The translations under genes were made by a program, and so were the position numbers. Under the pieces are notes generated by a model, which did not search any database, was not told the DNA's origin, and saw only the letters and a list, made by a program, of their open reading frames with translations. Below are positions 1 through 64,000 of a stretch of 64,000 nucleotides of DNA, in pieces (position 1 is the first letter of the stretch; each line of letters begins with the position of its first letter). This DNA comes from Collinsella ihumii (GTDB lineage Bacteria > Actinomycetota > Coriobacteriia > Coriobacteriales > Coriobacteriaceae), in contig NZ_FCOU01000009.1 of the NCBI RefSeq assembly GCF_900046475.1, positions 186,001 through 250,000 on the forward strand. Direction: 5' to 3'.

Positions 1-960
1 ACCCATGGAACGCTCCGCGATCTCGTCGTAGGCGGCGGCAAGATCCCAAGGCAGCTCATCGTGCAGCTCGATATCGCGGCCCGTCACCGGGTGGGTGAAC
101 TTCACGCGCCACGAGTGGAGAAACTGCCGTGTGAGCCCGAGGTTCGCGCGCTCGCTCCCCTTGCCGTACAGCGGGTCTCCCACAAGCGCGTGGTTGATGT
201 GGCGCATATGAACGCGGATCTGATGCGTGCGCCCGGTATACAGATGGCACTCGACCAGGGTGTAGCCCTCATCGCCACGCTCGGCCTCGAACCGCTCCAG
301 CACCTTGAACGTCGTGATGGCCTGGCGCGCAAAGGGATCGTCGGAGACCGCCATCTTCACACGGTCGCGCGTCGAGCGCGCGATACCCGTGTTGATGGTA
401 CCGGAGTCCATAGCGATGTAGCCATGGCACAGCGCGACGTACCGGCGGTCGAGCGTGCGCAGGCGGATCAGGTCCTGCAATGCGCGCTGCGTGTTGTCAT
501 CCTTCGCCGCAAGCATGAGCCCTGACGTATCGCGGTCAAGACGATGCACGATACCGGGCCGGTCCTCACCCTGCAGCGTGCCCAAGTGGTCGATGCCGCA
601 GTGATATACCAACGCGTTGGCAAGCGTGCCCGACTCGTGCCCATGCGCGGGATGGCACACCAGGCCGCGCTGCTTGGAGAGCACGATCAGATAGTCATCT
701 TCATATCGGATATCGAGCGGGATGGCCTGCGGCTCGAGCGCACCGGGATCGCGGACCTCGGGAAGATCGACTTCGATGCGATCGCCCTCTGCAACCACCT
801 GCTTTTTGGAATAGCACGTCTCCCCGTTCACGTCGACAGCGCCCGATTCGATGAGCTTGGCGCATGCCGAGCGAGACGGGCACGCATCCTGGTTGCCCAG
901 GAACTGGTCGAGACGCACACCCGCATCAAGCGAGGTCACGAGAAACCGAACGTCGCTCAT
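1..960 (-). CDS. RluD-family 23S rRNA pseudouridine synthase (partial)
   Basis: Isomerises uridine to pseudouridine in 23S rRNA. My translation of the minus strand gives an N-terminal S4-like RNA-binding segment (about residues 13-60), then the catalytic domain with the signature HRLDRDTSGL near residue 140, whose first Asp is the family nucleophile, and a later GRTHQIRVHMRH block. The start is the ATG at 958-960, which overlaps the lspA stop as ATGA, so the two are translationally coupled. The gene runs off the window at base 1, so its C-terminus is unseen. The RluA/RluC/RluD subfamily cannot be fixed from this alone; RluD-like is the best fit because lspA-rluD is a common pair. Confidence 0.9.
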   Translation of the reverse strand, partial: MSDVRFLVTSLDAGVRLDQFLGNQDACPSRSACAKLIESGAVDVNGETCYSKKQVVAEGDRIEVDLPEVRDPGALEPQAIPLDIRYEDDYLIVLSKQRGLVCHPAHGHESGTLANALVYHCGIDHLGTLQGEDRPGIVHRLDRDTSGLMLAAKDDNTQRALQDLIRLRTLDRRYVALCHGYIAMDSGTINTGIARSTRDRVKMAVSDDPFARQAITTFKVLERFEAERGDEGYTLVECHLYTGRTHQIRVHMRHINHALVGDPLYGKGSERANLGLTRQFLHSWRVKFTHPVTGRDIELHDELPWDLAAAYDEIAERSMG

Positions 961-1508
961 CGCGAATCACCGCCTCGCGGGGCCTTCTCAGCCCTTTCAT
1001 CCGCGCCTTCCCTGTTTGCCGGGCTCAGCAAAAAGCCGACAAACGCGATGACGGCACCGCAGGTGATGCCGATGTCAGCAACGTTGAACACGGGAAAGCT
1101 GATGAACGTCGTGGCGAAGAAATCCGTGACGAAACCGAACAGCATGCGGTCGATAGCGTTTCCCACAGCCCCTCCGGCGAGCATGCCGAGACCGATGACC
1201 TCGAGCCTGCTCACAATCGGGGCGCGCCACAGATACACGACGGTGAAGACGACGACCGCCAGCGCCAGGATCACGAACACGAAGCCGAAACCCTCGCCCA
1301 GGCTGAACGCGGCCCCCGTGTTCATGGCAAAACGAAGCTCAAGGATGCCGGGAATGAAGTCGGCCGACGTGAACCCGGCGCTCACCGCATCGCGCATCAT
1401 GACCTTCGTGACCTGATCGACGATTAAAAACGCGACGAACAGGATGCCCGCGACAGCCGCGCGCCATGCGCGTTCAGGCACAAAGGGCTTGATCTTGTTG
1501 TCTGCCAC
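957..1508 (-). CDS. lspA: Lipoprotein signal peptidase (SPase II)
   Basis: Membrane aspartyl peptidase that removes the signal peptide from diacylglyceryl-prolipoproteins. The 183-residue product has about four membrane segments and both catalytic blocks: MNTGAAFS, GNAIDRML..GFVTDFF and FNVADIGITCG, giving the two conserved Asp residues. It starts with GTG (GTGGCAGAC), preceded by an AAGGGG Shine-Dalgarno. It lies downstream of ileS and overlaps the rluD-like gene by 4 bp, a widely conserved arrangement. The tail after the last helix is polar and Arg/Glu rich. Confidence 0.96.
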   Translation of the reverse strand: MADNKIKPFVPERAWRAAVAGILFVAFLIVDQVTKVMMRDAVSAGFTSADFIPGILELRFAMNTGAAFSLGEGFGFVFVILALAVVVFTVVYLWRAPIVSRLEVIGLGMLAGGAVGNAIDRMLFGFVTDFFATTFISFPVFNVADIGITCGAVIAFVGFLLSPANREGADERAEKAPRGGDSR

Positions 1509-1558
1509 GGGCGACCCCTTTCAAAAGACTGCGGAGACGGGCGTCCGTCCCCTCATGA

Positions 1559-1592
1559 AGATGCCGCGCGACTTCAGGTTCGCGCGGCATCT
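1559..1592. other. Intergenic hairpin between ileS and lspA
   Basis: A 12-bp perfect stem (AGATGCCGCGCG with its complement) closes a 10-nt loop 20 bp after the ileS stop. No run of T follows on the minus strand, so it looks more like an mRNA processing or stability hairpin than an intrinsic terminator. It would let ileS and lspA-rluD be present at different levels. Confidence 0.5.
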
Positions 1593-1613
1593 CGCTTCAG
1601 GTGAGGTGCGACC

Positions 1614-4418
1614 TTACGCGCCGATCGCCTCGGCGCAGCGGTCGCAGATGTGAGCGTGCTCGCCGTGCACGCCGGTGGACTCGCGGAAGTTCCAGCAGCG
1701 ATCGCAGCACTCGCCGTGAGCGGCCTCGACGCGGGCGGAGAACTCCTCGCCGGAGGAAAGCTCGAGCTCGGAGACGATGAAGAACTCGGCGAGGTCGCAG
1801 GCCTTGTCCCCGGTCAGGAGGGCGTATGCCTCCGCAGGGGCGGTCGCGACCACGCGCGTGGCCTGGCTCTTGGTGAACGTGCCGGCGGCACGGGCATCCT
1901 CGAGCGCCTTGGTGACCACACCGCGCAGCTCGAGCGCGGCCTCGAGCACCGGCTTGTACTCGTTGGCGACCTCGAGCGAGATCGGCGCCTGGTACCAATC
2001 GAGCAAGGCCGCGTACTCCTGATGGTCGCGGCAGCCGGCGGGCGCGAACGCCATGACCTCGTCGCAGGTGAATGCGAGGATGGGCTGCAGGTCGCGCAGA
2101 AGCATGGACAGCAGCTCCGCCGTCACCGTCTGGGCGCTGCGACGAGCCAGCGAACCGACCTTCTCGCAGTACAGGCGGTCCTTCAGGGCGTCGAGGTACA
2201 CGTTGGAGAGCTCGGTCACCACGAAGTCGTAGAGCGTGCGGTACACGCGGTTGAACTCGTAGTTGGCATACGCGGCGTCGACCTCGGCCTGCACCTGGGT
2301 CAGGCGGGCGAGCATCAGCTTGTCGAGCGGCAGCAGATCGTCGAACGCCACGCCATCGGTCTCGGGGTCGAACTGGTCCTCGAGCTCGGACAGCAGGAAG
2401 CGGAAGGTGTTGCGGAAGCGACGGTAGGCATCCGAGGTGCGCGCGAGGATCTCATGGTCGATGGCGACATCGGTCGACGTGTCGACCGATGCGACCCACA
2501 GGCGCAGGATGTCGGCGCCCATCTCGTCGCAGACCTTGTTGGGGTCGATCACGTTGCCGAGCGACTTGGACATCTTGCGGCCCTGGCCGTCCAGCGTGAA
2601 GCCCTGGGAGACGACGGCCTTGTAAGGCGCGACGCCGTTGGCGCCCACGCTCGTCAGCAGCGAGCTCTGGAACCATCCACGGTGCTGGTCGGAGCCCTCG
2701 AGGTACACGTCCGCCGGGTACTCGAGCTCCTCGCGGCCCTCGCACACGGCGCGCCAGGACACGCCGGAGTCCCACCACACGTCGAGGATGTCGCGGTCGG
2801 CCTTGAGGTGATGGCCGCCGCACTTGGGGCACACGCAGGCGTCGCCGAGATAGCTCTCGGGAGCGTCGGTGAACCATGCGTCGGAGCCCTTCTCGTGGAA
2901 GAGCTTGATCACGGCGTCGAGGGTGTCGTCGTTCATGATCTTCTCGCCGCAGTCGGCGCAGGTGTAGCTCGGGATGGGCACGCCCCAGTTGCGCTGGCGC
3001 GAGATGCACCAGTCGGGACGCTGCTCCACCATGGCGCCGATACGGTTGGCGGCATGCTCGGGATACCAGCGCACGTGGTTCTGGATGGCGTCGAGCGCCT
3101 CTTCGCGCAGACCGGTCTTGTCCATGGAGACGAACCACTGGTCCGTGGCGCGGAACAGCACCGGGTTCTTGCAGCGCCAGCAATGGGGGTAGCTGTGCGT
3201 GATCTTCACCTCGGCGACAAGGGTGCCGTGGTCGCGCAGGTACTGGATGATGTGCGGGTTGGCCTCGTCGGTGTCCATGCCGGAGAACGGGCCGCCCGTG
3301 CCGAACGTGTCGCCGACATAGAACTTGCCGTCGTCGTCGACGGGCATGCAGATGTCCATGCCCTCCTTCAGGCAGACGTAGTAGTCGTCGACGCCGTGAC
3401 CGGGAGAGTTGTGGACGATACCGGTACCGTCCTCGGTGCCCACGTAGTCGGCAAGCAGGGCCACGCCCTCGATGTCGTCGAAGATAGGCTGACGATAGTG
3501 CAGGTGGTCGAACGTCTCGGCCGGCACCTCGTAGGGCTTGCCGTCGACCATGACCGGCGTGCACTCCCAGCCGGCGATGTCGCACACCTTGGCTGCGAGC
3601 TCCTTCAGCATGATCTCGGCGCGGCCATCATGCTCGATGGCGGTGTAGATGGCGCCCGGCTTGAGAGAGACCGCCTGGTCGGACGGGATGGTCCAGGGGG
3701 TCGTGGTCCAGATCACGAAGTCCACCGGACCGTCGAAGCCCTCGAGACCCGCCGGCTTGCTCAAAAGCTCGAAGCGCACGTAGATGGACGGCGAGGTCTC
3801 GTCGCCGTACTCGATCTCGGCCTCCGCGAGCGCGGTGTGGCAGTGCTTGCACCAGTGAACGGGCTTGTGGCCGCGATAGATCATGCCCTTGTCGAACATG
3901 GCCTTGAAGACCTCGATATCGGCGGCGTCGTGCTGATGGTAGAGCGTCAGGTACGGATTGTCCCAATCGCCCAGCACGCCGAGGCGCTTGAAGCCCTCGC
4001 GCTGCAGATCGATGTTCTCGACCGCGAACTTCCGGCAGAGCTCACGGATCTTGTCGGTCGGGGTCGCGTTGAACTTCTCGGTGCCGAGCATCTCCTCGAC
4101 CTTGTGCTCGATCGGCTGGCCGTGGCAGTCCCATCCGGGGACATACGGCGTCTCGTAGCCCTGCATGGCCTGATAGCGCTCGATGATGTCCTTCGAGATC
4201 TTGTTCATCGCGTGGCCGACATGGATGGGGCCGTTCGCGTACGGAGGACCGTCATGGAGGATGAACTTGCCATGGCCCTCGTTCTTCTTGAGCATCTGCT
4301 CGTAGACATGGTTTGCCTGCCAGCGCTTCAGGCGCTCAGGCTCGCGCTGCGCCAAGGCCGCCCGCATGGGGAACTTGGTCTTGGGCAGGTTCATGCTGCT
4401 CTTGTACTCGTTTGCCAC
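1614..4418 (-). CDS. ileS: Isoleucyl-tRNA synthetase
   Basis: Cytoplasmic class I synthetase that charges tRNA-Ile. The 934-residue product shows the HIGH-type motif in PPYANGPIHVGHAMNKI, the KMSKS loop (GRKMSKSLGN) and a C-terminal Cys4 zinc site (CDRC...CDRC). It also has the W(T/V)TTPWT(I/L) editing-domain block (IWTTTPWTIPSDQAV). The start is GTG at 4416-4418 behind GGGAG. Its leader carries a T-box. Bases 2919-2963 reappear almost unchanged inside the IS21 element (13363-13407). Confidence 0.98.
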   Translation of the reverse strand: MANEYKSSMNLPKTKFPMRAALAQREPERLKRWQANHVYEQMLKKNEGHGKFILHDGPPYANGPIHVGHAMNKISKDIIERYQAMQGYETPYVPGWDCHGQPIEHKVEEMLGTEKFNATPTDKIRELCRKFAVENIDLQREGFKRLGVLGDWDNPYLTLYHQHDAADIEVFKAMFDKGMIYRGHKPVHWCKHCHTALAEAEIEYGDETSPSIYVRFELLSKPAGLEGFDGPVDFVIWTTTPWTIPSDQAVSLKPGAIYTAIEHDGRAEIMLKELAAKVCDIAGWECTPVMVDGKPYEVPAETFDHLHYRQPIFDDIEGVALLADYVGTEDGTGIVHNSPGHGVDDYYVCLKEGMDICMPVDDDGKFYVGDTFGTGGPFSGMDTDEANPHIIQYLRDHGTLVAEVKITHSYPHCWRCKNPVLFRATDQWFVSMDKTGLREEALDAIQNHVRWYPEHAANRIGAMVEQRPDWCISRQRNWGVPIPSYTCADCGEKIMNDDTLDAVIKLFHEKGSDAWFTDAPESYLGDACVCPKCGGHHLKADRDILDVWWDSGVSWRAVCEGREELEYPADVYLEGSDQHRGWFQSSLLTSVGANGVAPYKAVVSQGFTLDGQGRKMSKSLGNVIDPNKVCDEMGADILRLWVASVDTSTDVAIDHEILARTSDAYRRFRNTFRFLLSELEDQFDPETDGVAFDDLLPLDKLMLARLTQVQAEVDAAYANYEFNRVYRTLYDFVVTELSNVYLDALKDRLYCEKVGSLARRSAQTVTAELLSMLLRDLQPILAFTCDEVMAFAPAGCRDHQEYAALLDWYQAPISLEVANEYKPVLEAALELRGVVTKALEDARAAGTFTKSQATRVVATAPAEAYALLTGDKACDLAEFFIVSELELSSGEEFSARVEAAHGECCDRCWNFRESTGVHGEHAHICDRCAEAIGA

Positions 4419-4457
4419 GAATACTCCCTTCCCGTCGAATGGGCGCTCGCGTGCATG

Positions 4458-4495
4458 AAAAAAGCGCCCGTCCCTGCAAGCTGGGACGAAGCGCT
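4458..4495 (-). terminator. T-box terminator/attenuator of ileS
   Basis: On the minus strand AGCGCTTCGTCCC pairs with GGGACGGGCGCT around an 8-nt loop and is followed by six T. It is the mutually exclusive partner of the T-box antiterminator just upstream. Confidence 0.88.
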
Positions 4496-4760
4496 CACGG
4501 AACGCGGCGATACCGCCGCGATCAAGCTCCTCGCTATACCACCCAGCTTAGGCATGATGCCCGTACTCGGCCGACCACATGACGACGGTCGTCCCGGCGA
4601 CGTCTACTGAGCGGAACCTTTTGGGACGGGATCGCTTTCCCATACCCGGCTCCACCGTTCGGGTCGCAGCTCCGGGGTGATATTCGCACGGTCGCGCACG
4701 CAGGCTTTTCAGCTGCCGCCTGCTCTCTTGAGGTGCACGGTGGTCGGCTACTCGTCCCCT
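4458..4760 (-). promoter_or_regulatory. T-box riboswitch leader of ileS
   Basis: Minus-strand leader with the T-box parts in order. A GACGAGTA and AGAGAGC start of stem I is followed by a specifier loop GAATATCACC that presents ATC (4679-4681), an isoleucine codon with the usual purine after it. The T-box bulge GGGTGGTATAGCG (4532-4547) follows, whose UGGU can pair with the ACCA end of uncharged tRNA-Ile. Last comes a 12-bp terminator stem with a T tail (4458-4495) containing the CGTCCC/GGGACG arms. Known family behaviour: uncharged tRNA stabilises the antiterminator and ileS is transcribed. The bulge reads GGTATAGCG rather than the usual GGTACCGCG. Confidence 0.9.
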
Positions 4761-4846
4761 TCACAGCCATTGGGAGGCATGGTACCACGATTACGTGATA
4801 CTTTGGAGAGGCGAATAAAACCACCATGCGAAGGAAGGCAACAGCA

Positions 4847-5830
4847 ATGAGGATCGGATATCTCGGTGCGGGAAACATCTCAAGCCAGATGGCGGCGACC
4901 GTCGCGCGGATGGACGAGGCGGAAAACTACGCGGTCGCCGCGCGGGACGCCGACCGGGCGCGGGCGTTCGCGGACACATGGGGCTTCGAGCGCGCCTACG
5001 GATCGTACGAGGAGCTGCTGGCGGACCCCGCGGTCGACCTGGTCTACGTGGCGCTCCCCCATTCCCACCATCATCGTTGGACCATAGCGGCGCTTGAGGC
5101 GGGCCATCACGTCCTGTGCGAGAAGGCCTTCGCCGCGAATGCCGCGCAGGCGAAAGAGATGATCGAGTGCGCCCGCTCCCGCAACCTGCTGCTGGCCGAG
5201 GCGATCTGGACGCGGTACATGCCCTCCCGGACGATGATCGACGACATCATCGCGAGCGGCGCCATCGGCCGCGTGCTCAACGTCGACGCGAACCTCGGCT
5301 ACAAGGTCGACATGAACGAGCGCATGGTCAAACCCGAGCTGTGCGGCGGGGCCCTGCTGGACCTCACCGTCTACCCGCTGAACTTCGCGAGCATGGTGAT
5401 GGGCGACGGCATCAAGGGCATCGACGCGCACATGGTGCCCATCGCCACGGGCGTCGACGGACAGGACTCCATCATGCTCACCTACCGCGACGGCCGCATG
5501 GCCACGATGTTCACGACCATGCACTGCATGACCGACCGCCGCGGCCTCATCTGCGGAACCGACGGCTTCATCATGGTGGAGAACATCAACAACCCCCAGA
5601 AGCTCTACGTCTACGCGGCAGACGGGCTGAGCTGCGAGCTCAAAGAGGAGATCTCGGTGCCCGACCAGATCTCGGGCTACGAGTACGAGGTACTCGCCTG
5701 CAAGCGGGCCATCGAGAGCGGTCAGGTCGAGTGCCCCGAGATGCCTCACGCCGAAACACTGGAGATCATGCACCAGCTCGACGAGATCCGCGCCCAGTTC
5801 GGCATCGTGTTCCCCTTTGAACAGGTGTAG
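4847..5830 (+). CDS. Gfo/Idh/MocA-family oxidoreductase
   Basis: NAD(P)-dependent dehydrogenase of the glucose-fructose oxidoreductase/inositol dehydrogenase family. The N-terminal Rossmann fold starts at residue 3 with IGYLGAGNISSQMA. The EKAFAANAAQAKEM block carries the catalytic-type EK, and a C-terminal GFO_IDH beta-sheet domain follows. An upstream in-frame ATG at 4826 exists, but AGGAAGG lies 8-14 bases before the ATG at 4847, so I choose 4847 (327 aa). The substrate (sugar, polyol or dihydrodiol) cannot be read from sequence. The gene is followed after about 107 bp by an iron-type alcohol dehydrogenase, so a joint role in sugar or polyol oxidation is possible. Confidence 0.88.
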   Translation: MRIGYLGAGNISSQMAATVARMDEAENYAVAARDADRARAFADTWGFERAYGSYEELLADPAVDLVYVALPHSHHHRWTIAALEAGHHVLCEKAFAANAAQAKEMIECARSRNLLLAEAIWTRYMPSRTMIDDIIASGAIGRVLNVDANLGYKVDMNERMVKPELCGGALLDLTVYPLNFASMVMGDGIKGIDAHMVPIATGVDGQDSIMLTYRDGRMATMFTTMHCMTDRRGLICGTDGFIMVENINNPQKLYVYAADGLSCELKEEISVPDQISGYEYEVLACKRAIESGQVECPEMPHAETLEIMHQLDEIRAQFGIVFPFEQV

Positions 5831-5937
5831 GCTTTCCGCGATATGAACGCGACGTCTGCGGCCGACCCTGAAGCTTCACAGGGCTACAATGTGACGCTGA
5901 CCGCACGTTCCTCACGCCACAGAAGAAAGAAGGCATC

Positions 5938-7026
5938 ATGCGCACGATAGAGATGAGCGACTACACCGTCGGCGAGGATTGCTTCGAGGCGATACCGGAA
6001 ACGCTGGCCTCCTATGGAGCGTCAAGCGTCGTTCTTGTCGGCGGCGAGCGGGCCCTGGCGGCTGCGGCGCCGGGTATCAAGGCCGTGCTCGAATCGACGG
6101 ATATCGAGGTACTCGACACGATCGTCTACGGCAAGGACGCCACGCGCACCAACGTGAACAGGCTTCTTGCGAACGAGGGCTTCGCGGCGGCCGACGTCGC
6201 CTTCGCGATCGGCGGCGGCAAGGCCATCGACACGGTGAAGACGGCGGCGCTGGAGCTGGACAAGACCGTGTTCTCGGTGCCGACCATCTGCTCCAACTGC
6301 TCTGCCGCCACGGCGATCGCCGTCATCTACCATGACGACGGCTCGCTTGAGGGCTATGCCTATCCTCCCTGCCCCAAGCACATCTTCATCAACCCTTGCA
6401 TCATCGCCGAGGCGCCTGCGGAGTATTTCTGGGCGGGCGTGGGCGACGCGCTCTCCAAGCAGCCGGAGGTCGAATGGGCCACGAGCACGCGCGAGCTCGG
6501 CCACACCGCGAGCCTGGGCCTCGCGCTCGCCCATACCTGCACCGAGCCGCTCATGACCTGGGGTGTGCAGGGACTTGAGGACGTGCGCGCCGACCGTTCG
6601 ACCGAGGCCGTCCGCCAGATCGCGCTCGATATCGTCGTGAACACGGGCTACGTGTCCAATCTCACCAACCAGCCCGACTTCTACTACAACTCGACGCTCG
6701 CGCATGCGTTCTACAACGGCTCGACTGGCATCCACCGTCCCGGCCGCACGCACCTGCACGGCGAGGTCGTGTCGTTCGGCGTCCTCGTCATGCTCGCGTA
6801 TGCGGGCGACACGGAGCAGCTCGAGCGCTATGCGAGGTTCAACAAGCAGATGGGCCTTCCCGTCACGCTCGCCGAGATCGACCTGGACGAGAGTCATCTG
6901 GATCGGCTGACCGAGCTCGCGCACAACACGAACGAGTGGAAGCAGGCCAACCCGGTCGCCTTCGACGACGAGCAGTTCATCGCCGCCATCAAGGCAGCCG
7001 ACGCCTACGGCCGCTCTCTCTCCTAG
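5938..7026 (+). CDS. Iron-containing alcohol dehydrogenase family protein (GldA-like)
   Basis: Group III metal-dependent dehydrogenase, 362 residues. The nucleotide-binding GGGKAIDTVK block sits near residue 97, and metal ligands are in the HAF...THLHGEVVSFG region of the helical domain. It resembles glycerol-dehydrogenase-like proteins more than the AdhE-type enzyme at 57-60 kb. The start ATG follows AAGAAAGAAGG. A possible -10 (TACAAT) lies at 5884-5889, so it may have its own promoter. Substrate is not determinable; glycerol or another polyol is a fair guess. Confidence 0.82.
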   Translation: MRTIEMSDYTVGEDCFEAIPETLASYGASSVVLVGGERALAAAAPGIKAVLESTDIEVLDTIVYGKDATRTNVNRLLANEGFAAADVAFAIGGGKAIDTVKTAALELDKTVFSVPTICSNCSAATAIAVIYHDDGSLEGYAYPPCPKHIFINPCIIAEAPAEYFWAGVGDALSKQPEVEWATSTRELGHTASLGLALAHTCTEPLMTWGVQGLEDVRADRSTEAVRQIALDIVVNTGYVSNLTNQPDFYYNSTLAHAFYNGSTGIHRPGRTHLHGEVVSFGVLVMLAYAGDTEQLERYARFNKQMGLPVTLAEIDLDESHLDRLTELAHNTNEWKQANPVAFDDEQFIAAIKAADAYGRSLS

Positions 7027-7081
7027 TGCAAATCGGGGACGAATGCAAATCGGGGACGTACCTTTTCCATGCATGTTTGCA
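7027..7081 (+). repeat. REP family 1, two partial copies
   Basis: Starts right after the TAG of the alcohol dehydrogenase. Two tandem copies of GCAAATCGGGGACG occur; the second continues GTACC...GCATGTTTGCA. The same core recurs at 42.6, 46.2, 55.2 and 57.0 kb. Confidence 0.8.
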
Positions 7082-7116
7082 CGAAGGGGGCAGGCCTTAC
7101 CGCCTGCCCCCTTCGT
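7081..7116. terminator. Strong hairpin, probable terminator
   Basis: ACGAAGGGGGCAGG pairs perfectly with CCTGCCCCCTTCGT around a short loop. It sits about 55 bp after the alcohol dehydrogenase stop. There is no clear T tract on either strand, so termination is likely but not textbook. Confidence 0.6.
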
Positions 7117-7340
7117 CTTATAGCGAGATGCCGAGCGAAGCCTCTACCAGGACACCCGCTAACAAGACCCCGAACATGTACCCAGAACTGAGAGTGCGGG
7201 CCCCGAACAGGGGCCTCACCCGCGTTACTGGGTAGCGTTGCCGGGTGTTCGACACCTCCCGTAAGCGCTCGCCCCGCCTGCCGCGTCGGCAATCCCTATG
7301 CAGCGCGACCGTCACGGAGCGACCGAACGCAAAGGGCGGC
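7117..7340. ncRNA. Unassigned rod-like structured RNA candidate
   Basis: Non-coding block between the 7081 hairpin and the end of the NYN gene. It can fold as one long interrupted rod: GGACACCCG (about 7150) pairs with CGGGTGTTC; inside it GTACCCAG pairs with CTGGGTAGC; the tip is a GGCCCC/GGGGCC hairpin; an outer GAGCG/CGCTC helix also fits. The rod-with-bubbles shape recalls 6S RNA. It lacks the GGAAGCAG motif of SRP RNA and the ends of tmRNA, so neither fits. Strand is undecided, and I found no convincing promoter. Confidence 0.35.
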
Positions 7341-7354
7341 GGATCCGCACCTCG

Positions 7355-8242
7355 CTAGTGCTCCTTGACGCGAAGGTAGATCTGCCGCTGTCCGTTCGCA
7401 CTCGTCGGCTCATCGAATTCATACGCGCCGAGCGACTTCATGAACGGGCTGAGCTTGCGATACCCGTAATTGCGAACGTCGAAATCGGGCAGGCGCTTGG
7501 AGAGCTCGTTGCCCATCTGGGCGAGCGAGACCCATCCGTCGTCGTCGGAAAACTTGTCGCAGATGGCGTTCACCGTCTTGCGGATCTTCTTGAGGTGGCG
7601 GCGCCGGTCGGCCTTGCTCATCTCGCCGAAGGGAACCTCACCGGAATCCGGCGCATCAGCGAGCTCGGCCAGCTCCGCCTCCTCCTTGCGCCCAGAGCCC
7701 TTGCTCGGCTGCTTCCTGCGCGATGACGCCTTTGCGCGCGCCGCGGGTGGCTCGGCGTCCTCCTCATCCTCCGCCTCCTCCTCGGCAACATGGGCCGCAT
7801 ACAGCAGGTCGAGGTACTTGAACGAGTTGCATGCCGAGATGAACGGCTGGGGCGTCTTCTGCTCCCCCATGCCGATGACGACCATGCCGCTCTCGCGCAA
7901 GCGCGCCGCCAAACGCGTGAAATCCGAATCAGAGCTCACGATGGCGAATCCGTCGACCGTGCCCGAATACAGGATGTCCATCGCGTCGATAATCATCGCG
8001 GAATCGGTCGAGTTCTTGCCATAGGTGTAGCTGTACTGCTGCATGGGGATGATCGAGTTGTCGAGCAGGCAGCTCTTCCAGCTGCCGAGGCGCGGGCTCG
8101 TCCAGTCGCCGTAGATGCGCTTGTAGGTGGCGATTCCCGAGTTCGCCACCTCTTCGAGGATGATCTTGATGTACTTCTCCGCAACGTTGTCCGCGTCGAT
8201 CAGAATCGCGAACCGGAGATCCGAATCCAGCGTATCGCTCAT
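7355..8242 (-). CDS. NYN-domain ribonuclease-like protein with C-terminal LOTUS-like domain
   Basis: The N-terminal domain (about residues 8-150) is a NYN/LabA-type PIN-like fold with acidic active-site candidates in LIDADN, STDSAMIIDAMD and SSDSDFTRL. An acidic/basic low-complexity linker follows (about 155-215). The C-terminal region (about 220-295) looks like an OST-HTH/LOTUS RNA-binding domain. In the family this pairing suggests an RNA-cleaving or RNA-tethering role; the target is unknown. It is a monocistronic minus-strand gene, convergent with the alcohol dehydrogenase across the structured block at 7.1-7.3 kb. Confidence 0.82.
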   Translation of the reverse strand: MSDTLDSDLRFAILIDADNVAEKYIKIILEEVANSGIATYKRIYGDWTSPRLGSWKSCLLDNSIIPMQQYSYTYGKNSTDSAMIIDAMDILYSGTVDGFAIVSSDSDFTRLAARLRESGMVVIGMGEQKTPQPFISACNSFKYLDLLYAAHVAEEEAEDEEDAEPPAARAKASSRRKQPSKGSGRKEEAELAELADAPDSGEVPFGEMSKADRRRHLKKIRKTVNAICDKFSDDDGWVSLAQMGNELSKRLPDFDVRNYGYRKLSPFMKSLGAYEFDEPTSANGQRQIYLRVKEH

Positions 8243-8359
8243 GCTTTTGTCCTTTTCATTCGTACGTGTTCAGTCGTATTGTCGCATGGTTTTCCGTACT
8301 CGATAGCTTTTCCAGCTCTCGAACGCGAACACGCTCCCCCGTCCTTTCCGCAATTCATG

Positions 8360-8381
8360 AAAAACTCCCTCGTCGGGAGTT
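8360..8381 (-). terminator. Small intrinsic terminator
   Basis: Minus strand: AACTCCC, a 5-nt loop, GGGAGTT, then more T (TTTTTC in all). It lies about 100 bp beyond the ftsH terminator and 118 bp before the NYN start. It could be a backup for ftsH or the end of a small RNA made from about 8380-8480. Confidence 0.55.
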
Positions 8382-8477
8382 GCTATCCTGCGGAAACGCG
8401 AAAACAAGGCGTGCAAATTCATGAATAACCAGCATGCGACACGAGGAGTCCCGAGACAACACCGCCCCGTTCTCAAG

Positions 8478-8516
8478 AAAAAGCGGCGGCCCTGCCATTA
8501 TCGACAGGGCCGCCGC
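8478..8516 (-). terminator. ftsH terminator
   Basis: Minus strand: GCGGCGGCCCTG pairs with CAGGGCCGCCGC around a 10-nt loop and is followed by TTTTT. It lies 24 bp after the ftsH stop. Confidence 0.9.
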
Positions 8517-8539
8517 CAAGCGCATATCGTGCGTGCGCG

Positions 8540-10453
<1,914 letters not shown>

Positions 10454-10661
10454 TGGTAACTCCGTCTCGTAAGGTTGCAATGGTACAAGGATACCCAAGT
10501 GCGGAAGCGATAGACAAAAAATCGCAGCGAGTAACCTGCAAACACAATCGCCAAGGCGGATTCGCCCGACACGGCATGATTCCACGAATGATGGCACCCG
10601 CCGCTCGGCAATCCCCTATCATAGGTGGGCCGCGATTGAAGAAGTGGGTAAGGGGGAATCG

Positions 10662-12047
10662 ATGGCATTCGGAAGAAGATCAGCTCGTCACGCCGGGGCG
10701 GCATCCCTGGACGTCACGCAAGGCGTCATCTGGAAGCAGCTACTGCTTTTGTGCGTCCCGATCTTCTTCAGCTCGTTTTTCCAGCAGGCGCACGCCCTGA
10801 TCAATACCTTCATCCTCGGGCAGTTCGGCGGGAAGCTCGCGCTCGGCGGCGTGCAGGCCACCGCATCGCTCTTCGAGCTTGCCGTCGGGTTCTCCGTCGG
10901 TCTCGGTGCCGGATGCGCGGTCATCTCCGGCCAGTTCTTCGGGAGCCATGACGACGAGCGGCTCTCGCGCTCCATCCATACCGCCATGACAATCGCCCTG
11001 GTGCTCGGACTCACGATCTCGGCTGCCGGCATCATCTTCATCCCGCACATCCTCGAGTTCATGGGCACTCCCCAAGACCTCATGGGCGAGGCGGTTCCCT
11101 ATTCGCGCTTCTACGCCGCAGCCATGGTCTGCTCGCTCGTGCTCAACATGGGCTCGGCGCTGCTTCGTTCCGTAGGCGACACGCGCACGCCTGCGCTCAT
11201 CATCGCGAGCGGATGCTTCATCAACGCCGTGCTCGACGTGCTGTTCGTCGCCGTGCTCGGCCTCGAGGCGATGGGGTGCGGCATGGCGACTGCCATCACC
11301 CTCACGATCAACGCGACCTTCATGACGCGCCGCCTCATGAAAGCCGACGGCGCCTGGAGGCTCGACCTGAAGAAGCTCGGCATCGACGGAAAGATCTGCA
11401 AGCGCATGATCTCGACCGGCCTGCCGCTTGGCATCCAGTCGTCGCTCTACTCGATCTCGAACATCATCCTGCAGTCAACCGTCAACACGTTCGGGACCGA
11501 CGCAGTCACCGGTTGGGGCCTGTCGGGACGACTCGACGCCTTCGTGTGGATGGTGACCGAGGCGCTCGGCGTGTCCATGACCACCTTTGCCGCGCAGAAC
11601 TTTGGCGCTCGCAACTACGAGCGCATGCGCCGCGGCTACCACACGTCCCTTGTGATCACCGTCGCGCTGATCGGCAGCATGTCGGCGCTGCTCGTCGCCT
11701 TCGTGGGACCGCTCTCGCGCATCTTTATCGACGATCCCGCGGTCACGAACTACACGACGATCATGATCCACTTTATCGCGCCGTTCTACGCGTTCTACTC
11801 GATCGTCGACAACACCTCAGGCGCCATTCGCGGTTCCGGCGAAAGCCTGCGCCCGATGCTGTTGACCATCCTGGGCACCGTCGTGTTCCGCGTGATCTGG
11901 CTGCTTGTCGTGGTGCCCGCCCATCATGCGATCGAGACTATGCTCATGGTCTACCCGGTGACCTGGTTCCTGACGGCCGTGCTGTTTGTTGCCTACCACC
12001 ACTGGGGCCACTGGCTGCGCCACGCCGAGGCGAAAGCGGTCGCATAG
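10662..12047 (+). CDS. MATE family efflux transporter
   Basis: Sodium- or proton-coupled multidrug exporter of the MATE superfamily, with twelve predicted membrane helices in two repeated halves. The first half opens with a Gln-rich LLLLCVPIFFSSFFQQAHAL helix typical of the DinF/NorM-related bacterial branch. The start at 10662 follows AAGGGGGAA; the GTG at 10644 is poorer. It is divergent from ftsH across about 210 bp that must hold both promoters. The substrate is unknown. Confidence 0.9.
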   Translation: MAFGRRSARHAGAASLDVTQGVIWKQLLLLCVPIFFSSFFQQAHALINTFILGQFGGKLALGGVQATASLFELAVGFSVGLGAGCAVISGQFFGSHDDERLSRSIHTAMTIALVLGLTISAAGIIFIPHILEFMGTPQDLMGEAVPYSRFYAAAMVCSLVLNMGSALLRSVGDTRTPALIIASGCFINAVLDVLFVAVLGLEAMGCGMATAITLTINATFMTRRLMKADGAWRLDLKKLGIDGKICKRMISTGLPLGIQSSLYSISNIILQSTVNTFGTDAVTGWGLSGRLDAFVWMVTEALGVSMTTFAAQNFGARNYERMRRGYHTSLVITVALIGSMSALLVAFVGPLSRIFIDDPAVTNYTTIMIHFIAPFYAFYSIVDNTSGAIRGSGESLRPMLLTILGTVVFRVIWLLVVVPAHHAIETMLMVYPVTWFLTAVLFVAYHHWGHWLRHAEAKAVA

Positions 12048-12111
12048 CTGAGCGGCAGGTCCTACCCCTTCCTCGCCTTTACGCGCATTCGCCTCACCAC
12101 GGTACCGCCCG

Positions 12112-12150
12112 GCGCGAAAGCAATTGATCAATATGCCCCAGGGAACCACC
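12112..12150 (+). repeat. Degenerate copy of repeat family 2
   Basis: Contains GGCGCGAAAGCAATTGATC followed soon by CAGGGAACC, matching the right arm of the palindromic repeat at 21.7 kb with several changes. It sits in the gene-free stretch 12048-12450, which otherwise holds only a short AGGGC/GCCCT hairpin and the MITE-like element. Confidence 0.6.
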
Positions 12151-12208
12151 GATCAACGGTGCCGTCCTCCCCTCAGTCGCGTCAGAGGGCCCCAGGGAAG
12201 CGCCCTCC

Positions 12209-12427
12209 GGGAAAGGTGGCTAGAAATTTCTGTTTTGCTGTCGCTGGGTCGGAACGAAGGGATAGGAAGCCCGCCAGGTGGCATCGATGTATCCCGGCAA
12301 CGCCAAAATCGAGGATTTGAGGCCTCAAAATCCGACTTCGTAACCAGCCAATAACGTCAAGACAGTAATATCAGACATTTCCGTGCGTGCGTCTGACAGC
12401 AAAACAGAAATTTCTAGCCACTTTCCC
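12209..12427. repeat. MITE-like element with long terminal inverted repeats
   Basis: A 219-bp block bounded by inverted repeats of 33-34 bp (12209-12242 and 12395-12427) that differ by one extra G. The arms share CTAGAAATTTCTG and TTTTGCTGTC. The interior has no gene. No clear target duplication is visible at the edges. Its size and structure fit a non-autonomous transposable element; no matching transposase is in the window. Confidence 0.6.
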
Positions 12428-12450
12428 TTGCCGAGCATTTATTTCCGGCG

Positions 12451-12652
12451 TCATTCATTGATTTTTCGCTTATGCTGTATATGTATTCCGATATGCCCAA
12501 TTCCCAAAATAACCGCCGAAAGAATCAGCCATAGTACCTTGCCGTAAATACCCAGCAGAATGAAAGCGGCGACTGGCAGTGTTGCGCCTGCAAGAGGTAT
12601 ACCGAGAAATCCACTGTAAAAATCGCTGAGTTTTCGGTTACTGCGAAAATAG
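12451..12652 (-). pseudogene. 3' part of an IS21-split small membrane protein gene
   Basis: Encodes the last about 66 residues of a hydrophobic protein with two strong helices, ending in HIGIHIQHKRKINE. It is the continuation of the fragment at 15230-15506. When the IS and one AATAG copy are removed, the reading frame joins cleanly as WWIRYFRSNRKLSDFY. Base composition is much richer in A+T than the chromosome around it. I recognise the product only as an uncharacterised Firmicutes-type membrane protein. The first codons of this fragment as now read belong to the IS end. Confidence 0.8.
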
Positions 12653-12761
12653 TGAGTATTCGTCCGCAGAGAAGCCACTAAATATTGCCAACTGGAGCCG
12701 GGGGTATTGCGCGTGAGAGCCGGGCGCGGTGCCGCAGGGAGCCGCGCCCGGCATCAGCTCG

Positions 12762-13509
12762 TCAGCCGGATCCGCTGCCGAGCTTCCTCCTCATGTTGAG
12801 CTCGCCCATCTCGACCCACGCGGTGCCGTGCACGATGCGGTCCATGATCGCGTCGGCGTGCACGCCGCCCCCGAGCCGCGCGTGCCAGTCCTTCTGCCTG
12901 AACTGGGTGCAGAGAACCGTCGAGCACGAGCCGTAGCCCGCCTCCATGAGCTCGAGCAGGAAGCCCCGGAACAGCTCGCCGGGGCGGTCGAGCAGCCACT
13001 CGTCCAGCACGAGCACCTGGAAGGCGGCGTACTTGCGGGTGAGCTTGCGCTCGCCGCCCGTTCGCTCGCGCGCCTCGCGCCACGCCTCCTCGAGGTCGGG
13101 GCAGCGTATGTAGCAGGCGCGCATCCGTCGCTGGCAGGCGGCCTTCGCGAGCGCGCAGGCCAGGTAGGTCTTCCCCGTGCCCGTCGGCCCCTGGAGCACG
13201 ACGTTCTGGCCGCGCTCGGCGAACCCGCAGGTCGAAAGCTCGGTGACGAGCAGCCGGTCGAGCCCGCGCTCCTCCGAGAAGTCTATGGAGCGCACGTCCG
13301 CCTCGGGATAGCGCAGGCCCGCGCGCTTGGTGAGGTTGCGCACCTTGGACGTCAAGAAGGACGAGGGGGTCGTCGTTCATGATCTGCTCGCCGCAGTCGG
13401 CGCAGGTCATGCCCATGCACATGCCCTCGTCCTGCGCCGCGAAGGCGTCGAGCAGGTCGGATGCGCCCATGTCGCGCAGCTTGCGCCTGGTCTCCACGGA
13501 GAGGTCCAT
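12762..13509 (-). pseudogene. istB: IstB-like transposition helper ATPase, frameshifted
   Basis: AAA+ helper of IS21 transposases. The ATG at 13507-13509 gives MDLSVETRRKLRDMG and the usual helical N-terminus. After about residue 35 the frame enters a block identical in sense to IleS (TCADCGEQIMNDD). The rest of IstB (TSKVRNLTKRAG, Walker A GPTGTGKT, LVLDEW and QFRQKDWHARLGGG to the stop) continues in the +1 frame. So the gene is broken near 13363-13376 as written. Either the copy is dead, a programmed shift is used, or the assembly is wrong here. Confidence 0.75.
13363..13407 (-). other. ileS-identical block inside istB
   Basis: 45 bp matching 2919-2963 of ileS at 43 of 45 positions, in the same strand sense and the same codon frame (TCADCG(E)IMNDD). 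istB loses its frame at the downstream edge of this block. Confidence 0.85.
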
Positions 13510-13554
13510 CTCCCTACACCTCCCCGTAGAAGTCCGCGCCCCGGACGTATCCGG

Positions 13555-13609
13555 CTCGTCCACGCGGTCGGCCGTACCCGGGGCGCAGGTGAGCGACGTG
13601 TCCTGGTTG
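13555..13609 (-). other. ftsH-identical block inside istA
   Basis: 55 bp matching 8726-8780 of ftsH at 54 of 55 positions, same strand sense and same codon frame (NQDTSLTCAPGTA). The istA frame changes immediately after it. Confidence 0.88.
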
Positions 13610-14577
13610 CTCCTGAGTATCGGCTCCACATCCCGGTAGCGCGGTGAGCGCCTCCCCGTCGCCAGCGCCATCTCGCACGCCCTCTCGAGCCGCGGGGCGG
13701 AGTACTTGTGCGAGAGCCTCAGCACCGCGAGCGCGGCGTTGAACCCCTGCTCCTCGAACTCCACGGACTGGAATATCCGCTCGACGACGCCGGCGCACGA
13801 CGGGCCGACCCTCTCCGCCCAGCGCCGGATTCGCCCGGCGTCCCAGTCCGAGTACGACCCCCCGTCCGGCAGGTCGGCCTCGTGCGTCGAGTACCTGTTG
13901 CGCGCGTATGCCGGGAACAGCGGGTGGGTCGCGAGCCGCTCTCCGCCCAGGAAGACCTCGACGGTGGACTCAGTGACGCGCAGGTCGACCGTCCTGCCGA
14001 CGGCGAGATGGGTCACCGAGTAGAAGTTGCGCTTGTACGACACGTGGCAGTTGCGCTGGACCTTGCGCCCGTACACCCACTCGCAGACCTCGTAGGGGAC
14101 GGCCGGCAGCGGCCTCAGGAGCGGGCGTTCCTGCTCCTCGAAGACCTGCCTCCGCGTGCCCTCCCGTTTGGAGAAGGGGCGGGAGTTGTGCTCGTCGACC
14201 TTCTTCCTGACGGCCTCCTTGAGCGCGCCGAAGTCCGTGAAGACCGTTTCGCGCAGCGCCGCTATCACCTCGGTGGCCGCCTGCCACACCTCGTTCTCCA
14301 CGCTGGGCTTGTCGCGCGGCCTCCTCACGCGCGCGGGCATCACCGCCGCCCCGTAATGGGCTGCCATCTCCCGGTATGCGTCGTTGATGACGACCTCGCC
14401 CTCGCGGGGATGGCGCTTGACGCCCGTCTTGAGGTTGTCCGGCACGATGCAGGGAGCCGCGCCGCCGAAGTAGCCGAATGCGTGCACGTGGCAGCGAAGC
14501 CATGTATCCTGCTTCATGTCGAGCGTCGGCTCGACCCACGACATGCGGCTGAAGGGCAGGCAGGCCACGAACAGGTA

Positions 14578-14617
14578 GAACTCGGAGATCTTGGACGTCG
14601 CCGCGTCGACTGCCGCC
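14578..14617 (-). other. smc-identical block inside istA
   Basis: 40 bp identical to 26712-26751 of smc, same strand sense and same frame (VDAATSKISEF). It lies just after the catalytic Asp of IstA and keeps the istA frame open. Confidence 0.88.
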
Positions 14618-15229
14618 ATCGTCGGCCCGGCCCAGTCGACCTCCATGATCCTTCCCGCCTTGTGCCCGACGCGGCTCACGACGCTTTTCCTCACGGTGAA
14701 CTCGCGGTAGCGCTTGCAGAAGCGGTCGTAACCCATCGACGCCTCGCCCCTCGCGGAGCACGCGTCCCGGTACTCGGCGTGCAGGCGCTTGAGCGTCACC
14801 CCGTCGCGGGCGAGCTCCCTGTGGATGCGCCCCCAGTCGGGATCGGGGTAGACGGTGGCCTCGTGCGCCCTCTCGGGGAAAAGGCGGTCGTAGACCTCGC
14901 GGTCCGAGAGCGGGCGGGCGTCCTCCCACCCGAAGCCCTCCCGCTTGGCCGCGGCGAGCACCGCGGTCACGCTGTTGCGCGACACGCCGAGGGACGCTGC
15001 GATGGTGCGCCCCGACAGCCCGGACCCGTCGAGCCTCAAGATGTCCTTGGCCCTGATTCTATTCGCCATGCTGAAAACCTCCTTCGTCTTGACTCCGACA
15101 TGGCAAGACGAAGGTAGCAGCAGGCGGCTCCCTTGCGAAATATCGATGGCTCTCTATGCCAATATCTGACGTTGGCCACCAGCGGCTCCCATTCGCAATA
15201 TCGCATGCTCTGAAGCGGGCGATTACTCA

Positions 15230-15506
15230 AATAGCGTATCCACCATAGCTCATACAAAACTATCATAAGTGCAGCGGCAATCAACCACCACGACCATACC
15301 GTCCATTTATGCAGATTAAAATCAGAAAAAATTAACGCACAGCAACAGGTCAGCACCTCTCCGAGACGTTCAAATGCCAGTAAAATTTTGTTCTCATTCT
15401 CCGAAGTATATCCTTGCGGCAGGTTTTTCGTCCAAATAATATTTGGGATCAAGAGCGCCGACAGAAAGAGTAACCCTACATAAGAAAATCCAAGATGACC
15501 GTTCAT
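15230..15506 (-). pseudogene. 5' part of the IS21-split membrane protein gene
   Basis: Begins MNGHLGFSYVGLLFL with an ATG that overlaps the flavodoxin stop (ATGA). It carries three hydrophobic segments and ends at WWIRY where the IS enters. Joined to 12451-12652 it would make about 159 residues. It was the third gene of a TetR-flavodoxin-membrane protein operon. Its product family is uncharacterised; the operon context suggests an accessory to the flavoprotein. Confidence 0.82.
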
Positions 15507-16045
15507 CGGCGTTCCTCCCCGAGAACAAAATCAGCAAGCGGCTCAATATATTCTTTTGAGGTATGGTCATAAGATGTATTCAGAGCTTTCAGCATTTCTT
15601 TCTCGTATTCGCTTTTCTCTTTTTTTCGTTTTACCATAGCGGCAAACACCTTCATCATCAGCTTGTCACCGAAAGGCATATTTTCATAGCGCAGTCCGCC
15701 CTGCATATAAAAATGGGGAACTTTATCCATCTCTTCTGTTGTAAGATTATTTTTCCAAGCTTCTTCTATCATCTCTGTTGCCGAATTAGGCGTAGCTCCG
15801 GTAGCGAAAACAATCAGCTTTTCCGCCGTACTTTTCTCGAAAAGAGCTTTTGCATTTTTCAGTCCGTCCACAAATCCGGCATGAAACCGTCCGCCGAAAA
15901 TAATGGTTTTGTATTCCGACATTGTCTCTGCGGAAACTTTTTTCAACTCCACGGCGGAGCAGTTCAGCTTTTCGGCAATCCATTCGGCATATTGCTTGGT
16001 AAAGCCCGTGACGCTCTTATAAACTACTAAGATCTGCTTATTCAT
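15503..16045 (-). CDS. Flavodoxin-domain protein
   Basis: 180-residue FMN-binding protein. The phosphate-binding loop is VVYKSVTGFTKQYAEW at residues 8-23. Later FGGRFHAGF and FATGATP segments resemble Flavodoxin_5/HemG-like proteins. The start overlaps the upstream TetR gene stop by 8 bp, and its own stop overlaps the next gene. A+T-rich codon use differs sharply from the surrounding chromosome, pointing to transfer from a low-GC Firmicute. Its electron partner is unknown. Confidence 0.85.
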   Translation of the reverse strand: MNKQILVVYKSVTGFTKQYAEWIAEKLNCSAVELKKVSAETMSEYKTIIFGGRFHAGFVDGLKNAKALFEKSTAEKLIVFATGATPNSATEMIEEAWKNNLTTEEMDKVPHFYMQGGLRYENMPFGDKLMMKVFAAMVKRKKEKSEYEKEMLKALNTSYDHTSKEYIEPLADFVLGEERR

Positions 16046-16610
16046 TTCTATTGTCCTCCAATGCTTGTTTCAAAAATGCTTCATAAGCCAGCTCCTGCTG
16101 GTTGAAAATTTCAGCTTCGGAAATTGAGGAAGAGGTGACGGAGTAAATTGTTCCGGTACCAATGGTATAAATCAGCATATTCAGGTGCAGCCGCTTTGCC
16201 GCAGAAATGGAAATATTTAGATTTTCTGCAATTATTTTTGAAACATTCGGATTGGTTTCCGAACAGTAAATGTCATCAAGAGAGGAAACATTTTTTCGTT
16301 CCTGAAACAGATACATTCTGAAAATATGAGGTTCATTTTTTGCAATCTGAATATATGCGTGTCCGGTGCTGCGGAACAGGTCGTTTCTGTCAACGGTTTT
16401 TCCGACTTCCGCCAGAATAAAGGTCCTTGCTTTTTCTGCAACGTCATTCTTCAGTCCGTCCATATTTTTGCAGTAGCTGTAAATCGGCTGTACGGAACAG
16501 CCCAATTTCTCCGCAATGGTTTTTACAGTCGCTTTTTCAATTCCGTCCTTTCGGGCTATCTCAAAGGCGGCGTCCACTACCATTTCTTTTGTTATCCTTT
16601 GCTTTGGCAT
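16038..16610 (-). CDS. TetR/AcrR-family transcriptional regulator
   Basis: 190 residues. The N-terminal helix-turn-helix (about 8-55) includes ATVKTIAEKLGCSVQPIYSYCKN; the rest is a variable ligand-binding domain. It is first in the operon with the flavodoxin and the split membrane protein. A perfect 17-bp-arm palindrome just upstream (16627-16665) is the obvious self-operator, so autorepression of the operon is likely. The inducer is unknown. Confidence 0.9.
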   Translation of the reverse strand: MPKQRITKEMVVDAAFEIARKDGIEKATVKTIAEKLGCSVQPIYSYCKNMDGLKNDVAEKARTFILAEVGKTVDRNDLFRSTGHAYIQIAKNEPHIFRMYLFQERKNVSSLDDIYCSETNPNVSKIIAENLNISISAAKRLHLNMLIYTIGTGTIYSVTSSSISEAEIFNQQELAYEAFLKQALEDNRNE

Positions 16611-16626
16611 TGCCGTCCCTCCATAA

Positions 16627-16665
16627 AAAATAGAGTTATATAAACTTATTATATAACTCTATTTT
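16627..16665. promoter_or_regulatory. Palindromic operator upstream of the TetR-flavodoxin operon
   Basis: AAAATAGAGTTATATAA and its exact complement are separated by 5 bp. It starts 16 bp upstream of the TetR ATG, in the promoter zone. Its size and position fit a TetR dimer site. Confidence 0.75.
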
Positions 16666-16710
16666 ACATAGACACAGGATAAAAGTCAAGGAAGTTTTTT
16701 CAATCTTGCA

Positions 16711-17424
16711 TTAGTACGGTCGCTTTTTGTCCAGCCAGCCTTGCTCTGCCCAATATTTGCCGTCGAGGTATTCGGGATCAGCTTTATGTAAGGACTTTTG
16801 CATTTTACGACAGAAAGAAAACTTAAGTTTTGTAATCAAATTTGTATGTGCAGGTTTGGTATAGTCGATGCGTGAAAATTCCCGTGAAAGCTTTTCTATC
16901 TTTTTTGTCAGTTCCGTTTGCTTCTTTTGGGAAAGCTTATCCCAGATAATATTACCCATTAAAGCTCCGGTAAAAATACCGATTTTAGAAATGCCCCACC
17001 AAGATAAGCTGTGCTTTATATCTTTTGCCGCAGATTTTGCACCGGCACCTAAACACTGTGTAATGATGACCGCACGTTTCCCGAACATTTCAGGAGCAGG
17101 GCGGTGCGGCAGCCAGCGGTAAGCAAAATGGTCGAGGAGATTTTTAATTGCGCCGGTTGCGTGAAACACATAAGCAGGAGAGGTCATTACAATTAAGTCT
17201 GCTTCCAAGAGCGATCTATCAATTCTTTCGATGTATTCTGCGTCTTTACAAGCCTTTTCGCCCTTTAAGATGCAGTTTGTGCAGCCGACACAGAAATTGG
17301 GGCAATCCTTTGGGAGATAGTATTCCGTAATGTTTGCCTTATTTTTAAACTCCGCTAAAAACATCTCTTTCAAGCGGTAGGTTACACCTCGTTTTTCCGT
17401 TGCGTTTATAACCGTTATTTTCAT
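16711..17424 (-). CDS. NAD(P)H-dependent flavin oxidoreductase (flavodoxin-like fold)
   Basis: FMN reductase-like protein, 237 residues from the ATG at 17422-17424. It opens MKITVINATEKRGVTYRL, then has a CVGCTNCILKGEKAC cysteine cluster (about residues 45-59) and the TSPAYVFHATGAIKNLLD block of the family. The closely spaced cysteines are typical of iron-sulfur flavoprotein-like members, though a full cluster motif is not certain. The start overlaps the stop of the upstream TetR gene (ATGA), so they form a two-gene operon. Low-GC, Firmicutes-like. Confidence 0.85.
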   Translation of the reverse strand: MKITVINATEKRGVTYRLKEMFLAEFKNKANITEYYLPKDCPNFCVGCTNCILKGEKACKDAEYIERIDRSLLEADLIVMTSPAYVFHATGAIKNLLDHFAYRWLPHRPAPEMFGKRAVIITQCLGAGAKSAAKDIKHSLSWWGISKIGIFTGALMGNIIWDKLSQKKQTELTKKIEKLSREFSRIDYTKPAHTNLITKLKFSFCRKMQKSLHKADPEYLDGKYWAEQGWLDKKRPY

Positions 17425-17999
17425 TCTGATACCTCCAAAATATCGTGCAGAATTTGCGTGTGCCACGCCTTGCGGTTTTCCTTTTTACTTAAATCAATAT
17501 CAAGTATTGTCGAGGTCGTTTCATACCGAAGAAATGTCTGCTGCATAACCGAAATCAAGCAAAAAGTCTTTCTTTTTACGGTGCTTTCGTCCCAATCAGG
17601 ACGGCAGGCAGCGACAAGAGGAAGATATGCGGCATAAGTTCTGTGTGTGTTATCATTTGGTTTTGGATTTTTCATATCGGTAAGCACCGATATTTTTGAA
17701 ACGGCATAATGCTCAAATAAAAAGTCAAGAGTCATATTGCCGAGATATTCCAGTTTTTCAAAAGGTGGTAAGTCCTTTGTCTTTTCTCGAATACTCTGAA
17801 AGTTCTCGACAATTCCGTTTATAATGCGCTCGACGCATAGTTCAATCAGGTTATCCTTGTTTCCAAAATGATAATTGACAAGCCCTAATCCAACGCCTGC
17901 TCTTTTGCATATCTCACGGACTGTAACTTCTTCTAAATGTTCCCCTTTTTCCTCAATGAGTTTAATCGTTGCCTGTATGATTGCTTCTTTATTATCCAC
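17421..17999 (-). CDS. TetR-family regulator (second)
   Basis: 192 residues. I choose the GTG at 17997-17999 because AGGAGG lies 5 nt upstream; an ATG 21 bp earlier has no ribosome site. Helix-turn-helix at about 18-50 (VREICKRAGVGLGLVNYHFGNK), then a ligand domain. It sits behind a near-consensus promoter with two palindromic sites and overlaps the oxidoreductase it probably controls. Confidence 0.9.
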   Translation of the reverse strand: MDNKEAIIQATIKLIEEKGEHLEEVTVREICKRAGVGLGLVNYHFGNKDNLIELCVERIINGIVENFQSIREKTKDLPPFEKLEYLGNMTLDFLFEHYAVSKISVLTDMKNPKPNDNTHRTYAAYLPLVAACRPDWDESTVKRKTFCLISVMQQTFLRYETTSTILDIDLSKKENRKAWHTQILHDILEVSE

Positions 18000-18013
18000 A
18001 CTATACCTCCTAT

Positions 18014-18059
18014 TGAACACTGTTCAGTAACATTATACTGAACGCAGTTCAAAAGTCAA
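18014..18059 (-). promoter_or_regulatory. Promoter with two TetR-type operators
   Basis: Minus strand: -35 TTGACT (18054-18059), 16-bp spacer, -10 TATAAT (18032-18037). Two 13-bp palindromes of the form TGAAC-N3-GTTCA lie at 18014-18026 and 18039-18051, centres 25 bp apart. The second fills the spacer and the first covers the start region, ideal for repression by the adjacent TetR protein. Confidence 0.85.
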
Positions 18060-18126
18060 GCGATTGCGAAAACAAGTGGAATATGCAACGATTTTCGGTG
18101 TCAAAACGCCCTGTTCAAGCGGCTAA

Positions 18127-18315
18127 GAGAGCAAAAAGCGGCGGGTAACCGCAACAGTTGTTGGTGATAGAAGTGTTGAATATAATGGGGAGATTATGTC
18201 GCTGACCGCCCTTGCAAAACTTCTGACCGGCAAGCAGTACTCCATTGCCGGATCAAAATACTTCAAATACAAGGGCGAATGGCTCAACGATATCCGTCAT
18301 CGGCTTGGCGTTTAA
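18127..18315 (+). pseudogene. C-terminal gene fragment of Firmicutes type
   Basis: A 62-codon frame with no start, containing MSLTALAKLLTGKQYSIAG and ending KGEWLNDIRHRLGV before TAA. It resembles the C-terminal tail domain found on some nuclease- or restriction-linked proteins (DUF4357-like), but I cannot name the parent gene. It marks the right part of the low-GC island as a remnant. Confidence 0.55.
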
Positions 18316-18320
18316 GAATA

Positions 18321-18417
18321 AACGATAGCCCACAAATTAAACGGTAGTCATAAAAACAAACAATAACCTACTGCCATCCGGTACCTTTGCGGACTGGATT
18401 GGCGGTGGGCTATCGTT
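18321..18417. repeat. 13-bp inverted repeat pair
   Basis: AACGATAGCCCAC at 18321-18333 and its complement at 18405-18417, 71 bp apart. No gene lies between. It could be a degraded mobile-element end pair or a long hairpin. Confidence 0.5.
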
Positions 18418-18484
18418 CTACCGGGGAGCAGCAGACATCTCAAAAGTCGGAAAGCCCTTGAAATAAGCCCATTCAGGCAAAAAG

Positions 18485-18534
18485 AAAGCACCGCAATCCT
18501 GATACCCATTGTATCAAAATTGAGGTGCTTTTTT
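18485..18534 (+). terminator. Intrinsic terminator at the right edge of the low-GC island
   Basis: AAAGCACC...CAAT pairs with ATTG.GGTGCTTT, with an inner GATAC/GTATC helix, and is followed by six T on the plus strand. It ends the A+T-rich DNA; GC-rich chromosome resumes at about 18550. Confidence 0.75.
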
Positions 18535-18581
18535 GGAGAAGCCGAATGTATGGGGAGGAGAGGGCGGTGCGGAACCAGCAG

Positions 18582-18629
18582 GCTCCCGCATGGCCCCGAC
18601 CGAGCCACGGGCAGGGGCAATGCGGGAGC
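18582..18629. other. Hairpin downstream of the TrmH-family gene
   Basis: GCTCCCGCATGGCCCC pairs with GGGGCAATGCGGGAGC (one offset) 28 bp after the methyltransferase stop on the minus strand. No T tract, so function as terminator or processing site is open. Confidence 0.45.
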
Positions 18630-18656
18630 TCCCGATCGAAATATATCAACGTTTCT

Positions 18657-19568
18657 TTAGGCGAACATCCCGGGTCGGTAATGATAGCCGTTGTCCGCAT
18701 GGGGGCAGAGCTGCCAAAAGGCCACCGCGCTCGCCGCGGCGACGTTCAAAGAATCAACGCCGTGCGCCATGGGGATGCGGATCGTGAGGTCCGACCCGTC
18801 GATCGTCTTCGCCTGCAGGCCGGCCCCTTCCGTCCCCATAAACAGCGCAAGACGGGGAATCCCAAGCAGCGCCGGATCGTCGAGCGAGACGGAATCGTCC
18901 TCGAGCGCCATCGAGGCGCAGGTGAATCCGGCCTCGCGCAGCTCGCGCAGGCCGTCATGAGGCCAGAAGCGCGCCTCCGTGCCGATGCGGCACCACGGCA
19001 CTTGGAACACGGTGCCCATGCTCACGCGCACCGCACGGCGGTACAGAGGATCGCAGCACGTGGGGCTCACGAGGATGCCGTCGACGTTCAGCGCCGCCGC
19101 GCTGCGGAAGATCGCACCGACGTTCGTATGGTCGACGATGCCCTCGAGCACGCAGACGCGCACCGGACGTTCCTGTGCGCGCTCGACAAGTCCGCGCAGG
19201 AAATCGGGGGCAGCGGCAAGGCGCGGGCGGCGAAACGCCGCCAGGGCCCCACGCGTCACGGTGAAGCCGGTCAGCTGCTCCATGAGCTCCATCGAGCCGA
19301 CGAATACCGGGATATCCCCCGTCCACGCCTCCGCGACGCGCTCAAGCAAAGGCATGAGCTGGTCGAGCCAGCGCTCTCCCATAAGGAAACTCACCGGCTC
19401 GAGCCCCGCATCGACCGCGCGCTCGATGACCTTGGCGCTCTCGGCGATGAAGATGCCCTTCTCCGGCTCGAGCACGGACCTCAGCTCGCGCTCCGTCAGG
19501 CGCGTGTAGGCCGAAAGGCGCTCGTCGTCAAGCGAGTCGATAAGGATGATCTGCGGTGCCATACCCAT
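18657..19568 (-). CDS. TrmH/SpoU-family RNA 2'-O-methyltransferase
   Basis: 303 residues, methylates ribose in tRNA or rRNA using SAM through a trefoil-knot fold. The three SpoU motifs are present: NVGAIFRSA near residue 170, LFMGTEGAGL near 250, and IPMAHGVDSLNVAAASAV near 275. An N-terminal substrate-binding extension (residues 1-150) makes it resemble TsnR/RlmB-like members. It is third in a tight minus-strand series after thyA and the DHFR-flavodoxin gene (4-nt gap). Confidence 0.9.
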   Translation of the reverse strand: MGMAPQIILIDSLDDERLSAYTRLTERELRSVLEPEKGIFIAESAKVIERAVDAGLEPVSFLMGERWLDQLMPLLERVAEAWTGDIPVFVGSMELMEQLTGFTVTRGALAAFRRPRLAAAPDFLRGLVERAQERPVRVCVLEGIVDHTNVGAIFRSAAALNVDGILVSPTCCDPLYRRAVRVSMGTVFQVPWCRIGTEARFWPHDGLRELREAGFTCASMALEDDSVSLDDPALLGIPRLALFMGTEGAGLQAKTIDGSDLTIRIPMAHGVDSLNVAAASAVAFWQLCPHADNGYHYRPGMFA

Positions 19569-19572
19569 GGGC

Positions 19573-20760
19573 TCACTGCTTCTTCTTGCGGCCGAACAGG
19601 TGGCGCCCGGTGTTCTTGAGCTTATCCATCATGGTCGGGTCGGGATGCTCGGCCTCCCATGCGGCACGGCGACGGCGCTTCTCGTACTCGTTGATCAAGG
19701 GGTCGCCGTAACCCTGAACCAGGTTGTCGTACCACGCGATCATATCGGCGATGTCCTCGTCGTTGGGGCGGCCCTTGTTCATGCCGCCCATCAGCTTGTA
19801 GGGACCCCACGTGTCGAAGCCGGGACACCCGTGCCCCGCGAGGAAGTTGGCGTGCGTCGCACGGCAGATGCCGTCGATATCCTTGCCGTACCACTTGCTC
19901 GCACCGCCGTAGGTGAGCAGGCTGAACACGAAGTCGCCTGTACCGACGGAGGCCTGCATGACGCGCGCGAGGTCTTTGTCGATCTCACCCATGTAGATAC
20001 CGCTCGCGATGCCGATCAGATGATACGGGGACAGGTCGACCTTGGGATTCTTCTTGTCGACGGTCGCGACGTCCAGCGTATCGATCTCGCCGGGAAACGC
20101 CTTCGCGAGCGCGTCGACGACCTTCTTCGTGTTGCCGTGGTGCTTGGAGCGGTACAGGATCATCGTCCTGATCTGGGGCCGTTTAGGGGATTCGGTCGCC
20201 TGCTGGCCATCGGATGCGGGCTCTGCGTCCTCTTTCTCGTCGGTCGCGGCGGGACGACGATAGGTCACGAACCGGTATTCGATGCCATGGTCCTCCTCGT
20301 CGGCCCCGATGAGGGCGGGTTCGGATTCCGATACGACTTCCCAGGCGTCATCTTCATCGAGATTCGGGAAGTGCGTATCGGCCAGGCGCAGGCAATGGGT
20401 GCGGGTCACCTCGGCGACCGTGCAGAACGGAAGCAGCTGGCGGTAGACCTCTTCCCCGCCGATGACCCAGGCCTCGTCCTCGTCTGCGATCGCATCCAGA
20501 GCCTCGTCGACGCTATGGACGACCTCCACGCCTTCGCGCTCGAACGATGCGTCCCGCGTCAGCACGATGTTGCGGCGGTTCTTCAGCGGGCGGCCGCCCG
20601 GGAAGCTGTCGAGGGTCCTGCGGCCCATGATCACCGTATGGCCGGTCGTCAGCTCGACGAAGCGGCGCATGTCGGCCTTGTTGGAAACGATCATGTCCCC
20701 CTCGTAACCGATGCCCCAGTCGTCACTCACGGCAACGATAGCGGAAAGCTTGCAGCTCAT
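19573..20760 (-). CDS. folA: Dihydrofolate reductase-flavodoxin fusion protein
   Basis: Residues 1-170 are a DHFR: WGIGYEGDMIVSNKADMRRF supplies the substrate acidic residue region, then GHTVIMGRRTLDSFPGGRPLKNR and WVIGGEEVYRQLLP bind NADPH. A charged linker (about 171-198) leads to a flavodoxin-like domain beginning MILYRSKHHGNTKKVVDAL (FMN phosphate loop) and running to residue about 340, with a basic tail. One uninterrupted frame covers both. DHFR regenerates tetrahydrofolate from the dihydrofolate made by ThyA, whose gene is 10 bp upstream. An internal start at the Met of MILYRS is possible but has no clear ribosome site that I can point to. Confidence 0.9.
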   Translation of the reverse strand: MSCKLSAIVAVSDDWGIGYEGDMIVSNKADMRRFVELTTGHTVIMGRRTLDSFPGGRPLKNRRNIVLTRDASFEREGVEVVHSVDEALDAIADEDEAWVIGGEEVYRQLLPFCTVAEVTRTHCLRLADTHFPNLDEDDAWEVVSESEPALIGADEEDHGIEYRFVTYRRPAATDEKEDAEPASDGQQATESPKRPQIRTMILYRSKHHGNTKKVVDALAKAFPGEIDTLDVATVDKKNPKVDLSPYHLIGIASGIYMGEIDKDLARVMQASVGTGDFVFSLLTYGGASKWYGKDIDGICRATHANFLAGHGCPGFDTWGPYKLMGGMNKGRPNDEDIADMIAWYDNLVQGYGDPLINEYEKRRRRAAWEAEHPDPTMMDKLKNTGRHLFGRKKKQ

Positions 20761-20769
20761 GGATGCTCC

Positions 20770-21618
20770 TTAGATTGCGATGGGAATGTTCTTGATCTGA
20801 GGGCCGTGCTCATAGCCCTCGACGATCAGGTCATCGGTCGTGAAGTCGTAGAAATCGCGAACCTCGGGGTTGAGGCTCACCTTGGGCGCGGGGTGCTGCG
20901 GCCGCGCGATGAGCTCGCGGATGATGTCGACATGGCGGTCGTAGATATGCGCGTCGACGATCACGTGGAGCAGCTCGCCCGCGACCATATCCGAAACCTG
21001 CGCCACCATCATGAGCAGGATCGCGTACTGGCACACGTTCCAGTTGTTTGCGGCGAGGATGTCCTGGCTGCGCTGCATGAGGACCATGTTGAGCACGGGC
21101 TTGTCGTAGCCCGGCTCATGCGTGACGTTATACGTCACGCTGTAGGCGCACGGGTACAGGTGCATCTCGGACAGGTCGGCGAACGTGTACATGTTGGTCA
21201 TGATGCGACGGGAGAAGGGCGTGTGCTTCAGGTCGTAAAGCACGCGGTCCATCTGGTCGAAGTCGCCTTCGGGATAATGGGACTTCTGCGCGATCTGATA
21301 GCCGTATGCCTTGCCGATGGACCCGGTCTCGTCGGCCCATTCATCCCAGATATGGGAGTTGAGATCATGGATGTTGTTCGACTTGCGCTGGTAGATCCAA
21401 AGGATCTCGTCCATCGCGGACTTGAGCGCCGTGCGGCGCAGCGTCAGCGCGGGAAACTCCTCGCGCAGGTCGTACCGGTTCGTGACGCCGAACGATTTGA
21501 TGGTGTACGCAGGCGTTCCGTCCTCCCAATGCGGCCTGACCTTCTCGCCTTCCGTCGTGGTGCCGCGCTCCAGAATATCCGAGCACATGGAAACGAACAG
21601 TTCATCGGCTTTGCTCAT
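20770..21618 (-). CDS. thyA: Thymidylate synthase ThyA (phage phi3T/Bacillus-like type)
   Basis: Converts dUMP to dTMP with methylene-tetrahydrofolate. 282 residues. The catalytic Cys is in LYPCAYSVTYNV, and QRSQDILAANNWNVCQYA with HVIVDAHIYDRH follow. The NNWNV form, in place of the common GLPFNI, resembles the B. subtilis/phage phi3T ThyA group. The ATG has AGGAG upstream. It heads the operon thyA-DHFR/flavodoxin-trmH-like. Confidence 0.95.
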   Translation of the reverse strand: MSKADELFVSMCSDILERGTTTEGEKVRPHWEDGTPAYTIKSFGVTNRYDLREEFPALTLRRTALKSAMDEILWIYQRKSNNIHDLNSHIWDEWADETGSIGKAYGYQIAQKSHYPEGDFDQMDRVLYDLKHTPFSRRIMTNMYTFADLSEMHLYPCAYSVTYNVTHEPGYDKPVLNMVLMQRSQDILAANNWNVCQYAILLMMVAQVSDMVAGELLHVIVDAHIYDRHVDIIRELIARPQHPAPKVSLNPEVRDFYDFTTDDLIVEGYEHGPQIKNIPIAI

Positions 21619-21730
21619 GGGCGCTCCTCGAGGGTAGACAGCATCGACTACCCATTGTACCCCGCAGCCAGCGTGGGAAACATGGGCTCGCGCGAGTCGC
21701 GACCCAAAGAACGGACGGGAGGGACGCGTC

Positions 21731-21894
21731 TAGGGAAACACCGACCAATTGCTTTCGCGCAGGGCGTCTCCGCGGCGAGGCGGATGCGGGCGAAGGCGAG
21801 AAAGGCGCAGTAGCGCTGCGCCGACGCAGCCTGAGCGCGCAGGCGCCCGATACGGGGGCAAGCGGCGCGAAAGCAATTGGTCGGTGTTTCCCTA
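21731..21894. repeat. Repeat family 2, full palindromic copy
   Basis: Perfect 30-bp inverted repeats (21731-21760 and 21865-21894) begin TAGGGAAACACCGACC and include TTGCTTTCGCGC. The 104-bp interior has its own GGCGCAG/CTGCGCC hairpin. The right arm's first three bases are the stop codon of the membrane protein gene ending at 21892. Related copies lie at 39886 and 12112. Confidence 0.85.
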
Positions 21895-22557
21895 AGCCAC
21901 CTGCGGCTCGTTTGCCGGCTCATCAGAGCCCATGCCCACGATGACATCGATCAGCGGCGAGGAGATGAACACCGTGATCAGCGAATACACGATATTCGTC
22001 ACGGGGATGTAGCTCAGCGAGAGCAGCAGGACGCTCAGATCGGTGACCAGGTAGCAGCGGGACAGGCGCCAGCCGCTCACCTTCTGGATGGACAGGGCGA
22101 GGGCGTCGTCGCCACCGGCAGACGCGCCCCCTCGCACCACCAGCCCGGCTCCCACTCCGACAAACAGGCCGCCGGCGACGGCCGCCACGAGCGGCCAGGC
22201 GGAAAGATCGGGCAACAGGTGCGGAAGCTGCTCCCAGATTGCGTAGAACCCCGCTATGAACGCGCTCGAGACCGCAGACCAGCCCAAAAAGCCCGCACCG
22301 AGCAGGCGAAGCGCCACGGCATAGCAGAGGATGTCGAGGACGGGAGACACGATCGAGGACGGGATGCCCAGCCAGTGGTTGGCCAAAAGTAGGGCTCCGA
22401 TCACGCCGCCCTCGGTTATCCCCACCACATGATGGATATTATGGATGCCGAAGGTAAGGATTCCGGAACCGACCACGATCAGGACGAAACGGCGCAGCAG
22501 GTCGTGCCAATCAAGCGAAGCCAAACGGGTGCGCAACACGGATATCAGCCTTTCCAT
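21892..22557 (-). CDS. YitT/YczE-like membrane protein
   Basis: About 221 residues with five to six predicted helices: ILTFGIHNIHHVVGITEGG near the start, a Gly/Ala-rich helix near 125-145, and the GGASAGGDDALAL loop characteristic of YitT-type families. Role unknown; such proteins are thought to act in transport. It is controlled by a MerR-type promoter shared with the divergent merR gene. Its TAG stop is contributed by the end of a palindromic repeat. The ATG at 22555-22557 is preferred over a TTG two codons earlier; neither has a strong ribosome site. Confidence 0.75.
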   Translation of the reverse strand: MERLISVLRTRLASLDWHDLLRRFVLIVVGSGILTFGIHNIHHVVGITEGGVIGALLLANHWLGIPSSIVSPVLDILCYAVALRLLGAGFLGWSAVSSAFIAGFYAIWEQLPHLLPDLSAWPLVAAVAGGLFVGVGAGLVVRGGASAGGDDALALSIQKVSGWRLSRCYLVTDLSVLLLSLSYIPVTNIVYSLITVFISSPLIDVIVGMGSDEPANEPQVA

Positions 22558-22580
22558 CTTCAAGCAAACGGTGCAGCGCT

Positions 22581-22611
22581 AGACTAAACCTTGGTAACAT
22601 ACCAAGGTCAA
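22581..22611 (-). promoter_or_regulatory. MerR-type promoter and operator
   Basis: Minus strand: -35 TTGACC (22606-22611), a 19-bp spacer, -10 TAGTCT (22581-22586). The spacer holds the palindrome CCTTGGTA-ACA-TACCAAGG (22589-22607). An overlong 19-bp spacer filled by a dyad is the hallmark of MerR-activated promoters. It faces the YitT-like gene. The same dyad also overlaps a plausible promoter for merR itself (TAACAT -10), giving autoregulation. Confidence 0.82.
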
Positions 22612-22628
22612 CTGCGCATGGAGGAATC

Positions 22629-23462
22629 ATGGACGGCACGCCCCTCAAACAGACCTACCGGATCGGCGAGACGTCGGGGCTGTTCGGCATCGGGGCGGAC
22701 TCCTTGCGCTACTACGAGCGACTGGGGATCGTCGTCCCCCGCCGAGAACCCAACGGATACCGCGTCTACGACCTCTCGGACATGTACAAGCTGACGATCA
22801 TCAAGGAGCTCCGCGGACTCGGTTTCAGCATGAAGCAGATCGCGGAGTACCTCGAGGGGCAAAACGTCGACAAGACCATCGCCATGCTGGAGGACGAGCA
22901 GGCCATCATCGAGCGCAAGCTCGACGAGCTGAAGCGGCGGCAGGTGACGCTCGCCCGACGCGTGGACACCATCCGCAAGACCAAGGAGGCGCGCATCGGC
23001 GCCATCGAGATCGTCGACCGCCCGCGGCGCCGCTGCATGAAGATGGCCGGACACCTCGAGCGCGACGAGGAGATGGACCTGCTGATACAGGAGCTGCACC
23101 GAAGGTCCGGATCGACGATGCCGCATCTGCTGACGGTGCCCATAGGGGCCTTCCTCGCCCAGGACGCGATCATGCAGGGAGCAACCAACGTGTACGACGG
23201 CATCTTCTTCATCGTAGAGGATGAAAAGGCGCCCGCGAACTTCGAACTCCCCGCCGGGCAGTATCTCACCACCCGCTACCAGGGCGGCTACGAGCAGAAC
23301 GGACGTTTGCTCATCAAACTGCTCGACTTTGCGCACGAGCACGCGCTTCCGCTGGCGGGACAACCGTTCGAGCTCTACGAGATCGACAATCGCGATACAG
23401 CAGACGAGCGGGAGTTCATCACCACGATGGAACTCCCGCTCGACGCGAAGCACGCTGATTGA
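22629..23462 (+). CDS. MerR-family regulator with GyrI-like effector domain
   Basis: 277 residues. The N-terminal winged helix (about 10-80) has YRIGETSGLFGIGADSLRYY and GLSMKQI-like helices, followed by a dimerisation coiled coil (about 85-125). The C-terminal half (about 135-265) resembles the GyrI/BmrR multidrug-binding domain. The start follows GGAGGAATC. It lies divergent to the YitT-like gene and next to a MerR-type promoter, so it probably activates that gene in response to a small hydrophobic or cationic ligand. Confidence 0.88.
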   Translation: MDGTPLKQTYRIGETSGLFGIGADSLRYYERLGIVVPRREPNGYRVYDLSDMYKLTIIKELRGLGFSMKQIAEYLEGQNVDKTIAMLEDEQAIIERKLDELKRRQVTLARRVDTIRKTKEARIGAIEIVDRPRRRCMKMAGHLERDEEMDLLIQELHRRSGSTMPHLLTVPIGAFLAQDAIMQGATNVYDGIFFIVEDEKAPANFELPAGQYLTTRYQGGYEQNGRLLIKLLDFAHEHALPLAGQPFELYEIDNRDTADEREFITTMELPLDAKHAD

Positions 23463-23481
23463 CCGCCATGCGGCGCGGCGC

Positions 23482-24969
23482 CTACTTGCGGCGCATCTGG
23501 CGCTCCATCTCGCGCAGCATATCCATCTCGGAGCCGCCGCCCGACCCCAGGCCGCCCATGCCGCCCAGGTTGCCAAGGCCGCCCATGCCGCCCATATTGC
23601 CCATTCCGGGGATGCCGGGCATGCGCATCTTCTTGCCCTTCTTGCCCTTCTTCCCCTTCTTGCCGGCCCCGGCCTGCTGAGCCATGGTGCGCATGCGGCT
23701 CATCATCTTGTTCATCTCGCCCCATTGCTTCATGAGCTGGTTCACATCGGCGGGCGTCGTGCCGGAACCGCGCGCGATGCGGGCGCGGCGCTGGCCGTTG
23801 ATGATGGAGGGGCGGTTGCGTTCCTCGGCGGTCATGGACATGATCATGGCCTCATTCTTCGCGAAGACCGACTCGTCGAGGTTGCCCCCCATCTGGTTGA
23901 GCAGCTTCTGACCGCCCGGGAGCATGCCGAGGATGCCCTTCATGCCGCCCATCTTCTTGACGGCCTTCATCTGCTCGAGCATGTCGTTCATCGTGAAGCC
24001 CTCGCGCAGCATGCGCTCGGCGGACGCGACGGTCTCGGCGTCGGCGGCCTCCTGAGCCTTCTCGATGATACCGATGACGTCGCCCATGCCGAGGATGCGC
24101 TTGGCCATGCGGTCGGGATAGAACGGCTCGAGCGAATCGGGCTTCTCGCCCATGGAGACGAACTTGATGGGCTTGCCGGTCACGGCGCGGACCGACAGCG
24201 CGCCGCCGCCGCGGGCGTCGCCGTCGAGCTTGGAGATGATGACGCCGTCGAAGTCGGTGCGCTCGGCGAAGGTGGACACCACGTTCACGATATCCTGGCC
24301 GGTCATGGCGTCGACGACCATGAGCACCTGATCGGGCTTGACCGCGCGCTTGATGTCGACGGCCTCCTGCATCATCTGCTCGTCGATCTGCAGGCGGCCG
24401 GCGGTGTCGACGATGACCACGTCGCGCAGCTTGTCGATGGCCTCGCGGACGGCGTCCTGGGCGATCTGCACGGGATGCGCGCCGTCTCCGCGAAACACCG
24501 GCACGCCGATCTCGCCGCCCAGCGTGGCGAGCTGGTCGGCTGCCGCGGGACGGTAGACGTCGCAGGCGGCGAGCAGCGGCGAGCGGCCCTGCTTCTTGAG
24601 CAGGTAGGCGAGCTTGACGGCGGCCGTCGTCTTACCGGAGCCCTGCAGGCCCACGAGCATGATCACGTTCGGGATGCGGTTCGAGAACACGAGCTTGCTC
24701 TCGGTCGTGCCCAGCAGCTCGGTCAGCTCGTCGAGCACGATCTTGACGACGTTTTGCGCAGGGGTCAGCGACTCCATGACGTCGGCGGTCATGCAGCGCT
24801 CCTTCGTCTTGGCGACGAAGTCCTTCACGACCTTGAAGTTGACGTCGGCCTCGAGCAGCGCCATGCGAATGTCGCGCATGGCGCTCGTGATATCGGCCTC
24901 GGTCAGCTTGCCCTTGCCGCGCAGGCGGTCAAAGGTGTTGTTGAGGCGATCGGAAAGGCTTTCGAACAT
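23482..24969 (-). CDS. ffh: Signal recognition particle protein Ffh
   Basis: SRP54 GTPase that binds 4.5S RNA and signal peptides of nascent membrane proteins. N domain, then G domain with GLQGSGKTTAAVKLA, DTAGRLQ and SKLDGDARGG. The Met-rich M domain is at about 300-430. The end (about 435-495) is unusual in being Lys-Gly repeats followed by a Gly/Met-rich stretch of GMGG-type repeats, common in high-GC Gram-positives. Last gene of the plsX-acpP-rnc-smc-ftsY-ffh series. Confidence 0.97.
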   Translation of the reverse strand: MFESLSDRLNNTFDRLRGKGKLTEADITSAMRDIRMALLEADVNFKVVKDFVAKTKERCMTADVMESLTPAQNVVKIVLDELTELLGTTESKLVFSNRIPNVIMLVGLQGSGKTTAAVKLAYLLKKQGRSPLLAACDVYRPAAADQLATLGGEIGVPVFRGDGAHPVQIAQDAVREAIDKLRDVVIVDTAGRLQIDEQMMQEAVDIKRAVKPDQVLMVVDAMTGQDIVNVVSTFAERTDFDGVIISKLDGDARGGGALSVRAVTGKPIKFVSMGEKPDSLEPFYPDRMAKRILGMGDVIGIIEKAQEAADAETVASAERMLREGFTMNDMLEQMKAVKKMGGMKGILGMLPGGQKLLNQMGGNLDESVFAKNEAMIMSMTAEERNRPSIINGQRRARIARGSGTTPADVNQLMKQWGEMNKMMSRMRTMAQQAGAGKKGKKGKKGKKMRMPGIPGMGNMGGMGGLGNLGGMGGLGSGGGSEMDMLREMERQMRRK

Positions 24970-25013
24970 GAATCTCTCCCGGATGGATCGAAATGGTGGT
25001 TATTCGGCCAGGG

Positions 25014-25928
25014 CTACTCGGCGCCCACGAGGGCGCGGCAGAACGCGTGCGCGTCGAACGGCTGCAGGTCCTCGACCTGCTCGCCCACGCCGATGCGCAG
25101 GATCGGCAGCTTGAGCTTGGAAGCGACCGCCATGGCGATACCGCCCTTCGCGGTACCGTCGAGCTTGGTCATGACGATGCCGTCGACGCCGAGCGACTCG
25201 TTGAACTCAAGCGCCTGGGAAAGGCCGTTTTGCCCCGTCGCTGCATCGATGACGAGCACAACGTAGACGGGCATGGGCCCGCCGGCGCACTTGGCGGCGC
25301 GCTTGCGGGTGACGTTTACGACCTTGGCGAGCTCCCGCATGAGCTCGGCGGAGGTGTGCAGACGGCCCGCCGTGTCGATCAGGACGAGCTGGCTGCCCTC
25401 GCGCTCGGCCACATCGAGGACGTCGTAGCACACGCTCGCGGGGTCGCTTCCGCGCTCGCGCTTGACGACGGGCACGCCGGCGCGCTGGCCCCACACGTCG
25501 AGCTGCTCGATGGCGGCGGCGCGGAACGTGTCGGCGCTGCCGATGACCGTCTTGATGCCCGACTTGGCGGCAGCGCTCGCGATCTTGCCGACCGTCGTCG
25601 TCTTGCCGGCACCGTTGATGCCCACGAACAGGACGACCGAGGGCGTCGTGGTGAAGGGGTCGACCTTCGGCGTCGTGAAGGTCTCCTCAAGGCGGTCGGC
25701 CAGCGCGTCGCGCAGCTGGCGCGCGCTCGTCAGGTTCTTGCGCGCGGCGAGGTCGCGCAGGTCATCGGTCACGTCCATGGCGATATCAGCGCCCATATCG
25801 CCCATGACGAGCGTGTCCTCGAGGTCCTCCCAGAACGACTCGTCGACGTCGCCGCCGAAGTAGAAGATCTCGTTGATGGCCTCGCGGCTGCGCTCGAGAC
25901 CGCGCTTCAGAGAATCGAACAGGCCCAT
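25014..25928 (-). CDS. ftsY: SRP receptor GTPase FtsY
   Basis: 304 residues; docks SRP-ribosome complexes at the membrane. A short N domain (MGLFDSLKRGLERSREAIN) has no long acidic A domain. Then GINGAGKTTTVGKIA, DTAGRLH and TKLDGTAKGG. Its ATG directly follows the smc TAA, so translation is probably coupled. Confidence 0.97.
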   Translation of the reverse strand: MGLFDSLKRGLERSREAINEIFYFGGDVDESFWEDLEDTLVMGDMGADIAMDVTDDLRDLAARKNLTSARQLRDALADRLEETFTTPKVDPFTTTPSVVLFVGINGAGKTTTVGKIASAAAKSGIKTVIGSADTFRAAAIEQLDVWGQRAGVPVVKRERGSDPASVCYDVLDVAEREGSQLVLIDTAGRLHTSAELMRELAKVVNVTRKRAAKCAGGPMPVYVVLVIDAATGQNGLSQALEFNESLGVDGIVMTKLDGTAKGGIAMAVASKLKLPILRIGVGEQVEDLQPFDAHAFCRALVGAE

Positions 25929-28900
25929 TTATGCATTCACAACCTTTCCCGTCTTGCGATCAAGTCGCTGGCTCACCACGCGGCTGACGCCGTCGGCTTG
26001 CATGGATACACCATACAGCACATCGGCGTCCTCCATCGTGCGGCGCTGGTGCGAAATGACCAGCAGCTGCGTGGTCTTGCGCAGATAGTCGATGGCGCCG
26101 ATCAGCTTGCTCAGGTTCGAGTCGTCGAGGGCGGCCTCGACCTCGTCGAGCACGTAGAACGGCACCGTGCGCGTACGGTATACCGCGAAGAGCAGCGCGA
26201 GCGCCGTCAGGCTCTTCTCGCCGCCGCTCATGAGCATCATCTTGGTGATCTTCTTGCCGCGCGGTTGCGCCACGACCTCGATGCCGGTCTCCGCCGGGTG
26301 GTCAGGGTCGGTCATCTCAAGGTGGGCCGAACCACCCGGGAAGAGCATCGAGAACACCTCGCGGAAGTTCTCGTCGACCTTCTCGAAGGTGACGAGGAAC
26401 TGCCGACGCATCTTGCGGTCGATGGCGGCGGAGATCTTGGTGAGCGCGGACCGGGCGCTCTCGAGGTCGGCGAGCTGCGCGGAGATGTAGTCGGCGCGCT
26501 CGCGCAGGCGCTCGTACTCCTCGAACGCCACCTGGTTGACCGGCCCCAGGTTGTTGATCTGCCGCACCAGATCGGCGAGCTCGCGCTCGCATGCGGCGCG
26601 ATCGTCGGGCGCCGGCAGCGACAGGGCCTCCTCGAGCACGGTCTTGCCGTCCGCGGTGATGGCGGCGATGGCGTTTTCGACCTGGACCTCGAGCTTGCCG
26701 CGCTGGACCTTGAACTCGGAGATCTTGGACGTCGCCGCGTCGACTGCCGCCTGGGCGGCATCGACCTCGCCGCGCGCGTCCTCGATCGTCTTCTTGAGCG
26801 AGGCGGAATCCGCCTCCTCCAGCCGCGCCTGGTCGCGCAGGCGGGCGGCCCAATCGAGCGCGCGCTCCGACAGCGCCTGGTAACGGTCGTGCAGGGGGTC
26901 CACGCGGAGCCGAAGCACCTCGAGCGAGCGGGACGCCTGCCTGGTGGCACGGATGCGCCGATCGATGTTGTCGAGGCGCCGGGCGAGCTCGGGCTCGCGC
27001 GCCTCAAGGCTGCGCAGGCGCTCCGCCGCCTGGGCCGCGCGGACCTTGGCGTCGGCGAGCTTGCCCGCAGCCTCGGAATCCTCGATGCGGAGCTGCTCGA
27101 GGTCGTCGTTGGCGTCCTCGATCTGCGCGGTGAGCTCCTCCGCGAGCGCACGCGCGTCGTCACGGGACTGCGCGAGCTCATCGAGCTTGGGCTGGACCGC
27201 GCGAACGGCGGCAGCGGCCTGCTCCCGGCGACGCTCCACCTGCGAGCGCTCGGACAGCGATGCCGAGAGGCTCTGCTCCAGGCGACCGATCTCGGAGAGC
27301 AGGGAGGTCCGCTCGCCGTCCAGGCGCGCGATCTCGCCGGCGAGGTCGCCGTCGGCGGCACGGGCCTCCGCCAGCGCGGCCGACGCCTCGGCGACCTGCG
27401 ACGTGGCGTGCTCGAGCGTGGCCGAGAGCTCGGGCTCGAGGTCTTCGAGCTCGCGGATGCGGCGCTTGCGCTCGAGCGTGCCCGCCTGGGCGTCCCCGGC
27501 GGAGCCGACGCGAACCAGCCCGCCGGAGCTGACGCGGACCCCCTCACGGGTCACGTACGTGACGCCCAGCTCCGCGGGCGCCGCCAGGGCCTCGGAGACG
27601 GAATCGACGACGTAGACGCCGCCGAGCAGCGCCGCCACGACGTTGCCGTACCCCTCGCGCACGCGAAGGCGCTCGACGAGCCTGAAGCCCGCGGCACGAC
27701 CGTCGCCCTCCCCTGCCGCGACCTCGCGGGACAGCAAGGTGGCCTCGCCTCTCGAGCGGTTCTGGTCCAGGGCGTACGCGGCAAGCGAGGACAGCGCCGC
27801 GGCGTTGTCGACGACGAGCGCGTCGATGTCGGACGCGAGCAGCTGCTCGACGAGCTCCTCGAGGTCCTGGGGCGCCTCGATGAGATCGCCCACGTGCGCG
27901 CGCACGGTCCCCGCATGGGCATGGGCGAGCTTCGCGGTCAGCGGCGAGGCGTCGGACATCTTCTCGTCGACCTTACGGAGGCTGGAGAGCTCGGAGACGA
28001 CCTCCGAGTGGCGCGTGCGCGCCTGGGCCTCCTTGGCGCGGCGGTCGTCGACGGCCGCGCGCGCCTCGTCTGCGGCGACCTTCGCCTCTTCGCGCCTGGA
28101 GCGGGCGTCTGCGAGCGTGGCATCGAGCTCCTCGGCGCGCGACCTGCGGCTCTCGAGCGAGGAGCGAAGCTCCTCCACCTGCGTATCGATCTGCTCCAAC
28201 CTCGAGGCGTACATGGAGTCCTCGAGCTCGGCGTTGGAGACGGTCTCCTTCGATTTCACGTACTCAAGCGCAGCATCGTCGGCCGTGCGCTGCGCCTCGC
28301 GCCGCTGACGGTTCAGCGCGTTCAGAAGCGTATCGAGCTCCATGCGACGGGCATGGAGCCTGTCGGCGGCCGGGCCGAGCTCGGCCACATCCGCCTGCGC
28401 CACCTCAGCCGCGGCACGAACCTCGTCGAGCTGCGAGCGCACCTGCTCGAGATCCTCGACGACGCGCGTCCGCTGATGCTCGGACCCCGACAGGGTCCCG
28501 CGCATCTCCGAGAGCCGGGCCACCATGTTGCGGCCCTTTTCCTCGAGCAGGCGCATGTCCGACCCGATGCGGCCGACGATATCCTGCATATGGCGGCGCT
28601 GCTCGCCCAGATCGCCGACGAACAGCCCCTTCTCCTCGAGCATGACCTGCAGCTTCTCGAGCTCCCGCTGCTTCTCGCCCAGGCGGTAGCGCGCAAGCTC
28701 GAGCTCCGCGTCGGCCTCTTTGCCCTGCGACTCGAGATCGGCCCAGTTCGCCTGCAGGCCGCGCAGCTCGTCGACGGCGAGGATCTGCGTGAGCTCATGG
28801 GCTCGCTCGGTCAGGTCGCGGTGCTTGCGCGCGCGGTCCACCTGGCGCTCCAAGGGCTTGAGCTGGCGGTTCACCTCGCGGCTGATGTCCCGTGCGCGCT

Positions 28901-29465
28901 TGAGGTGCTCGTCCATCGAGGCGATCTTGCGCGCGGCGCGCTCCTTGCGGCGCTTGTGCTTGGAGATGCCCGCGGCCTCCTCGATCAGGCTGCGGCGCTC
29001 CTCGGGACGGCTCTGGAGGATGCCGTCGAGCTTGCCCTGGCTGATGATCGAATGGGTGTCCTTGCCCAAGCCCGAATCATGCAGGATGTCCTGGATGTCC
29101 ATCAGGCGGCACGGGCTGGAGTTGATGAGGTACTCGCTCTCGCCCGACCGGTACATGCGGCGCGTGACGGCGACCTCGTTGAAGTCGACCGGCAGCACGT
29201 GGTCGGAGTTGTCGAGCACAAGCGTGACCTCGGCGACGCCGACCGCCTTACGGGCGGAAGACCCCGAAAAGATGACATCCTCCATGGCCTGGCCGCGAAG
29301 CTGCTTGGCGCTCTGCTCGCCGAGGACCCAGAGGATGGCGTCGGAGATATTCGATTTGCCCGAACCGTTGGGACCCACGATCACCGTGAGCCCCGGTTCA
29401 AAGGTCATGTGCGCCCGGTCGGCAAAGGATTTGAACCCTTTGAGGGTCAGCGACTTGAGATACAC
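25929..29465 (-). CDS. smc: Chromosome segregation ATPase SMC
   Basis: 1178 residues. N-terminal Walker A is GPNGSGKSN, followed by a long coiled coil, a central hinge at about 500-660, and a returning coiled coil. The C-terminal signature is LMSGGEKSLTALALLF and Walker B is VLDEVEAALDD. Compacts and segregates the chromosome with ScpAB. Length and layout are normal. Bases 26712-26751 are identical to a 40-bp block in the IS21 istA gene. Confidence 0.97.
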   Translation of the reverse strand: MYLKSLTLKGFKSFADRAHMTFEPGLTVIVGPNGSGKSNISDAILWVLGEQSAKQLRGQAMEDVIFSGSSARKAVGVAEVTLVLDNSDHVLPVDFNEVAVTRRMYRSGESEYLINSSPCRLMDIQDILHDSGLGKDTHSIISQGKLDGILQSRPEERRSLIEEAAGISKHKRRKERAARKIASMDEHLKRARDISREVNRQLKPLERQVDRARKHRDLTERAHELTQILAVDELRGLQANWADLESQGKEADAELELARYRLGEKQRELEKLQVMLEEKGLFVGDLGEQRRHMQDIVGRIGSDMRLLEEKGRNMVARLSEMRGTLSGSEHQRTRVVEDLEQVRSQLDEVRAAAEVAQADVAELGPAADRLHARRMELDTLLNALNRQRREAQRTADDAALEYVKSKETVSNAELEDSMYASRLEQIDTQVEELRSSLESRRSRAEELDATLADARSRREEAKVAADEARAAVDDRRAKEAQARTRHSEVVSELSSLRKVDEKMSDASPLTAKLAHAHAGTVRAHVGDLIEAPQDLEELVEQLLASDIDALVVDNAAALSSLAAYALDQNRSRGEATLLSREVAAGEGDGRAAGFRLVERLRVREGYGNVVAALLGGVYVVDSVSEALAAPAELGVTYVTREGVRVSSGGLVRVGSAGDAQAGTLERKRRIRELEDLEPELSATLEHATSQVAEASAALAEARAADGDLAGEIARLDGERTSLLSEIGRLEQSLSASLSERSQVERRREQAAAAVRAVQPKLDELAQSRDDARALAEELTAQIEDANDDLEQLRIEDSEAAGKLADAKVRAAQAAERLRSLEAREPELARRLDNIDRRIRATRQASRSLEVLRLRVDPLHDRYQALSERALDWAARLRDQARLEEADSASLKKTIEDARGEVDAAQAAVDAATSKISEFKVQRGKLEVQVENAIAAITADGKTVLEEALSLPAPDDRAACERELADLVRQINNLGPVNQVAFEEYERLRERADYISAQLADLESARSALTKISAAIDRKMRRQFLVTFEKVDENFREVFSMLFPGGSAHLEMTDPDHPAETGIEVVAQPRGKKITKMMLMSGGEKSLTALALLFAVYRTRTVPFYVLDEVEAALDDSNLSKLIGAIDYLRKTTQLLVISHQRRTMEDADVLYGVSMQADGVSRVVSQRLDRKTGKVVNA

Positions 29466-29477
29466 GCGCGCACCCCG

Positions 29478-30203
29478 CTATCCGAGCTTGCGCTGCAAGA
29501 TGACCCCGTTGTGCGTATAGCCCATGCGCTCGAGGGCGTCGAGGGCGGCTGCGGCCTCCGCCTCCTTCTTGGAGGAGCCGGTGCCCCGACCGCGGCGGAC
29601 GCCGTCCACGAGCGTGATGGCCGTGAACGTCGGCTCATGGGCGGGACCGCTGTTGCCGATAACCTTGTATGCGGGCGGCTCGAAGTGATCGCGCTGCACG
29701 CACTCCTGCAGAAACGACTTGGGGTTCGTCGGGTGCTCGGCGCGCTCCGTCGCGAGATGCGGCTTGAGCGTGCGCATGATGAACGCCTCGGCAGCCTCCC
29801 AGCCGCCATCGAGGTACAGCGCGCCGACAAGGGCCTCGTAGACGTTCTCGAGCGCCGAATGCATGCCGCGGGCGCCCGTGCCCGTCTCGGAGGCACCGAA
29901 GATGATGCACTCGTCGATGCCGAGCTCCTGACCGACCTGGGACAGGGTCATGCCGCTCACCAGGGAGACCTTGAGGCGCGTGAGCTTGCCCTCGTCGAAA
30001 TCGGGATACGTCTTGAACAGCGCGAGCGCCACGACGGACCCCAAGATCGAGTCGCCGAGAAACTCAAGGCGCTCGTAGGAGGCGTCGACGGGCTCGCCCT
30101 CGACCGCCGAGGGATGGGTGATGGCGGAACGCAGCAGCTTGTGATCGGAAAACTCGTGGCCGCAGATCTCCTCGATCCGAGCCAGCCTTGCGGATAGGGT
30201 CAC
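29478..30203 (-). CDS. rnc: Ribonuclease III
   Basis: 241 residues; cuts double-stranded RNA in rRNA and mRNA processing. The RNase III signature ERLEFLGDSILG is near residue 45, the second acidic site is in ENVYEALVGALYLDGG, and a C-terminal dsRNA-binding domain follows (about 165-232). I choose GTG at 30201-30203 because the acpP end supplies AGGAGG just upstream. Confidence 0.95.
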   Translation of the reverse strand: MTLSARLARIEEICGHEFSDHKLLRSAITHPSAVEGEPVDASYERLEFLGDSILGSVVALALFKTYPDFDEGKLTRLKVSLVSGMTLSQVGQELGIDECIIFGASETGTGARGMHSALENVYEALVGALYLDGGWEAAEAFIMRTLKPHLATERAEHPTNPKSFLQECVQRDHFEPPAYKVIGNSGPAHEPTFTAITLVDGVRRGRGTGSSKKEAEAAAALDALERMGYTHNGVILQRKLG

Positions 30204-30207
30204 TGAC

Positions 30208-30450
30208 TTAGTCCTCCTGAGCGGACTCGATGGCCTCGATAGCATCGGAAACCGAGGCGATGGTCATAAGCTTCTCATCGTCGATCTCGAGCTCGAACTC
30301 ATCCTCCATGGCCGTCACCAGCTGGAGACGGTCCAGGGAATCGGCGTTCAAGTCATCGAACGTCGTCTTCTCGGTGATGCTCGACGCGTCGACGCCGAGG
30401 ACGTCGGAGGCGATATCGACGATCTTGTCAAAAATCTCAGAACGCTCCAT
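30208..30450 (-). CDS. acpP: Acyl carrier protein
   Basis: 80 residues, acidic. The phosphopantetheine attachment Ser is in the DLNADSLDRLQLV motif (DSL). Carries acyl chains in fatty acid synthesis. The ATG at 30448-30450 has an AGGAGC site. It lies between plsX and rnc as in many bacteria. Confidence 0.96.
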   Translation of the reverse strand: MERSEIFDKIVDIASDVLGVDASSITEKTTFDDLNADSLDRLQLVTAMEDEFELEIDDEKLMTIASVSDAIEAIESAQED

Positions 30451-30541
30451 GGGGCAGCTCCTTTCTACACGCGTGCGCGACGCACCGTCGCACACGGCTG
30501 ATTCTACCCGCTTTGCGCGCACGGCCGCGCGGCGATGCCGA

Positions 30542-31564
30542 TTACCGGACGATATTGTCCATGGAGGCGGCGAGCATCTCCACGAGATTGCTGCGCACCG
30601 CCTGCGCGGTGGCGAGCGTGCCGTTCTTGACGGCCTCCACGCTCGTGGCGCCATGGCCGATCAAGACCACGCCGCGCAATCCGAGCAGGACCGCGCCTCC
30701 GCGCGAGTCGCCGGAGAGCTTGGCCTGAAGGCCCTTCAGGCTCTTCTTGATGAGGAGCGCGGCGACCTTTCCCCCCATGGAGCCCAAAAGCACGCCCTTC
30801 AGCTCATGCAGCAGCAGCTTGGCGGTGCCCTCGATGGCCTTGAGCGCCACGTTGCCGGAGAAGCCGTCGCAGACGACGACGTCGAAGTTCCCGGACGTGA
30901 AGTCGCTTCCCTCGCAGTTTCCCGCGAACCCCTTGACCTTCTGCTTCATGAGGGGGAAGCAGGACTTCGTGAAGTGAGAACCCTTCGTATCCTCCGTGCC
31001 GTTGGACAGAAGGCCGATACGGGGGTTGGCGATGCCGCAGACGATTCGGGCGTACGTGGCACCCATCTGCGCAAAGCGCACCATGTCCTCGGGCTCGACA
31101 TCCGGGTTGGCGCCGAGATCGCAAAACACCGTCTCGCCGCCGGCGCGATTGGGGATCGTGCTCACGATGCAGGGACGGATGGGGCGCTTCTCGCCGGTAT
31201 CGGTCAGGTACTTGAACGGCGTGACGTACGCGGTGGCGGCAGCCGTCATGGCGCCCGTGGCGCCCGCCGAGAAGAAGCCCGCGGCCTCCCCCTTCTTGAC
31301 CGCGCGGCACGCCAGCACGATGGAGGACTTGCGCTTGTGCATGACCGCCTCGATGGGATCATCCTCCATGGTGATGACATCGGGGGCGACCAGCGCGCTC
31401 ACGCGCTCGCGCTCCTCGGCAAACGGCTCGACGATATCGGCGGGACCGACCGCGAGCACCTCGAGATCGGCGTCGGCCGCAAGCGCGGCGTCGATGCCGT
31501 CGAGCACGACCTGCGGCTCCTCGTCTCCACCCATTACGTCGACAGCGATGCGAACCTTGTTCAT
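30542..31564 (-). CDS. plsX: Phosphate acyltransferase PlsX
   Basis: Makes acyl-phosphate from acyl-ACP for phospholipid synthesis. Starts MNKVRIAVDVMGGDEEPQ at 31564 behind GGGGGAG; 340 residues. The conserved GATSVEAVKNG and CDGFSGNVALK blocks are present. Neighbours acpP and rpmF are the usual partners. Confidence 0.95.
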   Translation of the reverse strand: MNKVRIAVDVMGGDEEPQVVLDGIDAALAADADLEVLAVGPADIVEPFAEERERVSALVAPDVITMEDDPIEAVMHKRKSSIVLACRAVKKGEAAGFFSAGATGAMTAAATAYVTPFKYLTDTGEKRPIRPCIVSTIPNRAGGETVFCDLGANPDVEPEDMVRFAQMGATYARIVCGIANPRIGLLSNGTEDTKGSHFTKSCFPLMKQKVKGFAGNCEGSDFTSGNFDVVVCDGFSGNVALKAIEGTAKLLLHELKGVLLGSMGGKVAALLIKKSLKGLQAKLSGDSRGGAVLLGLRGVVLIGHGATSVEAVKNGTLATAQAVRSNLVEMLAASMDNIVR

Positions 31565-31669
31565 GGAAACTCCCCCTACGTAGCGAAATGGCCGACTCCA
31601 AGAGCCGGCCATGCACATTCAATATCTCACACGTTGCCCAAAGACACGTGACCGAGACGTCGCACCGAG

Positions 31670-31849
31670 TTACTCGGTGATGATGACCTCACGATCCTTA
31701 TAATAGCCGCAGTTGGGGCAAACGTGATGAGGAAGCTTGACGGCGCCGCAACGAGGGCAGACGGAGCGGGAGGGGGCGTCAATCTTCATGTTGGCGGAAC
31801 GACGAGAGTGAGTGGCTCCGCGGCCCTTTTTTTGCTTAGGTACTGGCAT
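31670..31849 (-). CDS. rpmF: 50S ribosomal protein L32
   Basis: 59 residues read directly from the minus strand: starts MPVPKQKKGRGATHSRR and ends REVIITE. Two zinc-ribbon pairs, CPRC and CPNC, make it the Cys4 (zinc-bound) form. It sits in the classic yceD-rpmF-plsX order. Confidence 0.95.
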   Translation of the reverse strand: MPVPKQKKGRGATHSRRSANMKIDAPSRSVCPRCGAVKLPHHVCPNCGYYKDREVIITE

Positions 31850-32033
31850 GATGACCTTCCTTAATTACTTATCCCTGGGCACGAATATGCGCAAGTAGCG
31901 ATATTAGCACAGACGGCCGCATTGTACAGCCCTTTATAATCTCCACATCAGACTTGCGGCACGCCGCCGCCCGAAGAGCTTCCGCCATCTTCGCCCGTCC
32001 CCCCATGGCGGAAGAGATGCGATCGAGCGAGGC

Positions 32034-32588
32034 CTACTCGTCGAACTTAAGGTTCTTGAGCGCGGCGAAAGGGTTCTCGTCGCTATCGATCCAGGCCTGC
32101 TCGGCCTTCTCCTCGCAGCCGCAGGGGCCATCGTTGAGATTCGCGCCGCACGTCGGGCACAGGCCGGCGCAATCGGGGCGGCACAGCACCACGAACGGCG
32201 TGTCCATGACCATGGCGTCCCAGATGGCACCCGACAGGTCGACGGTCCGCTCGGGACCGACGAGCTCGAAGCCGTCTTCGTAGGCCTCGGCGTCCTCGGG
32301 CTCGTGGAACAGGTAGTACTCCTCGATCTCGCCCGCGATGTCGAAGTGGGCGGGGTCCAGGCAGCGATCGCACTGCCCGTCGACGGCCGCGCGGACGAGC
32401 CCGGTCACGAGGATGCCGTCACCGGCGTTCGTGAGCACCACGTCGTACGAGACGCCCCCGGGAAGGGAGAACTCCTTCTCGCCCGTCGTGTATCCGGGGA
32501 TATCGAGATGGCCGTTTAAGGAGAACGACTCGCCGGGATTCTCCAGGCGGTCGGCGAGGTCGACGACGACCGGCTTCATCGCGTCCAT
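32034..32588 (-). CDS. YceD/DUF177-family protein
   Basis: About 184 residues. Contains CDRC near residue 75 and a C-terminal Cys cluster, CAGLCPTCGANLNDGPCGC, characteristic of YceD proteins. These are linked to rRNA/L32 expression in other organisms. The ATG directly follows the upstream gene's stop. The next gene is rpmF, as is typical. Confidence 0.88.
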   Translation of the reverse strand: MDAMKPVVVDLADRLENPGESFSLNGHLDIPGYTTGEKEFSLPGGVSYDVVLTNAGDGILVTGLVRAAVDGQCDRCLDPAHFDIAGEIEEYYLFHEPEDAEAYEDGFELVGPERTVDLSGAIWDAMVMDTPFVVLCRPDCAGLCPTCGANLNDGPCGCEEKAEQAWIDSDENPFAALKNLKFDE

Positions 32589-32589
32589 G

Positions 32590-33087
32590 CTACCAGGCAC
32601 CGTTCTGGCCGTTCGCGCCCTCGTTGAGCTGCTGGCGGCAGCGGGCGACCGTCGACGTCAGGGACTTGAGGTTCTCCTCGAGGTGCGTGAACACCTGCTC
32701 GGCATAGTCCTCGGCGGCATAGCGGGTCTCGCGCTCGTACTGCTGGGCGCGCTCGCGGATATCATCGGCCTGCTGCTGGGCAAGGCGGACGATCTCCTGC
32801 TCGCCCGCGATGGTCAGCGCCTGCTGCTGCGCGTCGGCGATGATCGAGTCGGCCTGCGCCGTGGCGCTCGCCATGAGCTCGTCGCGCTCCTTCAGGATGC
32901 GGCGGGACTTCTGCCACTCCTCGGGATAGCTCATGCGAATCTCATCAAGGATGTTGAAGAACACCTCGGTCTCGATGACCTTGAACTGGGCGGACTTGCC
33001 AAAAGGAGGCTTGGCTTCCTCGATGATACCTTCAAGCTCATCGACAAGGCTCTCGATCCTCTCGCCGGGAAAGTTGTCGCCAGCCAT
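32590..33087 (-). CDS. Coiled-coil protein of the coaD-yceD interval
   Basis: 165 residues, mostly alpha-helical, with long Glu/Gln/Ala-rich heptads (about 55-140). It resembles the DivIVA/ATP-synthase-b-like coiled-coil proteins found between coaD and yceD in some Gram-positives. The start ATG at 33085-33087 follows GGAAGGAG. No enzymatic motif. A structural role near the cell envelope or division site is a guess. Confidence 0.65.
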   Translation of the reverse strand: MAGDNFPGERIESLVDELEGIIEEAKPPFGKSAQFKVIETEVFFNILDEIRMSYPEEWQKSRRILKERDELMASATAQADSIIADAQQQALTIAGEQEIVRLAQQQADDIRERAQQYERETRYAAEDYAEQVFTHLEENLKSLTSTVARCRQQLNEGANGQNGAW

Positions 33088-33243
33088 CAAGTCTCCTTCC
33101 TACGGTTGCTATCAACCGAATATACTACCACACACGATGCTTTACGCAGTTGTACCCACGCATCGCACACGCATCTGGGAAACCCCGGCCGCCCGCTTAT
33201 CGCGCGCGGCCGTTCGGCACGCAGTGAATTCGCCGGCCGTCTC

Positions 33244-33741
33244 CTATGAATAGTGGATGCGCAGCGCTTCCACCACGTTGGGGGGAACGAGGCTCGACAC
33301 GTCGCCTCCGAACGACGAGATCTGCCGCACCACTGACGAGGAGATGTAGCCGTACTGCGGGGCGCTCATGACGAATATGGACTCGAGCTCGGAATCCAAC
33401 CGATAGTTGAGGTCCGCCTGCTGCAGCTCGTACTCGAAGTCCGTCATGGCGCGCAGGCCCTTCACGAGCGCGCGGGCGCCGACCTCGCGGGCGAAGTCGA
33501 CCAGCAGGCCGCAAAACGGCCTGACCTCGACGCCGTCGATGTCGGCAAGCGCCTCGCGCGCGAGCGCGACGCGCTCCTCCAGGGTGAACGTGGGTCCGCT
33601 CCCGTTCTTGCCGATGGACTCGGCCACCGCGACCGTCACGTAGGGGAACAGGCGGCGTGCGCGGCGCACGACATCGATATGCCCGTACGTGATGGGATCG
33701 AAGGTTCCGGGGACGAGCGCATGCTCGATGTTGCTAATCAT
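33244..33741 (-). CDS. coaD: Phosphopantetheine adenylyltransferase
   Basis: Penultimate step of coenzyme A synthesis. 165 residues. The nucleotidyltransferase motif is in PGTFDPITYGHIDVV at the start, with the KGLRAMTDFEYE segment and the ISSSVVRQI motif further on. The longer open frame to 33822 lacks a suitable start. Confidence 0.95.
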   Translation of the reverse strand: MISNIEHALVPGTFDPITYGHIDVVRRARRLFPYVTVAVAESIGKNGSGPTFTLEERVALAREALADIDGVEVRPFCGLLVDFAREVGARALVKGLRAMTDFEYELQQADLNYRLDSELESIFVMSAPQYGYISSSVVRQISSFGGDVSSLVPPNVVEALRIHYS

Positions 33742-33913
33742 GAGCTTCAATGCTTTCTTCGAGGGGCAGATGGTGAGGGGCGCCGGTCGGCTGCCTTCGA
33801 GCCCGGCGTAGCGCCGCGGCACACCAGGCGATCGATCGGTGCTTTTCTAGCTTACCAAAACCTGACGGGCACAGCCGCGCTTGATTGACCCCACAGGTGA
33901 CGAGGTGGGCAGG

Positions 33914-34489
33914 CTATCCCTGGAATCGGAGCAGGTCGACGGCCGTGATGCCGTAACGCTTCTCGCGCTCGACCCCGAAGCGACCGGGCCTCGGGCCCTC
34001 ATCGGATGCCGCGTGCTCGCAGAGCGCGACCGCGCGCGGGGCGAGCATGCCCGCATCCGCGAGCGCGTCGAGCAGCCGGACGGCGGGGTCCGCCCCCAGC
34101 GCGTACGGGGCGTCGATCACGACCAGGTCGAACGGACCGCCCGAGATGCGACCCCGACCGGCATGGGCGAGCACGTCGCCGCAGGTCACCCGGTAGCGCT
34201 CGCGACCGCAGCGCAGCGACTCCAGATTCTTGCGGACGAGCGCCGCGGCGCCCCGGTCGATATCGAAGAAGGCCACGAACGCGGCGCCTCGCGACAGCAT
34301 CTCTATGCCGAGCGCGCCGGAACCGGCGAACGCATCGAGGACGCGCGCCCCCTCGATGCCGTCGTCGAGCGCCGACTCGGCCATGGAGACGCACGCCTCG
34401 CGCACGCGATCGGTAGTCGGGCGCGTCACATCGCGCCCCTGGGGCTCTGACAGCTTCCGCCCGCGCCATTCTCCTGATACGATCCTCAT
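33914..34489 (-). CDS. rsmD: 16S rRNA guanine-N2-methyltransferase RsmD
   Basis: 191 residues; methylates G966 of 16S rRNA. Starts MRIVSGEWRGRKL. SAM-binding VLDAFAGSGALGIE is at about 49-62. The catalytic NPPY-type motif reads IDAPYA where DPPY is usual. The stop overlaps nothing; its ATG overlaps the recG stop (ATGA), and coaD follows, a common trio. Confidence 0.93.
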   Translation of the reverse strand: MRIVSGEWRGRKLSEPQGRDVTRPTTDRVREACVSMAESALDDGIEGARVLDAFAGSGALGIEMLSRGAAFVAFFDIDRGAAALVRKNLESLRCGRERYRVTCGDVLAHAGRGRISGGPFDLVVIDAPYALGADPAVRLLDALADAGMLAPRAVALCEHAASDEGPRPGRFGVEREKRYGITAVDLLRFQG

Positions 34490-36666
34490 CCGCCGCTAAC
34501 CTCCTTGAACACGTCGCCGTATCGGTCGACGACGCTAAAGCGTAGCGGAAGCGTGGCCGGAGCGGAAAGCGTCGGCGCGAAGCGCAAAAGTTCCACGCCA
34601 TCATCATGAGCGCATTCGATGAGATCGGCATCGGCGTCAAGGTCTATGAAGCGCAGCGTGACGCCGCCGTGCTGCCGAAGTCCGAGGATCTCGCCCTCAT
34701 GGCGAAGGCGCAGGTCCATCTCGGCGAGCGAGAAGCCGTCGTCGGTCTTCTCGAGCGCCTCGAGGCGCTGCATGGACGGCGAGACGCCCCGCTTGCGTCC
34801 CGCGCCCTGCGCGATCACGAAGCAGCGCCCGGCGAGCTCGCCGCGCCCCACGCGGCCCCGAAGCTGGTGAAGCGTCGCCAAGCCGAAGCGCTCGCCGTTC
34901 TCGATGATCATGACGGTAGCGTTGGGCACGTCGACGCCGACCTCGACGACCGTCGTCGAGACGAGCACCTGGATCTGACCGGAGCGGAATCGATCGATGA
35001 CGTCATCTTTATCGTGCGCGCCCATGCGGCCGTGCAGCATGTCGACCGTCGCGTCGCAAAAGACGTGGCGCAGATGCTCCACCTCGGTCTCCACGGCGTG
35101 CAAGGGAGCCTGAGACCGGGGCCTGCCCTCATCGTCGATCTCGAGCCCCGGCACGTCCTCCAGATCATCCGTGCCGTCGCGCTCCGCGACGAGCGGGCAG
35201 ATGACATAGGCCTGCTGCCCGGAACCCAGCGCCTCGCGCACGGCGCCGTAAGCGATGTCGCGGTTGGCGTCGTCGAGCACCTTCGTGGCGACGCCGGCGC
35301 CGGCCACGGGCCGCTTGCGGATGATGCTCGTCTCGAGGTCGCCGTAGACCGACAACGCGAGCGTGCGCGGAATGGGCGTCGCCGTCATGACGAGAAGGTC
35401 CGCGCCGGGACCCTTAGCGCGCAGCGCGTTGCGCTGCCCCACGCCGAAGCGATGCTGCTCGTCGATGACCACCAGCGAGAGGCGCCGGAACGCGACGTCG
35501 TCGGAAAGCACCGCATGGGTGCCGAACAGCACGTCGATGGAGCCGCAGCGCACCCCGTCGACGATCTTCGCGCGCTCGCCCGCCGGGGTGGCGCCGGTCA
35601 GGAGCGCGGAACGGACGCCCGCGCGCTCAAGGACGGGCGCGCATTTGACGGCGTACTGCTGCGCCAGGACACCGGTCGGGGCCATGACGCACGCCTGCGT
35701 CCCCGTATCGGCGACCGCCGCGAGCACCACCATGGCGACCGCGGTCTTGCCCGTTCCGACGTCTCCGAGCAGCAGCCGGTTCATCACGCGGTCCGCTCGG
35801 GCCATATCCGCGAGGATCTCGTCGACCGCCGTCGCCTGCTCATCGGTGAGCGCGAAGGGGAGCTCTGCGCGCACGCGCGCGACATGCTCGCCCACGCGGT
35901 GCGCGATCGGCTCGATATCGAGCAGGTTGGCGTCGTTGCGCAGCCGAAGCGCGAGCTGCAGCAGCAGGACCTCGTCGTAGGCGAGCCTTTTGCGCGCGAG
36001 GTCGCGCTCCCCCATCGAGGAGGGGAAATGGATGCTGCGCAGCGCCCGCGAGAGGCTCATGAGGCCGCGGCGCGTCCTCAATCGCGCGGGAAGCGGGTCG
36101 GGTATGTCCGCCACCGCCTCGAGCGCGGTGGAGACGATGCGCCGCATCCAAGCCTGCGACACGCCCTCGCCCACCGCGTGGACGGGCACGATCGTGCCGG
36201 ATGCCGACTGCGCATCGAGTTTTTCGTAATGGGGAGAGCTCATCTGCTTGAAGCCGTAGGCGAACTCGACCTTGCCCATCACGGCGAGCCGGTCGCCCGC
36301 CTTCAGGTCGCGCGACAACCACGGCTGCTTGAAGAAGGCGACCTGGAGCACCGACGTGGCGTCGACGAGGTAGACCTCGGTGACCGTCATGCGCGGGCGC
36401 GGGCGCTTCTCGACCACGCGGTCGACCGTCGCCACGATCGTGCAGACCTGCCCGAGCGGCGCGGACTCGATCGTGTACGCATGCGAGAAATCGAGGTATC
36501 GGCGCGGAATATGGGAGAGGAGGTCCCCCACCGACTCGATCCCGAGTCGACGAAGGGCCTCCTCCCGTGCACCGGAAACATACTTCAGCCGGGAGACGTC
36601 CTGCTCGAGCGCGGCGACGCGCGCCATGCGCGACGACTCCACGGGCGCCGTGATCCCGCTTGCCAT
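34486..36666 (-). CDS. recG: ATP-dependent DNA helicase RecG
   Basis: 726 residues. An N-terminal wedge/OB domain (about 60-170) remodels stalled forks. The helicase core has GDVGTGKTAVAM, a DEQHRFG box, MTATPIPRTLAL, and a C-terminal QLRGRVGRG motif. Start at 36664-36666 after AGGAGG. Confidence 0.96.
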   Translation of the reverse strand: MASGITAPVESSRMARVAALEQDVSRLKYVSGAREEALRRLGIESVGDLLSHIPRRYLDFSHAYTIESAPLGQVCTIVATVDRVVEKRPRPRMTVTEVYLVDATSVLQVAFFKQPWLSRDLKAGDRLAVMGKVEFAYGFKQMSSPHYEKLDAQSASGTIVPVHAVGEGVSQAWMRRIVSTALEAVADIPDPLPARLRTRRGLMSLSRALRSIHFPSSMGERDLARKRLAYDEVLLLQLALRLRNDANLLDIEPIAHRVGEHVARVRAELPFALTDEQATAVDEILADMARADRVMNRLLLGDVGTGKTAVAMVVLAAVADTGTQACVMAPTGVLAQQYAVKCAPVLERAGVRSALLTGATPAGERAKIVDGVRCGSIDVLFGTHAVLSDDVAFRRLSLVVIDEQHRFGVGQRNALRAKGPGADLLVMTATPIPRTLALSVYGDLETSIIRKRPVAGAGVATKVLDDANRDIAYGAVREALGSGQQAYVICPLVAERDGTDDLEDVPGLEIDDEGRPRSQAPLHAVETEVEHLRHVFCDATVDMLHGRMGAHDKDDVIDRFRSGQIQVLVSTTVVEVGVDVPNATVMIIENGERFGLATLHQLRGRVGRGELAGRCFVIAQGAGRKRGVSPSMQRLEALEKTDDGFSLAEMDLRLRHEGEILGLRQHGGVTLRFIDLDADADLIECAHDDGVELLRFAPTLSAPATLPLRFSVVDRYGDVFKEVSGG

Positions 36667-36673
36667 GCGCCTC

Positions 36674-38365
36674 CTATTCGATGGAGAAGATCACCGGGTA
36701 GAGCGGCTGCTCGCCACGATGGGGGTCGACCTCGAGATCGGGGTGGGCCTCCTCGATGGCGGAGACGAGCTCGTCGAAATCGTCGTCGTCCATATCGGCG
36801 CCGGCGAGGATCGTGAGCGTATCGCCCTCCTCCTCGTCCTGCATGCGCGCGATGCAATCGAGGGTGACCTGCTTCACGTCGCTTCCGACGACATCGATGG
36901 AATCGCAGATGATGCCCATGACGTCGCCCGCATGGATGGGCGTGCCGTCGGCGGCCTGCGAGTCGCGTACCGCCGTGGTGACCTCGCCGTCGCGGACCTC
37001 GGAGATGGCGTCGGTCATCGCCTCGACGACCTCGTCGAGCGGCGTGTCGGGCATGACCGCGAACAGCGCGGAGAACGCCTGGGGGACCGTCTTGGTGGGA
37101 ACGACGGCGACCTTCTTGTCCTCGCACGCGGAAGCGGCGGCCTCGGCCGCCATGCGGATGTTGCCGTTGTTCGGAAGGATGATGACGGCCTCGGCGTTGA
37201 CGCGGTTGACCGCGTCGAGCAGGTCGGCGGTGGAGGGGTTCATGGTCTGGCCGCCGGAAACGGTCACGTCAACGCCCATCGACTGGAGAATCTCAGCCTC
37301 ACCGGAACCTGCGGCGACCGCCACGAAGCCGAGCGGCTTGGCGGGCTCGGAGGATGCGGCGGGCGCGGCGGAAGGAGTCGTGTCGCCGGCGTCCTGATCG
37401 GCGTGGATCTTCGCCGTGCGCTCGTGGGACTCCATGTCCATGTTGTGGATGAACACCTCGTAGATCTGGCCGAACTGGAGCATGTGCTCGAGCACGAGGT
37501 TCGGGGTGTTGGAGTGGACGTGGATCTTGTAGTCGGGATAGGAGCCGACCAGAAGCTCACAGTCGCCCATGGACGCGAGGAACTTCAGGCACTCCTCCTC
37601 GTCGAAGCGGCGCTCCGCCTTGAAGAGGAACTCGTTGCAGTAGCGGTACTCAGAGCCCTCCCAGTCGTCGTTGGCCTCGATCTCGACGCGCCCGAGCGCG
37701 CTTTCGCGCGCGGAGCTCGCATCGAAGGTGGTCGAGAAGTCCTCGATCTGCGCCGTGCGCCCCTGCGCCGCGGCGACGAAGTTCTCCAGGAAGATGGCGA
37801 AACCGAACGCGCCGGAATCGACCACGCCGTTCTCCTTGAGGACGGGAAGCAAATCGGGCGTGCGGGCGACGGACTGATAGGCCTCGACGACGATGGCGTC
37901 GAGCGCCTCCTCGACGCTCATCTTCTTTTTCTCGCACTCGTCAGCCTTGGTGGAGATGTCGCGAAGCACGGTGAGGATGGTGCCCTCGACCGGCTTGCGC
38001 ACGGCCTGGAACGCGACCTTCACCGCACGGCGGAGGGCGGCGGCCACGTCTGCGCTCGAGGCGGGATCGGTGGCGGGGATGAGGCCCTCGGCGACGCCGC
38101 GCAGGATCTGGGAGGTGATGACGCCGGAGTTGCCGCGCGCGCCCATGAGCGATCCGTGCGTGATGGCGCCGGCGATGGCCTCCATGTCGGCATCGGCGGG
38201 AAGGGCGGTGAGTTCCTTGACCACCGACGCGAGCGTCAGCGACATGTTGGTTCCGGTGTCGCCGTCGGGCACCGGGAACACGTTGAGTTTGTTGATATCC
38301 TCCGCCTTGTCGGCCACAGCCTTAGCCGCGATCGGGAAGCACGTGCGGATAGTTTTCGCGATCAT
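36674..38365 (-). CDS. DAK2/DhaL-domain protein, FakA (YloV)-like
   Basis: 563 residues. The N-terminal DhaL kinase domain has NKLNVFPVPDGDTGTNMSL with three Asp for Mg-ATP, plus HGSLMGARGNSGVITSQ. Middle and C-terminal DegV-like domains follow. In Firmicutes FakA phosphorylates fatty acids bound to FakB. It is paired with an Asp23-family gene upstream and recG downstream, the same order as yloU-yloV-recG in Bacillus. Confidence 0.88.
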   Translation of the reverse strand: MIAKTIRTCFPIAAKAVADKAEDINKLNVFPVPDGDTGTNMSLTLASVVKELTALPADADMEAIAGAITHGSLMGARGNSGVITSQILRGVAEGLIPATDPASSADVAAALRRAVKVAFQAVRKPVEGTILTVLRDISTKADECEKKKMSVEEALDAIVVEAYQSVARTPDLLPVLKENGVVDSGAFGFAIFLENFVAAAQGRTAQIEDFSTTFDASSARESALGRVEIEANDDWEGSEYRYCNEFLFKAERRFDEEECLKFLASMGDCELLVGSYPDYKIHVHSNTPNLVLEHMLQFGQIYEVFIHNMDMESHERTAKIHADQDAGDTTPSAAPAASSEPAKPLGFVAVAAGSGEAEILQSMGVDVTVSGGQTMNPSTADLLDAVNRVNAEAVIILPNNGNIRMAAEAAASACEDKKVAVVPTKTVPQAFSALFAVMPDTPLDEVVEAMTDAISEVRDGEVTTAVRDSQAADGTPIHAGDVMGIICDSIDVVGSDVKQVTLDCIARMQDEEEGDTLTILAGADMDDDDFDELVSAIEEAHPDLEVDPHRGEQPLYPVIFSIE

Positions 38366-38397
38366 GTTGGTGTACTCCGTAAGACTCGAAACGGTGA

Positions 38398-38751
38398 TTA
38401 ACCACGCGACTTCAGCGCGTCGATGTGGATGGCGATCTTGAGGTTCGCGGGGTTGATCTGCGCGATCTCGGAAAGCGTGAACGAAACGGAGCTCGCGAGG
38501 TTCTGGCAGACGGACTTCATGTTCACGCCGCTCTCGAGCACGATATGAAGGTCGAGCTGCAGTCCGTTTTCGGTCGCGGAAACGAGCACGCCCTTGCGCA
38601 GGCGCTGTCCGGGAAGCAGGCGCATGGACTCGACGCCCTGCTGCTGTTCGGCCATGCCGACCACGCCGTAACAGGACATGGCGGCGTAGCCTGCGATATC
38701 GGCGATAACGTCGTTGGAGACGCTCAGGCTGCCGGGGATGATGTCAGACAC
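38398..38751 (-). CDS. Asp23/Gls24-family envelope protein
   Basis: 117 residues from GTG at 38749-38751, chosen because AGGAAGGAG precedes it; the longer frame from 38802 has no ribosome site. Contains the family core VIADIAGYAAMSCYGVVGMA and the C-terminal LKIAIHID. Linked to alkaline-shock/envelope functions in Firmicutes. Upstream of the FakA-like gene by 32 bp. Confidence 0.88.
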   Translation of the reverse strand: MSDIIPGSLSVSNDVIADIAGYAAMSCYGVVGMAEQQQGVESMRLLPGQRLRKGVLVSATENGLQLDLHIVLESGVNMKSVCQNLASSVSFTLSEIAQINPANLKIAIHIDALKSRG

Positions 38752-38970
38752 GGTAATCTCCTTCCTGGATGCGCGAGCCGCATCGGCCATGGGAGCAATC
38801 AATCTAATATTCTACAACGTCGTGGGGGCTCGCGGCGCTCAAACTCGATGCTCCATATGTGCGGTTATACCCGGCGGGCAGACGGCAAGATCGCGCATGA
38901 GGGCGATGCGGGCGCTCGGGACGGGTAGAATTGAACGAGGATGTACAGCTCGAGGGAACGGCGGTCTCAC

Positions 38971-39465
38971 ATGATCAAGAAACTCATCCTCGTCAGACAC
39001 GGCAAGGCGACGCCCACGGCTCCCGGGCAAGCGGATTTCGACCGCGAGCTCACCGACGCCGGACGCGCGGCGCTCGCGTCGGTCGATGGCTTCATGCGGA
39101 CGTTTTACCTGCTTGATGCCCACAGCGCCTCGCATGCGACGCTGTGGTCGAGCCCGGCCGCGCGCGCCATGCAGACGGCGGCGGAGGTGAATCGCGCCCT
39201 CGGGGGCGAGATCGATACCGTTCCGGTCGACACCCTGTGGGAGCAAGACGAAAACGCCTTCCTGCAGCAGCTTGCCGAGACGGACGCCGACTGCCTGATC
39301 GCCGTCGGACACATCCCCTTCATGAACAACATGGTCGAGCGCCTGACCGGCATCACGCTCTCCTTGAAGCCGGGCGGCATGGCGACCATCGATCTGGAAG
39401 AAGACGGCGCGAGCGGCGCGCTCGATTGGTTCGTGCAGGGCCCGCCCGTCAAGGAAAGCCGCTGA
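38971..39465 (+). CDS. SixA-like histidine phosphatase
   Basis: 164 residues from the ATG before KKLILVRHGKAT; the RHG motif carries the catalytic His. A second His lies in IAVGHIPFMNNM. Small SixA-type phosphohistidine phosphatases act on phosphotransfer proteins; the target here is unknown. An upstream in-frame ATG (38941) is less likely. It is 24 bp before the PNPOx-like gene. Confidence 0.85.
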   Translation: MIKKLILVRHGKATPTAPGQADFDRELTDAGRAALASVDGFMRTFYLLDAHSASHATLWSSPAARAMQTAAEVNRALGGEIDTVPVDTLWEQDENAFLQQLAETDADCLIAVGHIPFMNNMVERLTGITLSLKPGGMATIDLEEDGASGALDWFVQGPPVKESR

Positions 39466-39489
39466 TCGACGCGAAGACAGGAGCCCCAC

Positions 39490-39888
39490 ATGGATGAGAT
39501 TCTGGACTACCTCAAGAAGAACCCGACCTACTTTCTCGCCACCGTCGATGGAGACGGCGATCCGCAGGTTCGCCCCTTCGGCACCATCGCGAAATTCGAG
39601 GGCAGGCTCTATATCCAGACGGGCAAGGTGAAGCCGGTCTCCGATCAGATGCTCGCCCATCCCCGTATCGCGATCTGCGCGACCGACGACACGGGAGGCT
39701 GGCTCCGCCTCGAGGCGGACGCGCTGCTCGACGACCGGCTCGAGGCGCGCCAGGCGGTCCTCGACGAGTACCCCGAGCTTCAGGGCATGTACGCCGCCGA
39801 CGACGGCAATTGCGAGGTGTTCGCCCTGCACAACGTGCACGCGACGTTCTGCTTGTTTACTGCAGAGCCCCGAACGCTCGAGTTCTAG
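39490..39888 (+). CDS. Pyridoxamine 5'-phosphate oxidase-like flavoprotein
   Basis: 132 residues, split-barrel fold with FATVDGDGDPQVRPFG-type opening (FLATVDGDGDPQVRPF) and GRLYIQTGKVKPVS. Likely binds FMN, F420 or heme; the small size argues against true PdxH. The stop TAG at 39886-39888 is part of an inserted family 2 repeat, so the native C-terminus may have differed slightly. Confidence 0.82.
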   Translation: MDEILDYLKKNPTYFLATVDGDGDPQVRPFGTIAKFEGRLYIQTGKVKPVSDQMLAHPRIAICATDDTGGWLRLEADALLDDRLEARQAVLDEYPELQGMYAADDGNCEVFALHNVHATFCLFTAEPRTLEF

Positions 39889-39940
39889 GGAAACACTGAT
39901 TACTTGCTTTCGCGGCGGTCGGTTCCGTGGCGAGGCGGAT
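39886..39940 (+). repeat. Repeat family 2, left-arm copy
   Basis: TAGGGAAACACTGATTACTT...GCTTTCGCGG, then GGCGAGGCGGATG as in the 21.7 kb copy. The first three bases are the stop codon of the preceding gene. It runs directly into the palindrome at 39941. Confidence 0.75.
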
Positions 39941-40027
39941 GGGTCATTTGGGGACGGGTTCGTTTCAACCCATTGACAGCGGCGCAAAGCGCCGATGGGT
40001 TGGAACGAACCCGTCCACAGATGACCC
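39941..40027. repeat. Long imperfect palindrome, REP family 1 relative
   Basis: 33-bp arms (39941-39973 and 39995-40027) with three mismatches, containing GGGGACGGGTTCGTT and a GGCGC/GCGCC tip. The GGGGACG core resembles family 1. It ends 27 bp before the thioesterase start and could affect its expression. Confidence 0.75.
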
Positions 40028-40054
40028 ATGCTAACTATGAGAAGGACCCACCTT

Positions 40055-40789
40055 ATGCCAACGATCGATCTTGACTCCGACCTGACCGTGTTCGAATACC
40101 CCTACCACGTGCGGTACAGCGAGGTCGGGCACCGCGGGCTCATGACCGCGCCGGCGCTCATCAACGCCTTTCAGGACTGCAGCACGTTCCAGTCGGAGGC
40201 GCTCGGCGTCGGCATGGCCTGGCTCAGAAACGAGCAGCGCGCCTGGGTGCTCACCCACTGGCAGATCGTCGTGGACCGCTATCCGTCCCTCTGCGAGGAG
40301 ATTGCGGTCGGAACCTTCGCCAACTCCTTCAAGGGCTTCACCGCGAAACGCAACTTCTACATCAAGGACAACGCGGGCAAGTACATCGCGCGAGCGCAGT
40401 CCAGCTGGGCGTTTATCGACCTGTCCACCGGACGGCCCACCCGTCCCACGCCCGCGCACATCGACCCCTACGGCAGCCATGACCCGCTGGAGTTGCCCGC
40501 CGAGGACCGGCGCGTCAAGCTGCCCGACGTCCTCGAGCAGCGTGAGCCCATCATCGTCCGCCGCGGGCTGATCGACACCAACGAGCACGTCAACAACTGC
40601 CAGTACGTGCAGATGGCGCTCGAGCTGCTCCCCCGCGAGACGGCCCCGACGAGCATCCGCGTGGATTACCGACGCGCCGCCGTGCTGGGCGACACCATCT
40701 GCCCGAGCATCGGCCAGATAGGGCATCGCGCCGTCGTCGCGCTGAACGACAGCGCGGGCGCGCCCTTCGCCGTCGTCGAGCTCGCATAG
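40055..40789 (+). CDS. Acyl-ACP thioesterase (FatA/FatB-like)
   Basis: 244 residues from the ATG at 40055 (GAAGG upstream); the ATG at 40028 lies in the repeat. Double hot-dog fold; the second half has NEHVNNCQYV with the catalytic Asn/His pair. Releases fatty acids from ACP. Followed 12 bp later by a HAD phosphatase gene. Confidence 0.85.
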   Translation: MPTIDLDSDLTVFEYPYHVRYSEVGHRGLMTAPALINAFQDCSTFQSEALGVGMAWLRNEQRAWVLTHWQIVVDRYPSLCEEIAVGTFANSFKGFTAKRNFYIKDNAGKYIARAQSSWAFIDLSTGRPTRPTPAHIDPYGSHDPLELPAEDRRVKLPDVLEQREPIIVRRGLIDTNEHVNNCQYVQMALELLPRETAPTSIRVDYRRAAVLGDTICPSIGQIGHRAVVALNDSAGAPFAVVELA

Positions 40790-40801
40790 GGGGCGGCTCC
40801 G

Positions 40802-41407
40802 ATGGCCTCTGCAATCGAGAACGTCGTGTTCGACATGGGCAACGTCCTGATGACCTTCGACGGGAGGTCGTTCTCGCGCAGCTTCACCGACACCGAGGAC
40901 GACGCGGCGCTGCTGCACGCAGCGCTTTTCGGACGCACCGAGTGGGCCCTGCTCGACGCGGGGGCGATCAGCCATGACACGATGCGCAGGGTTGCCGAAA
41001 ACCACCTTCCCGAGCGCCTGATCCCCAATCTGCATGCATGCCTGGAAGGATGGCCGCATCAGTCCCGTCCGATCGACGGCGTCTGCGACCTCGTGCCCAG
41101 GCTCAAGGACGCGGGCTATGGGCTCTATCTGCTCTCCAATGCATCGACGTCGATCGACCGGCAGCTCGCGCACTGCCCCGCCTACCCCCTTATGGACGGG
41201 CGCGTGGTGTCCGGTTTCGAGCGGATGATGAAGCCCGACCCCGCAATCTACCTGCTGTTGTGCTCCCGATACGGCTTGGCGCCGGCCTCGTGCCTGTTCA
41301 TCGATGACAACGAGGACAACTGCCGTGGAGCGGAGGCGGCCGGCATGCAGGCGTTCCACTTCACCGGCGACGCCGCGCCGCTTGAGCGCATGCTTCTTGA
41401 GGCGTAA
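40802..41407 (+). CDS. HAD-family phosphatase (subfamily IA)
   Basis: 201 residues. Motif I FDMGNVLM has the nucleophile position Asp and then Gly-Asn-Val (no second Asp two residues later, as in haloacid-dehalogenase-like members). Motif II is LLSNAS, motif III K in MMKPDP, motif IV FIDDNEDN. Close relatives include YihX-type sugar phosphatases. Substrate unknown. Confidence 0.82.
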   Translation: MASAIENVVFDMGNVLMTFDGRSFSRSFTDTEDDAALLHAALFGRTEWALLDAGAISHDTMRRVAENHLPERLIPNLHACLEGWPHQSRPIDGVCDLVPRLKDAGYGLYLLSNASTSIDRQLAHCPAYPLMDGRVVSGFERMMKPDPAIYLLLCSRYGLAPASCLFIDDNEDNCRGAEAAGMQAFHFTGDAAPLERMLLEA

Positions 41408-41444
41408 GGGGGCCTGCCGTCACGGACGGGCGATCCTGCGGATG

Positions 41445-42557
41445 TCAGCGGCCCTGCAGCTCGTGCCCAAGCCACTGTTCGATCATGTGGCGCGCGATGG
41501 ATGCGCGTCCGGGCGGCTCGACGGCACCGGTCCCGACCTCATGCTCGAGCTCCTCGCGCGTGAACCAGCGAGCCTCGCCGACCTCCTCGTGATCGACGCG
41601 TACCTCTGCGCTCAGGGCATGGGCACGGAACCCAAGCATGATGGAGGCGGGAAACGGCCAGGCCTGCGAGCCGAGGTAGCGCACCTCCCCGATCTCGATT
41701 CCGACCTCTTCCATGGCCTCCCGCCGCACCGCGTGCTCCAGGCTCTCCCCCGCCTCGACGAACCCAGCGGACACCGAGTGGAACCGTGGCCGCCACGCAC
41801 GGTTGTGCTGGAGCAGGATCCGGTCCTCATCGTCGACGATGGCGGTGATGACCGCCGGCTCGATACGCGGGAACAGCAGGCGCTTTTCATCGTGGGGATT
41901 GGTGCACGTCTGGGCCCATCCGGACAGGATCGGCCGCACCGGAGCGCCGCAGGCGGGGCAGAACCGCTGCGAGCGCTGCCAGGTGCACACGGCGACCGCG
42001 CTGGTGGCAAGGCCCACGTCCCGTGCAGAGGCGCAGGGCGCAAACGACCTCAGCTCGATCCAATCGAACCTCTCGCGCAGCGACTGCAAGCGATCGTCGC
42101 ATGCGGGCTCATGCCCTGCCGCCGGAACATCATCGCGCGGGATGGTCGTCCGCGGCGTCACGTCGATGCCGAGATAGGAGACAGCGGGCATCTCGGTGCG
42201 ATCGATCCCGAGGTAGACCATCAGCAAGCCGTTCGCCCCGGCGAGCTCGCCGATATCTGGCGCGGAAAGGAGCGCGAGCTCGAGCTCGCCTGTTGGCGCC
42301 TGGGCATCGGGGCGCGGAGCCGCCGGGTCCTCGGTGCAGGACAGCTCGCCCGTGCCGCATGACGCATGCTGCTTGGGCACGGCGACGCATGCCCCGTCGA
42401 CGAGCACGACGCGCGTCGCTGCATCCCGGACGAGCCGGTCGAGCAGGCCCTCGTCGCCTCGACGGTCGACATCGAGGTCGACGACCGTCTGCGACAGCGG
42501 CAGCGAGGTCAGAGCGCCCACATGGGCGAACATCGATGGCGCGGAATCAGCGGACAT
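41445..42557 (-). CDS. nudC: NADH pyrophosphatase NudC
   Basis: 370 residues, longer than E. coli NudC because of an extended N-terminal part. A zinc ribbon begins FCPACG near residue 222; the second half has one Cys and Asn/His (CTNPH). The Nudix box is GFVEAGESLEHAVRREAMEEVG, followed by the NudC signature SQAWPFPAS. Hydrolyses NAD(H) and can remove NAD caps from RNA. Start ATG with AAAGGAG upstream. Confidence 0.93.
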   Translation of the reverse strand: MSADSAPSMFAHVGALTSLPLSQTVVDLDVDRRGDEGLLDRLVRDAATRVVLVDGACVAVPKQHASCGTGELSCTEDPAAPRPDAQAPTGELELALLSAPDIGELAGANGLLMVYLGIDRTEMPAVSYLGIDVTPRTTIPRDDVPAAGHEPACDDRLQSLRERFDWIELRSFAPCASARDVGLATSAVAVCTWQRSQRFCPACGAPVRPILSGWAQTCTNPHDEKRLLFPRIEPAVITAIVDDEDRILLQHNRAWRPRFHSVSAGFVEAGESLEHAVRREAMEEVGIEIGEVRYLGSQAWPFPASIMLGFRAHALSAEVRVDHEEVGEARWFTREELEHEVGTGAVEPPGRASIARHMIEQWLGHELQGR

Positions 42558-42579
42558 CGGGTGAGCTCCTTTCTCGAAC

Positions 42580-42645
42580 GTGCATAGGGGGGACGTACCT
42601 TATTCATGCAAGTATGCATGAATAAGGTACGTCCCCCCTATGCAC
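42580..42645. repeat. REP family 1, perfect hairpin
   Basis: Two exact 31-bp arms around a 4-nt loop, 42580-42610 and 42615-42645, with core GGGGGGACGTACCTTATT. It lies between nudC (divergent) and the importer operon. Confidence 0.92.
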
Positions 42646-42748
42646 TTCTGATGGAGGGATGACGGACGCGCCCGGGGTTCGAGAACCGCTATCATAGAAA
42701 CGGTCACATGACCCACATCACCTCTTCTCATGATGAGATTGGAAGACC

Positions 42749-43984
42749 TTGGCTATCTCCCCTTTATTCCGATATGGCGCAACCGCCTGCTGCCTCGGCA
42801 TAGCCCTGATGGCAGGGCTCTCCGGATGCGGGCGCTCTCCGGTTGCCGACAGCGGGTCCACCGCCTCGGCCCTCGAAGGGTCCGCGCAGGCCTCAGGGCG
42901 ATGCGCCCGCGCGGCCGCCTCCTCGTTCCGCGACACCGACCTCGGCTGCGACCTGCGCCACACCGACACCCTCGAGCTCGCGTATGCGCGAAACTTCACC
43001 GTCGATGAATACGAGGGCGGATACCGCCTGGTGTGCATCTCGAACGGCGAGCGGTTCCTTATCATCCCCGAGGGCGCATCCGTCCCGGAAGGCCTCGCCG
43101 CCGACATCGCGACCATCCGACAGCCCGCACGCACGTATCTCGTCTCGACGGGCATGATCTGCCTGCTCGACGAGATCGATGCGCTCGATGAGGTGTCCGT
43201 CTCCTCGGTCACCGCCGAAGACAGCCCGAGCGAGCGCCTGTCGCAGGCGATCGAAGACGGAGCTGTCTCGTACGGCGGAAAGTACAGCGCGCCCGATTTC
43301 GAGCTCATCGCAGAGACGGGCTGCACGCTCGCCATCGAGAACACCAAGATCAACCACGCGCCCGACATCAAACAGAAGCTGCAGGACCTCGGCGTCACAG
43401 TCCTCACCGAGCAGTCCTCGAACGAACCGGAGGTCCTGGGCCGCCTCGAATGGATCAAGCTCATGGGCGTGGTGTTCGGCCGCGAGGACGAGGCGAACGA
43501 GGCGTTCGCGCGCATCACGCAACGGGTCGAGGACACCGCCGCGCAGGAACCCACCGGGAAAACCGTCGCCTTCTTCTACATCAACGACGACGGGGCCGCG
43601 GTGACCCGCCGCTCGACGGATTACGTCTCGCAGATGATCGAGCTCGCGGGCGGCGCGTTCCTGTCGTTCGACCCCGCAGACGATGCGGAAGGATCGAGCT
43701 CGGTCCAGGCCGTCATAGACCTCGAGACCTTCTACGCGCGCGCCAAAGACGCCGACGTCGTGATCTACAACACGACCGTGGACTCCTCGGTGACCTCCAT
43801 CGACGATCTGATCGGCAAAAACCCGCTGCTGGCGGACTTCAAGGCGGTCCAAGAAGGCAACGTGTTCGCCTGCGACGAGGATATGTACCAGGCGATGACG
43901 AGCATGGACGACATCATCGGCGATATGCGCTCCGCGCTCACCGGCGCCGACGGGAACGCCGACTACATTTGGAAACTGGGGTGA
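42749..43984 (+). CDS. ABC importer substrate-binding lipoprotein (iron/corrinoid type)
   Basis: 411 residues. Signal peptide with lipobox LSGC (Cys near residue 27). Mature part has the two-lobed periplasmic-binding fold of the FecB/BtuF class. It begins with TTG because the frame is closed just upstream; TTGG A AGACC gives only a weak ribosome site, so initiation may be poor or regulated. First of three genes, 3 bp before the permease. Ligand (siderophore, heme or cobalamin) cannot be set; no B12 riboswitch is visible upstream. Confidence 0.85.
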   Translation: MAISPLFRYGATACCLGIALMAGLSGCGRSPVADSGSTASALEGSAQASGRCARAAASSFRDTDLGCDLRHTDTLELAYARNFTVDEYEGGYRLVCISNGERFLIIPEGASVPEGLAADIATIRQPARTYLVSTGMICLLDEIDALDEVSVSSVTAEDSPSERLSQAIEDGAVSYGGKYSAPDFELIAETGCTLAIENTKINHAPDIKQKLQDLGVTVLTEQSSNEPEVLGRLEWIKLMGVVFGREDEANEAFARITQRVEDTAAQEPTGKTVAFFYINDDGAAVTRRSTDYVSQMIELAGGAFLSFDPADDAEGSSSVQAVIDLETFYARAKDADVVIYNTTVDSSVTSIDDLIGKNPLLADFKAVQEGNVFACDEDMYQAMTSMDDIIGDMRSALTGADGNADYIWKLG

Positions 43985-43987
43985 CGC

Positions 43988-45040
43988 ATGGGCGCGGCGA
44001 GAAGCGTAAGACTGGCAGGAAGCACGGCGAGTAGGCGCCGCGCACGCGTCGCCAGCGTCAACGTGGCGCTTGCAGTCGCACTGCTCTCCCTCATCGTCGT
44101 CAACCTGTGCGTCGGCAGCGTGCAGACCTCTCCGCTCGACGTGCTGCGTATCCTGTCGGAGGGGTCGACCGGTCAGACGGCGAGCCAGGTCATCTGGGAG
44201 ATCCGTCTTCCCCGCGTGGCCCAGGCCGTCCTGCTTGGAGGGGCGCTCTCGCTATCTGGCTTCCTGCTTCAGACGTTTTTCAACAACCCTATCGCCGACC
44301 CGTTCGTGCTGGGAATATCTTCGGGCGCTCGCCTTGTCGTGGCGCTCACCATGATCGTCGTTCTCGGGGCCAACCAGGTGATGGACTCCTGGATGTCGGT
44401 CGGTGCCGCCCTGATCGGCTCTCTTGCCACCATGGGATTCGTGCTGCTGATAGCGCGGCGTGTGCGCAGCCAGAGCATGCTGATCGTCGCCGGCGTGATG
44501 GTCGGCTACATCTGCTCGGCGGCGACGAACTTTCTTATCGCCTTCGCCGACGACCAGAGCATCGTCAACCTCCAGAACTGGTCGCAGGGAAGCTTCTCCG
44601 GCGCGCGCTGGGACGACACCGCGCTCATCGCCATCATGGTCGCCGTCACGGTCGCGGCCGTCTTCGCGCTCTCGAAGCCGCTGGGCGCATACCAGCTCGG
44701 AGAGCCCTATGCCCGAAGCGTCGGCGTCAACGTGCTCGGCCTGCGCCTGCTCATCGTGTTGATTTCGAGCCTTCTGTCCGCATGCGTCGTGGCGTTCGCC
44801 GGCCCGGTGTCGTTCGTGGGCATCGCGGCGCCCCACCTTGCCAAGCTCGCCATCGGATCGTCGCGCCCGCTGTTCGTCATCCCGACCTGCTTTCTGGCCG
44901 GAGCCGTGTTCTGCTGCGGATGCGACCTGCTGGCGCGCATGCTCTTCTCCCCCGTCGAGCTGTCCGTGAGCGCCGTCACCGCGGTGTTCGGCGCGCCGGT
45001 GGTCATCGCCCTCATGCTGAAGAGGAGGTCGTTCCGATGA
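43988..45040 (+). CDS. FecCD-family ABC permease
   Basis: 350 residues, nine to ten membrane helices. Family motifs LPRVAQAVLLGGALSLSG and the GPVSFVGIAAPHLAK coupling region are present. Imports iron complexes or corrinoids. The stop overlaps the start of the ATPase gene (ATGA). Confidence 0.93.
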   Translation: MGAARSVRLAGSTASRRRARVASVNVALAVALLSLIVVNLCVGSVQTSPLDVLRILSEGSTGQTASQVIWEIRLPRVAQAVLLGGALSLSGFLLQTFFNNPIADPFVLGISSGARLVVALTMIVVLGANQVMDSWMSVGAALIGSLATMGFVLLIARRVRSQSMLIVAGVMVGYICSAATNFLIAFADDQSIVNLQNWSQGSFSGARWDDTALIAIMVAVTVAAVFALSKPLGAYQLGEPYARSVGVNVLGLRLLIVLISSLLSACVVAFAGPVSFVGIAAPHLAKLAIGSSRPLFVIPTCFLAGAVFCCGCDLLARMLFSPVELSVSAVTAVFGAPVVIALMLKRRSFR

Positions 45041-46200
45041 CGGAGTCCATCCGCCCGGCCGCGGCAAGCCGCCCCGCGCTCGCGCTGCATGACGTGTCGG
45101 TCGGCCATACCGAGCGGCCCCTGGTCGAACACATCGACCTCGCCGTCTTTCCCGGTCAGGTCACGGCCCTCATCGGCCCCAACGGGTCGGGAAAGACGAC
45201 GCTGCTCAAAACCATCGCAGGCCAGCTCAGACCGCTTTCCGGATCCATCGAGCTGTGCGGGGAAGACCTCCAGGCGATGCAGGTCTCAAAGACCGCTCGC
45301 ATCATGAGCGCGCTGTTCACCGGTCGCCCCCGGACCGAGCTGCTGACGACGAAGGATATCGTCGACGCGGGCAGATACCCCTACACAGGCCGTCTGGGAA
45401 CCCTGTCCGATGACGACGAGCAGGTGGTCCGAGAGGTCATGGAGGCGACGGGGACCTGGGAGCTGCGCGACCGCGATTTCGCGCACATGAGCGACGGGCA
45501 GCGCCAACGCGCCCTCATCGCGCGGGCGCTCTGCCAGCAGCCGCGCGTGCTGCTGCTCGACGAGCCCACCTCGTACCTGGACATCCGCGCTCAGATCGAC
45601 ATGCTCCAGCTCCTGCGCCGCTACGCCCGGGAGCGCGGCATCGCGGTGCTGGCGTCGCTCCATGAGATCGAACTCGCGCAGAAGGCAGCCGACCGCATCG
45701 TCTGCATCCGGGACGGCCAGGCGCTGCATCAAGGGGAGCCATCCGAGATCTTCACGGGACCGGTGATAGCGGACCTGTACGACCTCGACCGCTCAAGCTT
45801 TATCGACGCGTTCGGCAGCGTCGAGCTCCCCCGCCCCGAAGGCAGGCCGCGCGTCTTCGTTGTCGCCGGAGGGGGAAGCGGCGCTGCGGGATGCTTCAGG
45901 GAGCTCCAACAAGCCGGCATCCCGTTTTCTGCCGGCGTGCTTCACGGCAACGATGTCGACGGCCTGCTCGCCGCGAGCCTTGCCGCGACCGTCATATGCG
46001 AGCGGGACTTTGAGCCGATATCCGATGGGGCGATCGAGAGGGCGAAGCAGGAGATAAGGGATTGCGGCGCGCTGATCTGCTGCCTCGAGCGCTTCGGGCA
46101 CATGAACGCGCGAAACGGCGAGCTCGTGGCCTATGCCCATGAGCTCGGCCAGCCCGTTTTCCCCTCCGCGAAGGCGTATCTCGATTCGCTCAATCAATAG
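45037..46200 (+). CDS. FecE-type ABC ATPase with extra C-terminal domain
   Basis: 387 residues. Residues 1-255 form a full ATPase: GPNGSGKTTLLKTI, MSDGQRQRALIARAL, LLLDEPTSYLDI and a switch His. After about 265 a second domain begins RVFVVAGGGSGAAGCFREL, a Rossmann-like Gly-rich loop, and runs to the end. That domain is absent from ordinary FecE/BtuD. It may bind a nucleotide or tune transport. Overlaps the permease gene by 4 bp. Confidence 0.88.
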   Translation: MTESIRPAAASRPALALHDVSVGHTERPLVEHIDLAVFPGQVTALIGPNGSGKTTLLKTIAGQLRPLSGSIELCGEDLQAMQVSKTARIMSALFTGRPRTELLTTKDIVDAGRYPYTGRLGTLSDDDEQVVREVMEATGTWELRDRDFAHMSDGQRQRALIARALCQQPRVLLLDEPTSYLDIRAQIDMLQLLRRYARERGIAVLASLHEIELAQKAADRIVCIRDGQALHQGEPSEIFTGPVIADLYDLDRSSFIDAFGSVELPRPEGRPRVFVVAGGGSGAAGCFRELQQAGIPFSAGVLHGNDVDGLLAASLAATVICERDFEPISDGAIERAKQEIRDCGALICCLERFGHMNARNGELVAYAHELGQPVFPSAKAYLDSLNQ

Positions 46201-46234
46201 GAAGAGCGCCGAGGCGTTCGTTCCGAGCCAAACG

Positions 46235-46310
46235 GGGGCATGCAAATCGGGGACGTACCTCCCGCATGCATGAATGCATGCGGGAGGTACGTCCCCGATT
46301 TGCATGCCCC
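46235..46310. repeat. REP family 1, perfect hairpin
   Basis: Exact 36-bp arms around TGAA (46235-46270, 46275-46310), core GCAAATCGGGGACGTACC. It sits between the convergent ATPase and C26 genes and could double as a bidirectional terminator. Confidence 0.92.
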
Positions 46311-46338
46311 ACGAAAACCATGGAAGAGGACTCTTCAG

Positions 46339-47133
46339 CTAACGGCTTTCCCGGTATGCCGCGGCTGCGGAGACGAAGCTCTTCCACAGGCTGAAGTCGG
46401 TCTCCATCTTGCGCCATGTGTACTCGGGATGCCATTGAACGCCCAGACAGAAACGCTCGCCGGGCACCTCGATGGCCTCGGGGATGCCGTCGGTCGCACA
46501 TGCCACGAGCTCAACCCCCTCCCCGAGCCGATCGACGCAGCAATGATGGCTCGAATTCGCCTGCACGAGGCTGAAACCGCCCACCGCGCGTTCCAGGAGC
46601 GACCCCGCCTTGATCTCCACGGGGTGCGCCGGATCGTTCAGGATCGCCGTGTGCCGCCAAAGCGCCATGCCGCTCTCGGGCTTCCTGCTCGGCACGTCCA
46701 TGCACAGGCTTCCGCCCAGGGCGACGTTCAGGACCTGCATGCCGCGGCACGCGCAGAACAGCGGCGTGTGGGAGCCGATCGCCGCCTTGATGAGCTTCAC
46801 CTCGAACGCGTCGCGCTCGGGGCACAGGAGCTGCTTGTCGTACGGGCTGTTGTCGCCCCAAAGCGCGGGCGAGACATCATGGCCGCCGGGAACCGCGATA
46901 CCGTCGGCCATCGAGACCATCTCGGCGATGACGTCATCGTCGTCGGTGAGCGACATGACCAGCGGCAGGCCGCCGGCGGCAAGGATGGCGTCCAAAAACA
47001 CGGTGGCCGCCGTCTCCTCGGGAGCCAGGCGCTCGGGCATCTTGAGACAGGGCTGGCACAGCTCGTAGCGAGGGGCAACCAAGATGAGCGGGCGGCCCGC
47101 ACGGGCGCGGTTGATGTCGTCGGTATCGGCCAT
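46339..47133 (-). CDS. Class I amidotransferase-fold hydrolase (peptidase C26, PuuD-like)
   Basis: 264 residues. The nucleophile is in FCACRGMQVLNV (Cys at about residue 130), the catalytic His-Glu in GVQWHPEY. Similar to gamma-glutamyl-GABA hydrolases. It follows the amino-acid importer operon by 71 bp on the same strand, so it may hydrolyse an imported gamma-glutamyl compound. Confidence 0.85.
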   Translation of the reverse strand: MADTDDINRARAGRPLILVAPRYELCQPCLKMPERLAPEETAATVFLDAILAAGGLPLVMSLTDDDDVIAEMVSMADGIAVPGGHDVSPALWGDNSPYDKQLLCPERDAFEVKLIKAAIGSHTPLFCACRGMQVLNVALGGSLCMDVPSRKPESGMALWRHTAILNDPAHPVEIKAGSLLERAVGGFSLVQANSSHHCCVDRLGEGVELVACATDGIPEAIEVPGERFCLGVQWHPEYTWRKMETDFSLWKSFVSAAAAYRESR

Positions 47134-47204
47134 ACTGCCTCATTTCTCAAGCGGATTCAGAAAAGGAAGGGATGCGCCCGCATCCGGCACATCCCCGAGT
47201 GACG

Positions 47205-47963
<759 letters not shown>

Positions 47964-48000
47964 TGGCTAATCCGATCTCTCGAAGCAGGTAGGCAAAGGT

Positions 48001-48831
48001 CTAGCGGATGATCTTGACGCCGAGGCGCTCGGCGATGACCGCAGACAGCTTGTTGATGGCAAAGTTCAGCAGGATGTAGACCACCGCCACGGTGAAGTAC
48101 ATCGATACGAGCGCGTCGTAGTTGGTTATCAGGACGCGCGCGTTCTGCATGAGGTCAGGATAGCTCACCACGTACGCCACGGTCGTGTCCTTGACGACCA
48201 CGACCAGCTGGGAGATGAGCGAGGGGATGACGAAGCGGATCGCCTGGGGCAGCACGATCTTGAACATGATGCGCGCCGGCCTCATGCCGAGCGACATCGC
48301 CGCCTCCACCTGACCGCGCGGGACGGCGTTGACGCCGGCGCGCAGCACTTCGGCAAGCACGCCGGATGCGGCGAGCATAACCGGGAGCGTGATCATCCAA
48401 AACGACGAGAGCTTGATGCCGTACTGGGGAACGACCAGGAAGAAGAAGTAGATCAGAAGCAGGCTCGGAACGCCGCGGAAAAAGTCCGTCACGACGCGGC
48501 ACGCAACGGACAGCGGCTTGATGCCGCTCGTTCGTCCCAGCATGAGCACGAGCCCTAAGATCAACGACAGGACGCCAGCGGTCAGCGCGACCGCCAGCGT
48601 TCCGCGAAATCCCTGGAACAGGTAGCGCCAGGTGGTCGCCTGACCCAAGAACGTCCAGTAGCGCGGAGCAAGCTGCCCGGTGACGTAGAACTGGCGGACG
48701 ATCAGAGCGATGCCGACCGCCACCGCTGCCAGCGAGAGGACGGTACCGATGATCATGCGGCGACGCGTGCGCGGACCGGGCGCCTCGTAGAGCGCGTCGC
48801 GGATGCTCATAGGCTTGCCATGGGTGCTCAT
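48001..48831 (-). CDS. Amino-acid ABC permease (GluD/HisM class)
   Basis: 276 residues, about five to six helices, with the EAA-type loop EAAMSLGMRPARIMFKIVLPQA. The start overlaps the stop of the companion permease (ATGA). Confidence 0.92.
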   Translation of the reverse strand: MSTHGKPMSIRDALYEAPGPRTRRRMIIGTVLSLAAVAVGIALIVRQFYVTGQLAPRYWTFLGQATTWRYLFQGFRGTLAVALTAGVLSLILGLVLMLGRTSGIKPLSVACRVVTDFFRGVPSLLLIYFFFLVVPQYGIKLSSFWMITLPVMLAASGVLAEVLRAGVNAVPRGQVEAAMSLGMRPARIMFKIVLPQAIRFVIPSLISQLVVVVKDTTVAYVVSYPDLMQNARVLITNYDALVSMYFTVAVVYILLNFAINKLSAVIAERLGVKIIR

Positions 48832-49487
48832 CGCAGGATCCTCACCTTCTTATCCAGGCGGTTTCCCGCAAGACCGATCACGGCGGCCGTACCGACATAG
48901 CCGAGCGCCGCGATCAGGAAGGCAAGGATGCCGCCGGTCGAGCGCGTGTTGATGTACGAGACGACTCCGGTGAGCTCCTGGGGGCTCATGGGTACCTGCG
49001 AACCCAGGGCCGTGGTGAGCATGACCGCGATAAGCAGGTTCGTCATGGGCAGGACCGCCGACCGAAGCGCCTGCGGGATCACGATCTGCTGGATGATCTG
49101 CCTGAACGTGAGGCCGAGCGAGCGCGCGGCCTCGATCTGGCCGACACCGATCGTGTTGATGCCGCTCATGAAGTTCTCAGAGCCGAACGCCGAGCCCATC
49201 AGGATCGTCGTGACGATCACGCAGGTGCGGTAATCGAGCACGAGCCGCAGGTTCGGCAGCGCGTACACGATGATGACGAGCAGCGCCACGCCGGGGATGT
49301 TGCGAAAGATCTGGACATACAGGTCGCCGACCAACCGTAACGGCTTGAGCGGCGAGATGCGCATGACCGTGATGGCGACCGAGAGCACCATCACGAACGC
49401 GAACGACACCGCCGTCATCCACCAGGTGGTGACAAGACCCGTCAGATAAAGCTGACCGTAGGTCGAGAGCAGCTCAGATAGGCCCAT
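48828..49487 (-). CDS. Amino-acid ABC permease (GluC/HisQ class)
   Basis: 219 residues, with EAARSLGLTFRQIIQQIVIPQA as the ATPase-coupling loop. Start preceded by AAGGAGG. Lies about 180 bp downstream of the binding protein gene; the gap contains a GCAGGGCCG/CGGCCCTGC hairpin that could lower permease expression relative to the binding protein. Confidence 0.92.
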   Translation of the reverse strand: MGLSELLSTYGQLYLTGLVTTWWMTAVSFAFVMVLSVAITVMRISPLKPLRLVGDLYVQIFRNIPGVALLVIIVYALPNLRLVLDYRTCVIVTTILMGSAFGSENFMSGINTIGVGQIEAARSLGLTFRQIIQQIVIPQALRSAVLPMTNLLIAVMLTTALGSQVPMSPQELTGVVSYINTRSTGGILAFLIAALGYVGTAAVIGLAGNRLDKKVRILR

Positions 49488-49670
49488 GCACCCTCCTTAC
49501 CACAGCAGGGCCGACGCGAACACACGCCGGCCCTGCGCCATCGCTGATGTACCGAGAAGGCACCGATCGGCTCGGCTTACGCCGGGCCGCCACGGGGCCT
49601 GCCGCCATGCAGGCGACCGGTCGGCGCTTCCCTTGCGAAACGCGCGCCGTACCCGACGCGCACAGGACCC

Positions 49671-50678
49671 TTACGCCCCGATCGCGGGAGGCTCGGGGGC
49701 CTCGGCGATATCGGCGCGGTCGCCGATGCACACCTGCCACAGCTCGGACCAGGTGCCGTCCTGCTCGATGGTGGTCAAGAAGTCGTTGACGAACGCCACG
49801 CCATCGGAGTCGTGCGGAAGGCCGATTCCGTAGGCGTCGACGGGGCCGAACTCCTCGCCCGCAAGACGGTACTTGCCCGGGTTGCGGGTCATGGCGCCGA
49901 GCTGCATCGTGGCGTCGATGACGTAGGCGTCGACACGGCCCTGCTCAAGCGCGGTGCGGGCCTCCTCGTCGGTCGCGAACTCCTGGATGTTCGCATCCGG
50001 GGCGTACTCCTCGAGCACCGACGGACCCGTGGAGCCGGACTGCGCGGCGACGTTCTTGCCGGCGAGGTCGTCGACGCCGTTGATGTCGGAGTTGTCGGCC
50101 ATGACGAGGATGCCCTGCTGCGTCGTGTAGTACGGGCCCGCGAAGGAGATGATCTCCTTGCGCTCGTCGGTGATGGAGTAGGTGGCGAACACCGCATCGA
50201 CCTGGTCGTTGGTCAGGACGGACTCGCGCGTGTTGGACGTCACCTGCGTCAACTCGTAGGCGTCCGGATCGCCCAGGATGTAGTTGGCGAGCATCTGGAA
50301 CAGGCCGGCATCGAAGCCGCGGACCTTGTTGTCCTTCTCGTTCATGAGGCAGAAGAGCATCGAGGTCTGGACGCCGCCGACGCGCATCGTGCCGGCGTCC
50401 TTGATCTTGGTGGCCCAGGTGCTCGCCGCGATGGTGGCGTCGTCGGCAACGGGACCGGAGGCCACGAGCTCGTCGTAGGCCGCCGCGTCGATCTGGGTGC
50501 CCTCGGACTCCTCGGACGAGCCATCCGAGGCGGAGGAGGAAGAACCGGCGGGAGCAGGGGCCTCCTCATCCGAGCAGCCGGCAAGACCAAAGGCGGCAAC
50601 GCCCGCCAGCGCGCCCATGCCGAGCAGCGCATGGCGGCGATCGATCAGGTACTGATCGCGAGAAGTCATACGAGACAT
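49671..50678 (-). CDS. Amino-acid ABC substrate-binding lipoprotein
   Basis: 335 residues from the ATG at 50676-50678 (AGGAAGG upstream). Signal peptide RRHALLGMGALAGVAAFGLAGC with lipobox LAGC, then a Ser/Glu-rich tether. The mature domain is a SBP_bac_3 glutamate/glutamine-type fold. First gene of the operon; the substrate is probably a dicarboxylic or amide amino acid. Confidence 0.9.
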   Translation of the reverse strand: MSRMTSRDQYLIDRRHALLGMGALAGVAAFGLAGCSDEEAPAPAGSSSSASDGSSEESEGTQIDAAAYDELVASGPVADDATIAASTWATKIKDAGTMRVGGVQTSMLFCLMNEKDNKVRGFDAGLFQMLANYILGDPDAYELTQVTSNTRESVLTNDQVDAVFATYSITDERKEIISFAGPYYTTQQGILVMADNSDINGVDDLAGKNVAAQSGSTGPSVLEEYAPDANIQEFATDEEARTALEQGRVDAYVIDATMQLGAMTRNPGKYRLAGEEFGPVDAYGIGLPHDSDGVAFVNDFLTTIEQDGTWSELWQVCIGDRADIAEAPEPPAIGA

Positions 50679-50837
50679 AACAGAATTCCTTCCTGTCGCG
50701 TGCGAAGCGCACGAACGATACCGCAGGAGCCTGCAGTATTGACCATTGTATGCGGAAATCATACCCATTTACTCAGAATTGCCTACGTTTCGGTCTCATT
50801 AACGGGATGCGCACAACCTCGCGCCCCCTGCGTATGC

Positions 50838-50895
50838 AAAACCCTCCAGACGACGACCTCGGCCGTATAAAAGGTCGAGCCGTCATCTGGAGGGT
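50838..50895 (-). terminator. Terminator of the ABC exporter operon
   Basis: Minus strand: ACCCTCCAGATGACG pairs with CGTCGTCTGGAGGGT (one mismatch), followed by TTTT. It lies 33 bp after the exporter stop. Confidence 0.85.
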
Positions 50896-50927
50896 GCGCT
50901 CAAGGGATCGTCACGATGCCGTCGGGG

Positions 50928-52745
50928 TTACTCCTCTTCCCCGCCGTCCGTGAACTGCGAGTTGTAGAGCTCGGCGTAGAAGCCGTCCTTTGCGAGCAGC
51001 TCCTCGTGCGTGCCGGACTCGACGATATCGCCGTCGCGCAGCACCAAGATGACGTCCGCGTTGCGAATCGTCGACAGGCGATGCGCGATCACGAAGCTCG
51101 TCCTGCCCTGCATGAGCGCGTCCATGGCGCGCTGGATGCGCTCCTCGGTGCGCGTGTCCACGTTCGAGGTCGCCTCGTCGAGGATCAGGATGGGACGGTC
51201 CGCGATGAACGCGCGCGCGATCGTCAGCAGCTGCTTTTGGCCCTGGCTCACATTGGAGGCGTCCTCGTTCAGCTCGAACGCATAGCCGCCGGGAAGTGTG
51301 CGGATGAAGTGGTCCGCCAGGGCGGCGCGGGCCGCCGCATGGACCTCGTCGTCGCTCGCATCGGCGCGGCCGTAGCGGATGTTCTCGAGCACGGGGCCCT
51401 TGAACAGCCAGGTGTCCTGTAGCACCATGGCGAAGTTCTCGCGCAGGTCATCGCGCGCGTACTCGCGCACATCGACGCCGTCCACGCGAATCGCGCCCGC
51501 GTTGACGTCGTAGAAGCGCATGAGCAGCTTCATGAGCGTCGTCTTGCCCGCGCCCGTGGGCCCCACGATCGCGACCGTTTGGCCGGGCTGGATGTCGCAC
51601 GAGAAGTCATGGATGATCGTCTTGTTGGGCACGTAGCCGAACTTCACGTGGTCGAACTGGACGGCGCCCTTGCTGCGCTGCGGCAGCTCCGGCGTGGCGG
51701 CGTCGGCGGACTCCTCGGGCTCGTTCAAGAACTCGAACACGCGCTCCGCTGCCGCGGAAAGCATCTGGATCATGTTCGACACCTGCGTGAGCTGGGTGAT
51801 CGGCTGCGTGAAGTTGCGCACGTACTGCATGAACGCCTGGATGTCGCCGACGCTGATGGCGCCCGCGACCGCCAGGAAGGCGCCGAACGACACCACGGCG
51901 ACGTAGGCGAGGTTCGCGACGAAGTTCATGATCGGCTGCATCAGGCCCGAAAGGAACTGCGAGCGCCAGCCCGCCTCGTAGAGCAGGTTGTTGTCGGCAT
52001 CGAAGTCGGCGACGGCGCGCTGCTCGCGGTTGAACACCTTGATGACGTTTTGGCCGGAGAAGCTCTCCTCGATGACGCCGTCGACCTTGCCGAGCAGCGT
52101 TTGCTGCTGGCGGAAGTAGCGCTGAGACGAACGGACGACGAGGACGACGAGGACAAGCGACACCGGGATGGTCAGAAACGTCAGGCCGGCCAGCGCGACC
52201 GACACCGAGATCATCATGACGGTGACGCCGATGATCTGCGTGATCGAGGTGATGAGCTGGGTGACGCACTGGTTGAGCGACTGGCCGACCGTGTCGACGT
52301 CGTTGGTGATGCGCGACAGCACATCGCCGACCGCGTTGCTCTCGAAGTAGGACAGCGGCATGCGGTCGATCTTCTCGACGATCTCGCGGCGCATACGGTA
52401 GCACACGCGCTGCGTCACGCCCGTCATAAGCCACCCCTGCAGGAAGTTGAATCCGGCGGAGGTGATATACAGGCACAGCAGGCCGGCGAGGATGTACCCG
52501 ATACCGGCGAAGTCGATGGAGCCCGTGCCCATGATCTTAGCGCTCAGGCCCTCGAAGAGCTTGGTGGTAGCCTGACCCAGGATGCGCGGGCCCACGACGT
52601 TGAACACCACGGAAGCGACGGCGCAGAACAGCGCCACGATGAGCGCGATGCGTTCATGTGCGAGATAGACGACAAGGTGCTTGACCGTGCCTTTGAAATC
52701 ACGGGCGCGCTCGGACGCGGGCCCACGGCGTGCAGGACCTGGCAT
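50928..52745 (-). CDS. ABC exporter half-transporter, catalytic-site subunit
   Basis: 605 residues: six membrane helices (about 30-330) and an ATPase. Walker A GPTGAGKTT and Walker B ILILDEATSNVD keep the catalytic Glu, but the signature is VSQGQKQ, not SGGQ. With the upstream gene it makes a heterodimer like TM287/288 or BmrCD. Its Walker site pairs with the canonical signature of the partner to form the active ATP site. The start shares a base with the partner's stop (TGATG). Confidence 0.9.
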   Translation of the reverse strand: MPGPARRGPASERARDFKGTVKHLVVYLAHERIALIVALFCAVASVVFNVVGPRILGQATTKLFEGLSAKIMGTGSIDFAGIGYILAGLLCLYITSAGFNFLQGWLMTGVTQRVCYRMRREIVEKIDRMPLSYFESNAVGDVLSRITNDVDTVGQSLNQCVTQLITSITQIIGVTVMMISVSVALAGLTFLTIPVSLVLVVLVVRSSQRYFRQQQTLLGKVDGVIEESFSGQNVIKVFNREQRAVADFDADNNLLYEAGWRSQFLSGLMQPIMNFVANLAYVAVVSFGAFLAVAGAISVGDIQAFMQYVRNFTQPITQLTQVSNMIQMLSAAAERVFEFLNEPEESADAATPELPQRSKGAVQFDHVKFGYVPNKTIIHDFSCDIQPGQTVAIVGPTGAGKTTLMKLLMRFYDVNAGAIRVDGVDVREYARDDLRENFAMVLQDTWLFKGPVLENIRYGRADASDDEVHAAARAALADHFIRTLPGGYAFELNEDASNVSQGQKQLLTIARAFIADRPILILDEATSNVDTRTEERIQRAMDALMQGRTSFVIAHRLSTIRNADVILVLRDGDIVESGTHEELLAKDGFYAELYNSQFTDGGEEE

Positions 52746-55114
52746 CAGCGCTCACCTCCCTTCTCGGTCGAATCTTCTGCTGCGGCGGCGGGCTCCACGC
52801 CCTCGTCGCCGGACTGCCCCGATGCCGGGCGCGCGGGCTCGTCCAGCCCGAGCTCGGACTCGGACAGCTGGCTCTTGGCGATCTCGAGGTACTCGGGGCA
52901 GGAACGCAGAAGCTCGGCATGCGTGCCGCGCCCCACGATGCGCCCGTCGTCGAGAACCAGGATCTCGTCGGCATGCATGATCGTGGCGATGCGCTGGGCG
53001 ACGATGATGACCGCGGAGTCGGAGCAGCGCCGATCGAGCTCGGCGCGCAGCGTCGCATCGGTCTTGTAGTCGAGCGCCGAGAACGAGTCGTCGAACACGA
53101 GGACCTTCGGATGGATGGCGAGGGCGCGTGCGATGGAGAGGCGCTGGTTCTGACCGCCCGACACGTTCGTGCCGCCCTGGGAGATCGGACTTGAGTAGCC
53201 GTCCGGCTTGCCCTCGATGAACTCGGTCGCCTGCGCGATCTGCGCCGCCTGGACCATGTCCTCGTCGCTCATGGATTCGTCGCCGTACTTGATGTTGCTC
53301 TCGATGGTGCCGCTGAACAGCATGCGCTTCTGCGGCACATAGCCGATGGTGCGACGCAGCTCGGCCAAGTCGATGTTGCGGATGTCGACGCCATCGAGCG
53401 TGATGGAGCCCTCCGTCACGTCGTACAGGCGCGGTATGAGCTGCACGAGCGTCGATTTGCCGCAACCGGTCGAACCGATGATGGCGACGGTCTTGCCCGG
53501 CTCTGCCGTGAAGCTGATGTTCTCGAGCGTCGGAACGTCGGCATCGGGATACGTGAACGTGACGTCGTTGTACGAGACGACGCCCTTCCAGCCCTCGGAC
53601 CGCTCGCGCGTGACGCGCGCCTCGGGCTCGGGGTTCTTGATGGACGTCTGCGTGTCGAGCACCTCCTGCACGCGGTCGGCGGCGACGCCGGCGCGCGGCA
53701 GCATGACCGAGATCATCGTGAGGATCATGAAGCTCATGATGACCTGCATCACGTAGTTGATATAGGCCATCAGCGTGCCGACCTGAAGGTTGCCGGCGTC
53801 CACGCCCTGCGCTCCGAACCACACGATGCCGACGGTCGTGGCGTTCATGACGATCATCATCACCGGCATGAGGAACGTCATGCAGCGGTTCGTGAAGATA
53901 TAGGTGCTCGTGAGCTCGCGGTTCGCCTCGTCGTAGCGCTCCTCCTCGTGCTTTTGGCGGCCGAAGGCGCGAATGGGCATGATGCCGGTGAGGATCTCGC
54001 GCGCGATGAGGTTGTTGCGGTCGACGAGCGACTGCATGATCCGGAACTTGGGCATGGTGACGCCCATGAGCACGCCGATCGCGATGGCGATGGCGACGAT
54101 GGCGACCACGAGGATCCATTCCATCCCGGTGGGGGTGGTCAGCACGCGCACCACGGCGCCAAGGCCCATGCAGGGGGCGAACAGCACGATGCGCAGGCAC
54201 ATCACGGTGATCATCTGGATCTGCTGGATATCGTTGGTCGCGCGCGTGATGAGCGAGGCCGCGGAGAACTTGCCCATCTCCGCCGGCGAGTAATCGAGCA
54301 CGCGCTCGTAGAGCTGATGGCGAAGGTCGCGACCGATGGCGGCAGACGTGCGGCTCGCGTTGAGCGCCGCGAGTATGGCGCATGCCGCCGAGGCGAGCGC
54401 ATACCCGAGCATGGTCAGACCCTGGCTGAACAGGTAGTTGCTCTGCACCGCCGTCAAGTCGACACCGGCATCGCGGTACGCGCTCTCGACGAACTCGATG
54501 GCGCGCGACTGGATGATCGAATCGCCGTTGTCGCCAAGCTGGCGGGTCAGGGTCTCTCGGGACTCGACGAGCTGGTCTTTGGTCACCACGCCCGCATCGA
54601 CGAGCCTCTCGATGTCCGCGATGTCGATGGTGTCGCCGAACATCTGCCGCATGAGCTCGACCGGGTCGGCCGATGCCGCCGACGCCTCTTGGGCAGCGCC
54701 TGCGTCCGCAGCGGAAGATTCCGTGGCCGCGGCGAACTCGTCGATTGAGACGCCCTCCATGAACTGATAGGCGAGCATCTCCGCCTCGCCCATGAAGCCC
54801 TCCAGCGACTCGCGATCCGAGCGGGACCCCGTAAACGTCCGGACGCCGTCGGCGTCGGGCTCGCTGAAATGGGGCTCGACCTGATCGACCTCGGAATCGC
54901 TCAGGAACAGCTCGACGCTCGCCAGGTCCTCCGACGTGATCTCATCAGGAACCGTGCTTGAGATACCGCCCTGGCTGATGCCGACATCCACGATGTCGCT
55001 CATGACTCCGGGCAGCGTGAGCTCGAAGTTCGCCTGCGCGAAAAGCAGCACCAAGGCGATCAGAAAACTGAGCTTGTGGTTCTTCAGAAAGCTGAAAATC
55101 CTCACGCGTCCCAT
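52745..55114 (-). CDS. ABC exporter half-transporter, degenerate-site subunit with large external loop
   Basis: 789 residues. Walker A GSTGCGKST, canonical signature VSGGQNQR, but Walker B ends FDDSFSALD, with Asp in place of the catalytic Glu. So its own site is degenerate, as expected for one half of a heterodimer. Between helix 1 (about 15-33) and helix 2 (about 222-245) there is an unusual acidic, Ala/Glu/Ser-rich loop of about 185 residues predicted to be outside. Start is the ATG at 55112-55114 (very tight AGGAGG) or a GTG three codons on. Confidence 0.9.
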   Translation of the reverse strand: MGRVRIFSFLKNHKLSFLIALVLLFAQANFELTLPGVMSDIVDVGISQGGISSTVPDEITSEDLASVELFLSDSEVDQVEPHFSEPDADGVRTFTGSRSDRESLEGFMGEAEMLAYQFMEGVSIDEFAAATESSAADAGAAQEASAASADPVELMRQMFGDTIDIADIERLVDAGVVTKDQLVESRETLTRQLGDNGDSIIQSRAIEFVESAYRDAGVDLTAVQSNYLFSQGLTMLGYALASAACAILAALNASRTSAAIGRDLRHQLYERVLDYSPAEMGKFSAASLITRATNDIQQIQMITVMCLRIVLFAPCMGLGAVVRVLTTPTGMEWILVVAIVAIAIAIGVLMGVTMPKFRIMQSLVDRNNLIAREILTGIMPIRAFGRQKHEEERYDEANRELTSTYIFTNRCMTFLMPVMMIVMNATTVGIVWFGAQGVDAGNLQVGTLMAYINYVMQVIMSFMILTMISVMLPRAGVAADRVQEVLDTQTSIKNPEPEARVTRERSEGWKGVVSYNDVTFTYPDADVPTLENISFTAEPGKTVAIIGSTGCGKSTLVQLIPRLYDVTEGSITLDGVDIRNIDLAELRRTIGYVPQKRMLFSGTIESNIKYGDESMSDEDMVQAAQIAQATEFIEGKPDGYSSPISQGGTNVSGGQNQRLSIARALAIHPKVLVFDDSFSALDYKTDATLRAELDRRCSDSAVIIVAQRIATIMHADEILVLDDGRIVGRGTHAELLRSCPEYLEIAKSQLSESELGLDEPARPASGQSGDEGVEPAAAAEDSTEKGGER

Positions 55115-55230
55115 CCCCTCCTCATATTGTCGTACCTATACACAACGGCTCATTCTTTCCGAATGACATTCGGAAATTCGCGCGACCCTCGGATTCATAA
55201 GAACCCAACAACTTAGGCACCTAATTTTTT

Positions 55231-55302
55231 TGCAAATTGGGGACGTACCTTGCGCGTGCATCTTTGCAAATTGGGGACGTACTTTAAGCGTGCATGTTTG
55301 CA
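55231..55302 (+). repeat. REP family 1, two direct copies
   Basis: GCAAATTGGGGACGTACCTT and GCAAATTGGGGACGTACTTT, each followed by GTGCAT. They face the opposite way to the pair at 56992, with rpmB and the RAYT gene between. The rest of 55115-55453 holds the exporter promoter zone and the rpmB terminator. Confidence 0.85.
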
Positions 55303-55375
55303 AGCAAGGGATACCCCTTTGATGTTGGCGATGGCTATGCCTCCGGAAAATTCAAGCATGCCCTGTCGCGCCATG

Positions 55376-55398
55376 AAAAAAGGCACCCAATGGGTGCC
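55376..55398 (-). terminator. rpmB terminator
   Basis: Minus strand: GGCACCC-ATT-GGGTGCC followed by six T, 56 bp after the rpmB stop. Confidence 0.88.
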
Positions 55399-55453
55399 CA
55401 GTAGTTCAAAATATACCGTCGGTAACGGTTAACGCGATGTTTGCCGCGAAGTC

Positions 55454-55642
55454 TTAAGAACGAGCGACCTTGCCGGACTTGAGGCAGTTGGTGCAGACGT
55501 TCATCTTGCGACGATGGCCATCGACCACAACATACACGCGCTGGATGTTGGGACGGAACTTACGGATGGCGACGCGGTGCGAGTGGCTAATGGAGCGACC
55601 AGCAACGGGGTGCTTACCGCAGATCTCACAAACCTTAGACAT
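55454..55642 (-). CDS. rpmB: 50S ribosomal protein L28
   Basis: 62 residues: MSKVCEICGKHPVAGRSISH and CTNCLKSGKVARS, with zinc cysteine pairs CEIC and CTNC. The ATG has AAGGAGG upstream. Confidence 0.96.
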   Translation of the reverse strand: MSKVCEICGKHPVAGRSISHSHRVAIRKFRPNIQRVYVVVDGHRRKMNVCTNCLKSGKVARS

Positions 55643-56031
55643 TTTCGTTAACCTCCTTGGACGGCATAAAACAGCCGTTGAACAAACAGCATTGGACTAT
55701 AGCACAGTTTGGCGCATCTGCTGAATCTACACATTGAGCACGCGAATATCGGTTTCGCACCGGCGATATAGAGAAAAACCGATCTGGAGCAGTGAACCGC
55801 GCTCGCTGCGCACATGCCAGCAAATGCAGAGTAACTATACCAGAATCCCTGAGCAATGCCCCTGAAAAGGACATCAGCCGCAAAAAGCATCACGTACCAA
55901 CAAGCACACCACGCCACATGCCCAATCGACGCCGTGGAACCGATTGATCGGGGCCTCTGATAGAAGCGTCTCATAGAGCAGACGGGCTCCGCGGATGCCG
56001 CGCAACCGTAGCGAGCCTTGCCGCCGTACGA
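55643..56031. other. Gene-free interval between rpmB and the RAYT gene
   Basis: 389 bp, less GC-rich than the genes. Holds the rpmB ribosome site and must hold its promoter. Short open frames here have no ribosome site or recognisable product. I see no RNA gene. Confidence 0.5.
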
Positions 56032-56817
56032 CTACGGCATCACCCGGGATGTCGCCCTCGAGATGGTCGATATTCCGATCCCCGTGAAACGCCCGATCTG
56101 CTTAACCAGAAGGCCCGCCTCGCGCATGCTGACCAATATGCCGTTGCGCCGCTTCACGCCCAGCGCCTTCACCTCGTGAAGCGCGACGTCCTCGGGCAGA
56201 ACGCTCAGGGCGCGATCGAGCGCCTCGCCATCATTGAGCCTGCCCGTCTTACGTGATGCGCGGTAGTCGTCGCAAGGTCCGTTCATAAAGTACTCGATCA
56301 GTCCCTCTCGGCTACCGGCCAATCCGATGAGGACGTCGGTTTTGCACAGCCAGCCGATGTCATCTCTGCACACCCCCGCGTACTCTTGGAAACTGCTCCA
56401 GGGATACTCGTCGACCTCGAATCCCGCATCCAGCGCGTTTCTCTGTATATACGTAGCCGCTTGAAGTTCATAACGGTCGGAATTGATAGCCGAGCAGCCG
56501 AATCTATTTTGGAATACATGCCCGACTCTATCCGTGGTGTGATTGAAGTACATGGCGTAACGGCAAAGAAGCGAATGCATCGCCTTGCTGAATCCATCCG
56601 GCCGCTCATCGTCCTCGTTTTCCAGAAGAAGATGAACATGATTTGCCATGAGGCACCAGGCGATGATCGCTATGCGATGGGTCGCACATGATTGCACCAA
56701 CATGTCGAGGAACTTCACGTAATGATCGTCGGAGTAGAAAATGAGCTGGCTGCCGACTCCGCGAGCCGTGATGTGATAGAGACCCGACTCAGATAGTTCT
56801 CGTGCTACGCGCGGCAT
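56032..56817 (-). CDS. REP-associated tyrosine transposase (RAYT, Y1 HUH family)
   Basis: 261 residues from the ATG at 56815-56817, which has AAGGGGG upstream. The single-strand transposase core shows the HUH pair in MANHVHLLLE (H60, H62) and the nucleophile candidate Tyr123 in ATYIQRNAL; the opening YHITARG is also typical. A C-terminal helix-turn-helix (about 210-258, VKQIGRFTGIGISTISRA) fits DNA recognition. RAYTs act on REP hairpins without carrying classic IS ends. The gene is flanked by inverted pairs of REP family 1 and is the likely source of those repeats. Confidence 0.9.
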   Translation of the reverse strand: MPRVARELSESGLYHITARGVGSQLIFYSDDHYVKFLDMLVQSCATHRIAIIAWCLMANHVHLLLENEDDERPDGFSKAMHSLLCRYAMYFNHTTDRVGHVFQNRFGCSAINSDRYELQAATYIQRNALDAGFEVDEYPWSSFQEYAGVCRDDIGWLCKTDVLIGLAGSREGLIEYFMNGPCDDYRASRKTGRLNDGEALDRALSVLPEDVALHEVKALGVKRRNGILVSMREAGLLVKQIGRFTGIGISTISRATSRVMP

Positions 56818-56991
56818 GGCGATCCCCCTTTGCATGCGCTTGATGTATATGGGTTCATATTGCCCATTATGTATTGGTGATTTCATTAGTTTCATTATTC
56901 TTTGTTTTTGTATGGACACCTTACATGATGCGGATTGCTTCTCTAAAGATTCCAGGCACAGACCGACAAGGGGTTTCCCCGCATCAAAAAG

Positions 56992-57055
56992 TGCATGCGT
57001 AAGGTGCGTCCCCAATTTGCAAAAGTGCACGCAGGAGGTGCGTCCCCGATTTGCA
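56992..57055 (-). repeat. REP family 1, two direct copies (inverted orientation)
   Basis: Minus strand reads GCAAATCGGGGACGCACCTC and GCAAATTGGGGACGCACCTT. They mirror the pair at 55231. The core has GCACC where other copies have GTACC. Confidence 0.85.
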
Positions 57056-57320
57056 TATGGTGAAGCGTTTCAATTTGTTGGGTGGGAGGGATGGGGCATA
57101 TTTTGATAGTTTGATAGGGTTTTTGCAGCATGGGATGGGTATCGAGACGTGGAGAGTCTTCACAATTCGGTGTCCGTTTAGGCTGATTTCAGACGATTAT
57201 TTGCAGTTGAAGCGTTTCATTTATACCGTTTACGGCAAATCTCTGTAATGCTTCGGAAAACACGCCATTCCTTATATAGAATATGAGCCATAGGCAGGCA
57301 CCGATGAAAAGGAGCTCAGC
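57056..57320 (+). promoter_or_regulatory. Leader/promoter region of adhE
   Basis: 265 bp, A+T-richer, with GAAGCGTTTCA twice (57062 and about 57210) and a possible promoter TTGCAG...TTTATA near 57200-57225. No clear Rex dyad was found. The repeated GAAGCGTTTCA could be a regulator site. Confidence 0.4.
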
Positions 57321-59966
57321 ATGGCAAAAAAGCCAACGGTTCATGCCAATCCCGCCGTCGTCGACACCGTCGACGCCTTCAAGGAGCGTCTCGAGTACGT
57401 CCGTGACGCCCAGAAGGCCTACGCAAGCTTCACCCAGGAGCAGGTCGACAAGATCTTCTACGAGGCGGCCATGGCCGCCAATAAGATGCGCATCCCCCTG
57501 GCCAAGATGGCCGTGGAGGAGACGGGCCGCGGCGTCCTCGAGGACAAGGTCATCAAGAACCACTATGCAGCCGAGTACATCTACAACGCGTACAAGAACA
57601 CCAAGACCTGCGGTGTGATCGAGCGCGACGAGGCCTATGGCATCACGAAGGTCGCCGAGCCGATCGGCGTCGTGGGCGCGGTCATCCCGACCACCAACCC
57701 CACCTCCACTGCCATCTTCAAGTGCCTCATCTGCCTGAAGACCCGCAACGCCATCATCATCTCCCCGCACCCCGCGGCGGCCAAGTGCACCATCGCCGCC
57801 GCCAAGGTCGTGCTCGACGCCGCCGTCAAGGCCGGCGCCCCCGAGGGCATCATCAGCTGGATCGACCAGCCGACCCTTGAGCTCACCAGCTCCCTCATGA
57901 GCAACGTCGACATCATCCTGGCCACCGGCGGCCCCGGCATGGTCAAGTCCGCGTACTCCTCCGGCAAGCCCGCCCTCGGCGTCGGCGCCGGCAACACCCC
58001 CGTCGTCATCGACGAGACCGCGAACATCCTGAACGCCGTCAACTCGATCATCCACTCCAAGACGTTCGACAACGGCATGATCTGCGCGTCCGAGCAGTCC
58101 GTCACCGCCCTCGACTCCATCTACGACCAGGTCAAGGCCGAGTTCGAGCGCCGTGGCTGCTACTTCGTCAAGAAGGGCAAGGAGCTCGAGGCCCTGCGCG
58201 AGACCATGTTCAAGAACGGCGCCCTTGATCACCGCATCCCGGGCATGCCCGCCGCCAAGATCGCCGAGCTCGCCGGCATCGACGTCCCGGCCAAGACCAA
58301 GATTCTGATCGCCGAGGTCTCCTCCACCGACCCGGTCAAGGAGGAGTTCTCCCACGAGAAGCTCTCCCCCGTCCTCGCCATGTACCATGCCAAGGACTTC
58401 CAGGAGGCCGTGGACAAGGCCGAGCACCTCGTGCTCGCAGGCGGCCCGGGCCACACCGCGTCCCTGTACGTGCATCCCGCCGAGAAGGACAAGATCGCGC
58501 TGTTCGAGGACACCATGAAGGCGTGCCGCATCGTGATCAACACTCCGTCCTCCCAGGGCGGCATCGGCGACCTGTACAACTTCGGCATGAAGCCGTCCCT
58601 GACGCTGGGCTGCGGCTCCTGGGGTGGCAACTCCGTCTCCGAGAACGTTGGGGTGAAGCACTTGCTCAACATCAAGACCGTGGCCGAGCGCCGCGAGAAC
58701 ATGCTCTGGTTCAGGGCTCCCGAGAAGATCTACTTCAAGAAGGGCTGCACGCCGGTCGCCCTCGACGAGATCGGCCGCGTCATGGGCAAGAAGCGCGCCT
58801 TCATCGTCACCGACTCCTTCCTGTACAAGAACGGAAACTGCCGCGCCATCGAGGCTAAGCTCGACGAGATGGGCGTCGCCCACGACGCGTTCTACGACAT
58901 CTGCCCCGACCCGCGCCTGCAGGACGCCGAGCGCGGTGCCGAGCGCATGCGCCTGTTCGAGCCCGACGTCATCATCGCCGTCGGCGGCGGCTCCGCCATG
59001 GACGCCGGCAAGATCATGTGGCTCATGTACGAGCATCCCGAGGTCAGCTTCGAGGATGCCGCCATGGACTTCATGGACATCCGCAAGCGCGTCTTCAACT
59101 TCCCCAAGCTGGGTGAGAAGGCCTACTTCGTCGCCGTCCCGACCTCTTCGGGCACGGGCTCCGAGGTGACGCCGTTCGCCATCATCACCGACGCCGAGAC
59201 CGGCATCAAGTGGCCGATCACCGACTACGCGCTGCTGCCGAACATGGCCATCGTCGACGTCGACAACGCCATGACCGCGCCCAAGGGCCTCACCTGCGCC
59301 TCCGGTATCGACGTCATGACGCACGCCATCGAGTCCTATGTCTCGATCATGTCCTCCGACTACACCAAGGGCCTCTCCATGCGCGCCGCCAAGCTCGTGT
59401 TCGAGAACCTGCCCGCGGCCTACGAGAAGGGCGCCAACGACCCGCACGCCCGCGAGGAGATGCACAACGCCTCCTGCCTCGCCGGCATGGCGTTCGCGAA
59501 CGCCTTCCTGGGCGTCAACCACTCCATGGCCCACAAGCTCGGCGCGTTCCATCACCTGCCCCACGGCCTGGCCAACGCCGTCATCCTCACCCGCGTCATG
59601 CGCTACAACGCTGCCGAGAAGCCCGTCAAGATGGGCACCTTCTCCCAGTACCAGTATCCGCACGCGCTCAAGGACTACGCCGACCTCGGCCGCTACTGCG
59701 GCTGCACCGGCGCTGACGACCGCGAGGTGTTCGAGAACTTCATCGCCAAGCTCGAGGAGCTCATGGACACCATCGGCATCAAGAAGACCATCGCCGAGTA
59801 CGGCGTCGACGAGAAGTACTTCCTGGAGACGCTCGACGAGATGAGCGAGCAGGCCTTCAACGACCAGTGCACCGGCGCCAACCCGCGCTACCCGCTGATC
59901 AGCGAGATCAAGGAGCTCTACCTCGACGCCTACTACGGCCGCGAGCCCCAGAGCTACGAGGCCTAA
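57321..59966 (+). CDS. adhE: Bifunctional acetaldehyde-CoA/alcohol dehydrogenase AdhE
   Basis: 881 residues. The N-terminal half is an aldehyde dehydrogenase that reduces acetyl-CoA, with catalytic Cys in NGMICASEQ (about residue 255). The C-terminal half is an iron-dependent alcohol dehydrogenase with GGGSAMDAGK and His ligands in NHSMAHKLGAFHHLPHG. Regenerates NAD in fermentation; the enzyme forms spirosomes. Strong AAGGAG site and very biased codons suggest high expression. Confidence 0.97.
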   Translation: MAKKPTVHANPAVVDTVDAFKERLEYVRDAQKAYASFTQEQVDKIFYEAAMAANKMRIPLAKMAVEETGRGVLEDKVIKNHYAAEYIYNAYKNTKTCGVIERDEAYGITKVAEPIGVVGAVIPTTNPTSTAIFKCLICLKTRNAIIISPHPAAAKCTIAAAKVVLDAAVKAGAPEGIISWIDQPTLELTSSLMSNVDIILATGGPGMVKSAYSSGKPALGVGAGNTPVVIDETANILNAVNSIIHSKTFDNGMICASEQSVTALDSIYDQVKAEFERRGCYFVKKGKELEALRETMFKNGALDHRIPGMPAAKIAELAGIDVPAKTKILIAEVSSTDPVKEEFSHEKLSPVLAMYHAKDFQEAVDKAEHLVLAGGPGHTASLYVHPAEKDKIALFEDTMKACRIVINTPSSQGGIGDLYNFGMKPSLTLGCGSWGGNSVSENVGVKHLLNIKTVAERRENMLWFRAPEKIYFKKGCTPVALDEIGRVMGKKRAFIVTDSFLYKNGNCRAIEAKLDEMGVAHDAFYDICPDPRLQDAERGAERMRLFEPDVIIAVGGGSAMDAGKIMWLMYEHPEVSFEDAAMDFMDIRKRVFNFPKLGEKAYFVAVPTSSGTGSEVTPFAIITDAETGIKWPITDYALLPNMAIVDVDNAMTAPKGLTCASGIDVMTHAIESYVSIMSSDYTKGLSMRAAKLVFENLPAAYEKGANDPHAREEMHNASCLAGMAFANAFLGVNHSMAHKLGAFHHLPHGLANAVILTRVMRYNAAEKPVKMGTFSQYQYPHALKDYADLGRYCGCTGADDREVFENFIAKLEELMDTIGIKKTIAEYGVDEKYFLETLDEMSEQAFNDQCTGANPRYPLISEIKELYLDAYYGREPQSYEA

Positions 59967-60080
59967 CGATCCGGCTCACGCCCGATCACCCGCAACCGGG
60001 GCGCGCTCGGAGCGCCGCGCTTCACGCGCGCCCCGATCTGGCATACGATGGTGCAAACCACAAGAAAGGACGGTAGCGCC

Positions 60081-60845
60081 ATGATCCTTCCCGATTCCAA
60101 GGTCGAGATCGTTCGTCATTCCAACAAGGTCGTCTACGATCTGGGCGACAAGATCGCCAAGGTCTTCTCCGAGGACAAGCCGGTCTCCGACGTGTTCAAC
60201 GAGGCCCTGAACCTCGCGCGCATCAACGAGTGCGGCATCCGCTCCCCGAAGGCCATCGAGGTCGCCAAGGTCGAGGACGCCGGCTGGGCGCTCGTCACCA
60301 CCAAGGTCCCCGGCGTCACCCTCGCCGAGAAGATGGCCGCCGAGCCCGGCCGCTTCTACGAGTACCTCGAGCAGTTCGTGAACCTGCAGATCGAGGTCCA
60401 CTCCTATCGCTGCCCGCTGCTCCCGCGCCAGACCGACAAGTACTCCCGCATGATCAACTCGCTGGACCAGATCAACGCCTCCACGCGCTACGACCTGCTG
60501 CAGCGTCTTGACGGCATGAAGATGCGCCGTCGCGTCTGCCACGGCGACTTCAACCCCTCCAACGTGATCGTGGGCGATGACGAGCAGCTCTACGTATGCG
60601 ACTGGGCGCACGCCACCCAGGGCGCTCCCGCAGCTGACGCCGCCATGACCTACCTGCTGTTCGCCCTGCAGGACAAGCAGCAGGCCGACGCCTACCTCGA
60701 GCTGTACTGCGAGCACGCCGACGAGGCCGTCCAGGTCGTCCGCGGCTATCTGCCGATCGTCGCCGCCTCCGAGCTCGCCCGCAAGCGCGGCGGCAAGAAC
60801 GACGAGTTCCTGATGAGCTGGATCGACGTGTTCGACTATCAGTAA
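60081..60845 (+). CDS. Aminoglycoside-phosphotransferase/choline-kinase-fold protein
   Basis: 254 residues from the ATG at 60081 (AAAGGACGG upstream). Kinase-like fold with the catalytic HGDFNPSNV (Brenner loop) at about 155-163 and metal-binding DW near 180. Small-molecule kinase; substrate unknown. It is 114 bp after adhE and similarly codon-biased. An adjoining metabolic kinase role is more likely than drug resistance. Confidence 0.8.
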   Translation: MILPDSKVEIVRHSNKVVYDLGDKIAKVFSEDKPVSDVFNEALNLARINECGIRSPKAIEVAKVEDAGWALVTTKVPGVTLAEKMAAEPGRFYEYLEQFVNLQIEVHSYRCPLLPRQTDKYSRMINSLDQINASTRYDLLQRLDGMKMRRRVCHGDFNPSNVIVGDDEQLYVCDWAHATQGAPAADAAMTYLLFALQDKQQADAYLELYCEHADEAVQVVRGYLPIVAASELARKRGGKNDEFLMSWIDVFDYQ

Positions 60846-60860
60846 GGACTGATTCCCATC

Positions 60861-60934
60861 GGGTGCGGCCCGAGATTCCACGCGAACGTCCTCGGCCTGC
60901 GGAATGTTCGCTTAGGAATTCTCGGGCCGCACCC
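60861..60934 (+). other. 74-bp nested hairpin after the kinase gene
   Basis: 15-bp perfect outer stem (GGGTGCGGCCCGAGA and complement), then inner TTCC/GGAA and GCGAAC/GTTCGC helices. It begins 15 bp after the stop and ends without a T run. A separate intrinsic terminator follows at 60982. Confidence 0.6.
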
Positions 60935-60981
60935 TGCATCATCCCTACTGCAGGTAGTCTTGCTTGGGTTTTTGGATGTGT

Positions 60982-61007
60982 GCGCCGCCTATTGGGCGGC
61001 GCTTTTT
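60982..61007 (+). terminator. Intrinsic terminator of the adhE-kinase region
   Basis: GCGCCGCC, short loop, GGCGGCGC, then five T on the plus strand. On the minus strand it falls just past the thiN stop. Confidence 0.88.
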
Positions 61008-61008
61008 G

Positions 61009-61683
61009 TTAGTGGAAGGTCCAGCAGACGATGGTGCCGGCGTGGCAGGTGATGGTCGCCTCGGGGCCCTCGATGACGTTCGAGATACCCAGATCGGAAA
61101 GCAGGTCGACCGGATGGTGGTCGAGATCCCACCGCATGCCGGACTCGGACACCTCGCACGCGGCGGACAGCGGGATGAAGGAGAACCGACGCGACTCAGC
61201 GCCCTCGATGGTCCAGCTTTGCCCCGCATGCAGGATACGGCCCTCGAACGCATCCTCGACAAGCTCGACCGGCCCCTCCCAGGAGGCGAGACGGCCGAGC
61301 ACGCCGAGCAGGTGGTCGGGATGGCCGCCTGACAGGCACGTGCACACGAGCCTCGGCGCTCCCCAGTGCTGACGAATCGCGCGAAGGGCGAGCGAGAGGT
61401 CGGTGTCGTCCTTATGCGGGTTGTAGCGCTCGATCTCGAAGGGCGCGCTGTCTCCGGCAGCCTCGACGGCTCGAACGAGCGCCGCGCCCTCGGCGCTGAC
61501 GGAGTCCGCATCGCCGCAGAACACGTCGACGCCGATATCGGCTTCGCGAACCGCGTCGAGGCCCCGGTCGATGGCCACCACGGCATCGGCGCGCGCAGCG
61601 GCCCGCCGGACCGTCGAAGCCGACGAGGGCTCGGGAGACCCGCCGACGACGGCGACGGACGCAGGCTCCCCTGCGCGCATCAT
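61009..61683 (-). CDS. thiN: Thiamine pyrophosphokinase
   Basis: 224 residues; makes thiamine diphosphate from thiamine and ATP. DVFCGDADSV and HKDDTDLSLAL are the substrate/metal motifs (about residues 53-100); the C-terminal thiamine-binding part ends TCHAGTIVCWTFH. Its start overlaps the HAD gene stop. Confidence 0.88.
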   Translation of the reverse strand: MMRAGEPASVAVVGGSPEPSSASTVRRAAARADAVVAIDRGLDAVREADIGVDVFCGDADSVSAEGAALVRAVEAAGDSAPFEIERYNPHKDDTDLSLALRAIRQHWGAPRLVCTCLSGGHPDHLLGVLGRLASWEGPVELVEDAFEGRILHAGQSWTIEGAESRRFSFIPLSAACEVSESGMRWDLDHHPVDLLSDLGISNVIEGPEATITCHAGTIVCWTFH

Positions 61684-62393
61684 GCCCGCTCCCCGAACGC
61701 GTAGATCCGCTCGAGCGAGAGCTCGTCGAACTCATCGATGAAGATCTCGCTGTTGGCCTGCACGTCGTCCCGAAGCGCACGGCCCTCGGGATCGTAGATG
61801 CCGACACGGCGATAGCCCGCGGAGCCCGAGCTCAGCAAGCCGAACGTCGCGTCCTCGAACACCCAGACGTCGCGATGCGCCGGCACCTCGTCGAATCCGC
61901 AGGCATCGCTCAGGCGCTGGAGGGCCAGGTTGTACACGTCCGGGTGATCCTTGGAGGCGCCCGCCTCCCCGGTCGTCACGATATCGCAGAAGAAGGGACG
62001 CAGCCCGTTGGCCTCAAGGCCAGCCTCGACGGCGACGACGGGCGTCGAGGTCGCGATGATCATCGGGATCCCCGCCTTGCGCGCACTTTCCAAAAAGTCC
62101 CGGACGCCGCGTCGGGGCGGCACGTCGCGGCGGTAGTGCTCCATCAGCATGTCCATCAGGCGATCGTAGACGTCCTGGCCGGATTCGCCCACGCCCCACG
62201 TCTCGTGATAGGCCTCGCATTCGCCCATCACCGGCAGGGACTCGAACTGGGCGAAGTCGTCGGGCGTCGTCTCGATGCCGTAGGTCGCCAACAGCTCGAC
62301 CTGCACCTTGAGCCACATGCCCATGGACGAAAGCAGGGTGCCGTCGCAATCGAAGATGAACGCGCGCGGACGCGCGGGACGCTGCTCGGACAT
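61680..62393 (-). CDS. HAD-superfamily phosphatase (beta-phosphoglucomutase-like)
   Basis: 237 residues from the ATG at 62391-62393 (GGAGGACACGCT upstream). Motif I FIFDCDGTLLSS, motif II IIATSTP, Lys in GASKDHPDVY, motif IV VFEDATFG. The small cap domain and these motifs fit a pyrophosphatase or sugar-phosphate phosphatase; coupling to thiN hints at a thiamine-related phosphate. Confidence 0.85.
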   Translation of the reverse strand: MSEQRPARPRAFIFDCDGTLLSSMGMWLKVQVELLATYGIETTPDDFAQFESLPVMGECEAYHETWGVGESGQDVYDRLMDMLMEHYRRDVPPRRGVRDFLESARKAGIPMIIATSTPVVAVEAGLEANGLRPFFCDIVTTGEAGASKDHPDVYNLALQRLSDACGFDEVPAHRDVWVFEDATFGLLSSGSAGYRRVGIYDPEGRALRDDVQANSEIFIDEFDELSLERIYAFGERA

Positions 62394-62797
62394 AGCGTGT
62401 CCTCCAACTCGCGAGAATGACCACCAAACGATACGGGACTCCGCACCGCCCTGACATCCTAGCAAATCGGTCGCGCCCATGCAGCGTGCCAACATTTCCG
62501 CATGAACCCCGAACGAGCAGCTCACGGCGCCTTTACACGCCCTTGCCAAAAGCGCGATAAGCTGTCAAGGGGAAATCGGTGAACAAGGGCCCTGGCTTCG
62601 CGCCCGCAACGCAAACGATTGGCACCCTGCCCAAGGCGGCCCCGCACTTCTACGATGGACCGAACGATTGGACATCTTGGACACCCCGAAAAGCAGCCAA
62701 AAGCTCAGCACAGCGGGGTTTTATCCATTTCGCCCAACGGACAAAATCGACCGTCCTTCGGCTTCACCTCGATGTTATGACGCGTAAGTGTTAAATT
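62394..62797. other. Divergent intergenic region, HAD gene / glgB
   Basis: 404 bp. A possible plus-strand promoter TTTACA-N18-GATAAG lies near 62530-62562. CCCCG...CGGGGTTTT near 62683-62718 looks like a weak attenuator hairpin in the glgB leader. No gene is supported here. Confidence 0.4.
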
Positions 62798-64000
62798 ATG
62801 TACGTCGCGGTGTTCCAACCCACCGGCGGTTGCTCGCAGGCGCATGGATATCGCCGTGACCGTATACCAGTTTTGGGCGACGTTATCGTCTCCCCTGTCG
62901 ATTGGACGGATAAGTTGGACCGCACACATGCTGAACTCGATACTTCGCAGGCGGCATCCACGGATGGCGCGCAGGCCCCCTGCCTGATCATCACCGATGA
63001 CGACATCCATCTGTTCGCTCAGGGTTCGTGGAACCGCAGCTGGGAAAAGATGGGCGCGCATCCCGACACGCAAAACGGCGTGGACGGGTGGCGCTTCTGC
63101 GTCTGGGCGCCCGAGGTCGCAGGCGTCTCCGTCGTCGGCGACTTCAACGACTGGGACGTCGAGGCGAACAAGCTCGACGAGCTTCCCACGGGCGGTCTGT
63201 GGCAGGGGTTCGTGCCCGGGCTCTCCCAGGGCGACCTCTATAAGTACGTCATCGAGACGGACGACGGCAAGCTCCTCTACAAGGCAGACCCGTACGGGTT
63301 CTGGAGCGAGAAGATCCCAGGCACCGCATCGCGCCTGATGGACATCGAGGGCTACGAGTGGGGCGACAAGGCCTGGATGGACGCCCGCCACGCCTCCGAC
63401 CACATGAAGAAACCCCTGAACATCTACGAGGTCCATCTGGGCAGCTGGCGCCGCCACGGCGACGAGCCGCAGGGTGAGCCGGACGAGAACGGCAACTACC
63501 CCGGCCCCATGGATCCGTTCCCCGCGCAGCGCGGCGAGTACTACACCTATGACGACCTGTCGGTCGAGCTCGTCGACTACGTGCGCGAGATGGGCTACAC
63601 CCACATCGAGGTGCTGCCCGTCATGGAGCACCCCTTCGACGGCTCGTGGGGATACCAGGGAACGGGCTACTACGCGGTGACCGCCCGCTACGGCGAGCCC
63701 AAGCAGTTCATGCACTTCATCGACGCGTGCCACCAGGCGGGCATCGGCGTGATCCTCGACTGGGTCCCCGGCGGCTTCTGCGCCGACGCCCAGGGGCTCG
63801 CGACCTTCAACGGCCACATGCTCTACGAGCGCGAGATCCATCCCAACTGGGGCACGCACAAGTTCGACTTCGGCCGCGGAGAGGTCCGCAGCTTCCTGAT
63901 CTCCAACGTGCTGTTCTGGATCGAGCAGTTCCACGCCGACGGCATCCGCATGGACGGCGTCTCGAGCATGCTGTACCTGAACTTCGGCGTGGACGACCCC
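62798..64000 (+). CDS. glgB: 1,4-alpha-glucan branching enzyme GlgB (partial)
   Basis: My translation starts MYVAVFQPTGG at 62798; a stop two codons earlier in frame makes this the first ATG, but it has no clear ribosome site. About 65 variable residues precede the CBM48 domain (DDIHLFAQGSWNRSWEKMG, RFCVWAPEVAGVSVVGDFNDW). The GH13 barrel follows with YEVHLGSWRR, VMEHPFDGSWGYQ, GVILDWVPGGF and GIRMDGVSSMLY, whose Asp is the nucleophile position. The gene runs off the window. Confidence 0.93.
   Translation, partial: MYVAVFQPTGGCSQAHGYRRDRIPVLGDVIVSPVDWTDKLDRTHAELDTSQAASTDGAQAPCLIITDDDIHLFAQGSWNRSWEKMGAHPDTQNGVDGWRFCVWAPEVAGVSVVGDFNDWDVEANKLDELPTGGLWQGFVPGLSQGDLYKYVIETDDGKLLYKADPYGFWSEKIPGTASRLMDIEGYEWGDKAWMDARHASDHMKKPLNIYEVHLGSWRRHGDEPQGEPDENGNYPGPMDPFPAQRGEYYTYDDLSVELVDYVREMGYTHIEVLPVMEHPFDGSWGYQGTGYYAVTARYGEPKQFMHFIDACHQAGIGVILDWVPGGFCADAQGLATFNGHMLYEREIHPNWGTHKFDFGRGEVRSFLISNVLFWIEQFHADGIRMDGVSSMLYLNFGVDDP

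What the first reader, a model, noticed from the sequence alone, without database searches (positions are those of the whole stretch)
19573..20760. Dihydrofolate reductase fused to a flavodoxin-like domain
One frame encodes a full DHFR, a charged linker and a flavodoxin-like domain, next to thyA. DHFR normally uses only NADPH; the fusion suggests an alternative or regulated electron supply, or a second flavin-linked activity in dTMP synthesis of an anaerobe.
Basis: partly seen in the sequence, partly recalled or inferred. Interest (0 to 1): 0.66.

Follow-up and report, generated by a model that had tools for sequence, protein, structure and literature searches.

The report
Collinsella DHFR fused to a flavodoxin
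In some gut bacteria of the genus Collinsella, the gene for the folate enzyme DHFR and the flavodoxin-type gene next to it have merged into one protein, at least twice independently; the DHFR half still looks like an ordinary NADPH enzyme, so the flavodoxin is more likely a tethered second protein than a new electron source.

Summary
Window 19573-20760 (-) is one 395-codon frame: complete DHFR (Pfam PF00186, residues 5-169), a 27-residue acidic linker, and a flavodoxin domain (PF12724), inside a tight thyA-dfrA/fld-spoU group. The same stop-free fusion is in 10 of 43 genomes of the genus. Of 65 family genomes, 11 more have the two genes adjacent but separate (overlapping by 4 nt in three junctions read), 26 have the flavodoxin gene elsewhere, 17 have DHFR without it, 1 has neither. 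Fused copies form two clades and a single origin is rejected (p 0.011; p 1e-5 on the flavodoxin). The fused DHFR is the only DHFR in all 10 genomes, none has ThyX, and its folate and NADPH residues match those of unfused relatives. The flavodoxin keeps its FMN loop and is under purifying selection; its nearest solved relative is FldH, without FldH's heme cap. The linker is variable and predicted disordered. Best reading: repeated fusion of coupled operon neighbours, giving a normal NADPH-DHFR tethered to an FMN protein with its own, unidentified reaction. The proposed alternative electron supply to DHFR has no support. Scored as a new variant of a known kind.

The parts
20770..21618 (-). thyA, thymidylate synthase (282 aa), first gene of the conserved group
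   Evidence: Pfam PF00303, 282.7 bits, residues 8-277; found directly before DHFR in the DHFR-holding loci
19573..20760 (-). whole fusion ORF, 395 aa: DHFR - linker - flavodoxin
   Evidence: one open frame with ATG start; same architecture in 10 of 43 genus genomes
20254..20748 (-). DHFR domain, residues 5-169
   Evidence: PF00186; the same span given by PF00186 in the whole genome, G000:C9:206254-206748; DHFR fold, TM (target) 0.80-0.89 to solved DHFRs
20173..20253 (-). acidic, alanine/proline-rich linker, 27 residues (170-196)
   Evidence: length 21-66 aa in 10 fused proteins, clade A identity mean 0.29; pLDDT < 50 at 173-187
19576..20172 (-). flavodoxin domain plus C-terminal helical extension, residues 197-395
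   Evidence: PF12724; flavodoxin fold, Z 17.1 to FldH 8g64 and 16.6 to a Desulfovibrio flavodoxin
19576..19698 (-). basic helical C-terminal extension (about residues 355-395), end of a long helix plus a short helix, absent from most clostridial homologues (mostly about 145-160 residues)
   Evidence: DSSP on model, helices 138-175 and 181-194 of the domain; lengths
18657..19568 (-). SpoU-family RNA methyltransferase gene, last gene of the conserved group
   Evidence: PF00588, 101.8 bits; follows DHFR or flavodoxin in the DHFR-holding family loci (not in L077 and L078, of another family)

Best explanation
An in-frame fusion of two neighbouring genes, dfrA and fld, of a thyA-dfrA-fld-spoU group. 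It arose at least twice inside one genus (Collinsella). Shown: dfrA-fld adjacency is found in several genera of the family while fusion is confined to one, and in three junctions read from two other genera the two genes overlap by 4 nt; both domains stay under purifying selection; the DHFR half is the cell's only DHFR and keeps the standard folate and NADPH residues; the flavodoxin half keeps the FMN phosphate loop and, in a model, the fold. Inferred: the group is co-transcribed; DHFR reduces dihydrofolate from ThyA with NADPH as usual, while the flavodoxin binds FMN and performs its own electron- or hydride-transfer reaction with partners not identified here. The flexible acidic linker merely tethers the two and fixes them at 1:1, extending the translational coupling suggested by the overlaps in relatives. 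No electron flow between the domains is required or indicated.
For: Fusion in 10 of 43 genus genomes; of 65 family genomes 10 fused, 11 adjacent, 26 flavodoxin elsewhere, 17 DHFR only, 1 neither. 4-nt overlaps in L180, L181 and L184. Two clades, AU p 0.0114 (ThyA+DHFR+SpoU) and 1.04e-5 (flavodoxin) against one clade. Only DHFR in 10 of 10, ThyX in 0 of 10. DHFR active-site residues unchanged in 30 of 30. FMN-loop S9, H11, H12, G13, N14, T15 and T87 in 44 of 44 flavodoxin rows. Clade A median dN/dS 0.19 DHFR, 0.20 flavodoxin. Variable disordered linker. Ancestral start codon lost in 9 of 10 fused.
Against: Two independent fusions plus overlapping genes in other genera may mean that the two activities belong together, more than mere coupling. 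The flavodoxin's reaction is unknown, so 'own reaction' is a default. No expression, FMN-content or activity data. In clade A, E. coli position G97 of DHFR, next to the NADPH-binding glycines, is E, D or A in 8 of 8, against G in 17 of 20 unfused, so some adaptation of DHFR after fusion cannot be excluded.
Confidence: 0.7

Rival explanations
1. Functional coupling: the FMN domain acts on the folate/pterin pool (for example reducing oxidised pterins or folic acid, or protecting reduced folates), so both domains serve one pathway.
For: Conserved adjacency in several genera, 4-nt gene overlaps, and two independent fusions. Precedent: a flavin-dependent dihydropteroate reductase fused to dihydropteroate synthase is cited in PMC1971073 (passages). 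The nearest solved relative FldH is a hydride-transferring FMN protein (PMC10404700, abstract and passages).
Against: Flavodoxin unlinked in 26 of 65 and absent in 17 of 65 family genomes that have DHFR; none of 40 more distant loci (L119-L158) shows DHFR or thyA in the stretch held; no recurrent folate neighbour among 35 same-strand neighbours scanned.
Confidence: 0.17
2. One reading: the flavodoxin supplies or regulates electrons for DHFR in place of NADPH.
For: Covalent tether and anaerobic life style only.
Against: NADPH and folate residues fully retained in fused DHFRs; same DHFR without flavodoxin in 17 of 65 genomes; variable disordered linker. DHFR works by hydride transfer from NADPH, and no flavin-driven FolA-type DHFR is known to me (recalled).
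Confidence: 0.04
3. The two domains are also made separately, from an internal start or by cleavage in the linker.
For: A Met codon stands at the second Met position (TMILY/TMIMY) in 9 of 10 fused genes; predicted anti-Shine-Dalgarno pairing there is -4.0 to -5.4 in 3 of 10, overlapping values of unfused fld starts. The long disordered linker could be cut.
Against: Ancestral start codon replaced by ATC, GTC or CTC in 9 of 10 (GTG in one); pairing at both sites is weak in the window (-1.1 and -1.5) against medians of -7.9 for thyA and -7.7 for dfrA in fused genomes. Other start codons inside the linker were not scored.
Confidence: 0.07
4. Assembly or sequencing artefact joining two genes.
For: None found.
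Against: Ten genomes, isolates and metagenome assemblies, two clades, no stops, purifying selection.
Confidence: 0.01

Closest known systems
Bacterial FolA-type dihydrofolate reductase (PF00186; E. coli FolA)
   Same: Fold, the folate and NADPH residues listed, genomic place beside thyA
   Different: C-terminal flavodoxin fusion; W22 replaced by V, I or C in 30 of 30 family and outgroup DHFRs, fused or not
FldH/HmuF flavodoxins of Fusobacterium nucleatum (PDB 8g64)
   Same: Best solved match by profile (E 6.7e-6) and by structure (Z 17.1, tied within 1 with Desulfovibrio flavodoxins); FMN phosphate loop and ribityl-contacting Asn and Thr align
   Different: No 35-residue helical heme cap and no histidine between domain residues 118 and 136 of the window protein; one-residue longer loop S-K-H-H-G-N-T; basic helical C-terminus; fused to DHFR
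BilS flavodoxins and BilR with a flavodoxin-like domain (bilirubin reductase)
   Same: Flavodoxin beside or fused to a reductase (PMC10769871, passages); weak BilS model hit
   Different: BilS score 19 bits against a cut-off of 155; partner there is an Old Yellow Enzyme
DHFR-thymidylate synthase of protists and plants (recalled; also abstract of PMC5464667 in the listing); dihydropteroate synthase fused to a flavin-dependent reductase (PMC1971073)
   Same: Folate-pathway gene fusions; the second brings a flavin
   Different: Other partner domains; here FolA-type DHFR is kept intact and joined to a flavodoxin
Clostridial HHGNT flavodoxins (unfused, mostly about 145-160 aa)
   Same: 35-43% identity and invariant loop motifs
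   Different: Stand-alone, not near DHFR or thyA, mostly no C-terminal extension

Membership tests
Dihydrofolate reductase (PF00186) | Curated Pfam score reached over the full domain | tested here: met
   144.2 bits, cut-off 25, profile 2-159 of 159
Dihydrofolate reductase (PF00186) | Folate and NADPH residues (E. coli D27, R57, T113; R44, T46, G95, G96) | tested here: met
   identical in 30 of 30 compared, including the window; roles of the residues recalled
Dihydrofolate reductase (PF00186) | NADPH-dependent reduction of dihydrofolate | not testable with these tools
   needs enzyme assay
Flavodoxin superfamily (PF12724 Flavodoxin_5) | Curated Pfam score | tested here: met
   36.1 bits, cut-off 27; 21 of 21 members of A1 match at E up to 1
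Flavodoxin superfamily (PF12724 Flavodoxin_5) | Flavodoxin fold with FMN phosphate loop | tested here: met
   Z 15.3-17.1 in the 50 rows shown, solved flavodoxins and flavodoxin domains; S9, G13, N14, T15 in 44 of 44
Flavodoxin superfamily (PF12724 Flavodoxin_5) | FMN binding and redox cycling | not testable with these tools
   prediction only
HmuF/FldH heme-binding flavodoxins | Helical cap with heme-ligating histidine (His134 in FldH) | tested here: not met
   window residues 118-136 of the domain form a short loop with one short helix and no His; feature as described in PMC10404700, which itself lists homologues without His134
BilS | NCBIfam NF045594 cut-off 155 bits | tested here: not met
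   19 bits
HemG-type protoporphyrinogen dehydrogenase | NCBIfam NF008316 cut-off 142 bits | tested here: not met
   21.2 bits

The most novel reading that the evidence does not exclude
The repeated fusion reflects a real partnership: an FMN hydride-transfer domain tethered to the only DHFR of an anaerobe works on the same pterin/folate pool, for example returning oxidised pterins or folates that NADPH-DHFR handles poorly, making a two-cofactor folate reductase.
Probability: 0.15. Interest if true: 0.7.

Novelty: new variant of a known kind. Interest (0 to 1): 0.42.

Why it matters
It is a natural, twice-evolved fusion of a textbook drug-target enzyme with a predicted FMN protein, with living intermediates (separate, overlapping, adjacent, fused) in one bacterial family. 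That makes it a compact case of how operon neighbours become one protein, and gives a handle on an uncharacterised flavodoxin family of gut anaerobes. If the flavin domain touched folates it would be a new kind of folate reductase.

Tried and rejected
Internal start for the flavodoxin: scored at two sites only; unlikely but not excluded in 3 of 10 fused genes. Mobile or phage origin: a viral scan gave 7 pattern matches and no relative; 0 of 956 plasmid records with a match cover 80% of the query. HemG, BilS and heme-FldH identities: rejected on scores or on the missing cap. Context of the unlinked flavodoxin gene: PTS EIIA-man, M20 peptidase, aldolase or PfkB neighbours, nothing redox-related (20 stretches scanned; several had no Pfam hit and may be wrong-strand frames, and one, L109:7700-9000, was an arbitrary stretch). 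Context of distant homologues: 35 of 75 neighbour ORFs (same strand, close by) scanned; no family matched in more than 3 (two of the singletons or pairs are flavin enzymes, nitroreductase and FMN_red). Domain-domain geometry: not obtained; only pLDDT and pTM (0.60) were returned, no inter-domain error. Profile A1 against the PDB gave only weak hits; the wider profile A3 was better. Absence of other families from the structure list proves nothing. Print: no paper found with 'dihydrofolate reductase' + 'flavodoxin domain' or with Collinsella + dihydrofolate reductase + flavodoxin in the held library; one search listed 12 papers with at least 4 of 5 related terms, seen as listing only. Not searched: other DHFR-flavodoxin fusions outside the order by architecture.

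Full report
Observation. Window 19573-20760 on the minus strand is one 395-codon ORF. Residues 5-169 are a complete DHFR (PF00186, 144.2 bits against a cut-off of 25) and residues 200-265 hit Flavodoxin_5 (PF12724, 36.1 bits against 27). thyA (PF00303) lies 9 nt upstream and a SpoU-type RNA methyltransferase gene starts 4 nt downstream. The window's genome has 2.84 Mb in 35 contigs.

Distribution. Of 43 genomes of the genus, 10 carry a full-length, stop-free fusion. Over the family (65 genomes; tallied): 10 fused, 11 with dfrA and fld adjacent but separate, 26 with fld elsewhere, 17 with DHFR but no close fld match, 1 with neither. Named fused records include C. tanakaei strains An368, An791, ET10 and ET30, Candidatus C. 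stercoripullorum, C. vaginalis and several metagenome bins. In a class-wide sample 47 of 296 genomes matched the flavodoxin profile at E up to 1e-8. The six of these outside the family match over a shorter stretch; four of the six loci were read and none showed DHFR or thyA.

How it arose. In the genera g22 and g25 of the family the fld start overlaps the dfrA stop by 4 nt in the three junctions read (L180, L181, L184). In the other adjacent cases read, the gap is about 33 to 160 nt, or longer where another ORF lies between (C. phocaeensis). In a tree of ThyA+DHFR+SpoU (29 rows) and in a tree of the flavodoxin (26 rows) the fused copies fall into two groups, eight and two, and strongly supported branches force at least two changes. 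Holding all fused copies as one clade is rejected with p 0.0114 and p 1.04e-5. Deep forks of the species tree are weakly supported, so the ancestral state is inferred from adjacency in several genera rather than proven.

Internal start. Seven of seven adjacent fld genes begin with ATG at the same place. Of seven unlinked ones examined, three have ATG there, and four have another codon there and probably begin a few codons upstream. In the fused genes that codon is ATC, GTC or CTC in 9 of 10 and GTG in one. Predicted pairing with the 16S tail is weak in the window (-1.1 and -1.5 at the two candidate sites) against medians of -7.9 (thyA) and -7.7 (dfrA) in fused genomes; in 3 of 10 fused genes it reaches values seen at unfused fld starts. 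Separate translation is therefore unlikely, not excluded.

The DHFR half. It is the only PF00186 match in 10 of 10 fused genomes, and none of the 10 has a ThyX match, so it must recycle dihydrofolate from ThyA (inference). Against E. coli FolA, D27, F31, G43, R44, T46, L54, R57, G95, G96, Y100 and T113 are the same in 30 of 30 DHFRs, fused and unfused alike. W22 is replaced in all 30, so that is a family trait. Among the positions tabulated, only 97 differs with fusion: E, D or A in the 8 clade A proteins, G in both clade B proteins and in 17 of 20 unfused. The predicted structure matches solved DHFRs; its loop at residues 11-25 is of low confidence.

The flavodoxin half. A model of the domain (mean pLDDT 92.6) matches the heme- and FMN-binding FldH of Fusobacterium (Z 17.1) and Desulfovibrio flavodoxins (about 16.5). 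By sequence profile the best solved hit is again FldH (E 6.7e-6). In that alignment FldH's FMN-binding Ser9, Asn13, Thr14 and Thr80, named in PMC10404700, stand over S9, N14, T15 and T87, which are invariant in 44 of 44 rows. The FldH heme cap is not there: the region is short and, in the window protein, has no histidine. BilS, HemG and EFR1 models give only sub-threshold scores. Family members in Coriobacteriaceae add a basic helical C-terminus that most clostridial homologues lack. FMN binding is predicted, not shown.

Linker and selection. The linker is 21 to 66 aa, acidic and low in complexity in 10 of 10 fused proteins; mean pairwise identity in seven of the eight clade A linkers is 0.29 (the eighth, L064, is identical to L062); pLDDT is under 50 at 173-187. 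Median dN/dS in clade A (7 of 8 genomes, 21 pairs) is 0.055 for thyA, 0.19 for DHFR, 0.20 for the flavodoxin and 0.11 for spoU, so both halves are kept.

Mechanism. Most likely the protein is a normal NADPH-dependent DHFR with a flexibly tethered FMN protein, the end point of a coupled gene pair. The flavodoxin's substrate is unknown: in unlinked species it sits near unrelated genes, and its distant relatives have no consistent neighbour. A shared role in the folate/pterin pool remains possible because the pairing recurs across genera and was fused twice; I put it near 0.15. Precedents for flavins in folate reduction (PMC1971073, passages) and for flavodoxins fused to reductases (PMC10769871, passages) exist, but neither is this arrangement.

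Novelty. I found no description of a DHFR-flavodoxin fusion in the held library, which does not cover most subscription journals. It is a new combination of two known families, filed as a new variant of a known kind.

Noticed in passing
window 16711-17466 (-) and 17421-18020 (-): NADPH-dependent FMN reductase-like gene (PF03358) whose longest frame overlaps a TetR-family regulator gene; a second flavodoxin-fold protein close by.
   Followed up: partly
L041 (C. phocaeensis), between dfrA and fld: A small ORF, looking like a glyoxalase-type protein (by eye, not searched), lies between dfrA and fld.
   Followed up: no
DHFR residue corresponding to E. coli W22, whole family: Trp22 is V, I or C in 30 of 30 DHFRs, including two outgroup DHFRs; possible effect on inhibitor or folate binding.
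   Followed up: no
   Followed up: yes
loci L119-L158: A widespread HHGNT flavodoxin family of anaerobes with an invariant lysine and proline in a K-x-[HR]-P motif and no characterised member known to me.
   Followed up: partly
window 12754-15069 (-): Large transposase-like ORF with Mu-transpos_C_2 and integrase core matches.
   Followed up: no
genome G264 (same family): No DHFR match at E <= 0.001 although rated 95% complete.
   Followed up: no
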